20,376 bases of DNA from IMG/VR virus record IMGVR_UViG_3300037963_004472, positions 1 through 20,376 of that record; one strand, given 5' to 3'. A model generated the notes under the pieces. It made no database searches. It saw nothing but the letters and a program-made list of their open reading frames with translations, and was not told the DNA's origin. A program made the position numbers and the translations under genes. This DNA comes from a virus. This document shows positions 1 through 20,376 of this stretch, piece by piece (the first letter of the stretch is position 1; each line of letters begins with the position of its first letter).

Positions 1-323
1 ATTTAGACTGCAAAGATAAGTTTACAAGACAAGAGTTTATAGACGGTACATACACATATTCTTGGGATAAAGAAAGGTGGGAGCGTCTGAGAAAACAAGG
101 CTGGATAGAAGTTTGGAGACAAAGAAATAGAACTACTATAAAGTATTCTATATTTAAAACTTCGTTTAAGTGCAGCCAATTAATAAGTAGAATATATAGA
201 GTATTGTTAGGAGAAGAAGATCTACCAACATCACAAAGAAATATATTTTATGATAACAAATCATATACTGATAAAGTTTACAACAAAGCTATTGATGATA
301 TGATAAAAGATCCAGATAGATAA
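1..323 (+). CDS. Winged-helix-like small protein, 5' truncated
   Basis: This reading frame is already open at the window edge (first full codon at 3) and ends at TAA 321-323, leaving about 106 residues. The visible protein is basic and aromatic, with a stretch reading WDKERWERLRKQGWIEVWRQ and then a short beta-like stretch (TTIKYSIFKTS) and a helix (LISRIYRVLLGEEDLP). A helix, 'xGWIEVW' strand and hairpin followed by a further helix is the pattern of winged helix-turn-helix domains of the MarR type, where the strands form the wing. I recall similar small proteins beside structural genes in Bacteroidota phages. A DNA-binding role is inference; a late regulator or a packaging accessory are both possible. 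The next gene starts 1 nt after its stop, so the two are probably co-translated. Confidence 0.6.
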   Translation, partial: LDCKDKFTRQEFIDGTYTYSWDKERWERLRKQGWIEVWRQRNRTTIKYSIFKTSFKCSQLISRIYRVLLGEEDLPTSQRNIFYDNKSYTDKVYNKAIDDMIKDPDR

Positions 324-324
324 T

Positions 325-720
325 ATGGCGTTTAAACTAGGTTCATCAAGAAAATTTGAAGCTCGAGCTGGAAAGATTAAAAGAAGATTTAATTTTAAAG
401 CTGGAAATGAAATAGCACCTGGCACGCCTGTATTTAGAAAAAAGTTAGATGATGGAGTTTTAGCAGAAGCAAACAATGATGGAAGTATTTATGTAAGTAA
501 AGATATTGATGTAAATAGTCCAATGATGCAACAGGCTATAGCTCACGAAATGCAACACATAACAGCAATGAAAATAGGTCATGAAACTTATGATGATTAT
601 GCTGTTTACTATAAAGGTGAAACTTGGATAAGAGATAACGGATATGTTATAGATCCACACACTGGAGAAAGATACGAAGAAGGTAGTAGAGAGCTTCCTT
701 GGGAAAACAATAAGATATGA
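325..720 (+). CDS. Small HExxH metallopeptidase-like protein
   Basis: A 131-residue protein with the zinc-peptidase signature HEMQH at residues 74-78, inside the helix AIAHEMQHITAMKIG. In zincins the two histidines bind zinc and the glutamate activates water. The lead-in (PVFRKKLDDGVLAEAN, then GSIYVSKDI) looks like a small beta sheet, and the tail EEGSRELPWE (118-127) is a pattern I recall as conserved in homologues from Bacteroidota phages. No signal peptide is visible. A third zinc ligand is not obvious; E101-type or tail acidic residues are candidates. Its stop overlaps the next gene, a holin-like membrane protein, by 4 nt. That suggests either a lysis peptidase or, given the virion genes downstream, a maturation or entry protease. 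The fold call is fairly firm; the substrate is unknown. Confidence 0.75.
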   Translation: MAFKLGSSRKFEARAGKIKRRFNFKAGNEIAPGTPVFRKKLDDGVLAEANNDGSIYVSKDIDVNSPMMQQAIAHEMQHITAMKIGHETYDDYAVYYKGETWIRDNGYVIDPHTGERYEEGSRELPWENNKI

Positions 721-1139
721 TAAACAACTTAATAGGTGGCCTTTTTGGTAAGGTCGTAGAAAATGCAGAAGGTATCCTCGACAAAGTTATTACAACTGAC
801 AAAGAGAGAGATGAAGCTAAACTTGCTTTAAAATCTGTATTACTAGAAGCAGAGCGTGAAGCTTTTGCTAAAGAAGTAGAGGACAGAAAGTCTGCACGCG
901 ATATGTATAAAGACGATGCTATTATTCAAAAAGTATTAGCAACTTTATTTACTGTAGCATACTTTGGTATTACGTTTGTAATGTTTAAGTATTTTGTTAC
1001 TAAAAGCTTAGAGCTAGGTGAATTTGAAATCAGCTTTATATCAACGATATTTGGTGCTATGAGCGCTAAAGTAAATACAATTATAGACTTCTTCTTCGGT
1101 GGAAGCTCAAAGAAAAACGAACAATCAAAAGAAAAATAA
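717..1139 (+). CDS. Holin-like membrane protein, 3TM holin type
   Basis: A 140-residue protein. Residues 1-22 could form an amphipathic helix, residues 25-70 are a charged helix containing the pattern EVEDRKSARDMYKDD (53-67), and two hydrophobic segments follow at about 72-93 and 103-127. The end is a polar, lysine-rich tail. The charged helix with DRxSARxM followed by paired membrane helices is characteristic of the holin family described from gene transfer agents (GTA_holin_3TM). Such proteins sit in the inner membrane and open it for endolysin or host lysis. The ATG at 717 overlaps the stop of the metallopeptidase-like gene (ATGA), which indicates translational coupling. The two-segment count fits if the N-terminal helix is the third. 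A non-lysis membrane role cannot be excluded. Confidence 0.72.
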   Translation: MINNLIGGLFGKVVENAEGILDKVITTDKERDEAKLALKSVLLEAEREAFAKEVEDRKSARDMYKDDAIIQKVLATLFTVAYFGITFVMFKYFVTKSLELGEFEISFISTIFGAMSAKVNTIIDFFFGGSSKKNEQSKEK

Positions 1140-1140
1140 A

Positions 1141-1809
1141 ATGGGACAAAATTCAACAGAAGTAGCTTATGGCTTTGGTCAACTTGGTAGTGCTTACTCT
1201 GATATAGCTCAAGTAATAGTACCTCCAAAAGATCACGTTATTATAGCTATTCAGTTTTTAGACAAAAATACACCAACTGTATTAACGCCAGAAAAACTAG
1301 ATACAACAGGACCTGGTTACTTTGCAATATCAGGCTCAACAAGTGATCATGTAGACGCAGCAGGTAATAACTACTTTAACTTTAATGGTGTACACTCAAG
1401 CGAGATCGCTGATACAAATGTAGCAGCGGGAGATGATGTTACTTTAGAAACAGTAGCTTCACCAGCAAGTAAAATAAAAGTAGGTCAATATGTGTTATTA
1501 GTAAATGGTGATGCAGATGAGTCTGGTGCTACTGCTATGACTATAGATGCTGAAACTCCAGTGCCTATATATAGTGGTCCAAACCAGCAAGGAGTAAAGG
1601 TAATTGGTTATGATGGGGTTAGTAAAGTTAAATTATCTGCAGATATAACACCAACAGGTGATCAAGCTTTAGTTTTTATTGATGAGCAGCACGGCGCTGG
1701 AGGTATAACTTGCGCTTCGCAAGAATTTCCAGCTGGAATAACTATCTACGGTAGATGGACAGCTTTTAAGCCATCTGCAAGCGGTGTAATCTGTTACTTT
1801 GGGAAATAA
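1141..1809 (+). CDS. Putative virion surface protein
   Basis: A 222-residue protein, low in lysine and rich in Gly, Ala, Thr, Asp and Val, consistent with an all-beta virion protein. I chose ATG 1141, one base after the previous stop; the frame could open at 1099, but that would add a Lys/Asn/Gln-rich leader and a 41-nt overlap that look like a by-product of the upstream gene. The C-terminus (ITIYGRWTAFKPSASG followed by a YFGK end) resembles endings I recall in small structural proteins of marine phages. That ending and its position beside a lectin-like gene suggest a head fibre or decoration protein. The function is inferred from composition and neighbours, with no catalytic motif seen. Confidence 0.6.
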   Translation: MGQNSTEVAYGFGQLGSAYSDIAQVIVPPKDHVIIAIQFLDKNTPTVLTPEKLDTTGPGYFAISGSTSDHVDAAGNNYFNFNGVHSSEIADTNVAAGDDVTLETVASPASKIKVGQYVLLVNGDADESGATAMTIDAETPVPIYSGPNQQGVKVIGYDGVSKVKLSADITPTGDQALVFIDEQHGAGGITCASQEFPAGITIYGRWTAFKPSASGVICYFGK

Positions 1810-2499
1810 ATGTTAGGACTAGGAAATAGTATATCAGGCATGCCTTACGTGTCTTCTGCTTTTAATATAAACGATCTAAGTCCTCAATTATGGTTAGCGT
1901 TTAATACCGGTCAAGGAGCTATTACTGATGGTATACAATGGGATGATCAGTCTGGTAATAATAGACACGCTTCACAAACTACAGATGCTCAAGAGGGTAG
2001 TGGTTTTAGTGGTGGTGCTTTTGTTACTGATGCAAATAACAACGATAACTTAGACCTAGCTAGCACATTTAATCTAACTGGAGCTTATCACATGTTTGTA
2101 GTATTAAATTTATCAGAACAAAGCAATGAAACATTTGTGTCTAGTGTAAACAATACTAGCTTTATACGATTTGCACAAGGTGGTACAGCTACTAGTTACC
2201 GTATGAAAAACGGTGGTACTACTGTTAATATAACTTTAAGCGGAGGCTTTGGAACAGAAAAGGCTATAGCAGAAGTAACTAGAGATGGTAGTAATGATAT
2301 AAGAGTATTAAGAAACGGTTCTTCAATAGGTGTTGGAACAGGCTCTGGTACTTTTGCTTTTGAGCAAATAGGTACCTCATCTAACGGTTTAACTTCAGCC
2401 GAAGTACATGAAGTAGTTATATTTAACAGTATTTTAAGTAGTGAAAGTGCAGCAGATGTAAGAAACGATATAGCTAGTAGAACTAGTATATCTTTATAA
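1810..2499 (+). CDS. LamG/concanavalin-like virion adhesin
   Basis: A 229-residue protein whose N-terminal half reads LSPQLWLAFN, then IQWDDQSGNNRHASQ. This 'W x D x SGN xx ASQ' pattern is typical of LamG or concanavalin A-like lectin domains. Later strands also fit the family: YHMFVVLNLS, EKAIAEVTRDGSNDIRVLRNG and AEVHEVVIFNSILS. In that fold the last strands often read 'ihEviiyn'. Such domains in phages usually bind glycans on the cell surface or on the virion. The ATG directly follows the previous stop (gap of zero), so expression is coupled to the upstream beta-rich protein, and the two may form one surface appendage. The first 20 residues (MLGLGNSISGMPY) are a short lead, not a clear signal peptide. 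The ligand is unknown. Confidence 0.68.
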   Translation: MLGLGNSISGMPYVSSAFNINDLSPQLWLAFNTGQGAITDGIQWDDQSGNNRHASQTTDAQEGSGFSGGAFVTDANNNDNLDLASTFNLTGAYHMFVVLNLSEQSNETFVSSVNNTSFIRFAQGGTATSYRMKNGGTTVNITLSGGFGTEKAIAEVTRDGSNDIRVLRNGSSIGVGTGSGTFAFEQIGTSSNGLTSAEVHEVVIFNSILSSESAADVRNDIASRTSISL

Positions 2500-2524
2500 T
2501 ATTAATTTAATTAAATAAAAAAAA

Positions 2525-2827
2525 ATGGCAAAAAGAAAAACACCAAAGGTAAAAGACGTTATTGAAATTACGGCTAAACCAGAAAAAATTACTGAAGAGC
2601 AACTAAAAGATCTTCAAGGAACAGTTAATACAATGCATCGCTTACAGATGGATATAGGTATTACAGAATCTAGAAAACACGATTTACTTCATAACTTAAC
2701 CGTTGTTAGAGACAGAGTTACAGTTATGCAAAGTGATTTTGAAAAAGAATACGGTACTTATGATATAAACATGCAAGATGGTACCATAAATTATAAAGAA
2801 GATGTCGAAGCTGATAAGAAAGATTAG
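2525..2827 (+). CDS. Conserved coiled-coil protein, function unknown
   Basis: A 100-residue charged protein. After a basic start (MAKRKTPKVKDVIE), residues 20-80 are strongly helical and heptad-like (EEQLKDLQGTVNTMHRLQMD, then HDLLHNLTVVRDRVTVMQSD), and the tail carries EYGTYDINMQDGTINY. I recall proteins with this same ending beside the terminase genes of Bacteroidota phages, but with no assigned role. It follows a 25-nt A/T-only gap whose last nine bases before ATG are all A or nearly so. It ends in TAG, the only TAG stop in the window. Its last 26 nt overlap the next gene in another frame. An accessory role in virion assembly is plausible, but only from position. Confidence 0.7.
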   Translation: MAKRKTPKVKDVIEITAKPEKITEEQLKDLQGTVNTMHRLQMDIGITESRKHDLLHNLTVVRDRVTVMQSDFEKEYGTYDINMQDGTINYKEDVEADKKD

Positions 2828-3023
2828 TATCGGCAAAGACTATAAGAATGACGCCATGCACTATGCTGTTGGGCAAGAAGTGTATGGCGGTCATACTATT
2901 TGCGATATTATAGAAGAAAAAGACAAATATTCTATTTATATTAGAAAAGATAAAGTCGTTATACCTTGGAAAGACTTTAACAAGAACATGGCTGTTTCAG
3001 TCGAATATAATTTAGAGTATTAA
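2802..3023 (+). CDS. Small conserved protein, function unknown
   Basis: A 73-residue protein beginning inside the previous gene (26-nt overlap, different frame). The sequence pattern is a run of short beta strands: KISIGKDYKNDAMHYAVGQE, then HTICDIIEEKDKYSIYIRKD and VVIPWKDFNKNMAVSVEYNL. That suggests a small beta barrel of the SH3 or OB type. I recall homologues in Bacteroidota phages at the same place, and this supports the overlapping start. The stop overlaps the next ATG by one base (TAATG), so translation is likely to re-initiate. No function can be assigned from the sequence; a nucleic-acid or protein adaptor would fit the size and fold. Confidence 0.68.
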   Translation: MSKLIRKISIGKDYKNDAMHYAVGQEVYGGHTICDIIEEKDKYSIYIRKDKVVIPWKDFNKNMAVSVEYNLEY

Positions 3024-3613
3024 TGAAGGCGCCTTTTGATTTTGTTATAGAACCAAAAGGTAGTAGATATAATAATAGTAAAAAAGTTGGTGATAAAGAA
3101 CTAATATTAAATACAGAGATATTTAATCACGAGTTCATAAATCGTCACGCTATTGTTAAGTCTACACCAACAGCATTTGAAACTTGTATAAGCAAAAATG
3201 ATGAAGTTATTGTTCATCACAATGTTTTTAGAAGGTGGCACGATGTAAAAGGTAAAGAAAAAAATAGTAGATCTTTTTTTAATGAAAATACGTATTTAGT
3301 TAAAGAAGATCAAATATATCTATATAAGTCAAAAGATGAGTGGAAAGCTTGTAGTGGTTATTGTTTTGTACAACCTATAAAACAAAGAAACAAGCTAGCT
3401 GTAGGAGAAGAAGAAGGCTGTATTGGTATAGTTAAATATACTGACGGAGTTTATAAAAAAGAAGAGCTAGTAGGCTTTACACCATTTTCAACCTATGAGT
3501 TTATTATTAATGATACAAGGCTTTATAGGGTTATGAATAAATTTATTACAATTAAATATGAGTATCAAGGAAACGAAGAAGCGTATAATCCTAGCTGGGC
3601 GAAAAGCGGTTGA
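3023..3613 (+). CDS. Tandem GroES-like (co-chaperonin-like) protein
   Basis: A 196-residue protein that appears to have two related halves. The first runs from FDFVIEP (residues 5-11) through NRHAIVKSTP, KNDEVIVHHN and YLVKEDQIYLY. The second runs from YCFVQPI (113-119) through IGIVKYTD, KKEELVGFTPFSTYEF and FITIKYEY. Each half has the order seen in GroES: an opening strand with a proline, a central 'G x V' strand, a 'K x x D x V' turn, then a closing strand that reports the cofactor-free barrel edge. Some phages encode GroES analogues (T4 gp31 type) so that host chaperonin can fold the capsid protein. A structural use of the same barrel is also possible. The final 56 nt overlap the next gene in another frame. 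Confidence 0.62.
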   Translation: MKAPFDFVIEPKGSRYNNSKKVGDKELILNTEIFNHEFINRHAIVKSTPTAFETCISKNDEVIVHHNVFRRWHDVKGKEKNSRSFFNENTYLVKEDQIYLYKSKDEWKACSGYCFVQPIKQRNKLAVGEEEGCIGIVKYTDGVYKKEELVGFTPFSTYEFIINDTRLYRVMNKFITIKYEYQGNEEAYNPSWAKSG

Positions 3614-3836
3614 TGAGTTGATTAAAGTTGCGGAAGAACAAATTATCACTAACACTGAAGATGATGTATCTGCTGATCGACTAAAAAATGCTGCGGCTAC
3701 TAAAAAGCTAGCTATATTTGATGCATTTGAAATACTCAACCGCGTACAAGAAGAAGAAAATATTTTGGAAGGAAAGACACCTGAAGAAAAAGAAGAAAGA
3801 GTATTTAAAGGTTTCGCGGAAGGCAGATCAAAGTAA
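3558..3836 (+). CDS. Conserved helical protein; candidate small terminase subunit
   Basis: A 92-residue, almost wholly helical, charged protein (AGRKAVDELIKVAEEQII, ADRLKNAAATKKLAIFDAF, EILNRVQEEENILEGKTPEE). It starts 56 nt inside the GroES-like gene in another frame. Because both the end of that protein (EYQGNEEAYNPSWAKSG) and this one's AGRKAVDEL start look like patterns I recall from relatives, the overlap is probably genuine. It ends in TAATG shared with the large terminase start. In many tailed phages the small terminase, which recognises genome ends and forms a ring with TerL, is the gene directly upstream of terL, and it is small and helical. I see no helix-turn-helix motif, so this is a positional guess. 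Confidence 0.55.
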   Translation: MSIKETKKRIILAGRKAVDELIKVAEEQIITNTEDDVSADRLKNAAATKKLAIFDAFEILNRVQEEENILEGKTPEEKEERVFKGFAEGRSK

Positions 3837-6046
3837 TGTACGAACAAAGTTTATATAAAATAGTTGAACCAGTTAAGAAGACTACAATAAGTCGACTTAA
3901 CAAAAAACGTAAATGGGAATATGGATACAATAAAGAACATGATATTGTGGTTATCTCAAAAACTGGAAAAATTGGACAGATACTGGAGATACAAGGTTTG
4001 CGAATTGGGTTGCCACCTAAACCGCAAGCAGTGCACGTGCACAACAACAAGTGGCAAAAAATAGAATACCCTAAAGAGTTAAATAAACTTAAAAATATCT
4101 TTGACTGGAGAGCTTATCCAGAAGAAAGCAAAGATCAGTGGTATGATTTTATAGACGAAGAGTTTAAACGTAGAGATGAAGGCTTTTGGTTTATGAACAA
4201 TGACGAACCTACTTACATAACAGGTAGTCATTATATGTATTTGCAATGGAGTAAAATTGATGTTGGCGCTCCAGATTTTAGAGAAGCCAACAGATTGTTC
4301 TTTATATTTTGGGAGGCGTGTAAAGCTGATAAACGTTGCTATGGTATGTGTTATTTAAAAAACAGGCGTAGTGGTTTTTCGTTTATGAGTTCTGCTGAAA
4401 CAGTTAACTTAGCTACTATATCAAGTGATTCTAGATATGGAATACTATCTAAGAGTGGTGCTGATGCTAAAAAAATGTTTACCGATAAAGTTGTTCCAAT
4501 ATCTATCAATTATCCGTTTTTCTTTAAACCGATACAAGATGGTATGGACAGACCTAAAAGTGAACTTGCTTATAGAGTTCCTGCAAGTAAGTTTACGCGT
4601 AGGAAAATTACTGCGAACGAAAAGCAGGAAGAGCTGGTTGGACTTGACACTACTATTGATTGGAAAAACACAGGTGATAACAGTTATGACGGTGAAAAAC
4701 TCAGTCTGCTAGTTCACGATGAAAGTGGTAAGTGGGAAAGACCTGATAATATTCTAAACAACTGGCGTGTAACAAAAACTTGTTTACGCCTTGGTAGTAG
4801 GATTATAGGTAAGTGTATGATGGGTTCAACGAGCAATGCTCTTGATAAAGGTGGAGATAATTTTAAAAAATTGTATAACGACAGTGATGTCACAAAAAGA
4901 AATAGAAATGGTCAAACACGTTCTGGTTTATATTCTTTGTTTATCCCAATGGAATGGAACTATGAAGGCTTTATTGACGAGTATGGACGACCAGTTTTCA
5001 ACACACCTGGACGAGAGTGTTATGGACCCGACGGTGAACTAATAGATATAGGTGTAATTGATCATTGGAATAATGAAGCTGAGGGATTAAAAAATGATCA
5101 AGATGCTTTAAACGAATTTTACAGACAGTTTCCAAGAACTGAAGAGCACGCGTTTAGAGATGAAACAAAAAATAGTATATTTAATTTAGTTAAAATATAC
5201 GAACAGATAGATTACAATGAAGAACTTGGAAGATCTTTAGGTTTATCAGTTGGAAACTTCCAATGGGTTAACGGAGTAAAAGACACAAATGTTATATTTT
5301 ACCCAGATCCTAATGGTAGGTTTAAAGTTAGCTGGATACCTAAAGTTCAAATGCAAAACAGAGTAATAGATAAAAATGGAATTAAATACCCAGGAAATGA
5401 ACATATTGGTGCGTTTGGTTGTGATAGCTATGATATTAGCGGTACTGTGGACGGTCGTGGATCCAAAGGATCGCTCCATGGATTAACAAAGTTTTCAATG
5501 GAAGACGCTCCGCCAAACCATTTTTTCTTAGAGTATTTATGTAGACCTCAAACCGCTGAAATATTTTTTGAAGATGTATTGATGGCGTTAGTATTTTACG
5601 GTATGCCAATACTTGCAGAAAATAATAAACCAAGATTATTATATTATCTAAGACGTAGAGGTTATAGAGGTTTTAGTATGAATAGACCAGACAAAGTTTG
5701 GAATAAATTATCAGTAGCTGAAAAAGAAGTTGGTGGTATACCAAACTCTAGTGAAGATATAAAGCAAGCTCATGCAGCCGCTATAGAAATGTATATTCAA
5801 AACCATGTTGGCATGATGCCTGATAATACTTTTGGAGATTTATATTTTAATGATCTTCTAAATGATTGGGCTAAATTTGACATAAACAAAAGAACTAAGT
5901 TTGATGCTAGTATTAGCTCTGGCTTAGCAATAATGGCTTGTAATAGACATTTGTATAGACCTAATCCCAAAAAAGAAAAAAGTAAATTAAACGTAAGTAT
6001 TTCAAGATATACAAATACTGGCTCAATGTCAAAAATAATAAAATAA
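3836..6046 (+). CDS. terL: Terminase large subunit (DNA packaging motor)
   Basis: A 736-residue protein that should pump phage DNA into the prohead with ATP and cut the genome. A Walker A-like motif is visible as NRRSGFSFM (about 176-184), in the arginine-first form common in terminases. A Walker B follows as LSLLVHDE, with the acidic pair D295/E296. The coupling motif is near MGSTSN (329-334). The C-terminal part looks like an RNase H-type nuclease: FGCDSYDISG supplies Asp 530 in the first strand, HFFLEYLCRP carries a second acidic residue, and FDASISSGLA (689-698) supplies a late Asp. The sequence and length resemble crAss-like and marine Bacteroidota phage terminases. The start overlaps the previous stop by one base. 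The portal gene begins one base after the stop. Confidence 0.93.
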   Translation: MYEQSLYKIVEPVKKTTISRLNKKRKWEYGYNKEHDIVVISKTGKIGQILEIQGLRIGLPPKPQAVHVHNNKWQKIEYPKELNKLKNIFDWRAYPEESKDQWYDFIDEEFKRRDEGFWFMNNDEPTYITGSHYMYLQWSKIDVGAPDFREANRLFFIFWEACKADKRCYGMCYLKNRRSGFSFMSSAETVNLATISSDSRYGILSKSGADAKKMFTDKVVPISINYPFFFKPIQDGMDRPKSELAYRVPASKFTRRKITANEKQEELVGLDTTIDWKNTGDNSYDGEKLSLLVHDESGKWERPDNILNNWRVTKTCLRLGSRIIGKCMMGSTSNALDKGGDNFKKLYNDSDVTKRNRNGQTRSGLYSLFIPMEWNYEGFIDEYGRPVFNTPGRECYGPDGELIDIGVIDHWNNEAEGLKNDQDALNEFYRQFPRTEEHAFRDETKNSIFNLVKIYEQIDYNEELGRSLGLSVGNFQWVNGVKDTNVIFYPDPNGRFKVSWIPKVQMQNRVIDKNGIKYPGNEHIGAFGCDSYDISGTVDGRGSKGSLHGLTKFSMEDAPPNHFFLEYLCRPQTAEIFFEDVLMALVFYGMPILAENNKPRLLYYLRRRGYRGFSMNRPDKVWNKLSVAEKEVGGIPNSSEDIKQAHAAAIEMYIQNHVGMMPDNTFGDLYFNDLLNDWAKFDINKRTKFDASISSGLAIMACNRHLYRPNPKKEKSKLNVSISRYTNTGSMSKIIK

Positions 6047-6047
6047 T

Positions 6048-8462
6048 ATGTCATACACTAATAAGTATTTTCCAAGTCAGGTAGTTAGTGATATTGAAAA
6101 AATTAGCTACGAATACGGGCTCAAGGTTGCTAAAGCTATAGAGTCAGAGTGGTTTAATGACGAAAGAAATAATAGTAATAGATATAAATCAAACTACAAC
6201 GATTTTCATAGTTTAAGACTTTACGCTAGAGGCGAGCAATCAATACAAAAGTATAAAGATGAGCTTTCTATAAACGGTGATTTAAGCTATTTAAATCTAG
6301 ACTGGAGTCCAGTACCTATAATTCCAAAGTTTGTAGATATAGTTGTTAATGGTATAGCTGAAAGAACTTATGATATAAAAGCATACTCTCAATCTCAAAA
6401 CGGTATAGACAGAAGAACTGAGTACATGGAAGCTATCATGTCTGACATGGAGTTTAAAAATGTTAATGATTTATTTGAGAGAGAACTTGGCGTAAACGTA
6501 AGAGAAAGCGAAGTACAAGAGTTACCTGAAAACGCGGAAGAGCTAGCGTTGCACATGCAGTTAAATTATAAACAAAATGTAGAGCTAGCACAAGAGCAGG
6601 CTTTAAACATTTTATTTGATGGTAATAAATATGAATTAACTAAGAAAAGATTTTATTACGATTTAGCGGTGTTAGGTATTGGCGCTGTAAAAACAAACTT
6701 TACTACATCAGAAGGTTTAACAGTAAACTATGTTGATCCTGCAGATTTAGTTTATTCATACACAGACTCACCATATTTTGACGATATATATTACGTAGGT
6801 GAAGTAAAACAAATCGCTATAAATGAACTGGTAAAACAGTTTCCTCATTTAACTCCTGAAGAGCTAGAAGAAATAAAAAATCAAAAACCAGTTTATAGAA
6901 ATAACGTTTATAGTACAAGTGATAACTATAAGTACGATAACAATAAGCTTCAAGTTTTATACTTTAATTATAAAACTTATATGAACGAAGTTTATAAAGT
7001 AAAAACTACTCTTTCTGGAGGTCAAAGACCAATAGAAAAAGACGACACATTTAATCCTCCACAAGAAAAACAAGAGGGTTTTGAAAAGCTAGAAAGACAG
7101 GTAGAAGTATTATATGAAGGAGCTATTATAGTAGGAACTGACAAACTACTAAAGTGGGAGATGGCTAAAAATATGATGCGTCCAAAAAGTGATTATACTA
7201 AAGTTAAAATGAACTATAGTATTGTAGCTCCAAGGATGTATAATAATAAAATAGATTCTTTAGTTAAACGTATAACAGGTTTTGCTGACATGATACAGTT
7301 GACGCATTTAAAGCTACAACAAGTTATGTCGCGTATGGTGCCAGACGGTGTTTATCTTGATGCTGATGGTTTAGCTGAAATAGATTTAGGTAATGGAACA
7401 AACTACAATCCGCAAGAAGCTTTAAACATGTTCTTCCAAACAGGTTCTGTTATCGGTAGATCATTTACACAAGAAGGAGATTTAAATCCTGGTAAAGTAC
7501 CTATTCAAGAAATTACATCAGGTTCTGGTGGAAACAAAATACAAGCATTAATAGCAAACTATAACTATTACATGCAAATGATTAGAGACTGCACTGGGCT
7601 TAACGAAGCTCGTGATGGTAGTATGCCAGATAAAAATGCTTTAGTCGGTATACAAAAGCTTGCTGCAGCTAACTCAAACACTGCCACAAGACATATATTA
7701 CAAGCTGGTTTGTTTTTAACTGCAGAAGTTGCAGAACAACTATCGCTTAGAGTTTCTGATGTTTTAGAGTATTCTCCTACAAGAGATGCTTTTATTCAAG
7801 CTATAGGTTCTCATAATGTAGCAACGTTAGAAGAAATATCTGAATTACATTTATATGATTTTGGTATATTCTTAGAACTAGCGCCTGATGAAGAAGAAAA
7901 AGCTAAATTAGAAAATAACATACAAATGGCTATTCAGCAAAAAAGTATAGAGCTTGAAGACGCTATTGATATTAGAGGAACTAAAAACATAAAGCTAGCT
8001 AATCAACTTTTAAAAGTTAGAAGAAAAAAGAAAGAGCTAAAAGATAGACAGATACAAATGCAGAACATACAAGCTCAGTCTCAGTCTAATGCCCAAGCAG
8101 CGCAGCAAGCGGCTCAAGTAGAAGTACAGAAACAAAAAGCTTTAACAGAATCTAAAATGATGTTAGAGCAAATGAAGTCTCAGCTTGAAATACAAAAGCT
8201 ACAACAAGATGTTGAAGCCAAAAAACAATTAATGGAATTAGAGTTTCAATTTAACATGCAGTTAAAAGGCGCTGAAGTTGAAGGTCTAAAAGCTAGAGAA
8301 AAAGAAAAAGAAGATCGTAAGGACGAAAGAACAAAGATACAAGCCACGCAACAATCAGAACTAATAGATCAAAGAAAAAGAGGTGGTACACCTAAAAACT
8401 TTGAATCTGCCGGTAATGATATAATAGGTGGATTAAACTTAGGTACGTTTGAACCTAAGTAA
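6048..8462 (+). CDS. Portal protein
   Basis: An 804-residue protein that should form the ring at one capsid vertex through which DNA enters and leaves, and on which TerL docks. Three points support this: its place between terminase and capsid genes, its size, and its architecture. Residues 1-600 are mixed helix and strand, with clip- and stem-like stretches (YDLAVLGIGAVKTNF at 204-218, MRPKSDYTKVKMNYSIV, then MIRDCTGLNEARDGS at 511-525, a pattern often seen near portal stems). Residues 655-775 form a very long Gln/Glu/Lys-rich coiled coil, comparable to the barrel helices of P22-type portals in podoviruses. The tail ends in GGLNLGTFEPK. The leader is A/T-only, with ATG one base after the terL stop, so no separate promoter is needed. 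Confidence 0.9.
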   Translation: MSYTNKYFPSQVVSDIEKISYEYGLKVAKAIESEWFNDERNNSNRYKSNYNDFHSLRLYARGEQSIQKYKDELSINGDLSYLNLDWSPVPIIPKFVDIVVNGIAERTYDIKAYSQSQNGIDRRTEYMEAIMSDMEFKNVNDLFERELGVNVRESEVQELPENAEELALHMQLNYKQNVELAQEQALNILFDGNKYELTKKRFYYDLAVLGIGAVKTNFTTSEGLTVNYVDPADLVYSYTDSPYFDDIYYVGEVKQIAINELVKQFPHLTPEELEEIKNQKPVYRNNVYSTSDNYKYDNNKLQVLYFNYKTYMNEVYKVKTTLSGGQRPIEKDDTFNPPQEKQEGFEKLERQVEVLYEGAIIVGTDKLLKWEMAKNMMRPKSDYTKVKMNYSIVAPRMYNNKIDSLVKRITGFADMIQLTHLKLQQVMSRMVPDGVYLDADGLAEIDLGNGTNYNPQEALNMFFQTGSVIGRSFTQEGDLNPGKVPIQEITSGSGGNKIQALIANYNYYMQMIRDCTGLNEARDGSMPDKNALVGIQKLAAANSNTATRHILQAGLFLTAEVAEQLSLRVSDVLEYSPTRDAFIQAIGSHNVATLEEISELHLYDFGIFLELAPDEEEKAKLENNIQMAIQQKSIELEDAIDIRGTKNIKLANQLLKVRRKKKELKDRQIQMQNIQAQSQSNAQAAQQAAQVEVQKQKALTESKMMLEQMKSQLEIQKLQQDVEAKKQLMELEFQFNMQLKGAEVEGLKAREKEKEDRKDERTKIQATQQSELIDQRKRGGTPKNFESAGNDIIGGLNLGTFEPK

Positions 8463-8487
8463 TACTTAATTTTTTATATTTTATATT
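8463..8487 (+). promoter_or_regulatory. A/T-only leader of the scaffold-like gene
   Basis: The 25-nt gap contains only one non-A/T base and no Shine-Dalgarno site. It ends in TTTTATATT directly before ATGG. The same core ends the leader of the gene after the terminator (ATTTTATATTATT before ATGG at 11317). I take this as a Bacteroidota-type translation leader. It could include a promoter, but no clean TTTG/TAnnTTTG pair is seen. Confidence 0.35.
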
Positions 8488-9654
8488 ATGGAACAAGAAT
8501 TAGAAAACGTTGAAGAAACGAAATTTAAATCTGCTGATGATCCTAACGTGATTAAAGTAGACATGAATAAACCAGTAGAAACACAAGAAGATGTTAAACC
8601 AGAAGAAACAGAAGAAACTTCAACAAGCGAAGCTGACGACTCAGGAGTGGTTGGAAGCGATGAAAGTGCCGAGCCCGCACAGGAACAAGAAGAAGTACAG
8701 CAGGAAGCTGAAACACAAGAGCAACCTATAGTTGAAGAAATAACTAGTGAAGAAGTTGAAGAAAAAGTTGAAGAGCTAGCTGAAGAAGTTGAAGAGGCTG
8801 TTGCTGAAGCTGAAGCTACTGGAAAACCGCTACCAGAGAATATTCAGAAGTTAGTTGACTTTATGGAAGAAACTGGTGGAGATTTAGAAGATTTTGTAAA
8901 ACTAAATCAAGATTATAGTAAGTTAGATAATATTTCTTTATTAAGAGAGTATTATAAACAAACTAAACCTCATCTAAACTTTGAAGAAATAAACTTTTTA
9001 ATGCAAGAACGTTTTTCTTATGACGAAGAAGTAGATGAAGATAAAGATATTAGAAGAAAGAAAATAGCCTTAAAAGAGCAAGTTGCCGAGGCTAAAGCCT
9101 ATTTAGACGGGCGAAAGTCTAAATATTACAATGAGATTAAAGCAGGATCACGCTTGACGCCTGAACAGCAGAAAGCTTGGGACTTTTTTAATCGATATAA
9201 CAAGGAGTCTGAAGAGACTAAACTAAAGTTTGAAAAAGAAAAATCTGCATTTCTTAAAAAAACAGATAATGTTTTTAACAACAAATTCAAAGGTTTTGAA
9301 TACAACGTTGGAGACAAGAGATTTAGATTTAACATTAAAGATGCTGGTAAAGTAAAAGAAGCACAAACTGATATTAATAATTTTGTCAAAAAGTTTTTGA
9401 ACAAAGATGGATTAATGGAAGATGCTGCTGGCTATCACAAGTCGTTATACACGGCTATGAACGCAGATGCTATAGCTAAGCATTTTTACGAACAAGGCAA
9501 AGCTGATGCTTTAAAAGAAAGTGTCAACAAAGCTAAAAACATTAACATGAATCCTAGAGAAAACCATAAACAGTTTGAAGCAGGTGGTGTTAAAGTTAGA
9601 GTTTTAGGTAATGATTCTTCAGATTTTAAGTTTAAAATTAAAAACAAAAAATAA
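8488..9654 (+). CDS. Acidic scaffold-like head assembly protein
   Basis: A 388-residue protein lying between portal and capsid genes, the usual place for a scaffolding protein that guides prohead assembly and is later lost. The first 120 residues are extremely acidic and low in complexity (Glu-rich runs such as EEITSEEVEEKVEELAEEVE at 83-102) and probably disordered. Residues 115-215 are helical (IQKLVDFMEETGGDLEDFVK and onward), and the C-terminus is basic (FKFKIKNKK). A helical body with a short basic tail that contacts the capsid protein is known from phage scaffolds such as P22's. The role is inferred from position and composition, because scaffolds rarely share sequence. It could instead be an internal virion protein. 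No protease motif is visible. Confidence 0.62.
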   Translation: MEQELENVEETKFKSADDPNVIKVDMNKPVETQEDVKPEETEETSTSEADDSGVVGSDESAEPAQEQEEVQQEAETQEQPIVEEITSEEVEEKVEELAEEVEEAVAEAEATGKPLPENIQKLVDFMEETGGDLEDFVKLNQDYSKLDNISLLREYYKQTKPHLNFEEINFLMQERFSYDEEVDEDKDIRRKKIALKEQVAEAKAYLDGRKSKYYNEIKAGSRLTPEQQKAWDFFNRYNKESEETKLKFEKEKSAFLKKTDNVFNNKFKGFEYNVGDKRFRFNIKDAGKVKEAQTDINNFVKKFLNKDGLMEDAAGYHKSLYTAMNADAIAKHFYEQGKADALKESVNKAKNINMNPRENHKQFEAGGVKVRVLGNDSSDFKFKIKNKK

Positions 9655-9682
9655 TTTATTTAACGCTTAAAATTTATTAATT
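9655..9682 (+). promoter_or_regulatory. A/T-rich leader of the capsid gene with a weak inverted repeat
   Basis: This 28-nt gap has no Shine-Dalgarno site. TTTAA (9659-9663) and TTAAA (9667-9671) flank CGC, giving at most a five-pair A/U hairpin, and the gap then reads AATTTATTAATT before ATGG. An unstructured A/T leader would suit strong initiation in a Bacteroidota host; the hairpin is probably too weak to matter. Confidence 0.35.
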
Positions 9683-11257
9683 ATGGCAATTACAGGTGGA
9701 AGTGTTCTAAATAGCGTACCGGCAACAGGTCAACAGGCTTTGTCGACAAACTATTTAGACCTAGCTACAACCGCAAATCAAGGTTGGGCACAACAATATG
9801 TACCAGATCTAATGGAGAAAGAAGCTGAAGTATTTGGTCCTCGTACCATTTCAGGTTTCTTATCACAAGTTGGAGCTGAAGAGGCTATGACAGCTGATCA
9901 AGTTGTATGGTCTGAACAAGGTCGTTTACACCTTTCTTATAAAGGAAAAGTAAGCAATGCTACTGGTGGTAGTGTAGTATCAGGTGGTATTATTGAAATC
10001 GAAACAGACATTGATGGCAATGACATCGGTACTGATCACGGTATTAGAGTTAACGATACAGTTATCATTGCTTCAGCTGGTGGAGTTTGTAAAGCTCTAG
10101 TTACTGAAGCTATTAGAGGTACTACTGGTGGTACTCATGATTTAATTGAAGTTGCTCCTTACGGTGTTCAAGATTTAAGTAACGCTGGTATTACTGAAAC
10201 AACAGCTCAAGCTTTAACTATTTTAGTTTACGGTTCTGAGTTCCAAAAAGGAAGAAGTTATAATACTTCTGCTGATGTTGGTAATAACGGTACAGCTACT
10301 AATCAAAGAACTGCTAACGAGCCTTCTTTCAAGTCTTTTATGAATAAGCCAATTATCATGAAAGATTACTACGAAGTATCAGGATCTGATGCGTCTCGTA
10401 TTGGTTGGATTGAAGTTTCTACTGAAGCTGGACAATCTGGATACTTATGGTATTTAAAAGCTGAGTCTGATACTAGAGCTCGATTCACTGACTATTTAGA
10501 AATGGCAATGCTAGAAGCTAGAATGGGTGGTGCTGCTGTTACTGCTGCAACGCCTGACAATGGTCATCCAATCGTTCCTGCTGCTGATTTAACTGACGAT
10601 GCTTTTGATTTAGCTGCTGGAACAGCTACTGGTACTCAAGGTCTTTTTGACGCTATTGAAACTCGTGGTAATGTAAGTTCTGGTATTCTTGGATCATCAA
10701 CTCCTCCAGTTAACTTAGCTGAGTTTGACGCTATTTTAGCAGAGTTTGATAAGCAAGGTGCTATTGAAGAAAACATGTTATTCTGTAACAGAGATACTTC
10801 TTTAGCTATCGATGATATGCTTGCTGGTATGAACTCTTATGGAGCTAACGGTACTTCTTATGGAGTATTTGATAACTCTGAAGATATGGCATTGAACTTA
10901 GGTTTCTCTGGTTTCCGTAGAGGATCTTATGACTTTTATAAGTCTGACTTCCGTTACTTAAATGATCTAGCTACTCGTGGTGGTATTAATGCTGCTGCAG
11001 GATCTAACGCTATTCGTGGTGTATTTATCCCTGCTGGATCTTCTTCTGTATATGATCAAACAGTTGGTCAAAGCATCAGACGTCCGTTCCTACACGTACG
11101 TTACCGTGCTTCACAAACTGACGATCGTAGAATGAAGACTTGGGTTACTGGGTCTGTTGGAGCTGCAACATCTGCTTTAGATGCAATGCAATTACACTTC
11201 TTATCAGAAAGATGTTTGATCACTCAAGGTGCAAACAACTTTATGTTATTGAAGTAA
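9683..11257 (+). CDS. Major capsid protein (HK97-fold, crAss-like type)
   Basis: A 524-residue protein. Its N-terminal pattern NQGWAQQYVPDLMEKEAEVF (32-51), followed by GPRTISGFLSQVGAEEAMT and the strand VVWSEQGRLHLSY (74-86), matches major capsid proteins I recall from crAss-like and marine Bacteroidota phages. The C-terminus (RRPFLHVRYRASQTDDRRMK, then LHFLSERCLITQGANNFMLL) also fits. It forms the icosahedral shell and should be the most abundant product here. Its codon use agrees: CGT, GGT, GCT, TTC and AAC are commoner than in neighbours, which favour AGA and more A/T-rich choices. No delta domain or cleavage site is evident, so maturation may not need protease trimming. A strong terminator follows 8 nt after the stop. 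Confidence 0.9.
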   Translation: MAITGGSVLNSVPATGQQALSTNYLDLATTANQGWAQQYVPDLMEKEAEVFGPRTISGFLSQVGAEEAMTADQVVWSEQGRLHLSYKGKVSNATGGSVVSGGIIEIETDIDGNDIGTDHGIRVNDTVIIASAGGVCKALVTEAIRGTTGGTHDLIEVAPYGVQDLSNAGITETTAQALTILVYGSEFQKGRSYNTSADVGNNGTATNQRTANEPSFKSFMNKPIIMKDYYEVSGSDASRIGWIEVSTEAGQSGYLWYLKAESDTRARFTDYLEMAMLEARMGGAAVTAATPDNGHPIVPAADLTDDAFDLAAGTATGTQGLFDAIETRGNVSSGILGSSTPPVNLAEFDAILAEFDKQGAIEENMLFCNRDTSLAIDDMLAGMNSYGANGTSYGVFDNSEDMALNLGFSGFRRGSYDFYKSDFRYLNDLATRGGINAAAGSNAIRGVFIPAGSSSVYDQTVGQSIRRPFLHVRYRASQTDDRRMKTWVTGSVGAATSALDAMQLHFLSERCLITQGANNFMLLK

Positions 11258-11265
11258 TTATATTA

Positions 11266-11296
11266 GGTCGGGGCTTCGGCCCCGATCTTTTTTTTT
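11266..11296 (+). terminator. Intrinsic terminator with UUCG tetraloop after the capsid gene
   Basis: Arms 11266-11274 and 11279-11287 pair over nine positions (one G-U wobble near the base) around a TTCG loop closed by C-G, an exceptionally stable tetraloop. Nine Ts (11288-11296) follow. This is a textbook Rho-independent terminator, and one of very few GC-rich stretches in the window. It lies between the capsid gene and the rest of the late genes, so it should lower downstream transcript levels relative to capsid and/or protect the capsid mRNA 3' end. Confidence 0.93.
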
Positions 11297-11316
11297 AATT
11301 TTTATTTTATATTATT
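11297..11316 (+). promoter_or_regulatory. A/T-only leader of the gene after the terminator
   Basis: These 20 nt contain no G or C and end in TTTTATATTATT before ATGG. The core TTTTATATT is shared with the leader at 8463-8487. Because a strong terminator lies just upstream, either read-through or a promoter in or near this stretch must feed the genes below; I see no recognisable -33 TTTG element at the right spacing. Confidence 0.35.
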
Positions 11317-12168
11317 ATGGCAAAAAAACAAACTGCAGCAAAAGCTGCACCAAAGGCCGAAGTAGCGCCTGTAGTAGAAGCTGCTAATGAAATGACTCAA
11401 GTAGTTATTGAAAAACCAAAAGTTGAAGCTAAGCCAAAGAAAAATCATTGGGAAGTTAAAGACAGAATTTACAACTTAAAAGGTGGAAAGAAACCTTTAT
11501 CAAGAAGTTTAAGATCTTCTGGAATTTATTGGTTTGATGAAGAAAAGCAAGTTAATAGAGAGTTGAAATATTGTAAAAATCAACAGACTTGTTTTGTTGA
11601 CGAAATGAAAGGTGATCAAAGATTAGCTCACATTATATTTAGAAGTGGTAATCTTTTTGTTCCAAAACAAGAAGTTGTTTTACAAAAGTTACTTTCTTTA
11701 TATCATCCAGATTTAAATAAAAGATACACCGAGTTTCAACCTGCTAAAATTGCTGCTGATGAAATAGCTATTTTAGAAATGGAAATAGAAGCGTTAGACA
11801 TAGCTAGAAGTATTGATATTGATATGGCTGAAGCTATTATGCGTGTTGAGGTTGGTTCTAGAGTTAATGAGATGAGTTCTAAGGAACTTAAAAGAGATTT
11901 ACTACTATTTGCTAGAAGAAATCCAGAATTGTTCTTAGAACTTGTTAGTGACGATAATGTAGAGCTTAGAAACTTTGGTATTAAAGCTACAGAGCTAGGT
12001 ATTATTAAACTTTCTTCAGATCAAAGAAACTTTATGTGGGGAAGTAATAATAGAAAAATAATGACTGTTCCTTTTGACGAACATCCTTATACAGCATTAG
12101 CTCACTGGTTTAAAACCGACGAAGGTATGGAGATTTACTCCAACATTGAAAAGCGATTAAACGCGTAA
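11317..12168 (+). CDS. Conserved virion-module protein, function unknown
   Basis: A 283-residue protein. Residues 1-44 are a low-complexity linker of Lys, Ala, Pro, Glu and Val. The rest looks globular: WEVKDRIYNLKGGKKPLSRS (45-64), a strand-rich part with FRSGNLFVPK (108-117), then a helical part with LKRDLLLFARRNPELFLELV (191-210), LRNFGIKATELGIIKLSSDQ (217-236) and a final VPFDEHPYTALAHWFKTDEG (251-270). I recall relatives with the same central and C-terminal patterns between capsid and ring genes in Bacteroidota phages, but with no proven role. Position suggests a head-completion, core or capsid-associated protein. It comes directly after the terminator, so it is probably made at lower level than capsid. 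Confidence 0.75.
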   Translation: MAKKQTAAKAAPKAEVAPVVEAANEMTQVVIEKPKVEAKPKKNHWEVKDRIYNLKGGKKPLSRSLRSSGIYWFDEEKQVNRELKYCKNQQTCFVDEMKGDQRLAHIIFRSGNLFVPKQEVVLQKLLSLYHPDLNKRYTEFQPAKIAADEIAILEMEIEALDIARSIDIDMAEAIMRVEVGSRVNEMSSKELKRDLLLFARRNPELFLELVSDDNVELRNFGIKATELGIIKLSSDQRNFMWGSNNRKIMTVPFDEHPYTALAHWFKTDEGMEIYSNIEKRLNA

Positions 12169-12173
12169 CCATA

Positions 12174-12215
12174 TATAGTAGAGCAGCCACTCTACGGGGT
12201 GGTTGCTAAACTATA
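12174..12215 (+). ncRNA. Structured intergenic hairpin before the ring gene
   Basis: In the 59-nt gap, an outer stem TATAGT/ACTATA (12174-12179 with 12210-12215) and an inner stem GCAGCCAC/GTGGTTGC (12183-12190 with 12199-12206, one G-U pair) form a two-part hairpin with a 3x3 internal loop. A competing hairpin, GTAGAG (12178-12183) with CTCTAC (12190-12195), uses some of the same bases. No T run follows; the next bases are A-rich, so it is not a standard terminator. It could be a processing site or a translational switch for the following gene. Confidence 0.5.
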
Positions 12216-12227
12216 AAAAATATAACA

Positions 12228-12986
12228 ATGGCAGTAAGTGTAAATAAAGTATATCAAACAGTATTAAGACTTTGCAATAAAGAAAAAAGAGGTTTTTTAA
12301 CGCCTAAAGAATTTAACTTATTTGCCGAAACAGCTCAGATGGATATATTTGAGCAGTATTTTTTTGATCTAGGTCAATTTAGAAGATTACCTGGTAACGA
12401 AACTTTACACGCAGATCCTAGAGATGTAATAGAAGATAAAATTGCTATGTTTAAGCAGTGGTCAGATTCTCCAAACGCAACTCTTGTAGACAGCTTTGGA
12501 AACGTAAACTTAACAAATAGTTTAGGTTCTACTTTTTACAGGCTTACTGGTGTAAGAGTTAGGTATAACCCTAGTACAAACCCTGATTTTATACTAGCAG
12601 AAGAAATAGATGGCGACACAGATTATTGGATTTATGGTAATTCTAAAAAAGCTTCTTTTAATAAAAATAGACCTATATTTATAAAGTATTACCAAGGTCA
12701 GCCACGTATAAAAATAAGACCTTTTCCTGACATGAATAATGATCTTATTAGACTTAACTGGTTAAGAAAACCTAGTAAGCCTAAGTGGACTTATGTTGTT
12801 CATCAAGATAAACCTTACTACAACCCAGCTGCCGCTGATCATAATGATTTTGAACTTCATTATTCTGAAGAATCAAATTTAGTTAACAAAATATTAATGA
12901 TGGCAGGTGTTACAATAGATAACCAAGCGGTAGCACAATCAGCTAATGCTCAAGACAACAAAAGTATTCAACAAGAAAAAATATAA
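12228..12986 (+). CDS. Head-tail ring/adaptor protein 1
   Basis: A 252-residue protein. Its N-terminus is a helical bundle (VNKVYQTVLRLCNKEKRGFL, then TPKEFNLFAETAQMDIFEQY) that I recall from ring or adaptor proteins of crAss-like and related phages, where dodecameric rings below the portal seal the head and carry the tail. The middle is beta-rich (YRLTGVRVRYN, IFIKYYQGQPRIKIRPFPDM), and the last 50 residues are helical (HYSEESNLVNKILMMAGVTI) with a polar tail. Its place, two genes after capsid and just before a second ring protein, supports the role. The leader ends AAAAAATATAACA before ATG and follows the intergenic hairpin. The stop is 3 nt from the next start. Confidence 0.75.
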   Translation: MAVSVNKVYQTVLRLCNKEKRGFLTPKEFNLFAETAQMDIFEQYFFDLGQFRRLPGNETLHADPRDVIEDKIAMFKQWSDSPNATLVDSFGNVNLTNSLGSTFYRLTGVRVRYNPSTNPDFILAEEIDGDTDYWIYGNSKKASFNKNRPIFIKYYQGQPRIKIRPFPDMNNDLIRLNWLRKPSKPKWTYVVHQDKPYYNPAAADHNDFELHYSEESNLVNKILMMAGVTIDNQAVAQSANAQDNKSIQQEKI

Positions 12987-12989
12987 TAA

Positions 12990-14684
12990 ATGGCTTTTGA
13001 AAATATAGGACATTTTGAAGGAACGCAATATGATTACTACTACGGTAATAATCACGGTAATTATCAATTTATACCTTTAGAAGAAATAATCGCTAATTTT
13101 CAAGTTATGTTTATTGGTGAAGATAAAATTATATCTAAATATAAAAGAGCAGATGTAGCTTACTATGCTCAAAGAGCTTTATCAGAACTTTCTTTTGATA
13201 CTTTTAAATCTGTTAAATCACAACAAATAGAGATACCTCCTTCTCTACAAATGATACTACCTCATGATTATGTTAACTATACTAGATTAACTTGGGTAGA
13301 TAGTTCTGGTATAGAGCATCCTCTTTATAGAACTAACGGCACTTCAAATCCTTTTCAAATAAGACAGCATGCAGATGGAACGTATGATTTTCCAGAGTCT
13401 TTTGAGTTAGTGCTAAACAACGACTTTTCATCTTCTACAGCAGACAGTTCGTACTTAAGTAGTGGTTTAAATAATGGTAAATTAAAACCTGATGATTGGA
13501 TAACATCTAACTCTACTGTTTTTGGAGCAACAGGTGCTGGTAACTCAGGTGGATCAGACGTAACTGTTGACGCTGGCGTATTATCATTTAATCACTCTTC
13601 TCACGATAACGACATTTATCAAACAGGTCAAATATCACCTCATGGTAAAGCAATGGCTTGTTGGCAGCTAATCGATGTTTCAGATTTAGAATTTATAACT
13701 TTGTCTGCTAACGGTGTTTCAAAAGCTGCAGACGGAATTAACTCTGCAAACATACAATTTCCAATAACTATAACTGGTGGTGCTACACCTGCATATCCAG
13801 CGGCCCAAGGTAACGCTCCAGCTACAGCGGCAGGAACTTACACTAGTCCAGCAACAACTCTTAGATTTGGAATTAGCACTTCACCTGGAGATTTAAATAC
13901 TTTTCCAGATGTTTTTGATCCAGCTGTATTTGCTGGTCCATATTCTCAAAATCAACATACAGATCTTTTTGATATTCCTCATCTTGGATCACCTGCATAC
14001 GTAGAGTGGACTGCTGGTCAAACTGGTGTTAAAACTTTAGAAATGATAAACGTTTCTCAATATGATCAAGTATACGTTTTAATTACTTCTTATGTTCCTT
14101 GGGAAGCTCATGCTACAGATGCTTGGCCAGAAACTTTATTAATGAATAATACTATTGATGATGTTACTGTAAAAAATGCTTTACCTGTAACAAGTCTTCA
14201 ATCAGCTCAAGGTAATTCTTCTTCTAATAATTCTTCTACTTGGGATGCTTTCAAGTCTTTAAGTCAATTAGAGTCTGCTGACTATGATTATGATGACGCC
14301 GCTTTTCATCCAGCTGCAGGTGAAAGATATGGTTTAGATCCTCAGCATGCTCAAGCTAATGGTTCTTTTTATATAGACGAAAGATTAGGTAAAATACATT
14401 TTTCATCTAATATTTCAGGAAAAAATGTAATATTAGATTATATCAGCGATAGTCTTGGTACTGAATCTGAAATGCAGGTTCACAAGTTAGCAGAAGATGC
14501 CATGTATAAGTTTATGCTTTATGATGTCATGATGTCTTTAAGAGGAGTTGGTAGAGGTCAACTAGCTATGTACAAAAAAGAAAAATTTGCAGCAGTTAGA
14601 AAAGCTAAACTAAGACTTTCAAATATTAAATTAGAAGAAATAACTCAAATACTTAGAGGTAAGTCTAAGTGGATAAAACACTAA
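12990..14684 (+). CDS. Ring/adaptor protein 2 with inserted carbohydrate-binding-like domain
   Basis: A 564-residue protein. Residues 1-137 (with KRADVAYYAQRALSELSFDT at 52-71 and the strand-loop IEIPPSLQMILPHDYVNY) and 425-564 (YGLDPQHAQANGSFYIDERL, ILDYISDSLGTESEMQVHKL and the end LRLSNIKLEEITQILRGKSK plus WIKH) resemble a ring or connector protein I recall from crAss-like and marine Bacteroidota phages. Between them, residues about 138-398 look like a separate galactose-binding-like jelly roll: it opens FELVLNNDFSSS with WITSNSTVF, continues VLSFNHSSHDNDIYQTGQI, and closes NNTIDDVTVKN, the usual end of such modules. The parent protein should sit at the portal-tail junction, and the insert could decorate its surface. 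The ATG is 3 nt after the previous stop, following a second AAAAAATATAA leader. Confidence 0.72.
   Translation: MAFENIGHFEGTQYDYYYGNNHGNYQFIPLEEIIANFQVMFIGEDKIISKYKRADVAYYAQRALSELSFDTFKSVKSQQIEIPPSLQMILPHDYVNYTRLTWVDSSGIEHPLYRTNGTSNPFQIRQHADGTYDFPESFELVLNNDFSSSTADSSYLSSGLNNGKLKPDDWITSNSTVFGATGAGNSGGSDVTVDAGVLSFNHSSHDNDIYQTGQISPHGKAMACWQLIDVSDLEFITLSANGVSKAADGINSANIQFPITITGGATPAYPAAQGNAPATAAGTYTSPATTLRFGISTSPGDLNTFPDVFDPAVFAGPYSQNQHTDLFDIPHLGSPAYVEWTAGQTGVKTLEMINVSQYDQVYVLITSYVPWEAHATDAWPETLLMNNTIDDVTVKNALPVTSLQSAQGNSSSNNSSTWDAFKSLSQLESADYDYDDAAFHPAAGERYGLDPQHAQANGSFYIDERLGKIHFSSNISGKNVILDYISDSLGTESEMQVHKLAEDAMYKFMLYDVMMSLRGVGRGQLAMYKKEKFAAVRKAKLRLSNIKLEEITQILRGKSKWIKH
13401..14183 (+). other. 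Inserted galactose-binding-like domain (part of ring protein 2)
   Basis: This is residues about 138-398 of the host protein. It is Thr/Ser/Gly/Pro-rich, with a sheet-like order beginning NNDF and ending IDDVTV, unlike the helix-rich flanks. The boundaries are approximate, judged by eye from the change in composition and the return of the ring-protein pattern at about residue 425. Confidence 0.5.
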
Positions 14685-14687
14685 GGT

Positions 14688-17600
14688 ATGCCAGAAATTA
14701 AAAATAATTTTACTCAAGGTCGAATGAATAAAGACTTTGATGAAAAGTTAGTTCCTAAAGGACAATATCTACACGCTTTAAATATGCAGATGGCTAGTAA
14801 GTTTTCTGGCTCTACATTTACAGCTGGAGAAGGAAGTTTGTCTGCTATTTTAGGTAATAAATCTGTTGAGTCAGTAATCTCTAATGGTCATCTATGTGTT
14901 GGAAGTATTGCGGATGAAGCTAAAAATAAACTATATTGGTTTGTAAAACAAAATCCTTTAGTTGCTGGTAATAATTTTGATAAAATAATTGAATACGATC
15001 AAAACACAAACTCTTCTACTATTGTTTTTCAAGATACAGATTTTGACGTATTAAAGTTTCCAAATAAATTAATTACTGGTATAAATATAATAGATGATTT
15101 TTTATTTTGGACAGATGGTAGTGGTGAGCCAAAAAAAATAAGTATATCTAGATCTATAGAAGGGTCAGCTGGTGGTGGTCAAACACAGCTGATTGTAAAT
15201 GGAGTAAGTTTAGGTAAGTGTGAAGAAGAAAACATAACTGTTATAAAGAGAAAACCTAATAAAGCTCCTGATGTAAGAGTAAATACTAGTCTTGAAGAAG
15301 ACAGTTCTACAGGACTTTTAAAAAATGTTGATCCGTTATTTGAAAAAATATTTCCTAGATTTGCTTGTAGATATAAATATGTTGACGGCGAGTATTCTGC
15401 TATAAGTCCTTTTACAGATGTTATTTTTAATTCTAAGTATTTTGATGATTTAAATAATTTAAACGCTTACTCTTTTAAAGATCCTTACAATTTAATAATG
15501 GTTAATTGTATAGAGTCTATAGAGCTTTGTAATTTTGTTCCATACGATATACCAAAAGATGTTGTTCAAGTAGATTTACTTTATATGCAAGAAAACTCTT
15601 CTGTAGTTTATTCTATAGTTAGTGTTAAAAAAACAGACGCAGAGTGGTCTCTTTATGGACATGCTGAAGGTGGTTATTTAAACACTCAAGGTAAACTTAA
15701 TATTTTTGATATAGAATTAGATCCTGTAAGCGGAACTGCAAGTTACATTGTTGGGCATAAAGGTAGATATAGAATTACAGCAGAAAATATTCACGCTGCT
15801 TTACCTGAAAACCAATTGTTAAGAAATTATGACAATGTTCCTAAAAAAGCGCAAGCACAAGAAATAACTGGTAGTAGAATAGTTTATGCTAATTATACGC
15901 AGAATTATGATATTGTAGATGTAAGTAATACTGAATTTAATCCTACAGTTAGTTCTACTTATAGTTTAAGAAATAATAACCCTACAGAAACATTTAGTCA
16001 TGGAGGTCTTCGATCTTTAAAGTCTCAAAGAGATTATCAAGTAGGTGTTGTTTTTGGGGATAAATACGGTAGAGAAACTCCAGTATTTACTTCTTCTCAA
16101 GCTAGTTTATATATACCTTGGACAAGTCCATTTGGCTCAGGATTAAATGCTAGTGAAAGTTTAATCATACAATCAAGAATAACTAGTCAAGCTCCTGTCT
16201 GGGCTGATTATTATAAATTCTTCATAAAGCAAACTTCTGGAGAATATTACAACTTAGTAATGGACAAAGCTTATAGTCCACCTACTCATATAGATTTTGA
16301 AAATGAAGATGATCATATATGGATTTCTTTTCCATCAACAGACAGAAGTAAAATAAGTGTAGATGATTATATAATACTTAAAAAAATATTAGGAACTGCT
16401 TCTGCTAGTCAAGTACCTTTTGAAAATAAATACAAAGTTGTTGATATTAAAAACGAAGTACCAGACTCTATATCTTATCATTATAAAAATTTAGGTACAG
16501 CTATAAATGCTGGTGATATTTTTACTGATGATACAGCTACTTTTAACGGTGGTCTTGAGCTACTATTTCCTAACGCTTCACGACGTATGGATAGAGCAGA
16601 TGGAAACGATTTAATTGTTATTTCTGCAGAAAGATGGACTGGTACAGATGATCCACTCACCGGTGGTCCAACAACAGGTAATTATAATAACGCTCCGTTA
16701 ACTGTTGCTAGTGCTTTTGAAGAAGGTAGTAATCCTACAGAAGAGTTTAAAGATTTATATGTTACTTGGTCTGTTAACGGTCAATCTTCAACTAGATATA
16801 GAATAAACAGTATCAAATTGGTTGAAGATACTAATCATTATCAATTAAAACTTTCTGAAGCTATTAGTCAGACAGATGCTGAGTTATGCCTACCAGCTGG
16901 TACAGCTTATACACCTGGTGCTGCTCACGCTACTTTACATCAAGATCTTATATTTCAAATACAAAGAAAAGAAAGAAGAGATGCAGAAAACTTTTCTGGT
17001 AAGTTTTTTGTTAAGATTCACGGAGATAATATTATAAGACAAAACATATTTGAAGATCAACAAGCTACAGCTGCTTCTTCTTATGTTACTGGATCATTTG
17101 AATGTTTTAGATTCATGGATGTGGTTTCTAGTAATTATTTTCACCAAGGTCAAGTTACAGGTCTTTCTGGACAAATAAACTCTAACAGTAATTCTAGCTC
17201 TGTAACCGGCAATACAACAACAGCTGGTATAGTACCTTCAGATATAGCAAATCATTCAGGTGAGAATATAACTCAAACTTTATCTGATTGGGAAGCTATA
17301 CTAGCTGCTAACAATAATGAAGGATTTTTCTTTCTTGACCAAATGGGTATGGTTGCTAGTAATCCTAGTAGTCAATCTTTTGCTAAAGAATCTGGACAAG
17401 GTTGGGCTGGCGCTTGGAACTCTTCTAGTTATTCAAAGCAAATATGGGCGCCAATAGGTTATGTATCTTGGGATAATCCTAATTCGTTTATGGAACTAGA
17501 CTGGGGTCCAGCTTATGAAGATCAAGGTTTAAACATTTTTGGTGTAGGGTCGCAAAGTGTTTCTGGTCAATACGGTGGTTATACTGGAGAAATAAGGCTT

Positions 17601-20376
17601 ACTGTAGATAACGTTGGAACTGTTAATTACGGTAATTTTCCAACTGGTAGCTTTGGTGTTCCTACGCCTTACGCGAGTAGTAATATAAACTCTTTAGAAG
17701 GAGCTATAACAACCACCTTGGTTCATACTGCAGATCCTCAAGTTAACATTTCAGGTGATGGAGCTAGAAGATGGAAAGATAATAGTCTTTATAATAATAA
17801 TTTAGATACAACATACGGACCTGTTGGTAGTACTGGTAAACATTTTATACATGTTTCATTTTTAGCTCCAGGTGAAGATCTTCATGACGGCGCGGGTTTA
17901 AATGGAACTTACGGAAATAACACTGCTCCAAGTATAATGTATTTTAGAGGAAAGACGGATAGTTTTCCTTCTAGGATGCAAGGAATACATGGAGGCGGAT
18001 GGTTTACAAACGCTGGAACTAATGGACAAATAGATTCTGGAGATGTTTTTGGTGATAGTAATGACGGTATAATATGTTTTGAAGGTAACTGGGCGGATCA
18101 AGGTAGTAGAGGTCCTGTTCCTGGAAATGTTGAAATGATGGGTTGGTGGGAAGAGCCTAGCGTAGCGCCTTCTGGTCAAGGATACGATAGTGCTTTTGCT
18201 AATAGACATATAAATCAATGGGATCCAACTAAAACAACGAGCGCTACAGCTAATGCAAAGGCACAAGTTTTTATAGATAATATAATAAACAATATAGGTG
18301 GTAAGTTTAGATTCCAAGGAGATACTGAAGAATACCAAATACTTAGTATTAGTGAAAAACACATATACAATCATACTCCTTGGAGAAAAAGAATAGTTCC
18401 TACTGACATTCAAACTGGTTGGGCATCTGATAATATTAGCGTAGAAGAAGCAGCTTTAAATTGGGCTAATACTCACGGCGATGCTGATCTTATCACAGGC
18501 GTTAATACTACTTATGCTTTTCTTCCTTTCCCAACTGGTGCTACTGGTACTAAAGGTGGGCAATGGAATCCTTTGTTTGCGAATAATTTTGGTGGCTTAA
18601 CTTCAACTATTGGCTGGGCTTTTCCTTTTGAAAATTATGGTAGAACTCCTTTTATATGGCCTATGGAGTTTGGATACGCTCCAACTAACAACGCGGAGTT
18701 TGATACTCTTTGTGATAAAATAGTAGAGTTTGGTAGAGCAAGTAATAGAAGAACTTGTTATATAATAGAACTAGATAAAGATATAACTAGTACTGGTAAC
18801 CACGGTGCATTTGGAAGTGCTGGCTTTGATATTAACGACTTTATGAATATAGAAGTAGTGTCAGCTAATTCTCAAATTGTTACTGGTGAAATAGTTAAAA
18901 ACCCAGCAATATGGGAAACAGAGCCTAGAGAACAAACAGAACTTAATATATATCACGAAGCTTCTGAAGAAATACCTTTAGAACTAACTATGGAAAACAT
19001 AGAGCGTTTTGCGCCTATTGGCTCTAGGGTAGAGTTTCCTAATATGGTTTATAGTAATATTCAAAACTTTGATGTTCATGTTAATCAAATATTATATTCT
19101 TCTTCTCCTTCACATCTTATTCAAGTAAGAAGTGGTAATTTAATTACAAATTCAAATGGTATTGACGTACATCCAGATGAAGGTTTTAATTGGTTTGATA
19201 ATACAGGCAACCTAATAGATTACGTTGGAGAAGAAATAAGGTTTTATAGAGATGATGGTACTTATACTTCTGCTATTGTAAAAGCAGCGGAAGATTATTT
19301 TCATGGAAGTCCAGCAGACATTCTTTATTGGAGTGGCGCGAGTACTAATTTAAATAATGGTCAAGGATATAGGGTTATATTTCAATTAGAAAAATCAGGT
19401 CACCATAATTTAGATCAATCTTTAGATCATACTAATGCTTTTACTTTTGGTGATGGTGTTGAAACTAGTAGAATTAGAGATGGCTTTAACGAAATGAAAA
19501 TAACTAATGGGCCAAAAGCTTCAGCTACGTTAGAAACTCCTTACGAAGAAGAAGAAAGAAAGCATGGCTTGATATATTCTGGTATATATAATTCTAATTC
19601 TGGTATTAATAATTTAAATCAATTTATTGCTGCAGAAAAAATAACTAAAGATGTAAACCCTACATACGGAAGTATTACAAAGCTTTTTTCTAGAAAAGCT
19701 GATTTAGTTACGCTATGTGAAGATAAAATATTAAAAATATTAGCTAACAAAGATGCGGTATTTAACGCCGATGGTAATCCACAGTTAGTAGCTTCAGAAA
19801 ACGTATTAGGTCAAGCTATACCTTTTGTTGGTGACTATGGTTGTCAAGATGCTAGTTCTTTTGCTTATGATTCGTTTAGATCTTATTTTGTTGATAAACA
19901 AAGAGGAGCTGTGCTTAGACTTTCTATGGACGGACTTACTCCAATATCAGACGCTGGTATGTCTACTTATTTTAAAGGTATTTTAAATCAAGCTAATTTT
20001 ATATTAGGAACATACGATAATAATGAAGAAGAGTATAATGTTACTTGGGAATATGATAGCCCTTACTCTGGTAGTTTTAACTTTTTATTTAATTCTTACC
20101 TTGACTACGGTGTTGATTTATATACGACTTCAGTTCCAGATCCTATACAAGAAGATGGTGGAGTTTATAATGGGTCATACTTTTATTATGACGTTAATGG
20201 AGGATTAGCAGAAAGTGTATCTAACTTTGAATCTCAAGTAATAATAAGAAACTGGCCTTCTATAGATCAAGGATATATAAATCCTGGGCAAGTAGCTCAA
20301 CCAGCGCAACCGCTAACACCAGCTGTGTATACTGAAGGATTGTTTGATGTTTATTCTGCTGATTTTTCCGCTTACA
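14688..20376 (+). CDS. Giant tail-stabilisation-type protein, 3' truncated
   Basis: The frame opens at ATG 14688 (3 nt after the previous stop) and has no stop through base 20376, at least 1896 codons. I read the frame across the window and saw no frameshift. The N-terminus FTQGRMNKDFDEKLVPKGQY (8-27), followed by ALNMQ, is the start I recall for the 'stabilisation' tail protein of crAss-like and marine Bacteroidota phages. Other family-like patterns are YHYKNLG, HTPWRKRIVP (about residue 1221), NPAIWETEPREQTELNIYHE (about 1405) and, near the end, ENVLGQAIPF with LRLSMDGLTPISDAGM (about 1740-1760). It is beta-rich and Asn/Ser/Thr/Gly-rich, as expected for a tail protein that clamps the ring assembly. 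AAGG a few bases before the ATG is the only near Shine-Dalgarno signal. The middle (about 630-1200) has no domain I can name. Confidence 0.82.
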   Translation, partial: MPEIKNNFTQGRMNKDFDEKLVPKGQYLHALNMQMASKFSGSTFTAGEGSLSAILGNKSVESVISNGHLCVGSIADEAKNKLYWFVKQNPLVAGNNFDKIIEYDQNTNSSTIVFQDTDFDVLKFPNKLITGINIIDDFLFWTDGSGEPKKISISRSIEGSAGGGQTQLIVNGVSLGKCEEENITVIKRKPNKAPDVRVNTSLEEDSSTGLLKNVDPLFEKIFPRFACRYKYVDGEYSAISPFTDVIFNSKYFDDLNNLNAYSFKDPYNLIMVNCIESIELCNFVPYDIPKDVVQVDLLYMQENSSVVYSIVSVKKTDAEWSLYGHAEGGYLNTQGKLNIFDIELDPVSGTASYIVGHKGRYRITAENIHAALPENQLLRNYDNVPKKAQAQEITGSRIVYANYTQNYDIVDVSNTEFNPTVSSTYSLRNNNPTETFSHGGLRSLKSQRDYQVGVVFGDKYGRETPVFTSSQASLYIPWTSPFGSGLNASESLIIQSRITSQAPVWADYYKFFIKQTSGEYYNLVMDKAYSPPTHIDFENEDDHIWISFPSTDRSKISVDDYIILKKILGTASASQVPFENKYKVVDIKNEVPDSISYHYKNLGTAINAGDIFTDDTATFNGGLELLFPNASRRMDRADGNDLIVISAERWTGTDDPLTGGPTTGNYNNAPLTVASAFEEGSNPTEEFKDLYVTWSVNGQSSTRYRINSIKLVEDTNHYQLKLSEAISQTDAELCLPAGTAYTPGAAHATLHQDLIFQIQRKERRDAENFSGKFFVKIHGDNIIRQNIFEDQQATAASSYVTGSFECFRFMDVVSSNYFHQGQVTGLSGQINSNSNSSSVTGNTTTAGIVPSDIANHSGENITQTLSDWEAILAANNNEGFFFLDQMGMVASNPSSQSFAKESGQGWAGAWNSSSYSKQIWAPIGYVSWDNPNSFMELDWGPAYEDQGLNIFGVGSQSVSGQYGGYTGEIRLTVDNVGTVNYGNFPTGSFGVPTPYASSNINSLEGAITTTLVHTADPQVNISGDGARRWKDNSLYNNNLDTTYGPVGSTGKHFIHVSFLAPGEDLHDGAGLNGTYGNNTAPSIMYFRGKTDSFPSRMQGIHGGGWFTNAGTNGQIDSGDVFGDSNDGIICFEGNWADQGSRGPVPGNVEMMGWWEEPSVAPSGQGYDSAFANRHINQWDPTKTTSATANAKAQVFIDNIINNIGGKFRFQGDTEEYQILSISEKHIYNHTPWRKRIVPTDIQTGWASDNISVEEAALNWANTHGDADLITGVNTTYAFLPFPTGATGTKGGQWNPLFANNFGGLTSTIGWAFPFENYGRTPFIWPMEFGYAPTNNAEFDTLCDKIVEFGRASNRRTCYIIELDKDITSTGNHGAFGSAGFDINDFMNIEVVSANSQIVTGEIVKNPAIWETEPREQTELNIYHEASEEIPLELTMENIERFAPIGSRVEFPNMVYSNIQNFDVHVNQILYSSSPSHLIQVRSGNLITNSNGIDVHPDEGFNWFDNTGNLIDYVGEEIRFYRDDGTYTSAIVKAAEDYFHGSPADILYWSGASTNLNNGQGYRVIFQLEKSGHHNLDQSLDHTNAFTFGDGVETSRIRDGFNEMKITNGPKASATLETPYEEEERKHGLIYSGIYNSNSGINNLNQFIAAEKITKDVNPTYGSITKLFSRKADLVTLCEDKILKILANKDAVFNADGNPQLVASENVLGQAIPFVGDYGCQDASSFAYDSFRSYFVDKQRGAVLRLSMDGLTPISDAGMSTYFKGILNQANFILGTYDNNEEEYNVTWEYDSPYSGSFNFLFNSYLDYGVDLYTTSVPDPIQEDGGVYNGSYFYYDVNGGLAESVSNFESQVIIRNWPSIDQGYINPGQVAQPAQPLTPAVYTEGLFDVYSADFSAY

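Follow-up and report, generated by a model that had tools for sequence, protein, structure and literature searches.

A predicted beta-sandwich resembling carbohydrate-binding modules (CBMs) interrupts a 564-residue head-tail ring protein in a 20,376-nucleotide stretch of IMG/VR virus record IMGVR_UViG_3300037963_004472 (hereafter, the window), and the same protein lacks this segment, or carries unrelated sequence in its place, in part of its relatives. Both the fold and the modularity of the insert are well supported, and the insert probably serves as a modular accessory glycan adhesin, carried in the beta-domain of a portal-proximal adaptor ring of a marine podophage related to phi38:1 and elemo. 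Coordinates of the protein, its parts and the neighbouring genes are collected in Table 1.

Table 1 Features of the window, with the subdivisions of the fused ring protein listed first.
Feature	Position	Strand	Remarks
Fused ring protein, 564 aa	12990-14684	+	open frame
Ring/adaptor core, N-terminal part, residues 1-134	12990..13391	+	phrog_13977; two helices and first beta-strands
Empty site of the N-terminal insertion, residues 18-23 (YY...GNY)	13041..13058	+	filled in 28 relatives listed
Inserted CBM-like beta-sandwich, residues 135-402	13392..14195	+	model fold matches; absent in part of relatives
Serine/acid-rich linker SSNNSSTWDAFKS..., residues 403-443	14196..14318	+	low pLDDT at 429-433 and 439-450
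Ring/adaptor core, C-terminal part, residues 444-564 and stop	14319..14684	+	remaining beta-strands, three helices
Terminase	3836-6046		head-tail cluster
Portal protein	6048..8462	+	same morphogenesis cluster; phrog_6547 6e-146
MCP-position virion protein	9683-11257		head-tail cluster; phrog_13704
Upstream virion protein	12228..12986	+	phrog_14543 4.6e-33; homologues in related loci
Very large downstream virion protein, at least 1896 aa, open at window end	14688..20376	+	phrog_14478 4e-117

The core resembles adaptor rings of podoviruses

A preliminary description, made from the sequence alone, had assigned the flanks of the protein to a ring/connector family, and both profile and structure comparisons agree with this assignment. 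The phrog_13977 profile (virion structural protein, 273 aa) matched the protein with an E-value of 5.9e-40 in two stretches corresponding to both flanks, leaving the middle unmatched. An AlphaFold2 model of the whole protein was generated with 88 homologues and compared with the PDB and by Foldseek. In the PDB comparison, the core (residues 23..564) aligned to 7qog_B, ring protein 1 (gp43) of phiCrAss001, with a Z-score of 10.7. The N-terminal part of the modeled core comprises helices at residues 30-41 and 53-71 followed by strands at 75-111, and the core as a whole presents a helical bundle interrupted by a beta-sandwich (fibre-dock) domain. For a model of a relative with no internal insert (contig L077; mean pLDDT 73), the top matches were two crAss001 chains, 7qoi_FS (Z 11.1) and 7qog_B (Z 10.9), followed by the adaptors of VP1, KHP30, GP4, N4, SU10 (8.4-8.5) and T7 (7.6); adaptors of several other podophages spanned Z-scores of 7.6-9.8.

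The combination of helical bundle and beta-sandwich is shared with phiCrAss001 gp43 and with the podovirus adaptors T7 gp11, SU10 gp11 and that of N4, and the position of the ring gene directly upstream of a muzzle-like gene is likewise shared with gp43. The crAss001 protein differs in being only 236 aa long and in having no insert, and its sequence similarity to the window protein is below significance (P 0.12 when the core family was aligned by hhalign to gp43 as a single sequence). Known ring paralogues are themselves mostly 15-19% identical to each other. As hhalign comparisons of the core or of the upstream protein with crAss001 ring sequences were too weak for assigning ring numbers, the R1 assignment of the core rests on structure. 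Based on these models, the flanks are probably a portal-proximal adaptor ring of the crAss001 R1 or T7 gp11 kind, which would place the protein at the portal.

Gene order is consistent with this placement, running from terminase, portal and MCP-position protein to the phrog_14543 protein, the ring gene and the virion protein of more than 1896 aa, and is the same in Cellulophaga phage phi38:1 and Flavobacterium phage elemo. The ring gene thus lies in the head-tail cluster directly before the gene in muzzle/nozzle position. The phrog_14543 protein, with a weak collinear hhalign match to crAss001 R4/R5 gp34 (P 0.008), is probably a second ring protein. The downstream protein occupies the position of crAss001 muzzle gp44, its identity as a muzzle being given by position and size only. 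Compared with the 1474-aa PHROG, this protein of at least 1896 aa matched in three stretches, and large insertions are likely there too. The MCP-position protein is longer than the phrog_13704 profile by ~84 residues and may also carry an inserted domain.

The insert is modeled as a separate CBM-like beta-sandwich

The AlphaFold2 model had a mean pLDDT of 78.7, with most strands of the insert above 90. Rather than one continuous fold, it contains a separate domain at approximately residues 135-399 (nucleotides 13392-14186), in agreement with the galactose-binding-like jelly roll that had been proposed for nucleotides 13401-14183 and within a few residues of that span; the NNDF motif given as its start corresponds to residues 143-146 and the IDDVTV motif given as its end to residues 389-394. 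Compared with the PDB, this domain best matched carbohydrate-binding folds, including EndoMA1 (8ic1, Z 12.5), CBM16 (2zex, Z 12.1), CBM61 (2xom, Z 11.6), a porphyran-binding protein (8xmz, Z 10.8), the K2-2 tailspike (8iqe, Z 10.6), an alginate-binding protein (8zqf, Z 10.5) and CBM4 (2y64, Z 10.5; 1gui, Z 10.1), with alignments to the CBM4 and CBM16 chains (Z 10.1-12.1) extending over 127-147 residues. Foldseek on its own returned CBM4 1gui as the top match to the insert (E 1e-5). The model therefore predicts the beta-sandwich fold of CBM4 and CBM16 across the whole insert. This fold also has roles other than glycan binding, and because Cry proteins and others that share it appear in the same PDB match list, the fold alone is no proof of function.

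Unlike CBM16 and CBM4 proper, the insert has no family-level sequence match and is not attached to an enzyme; it is fused to a ring protein in which no catalytic domain was found with PHROG or Pfam. Pfam returned nothing for the whole 564-aa protein and no CBM model for 21 inserts up to an E-value of 1, the insert profile had no match among PDB sequences, and phmmer against the PDB gave just a weak expansin match (E 1.1, 40 residues). We take the N-terminal NxxF...W and C-terminal IDDV-type motifs to resemble those of CBM16 and CBM4. Among 57 aligned inserts, the window's included, F146, W170, Q226, G294, V355, D390 and other positions are shared; the conserved aromatics (F146, W170, W225, W340 and Y362) could be purely structural. 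In no stretch of 7-10 columns did conservation among the inserts suffice for scanning a collection with the insert alone. The insert profile found no second copy in the five insert-bearing records searched, and none of 50,697 phage records matched the insert by tblastn, so that this collection contains no phage known to have it. A BFVD entry (A0A1B1IV13, 455 aa) matched over the whole length (E 1e-29), and the fusion architecture is probably already present, unnamed, in UniProt.

In the model, the insert splits the beta-domain of the core between strands 109-111 and 459-463. The low-complexity linker that follows it includes an SSNNSSTW stretch and extends to residue ~443; relatives with no insert keep it as a loop of ~40 aa with an SxTW motif. 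The adaptor beta-domain is the fibre dock in T7 and SU10 (PMC6702177, PMC9509320), its loops protrude radially in SU10 (PMC9509320), and R1 together with R2 forms the interface for fibre hubs in crAss001 (PMC10172136). By analogy with these structures, outward display of the insert is likely.

The insert is absent or replaced in many relatives

At least 147 homologous frames with both flanks came out of two IMG/VR scans; four of these belong to public phages, and one is a second copy of the window protein with identical sequence. The scans are biased towards relatives of this protein, and the counts given here are not population frequencies. Across the 147 frames listed, the segment between the flanks was short (28-53 aa) in 58 frames and long (172-491 aa) in 89, and no intermediate lengths occurred. 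The segment is thus absent in 58 of these frames and not an integral part of the family. The N-terminal core of the window protein was mostly 45-69% identical to that of its contig relatives, with or without an insert. The nearest isolated phages, Cellulophaga phi38:1 (Pervagoviridae), the Flavobacterium elemo phages and Cellulophaga phi13:2, have insert-less homologues of 269-286 aa, or 269-307 aa when MW202828 is included. Insert-bearing ring proteins are apparently widespread in marine relatives of the Cellulophaga and Flavobacterium podophages.

Most of the long segments listed (85 of 89) are of the window type (J-type), as judged by length and resemblance and not by testing each one. Unrelated sequence occupies the same site in four others (L026, L042, L056 and L070), with VGMxV-type segments in some, and an insert within an insert was found at L025:5980-8214, where one VGMxV-type segment interrupts the jelly roll. 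The J-type insert is strongly clustered when mapped on a tree built from the core only, with the insert left out, requiring 3 changes, compared with 19.6 when labels were shuffled. Insert-less rows were basal on this tree, which is rooted by midpoint only, as expected of insert gain followed by replacements. One locus carries tandem ring/adaptor genes (L102:3808-5343 and L102:5359-6984) that are 56% identical, each with a different insert; their products could mix within one ring or form two rings stacked on each other.

Inserts diverge rapidly and appear to be exchanged

Between random pairs of insert-bearing phages, mean identity was 32.3% for the insert, compared with 68.6% for the ring core, 48.0% for the upstream virion protein, 70.0% for the MCP and 76.7% for the portal. 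Inserts that are only 24-34% identical can sit on cores that are 77-86% identical. Synonymous divergence of core and insert also disagreed in several close pairs: dS was 0.47 (core) and 0.075 (insert) for L137/L131, 0.039 and 0.20 for L125/L134, and 0.80 and saturated for L008/L091. Because of this disagreement, inserts appear to have been swapped between phages, recombination of one part relative to the other being the simplest cause. Where measurable, dN/dS of the insert was between 0.12 and 0.35, indicating a module that is under purifying selection and kept functional; strong positive selection was not found in this range.

A second insertion slot at the N-terminus

A different position is filled in 28 of the 147 frames listed, all of them lacking the internal insert, by 63-213 extra residues between the motifs MxLFxGTQxxYY and GNY (L077:5755-5990, L036, L047, L072 and ~24 more). 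A start-codon artefact was rejected as the origin of these extra residues: the conserved family start MxLFxGTQxxYY lies before the extra domain, which identifies it as an insertion. The segment of L077, the single one modeled, matched the HRP29 tail chain (Z 9.0), CBA120 TSP4 (Z 8.8) and T7 gp17 (7boz_c, Z 7.9), as well as a tail-fibre PHROG (7.5e-7), and is predicted to have the fold of a tail-fibre N-terminal domain. None of the 147 frames listed had both insertions. Since rows with the N-terminal insertion likewise cluster on the core tree, this mutual exclusion may largely mirror clade structure.

Possible roles of the insert

The preliminary description had offered three roles for the domain, namely reinforcing the collar, binding host polysaccharide or anchoring collar whiskers. 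Its structural part, a separate CBM-like fold in a portal-tail-type ring protein, holds and is complemented by the absence of the domain from many relatives. Among the three roles, we favour binding of host polysaccharide because the inserts diverge fast, swap backbones and are replaced by unrelated domains, and for the same reasons collar reinforcement fits poorly. The insert might anchor collar whiskers, given that the adaptor beta-domain of solved podoviruses is the fibre-docking domain.

We infer the following course of events for a glycan adhesin. Every ring subunit would display one CBM-like beta-sandwich. The rings of crAss001 and T7 are dodecamers, and if the present ring were dodecameric too, up to twelve copies of the module would form a belt around the neck. 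Such a belt could bind host capsule, exopolysaccharide (EPS) or algal polysaccharide weakly but with avidity, and would keep the particle close to the cell until its tail tip engages. The neck of the virus may thus contact the sugar coat of its host as well.

Other explanations of the insert were weighed against a glycan adhesin. The insert could be a protein-protein docking module that holds a hub protein, or the base of a tail fibre or whisker, on the adaptor ring and varies with the partner fibre. Its location fits, as fibres of T7 and SU10 dock on the very beta-domain that it interrupts, R1 and R2 of crAss001 form the interface for fibre hubs, and the 28 relatives listed with an alternative insertion include one, L077, whose extra domain is predicted to have a tail-fibre N-terminal fold with a match to T7 gp17. 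Co-evolution with a fibre would also give fast divergence and exchange. We nevertheless consider docking unlikely, as the insert-less relatives lack any such module, the top fold matches are glycan modules, and each of the four unrelated inserts at the one site would require a new partner. Still less probable is a purely structural role without a ligand, in which the insert, as a brace or decoration, would make the collar thicker or shield the junction of head and tail. Such a role would agree with the purifying selection that keeps the insert, and inserted beta-domains do stabilise other capsid parts, such as the I-domain of the crAss001 MCP, yet a brace would be expected to evolve like the core, and the insert is both far more divergent than the core and dispensable in the 58 short frames, besides being apparently exchanged between backbones.

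A fusion created by assembly or gene calling deserves consideration as the window belongs to a 27808-base metagenomic virus record that is itself a fragment, and is so improbable as to be negligible. The identical protein is also encoded by another UViG, on a contig of 60 kb, and in at least ~80 more contigs an open frame has a J-type insert at this site; this second copy and the many independent relatives rule out chance or an assembly artefact.

Precedents for a glycan adhesin at a ring or neck come from phages of other types. The closest in architecture is the evolved Dit of lactococcal siphophages, in which carbohydrate-binding insertions restore infection of EPS-bearing lactococci (PMC10688798). 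Both cases involve a carbohydrate-binding-type beta domain in a ring-forming virion protein that is variably present among close relatives; adsorption to EPS-bearing hosts is promoted by the lactococcal domains (PMC10688798), and the module described here is a predicted one. The two also differ in that Dit is located at the distal end of a long siphophage tail and acts on Gram-positive hosts, whereas the window protein is not a Dit: its core matches R1 and adaptors, it is expected beside the portal in a Bacteroidota podophage lineage, and its insert is nearest to CBM16 and CBM4. In roseophage R4C, too, Dit has an insertion domain, and further domains of glycan type are present (PMC10276861). 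Glycan-binding-type domains at the head-tail neck itself are present in the neck passage structures of 936 and P335 lactococcal phages, and one of the 936 phage neck CBMs binds its host (PMC6669499); there, the domains are part of a distinct collar/whisker protein that contains a coiled coil, whereas the module of the window is built into the adaptor ring. None of the literature searched describes a podophage adaptor with a glycan-type insertion, although such a report may exist elsewhere.

Adaptor rings are usually regarded as passive plumbing between portal and tail. Taking both insertion sites together, we tentatively suggest that a large marine clade of Bacteroidota podophages could have, in its portal-adaptor ring, a general display platform with two mutually exclusive slots, the fibre-dock beta-domain for CBM-like or unrelated modules and the N-terminus for tail-fibre-type ones; modules would move between phages by recombination, and host-surface recognition would in part be a property of the neck itself, as opposed to separate fibres or spikes. 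Should the inserts bind glycans, the neck would be a receptor-recognition surface that is exchangeable like a cassette. The polysaccharides recognised by uncultured flavobacterial phages in algal blooms could then be predicted from sequence. With a near-constant scaffold on which the insert may be present, missing or replaced, these phages would also provide a clean system for studying how adhesion modules are gained.

Two further open reading frames were recorded alongside this analysis. A 229-aa ORF in the window (1810-2499), starting LWLAFNTG...WDDQSGNNRHA, had no match in Pfam and PHROG, and we presume from its start that it resembles LamG/concanavalin-type lectins. The 60-kb contig with the identical ring protein encodes a 793-aa protein (L155:3591-5969, minus strand) that has a signal-like sequence at its N-terminus and contains a Por_Secre_tail domain (2e-7). 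As read from its sequence, this phage-borne type IX secretion sorting signal suggests that the host belongs to the Bacteroidota and, perhaps, that the infected cell exports the protein.
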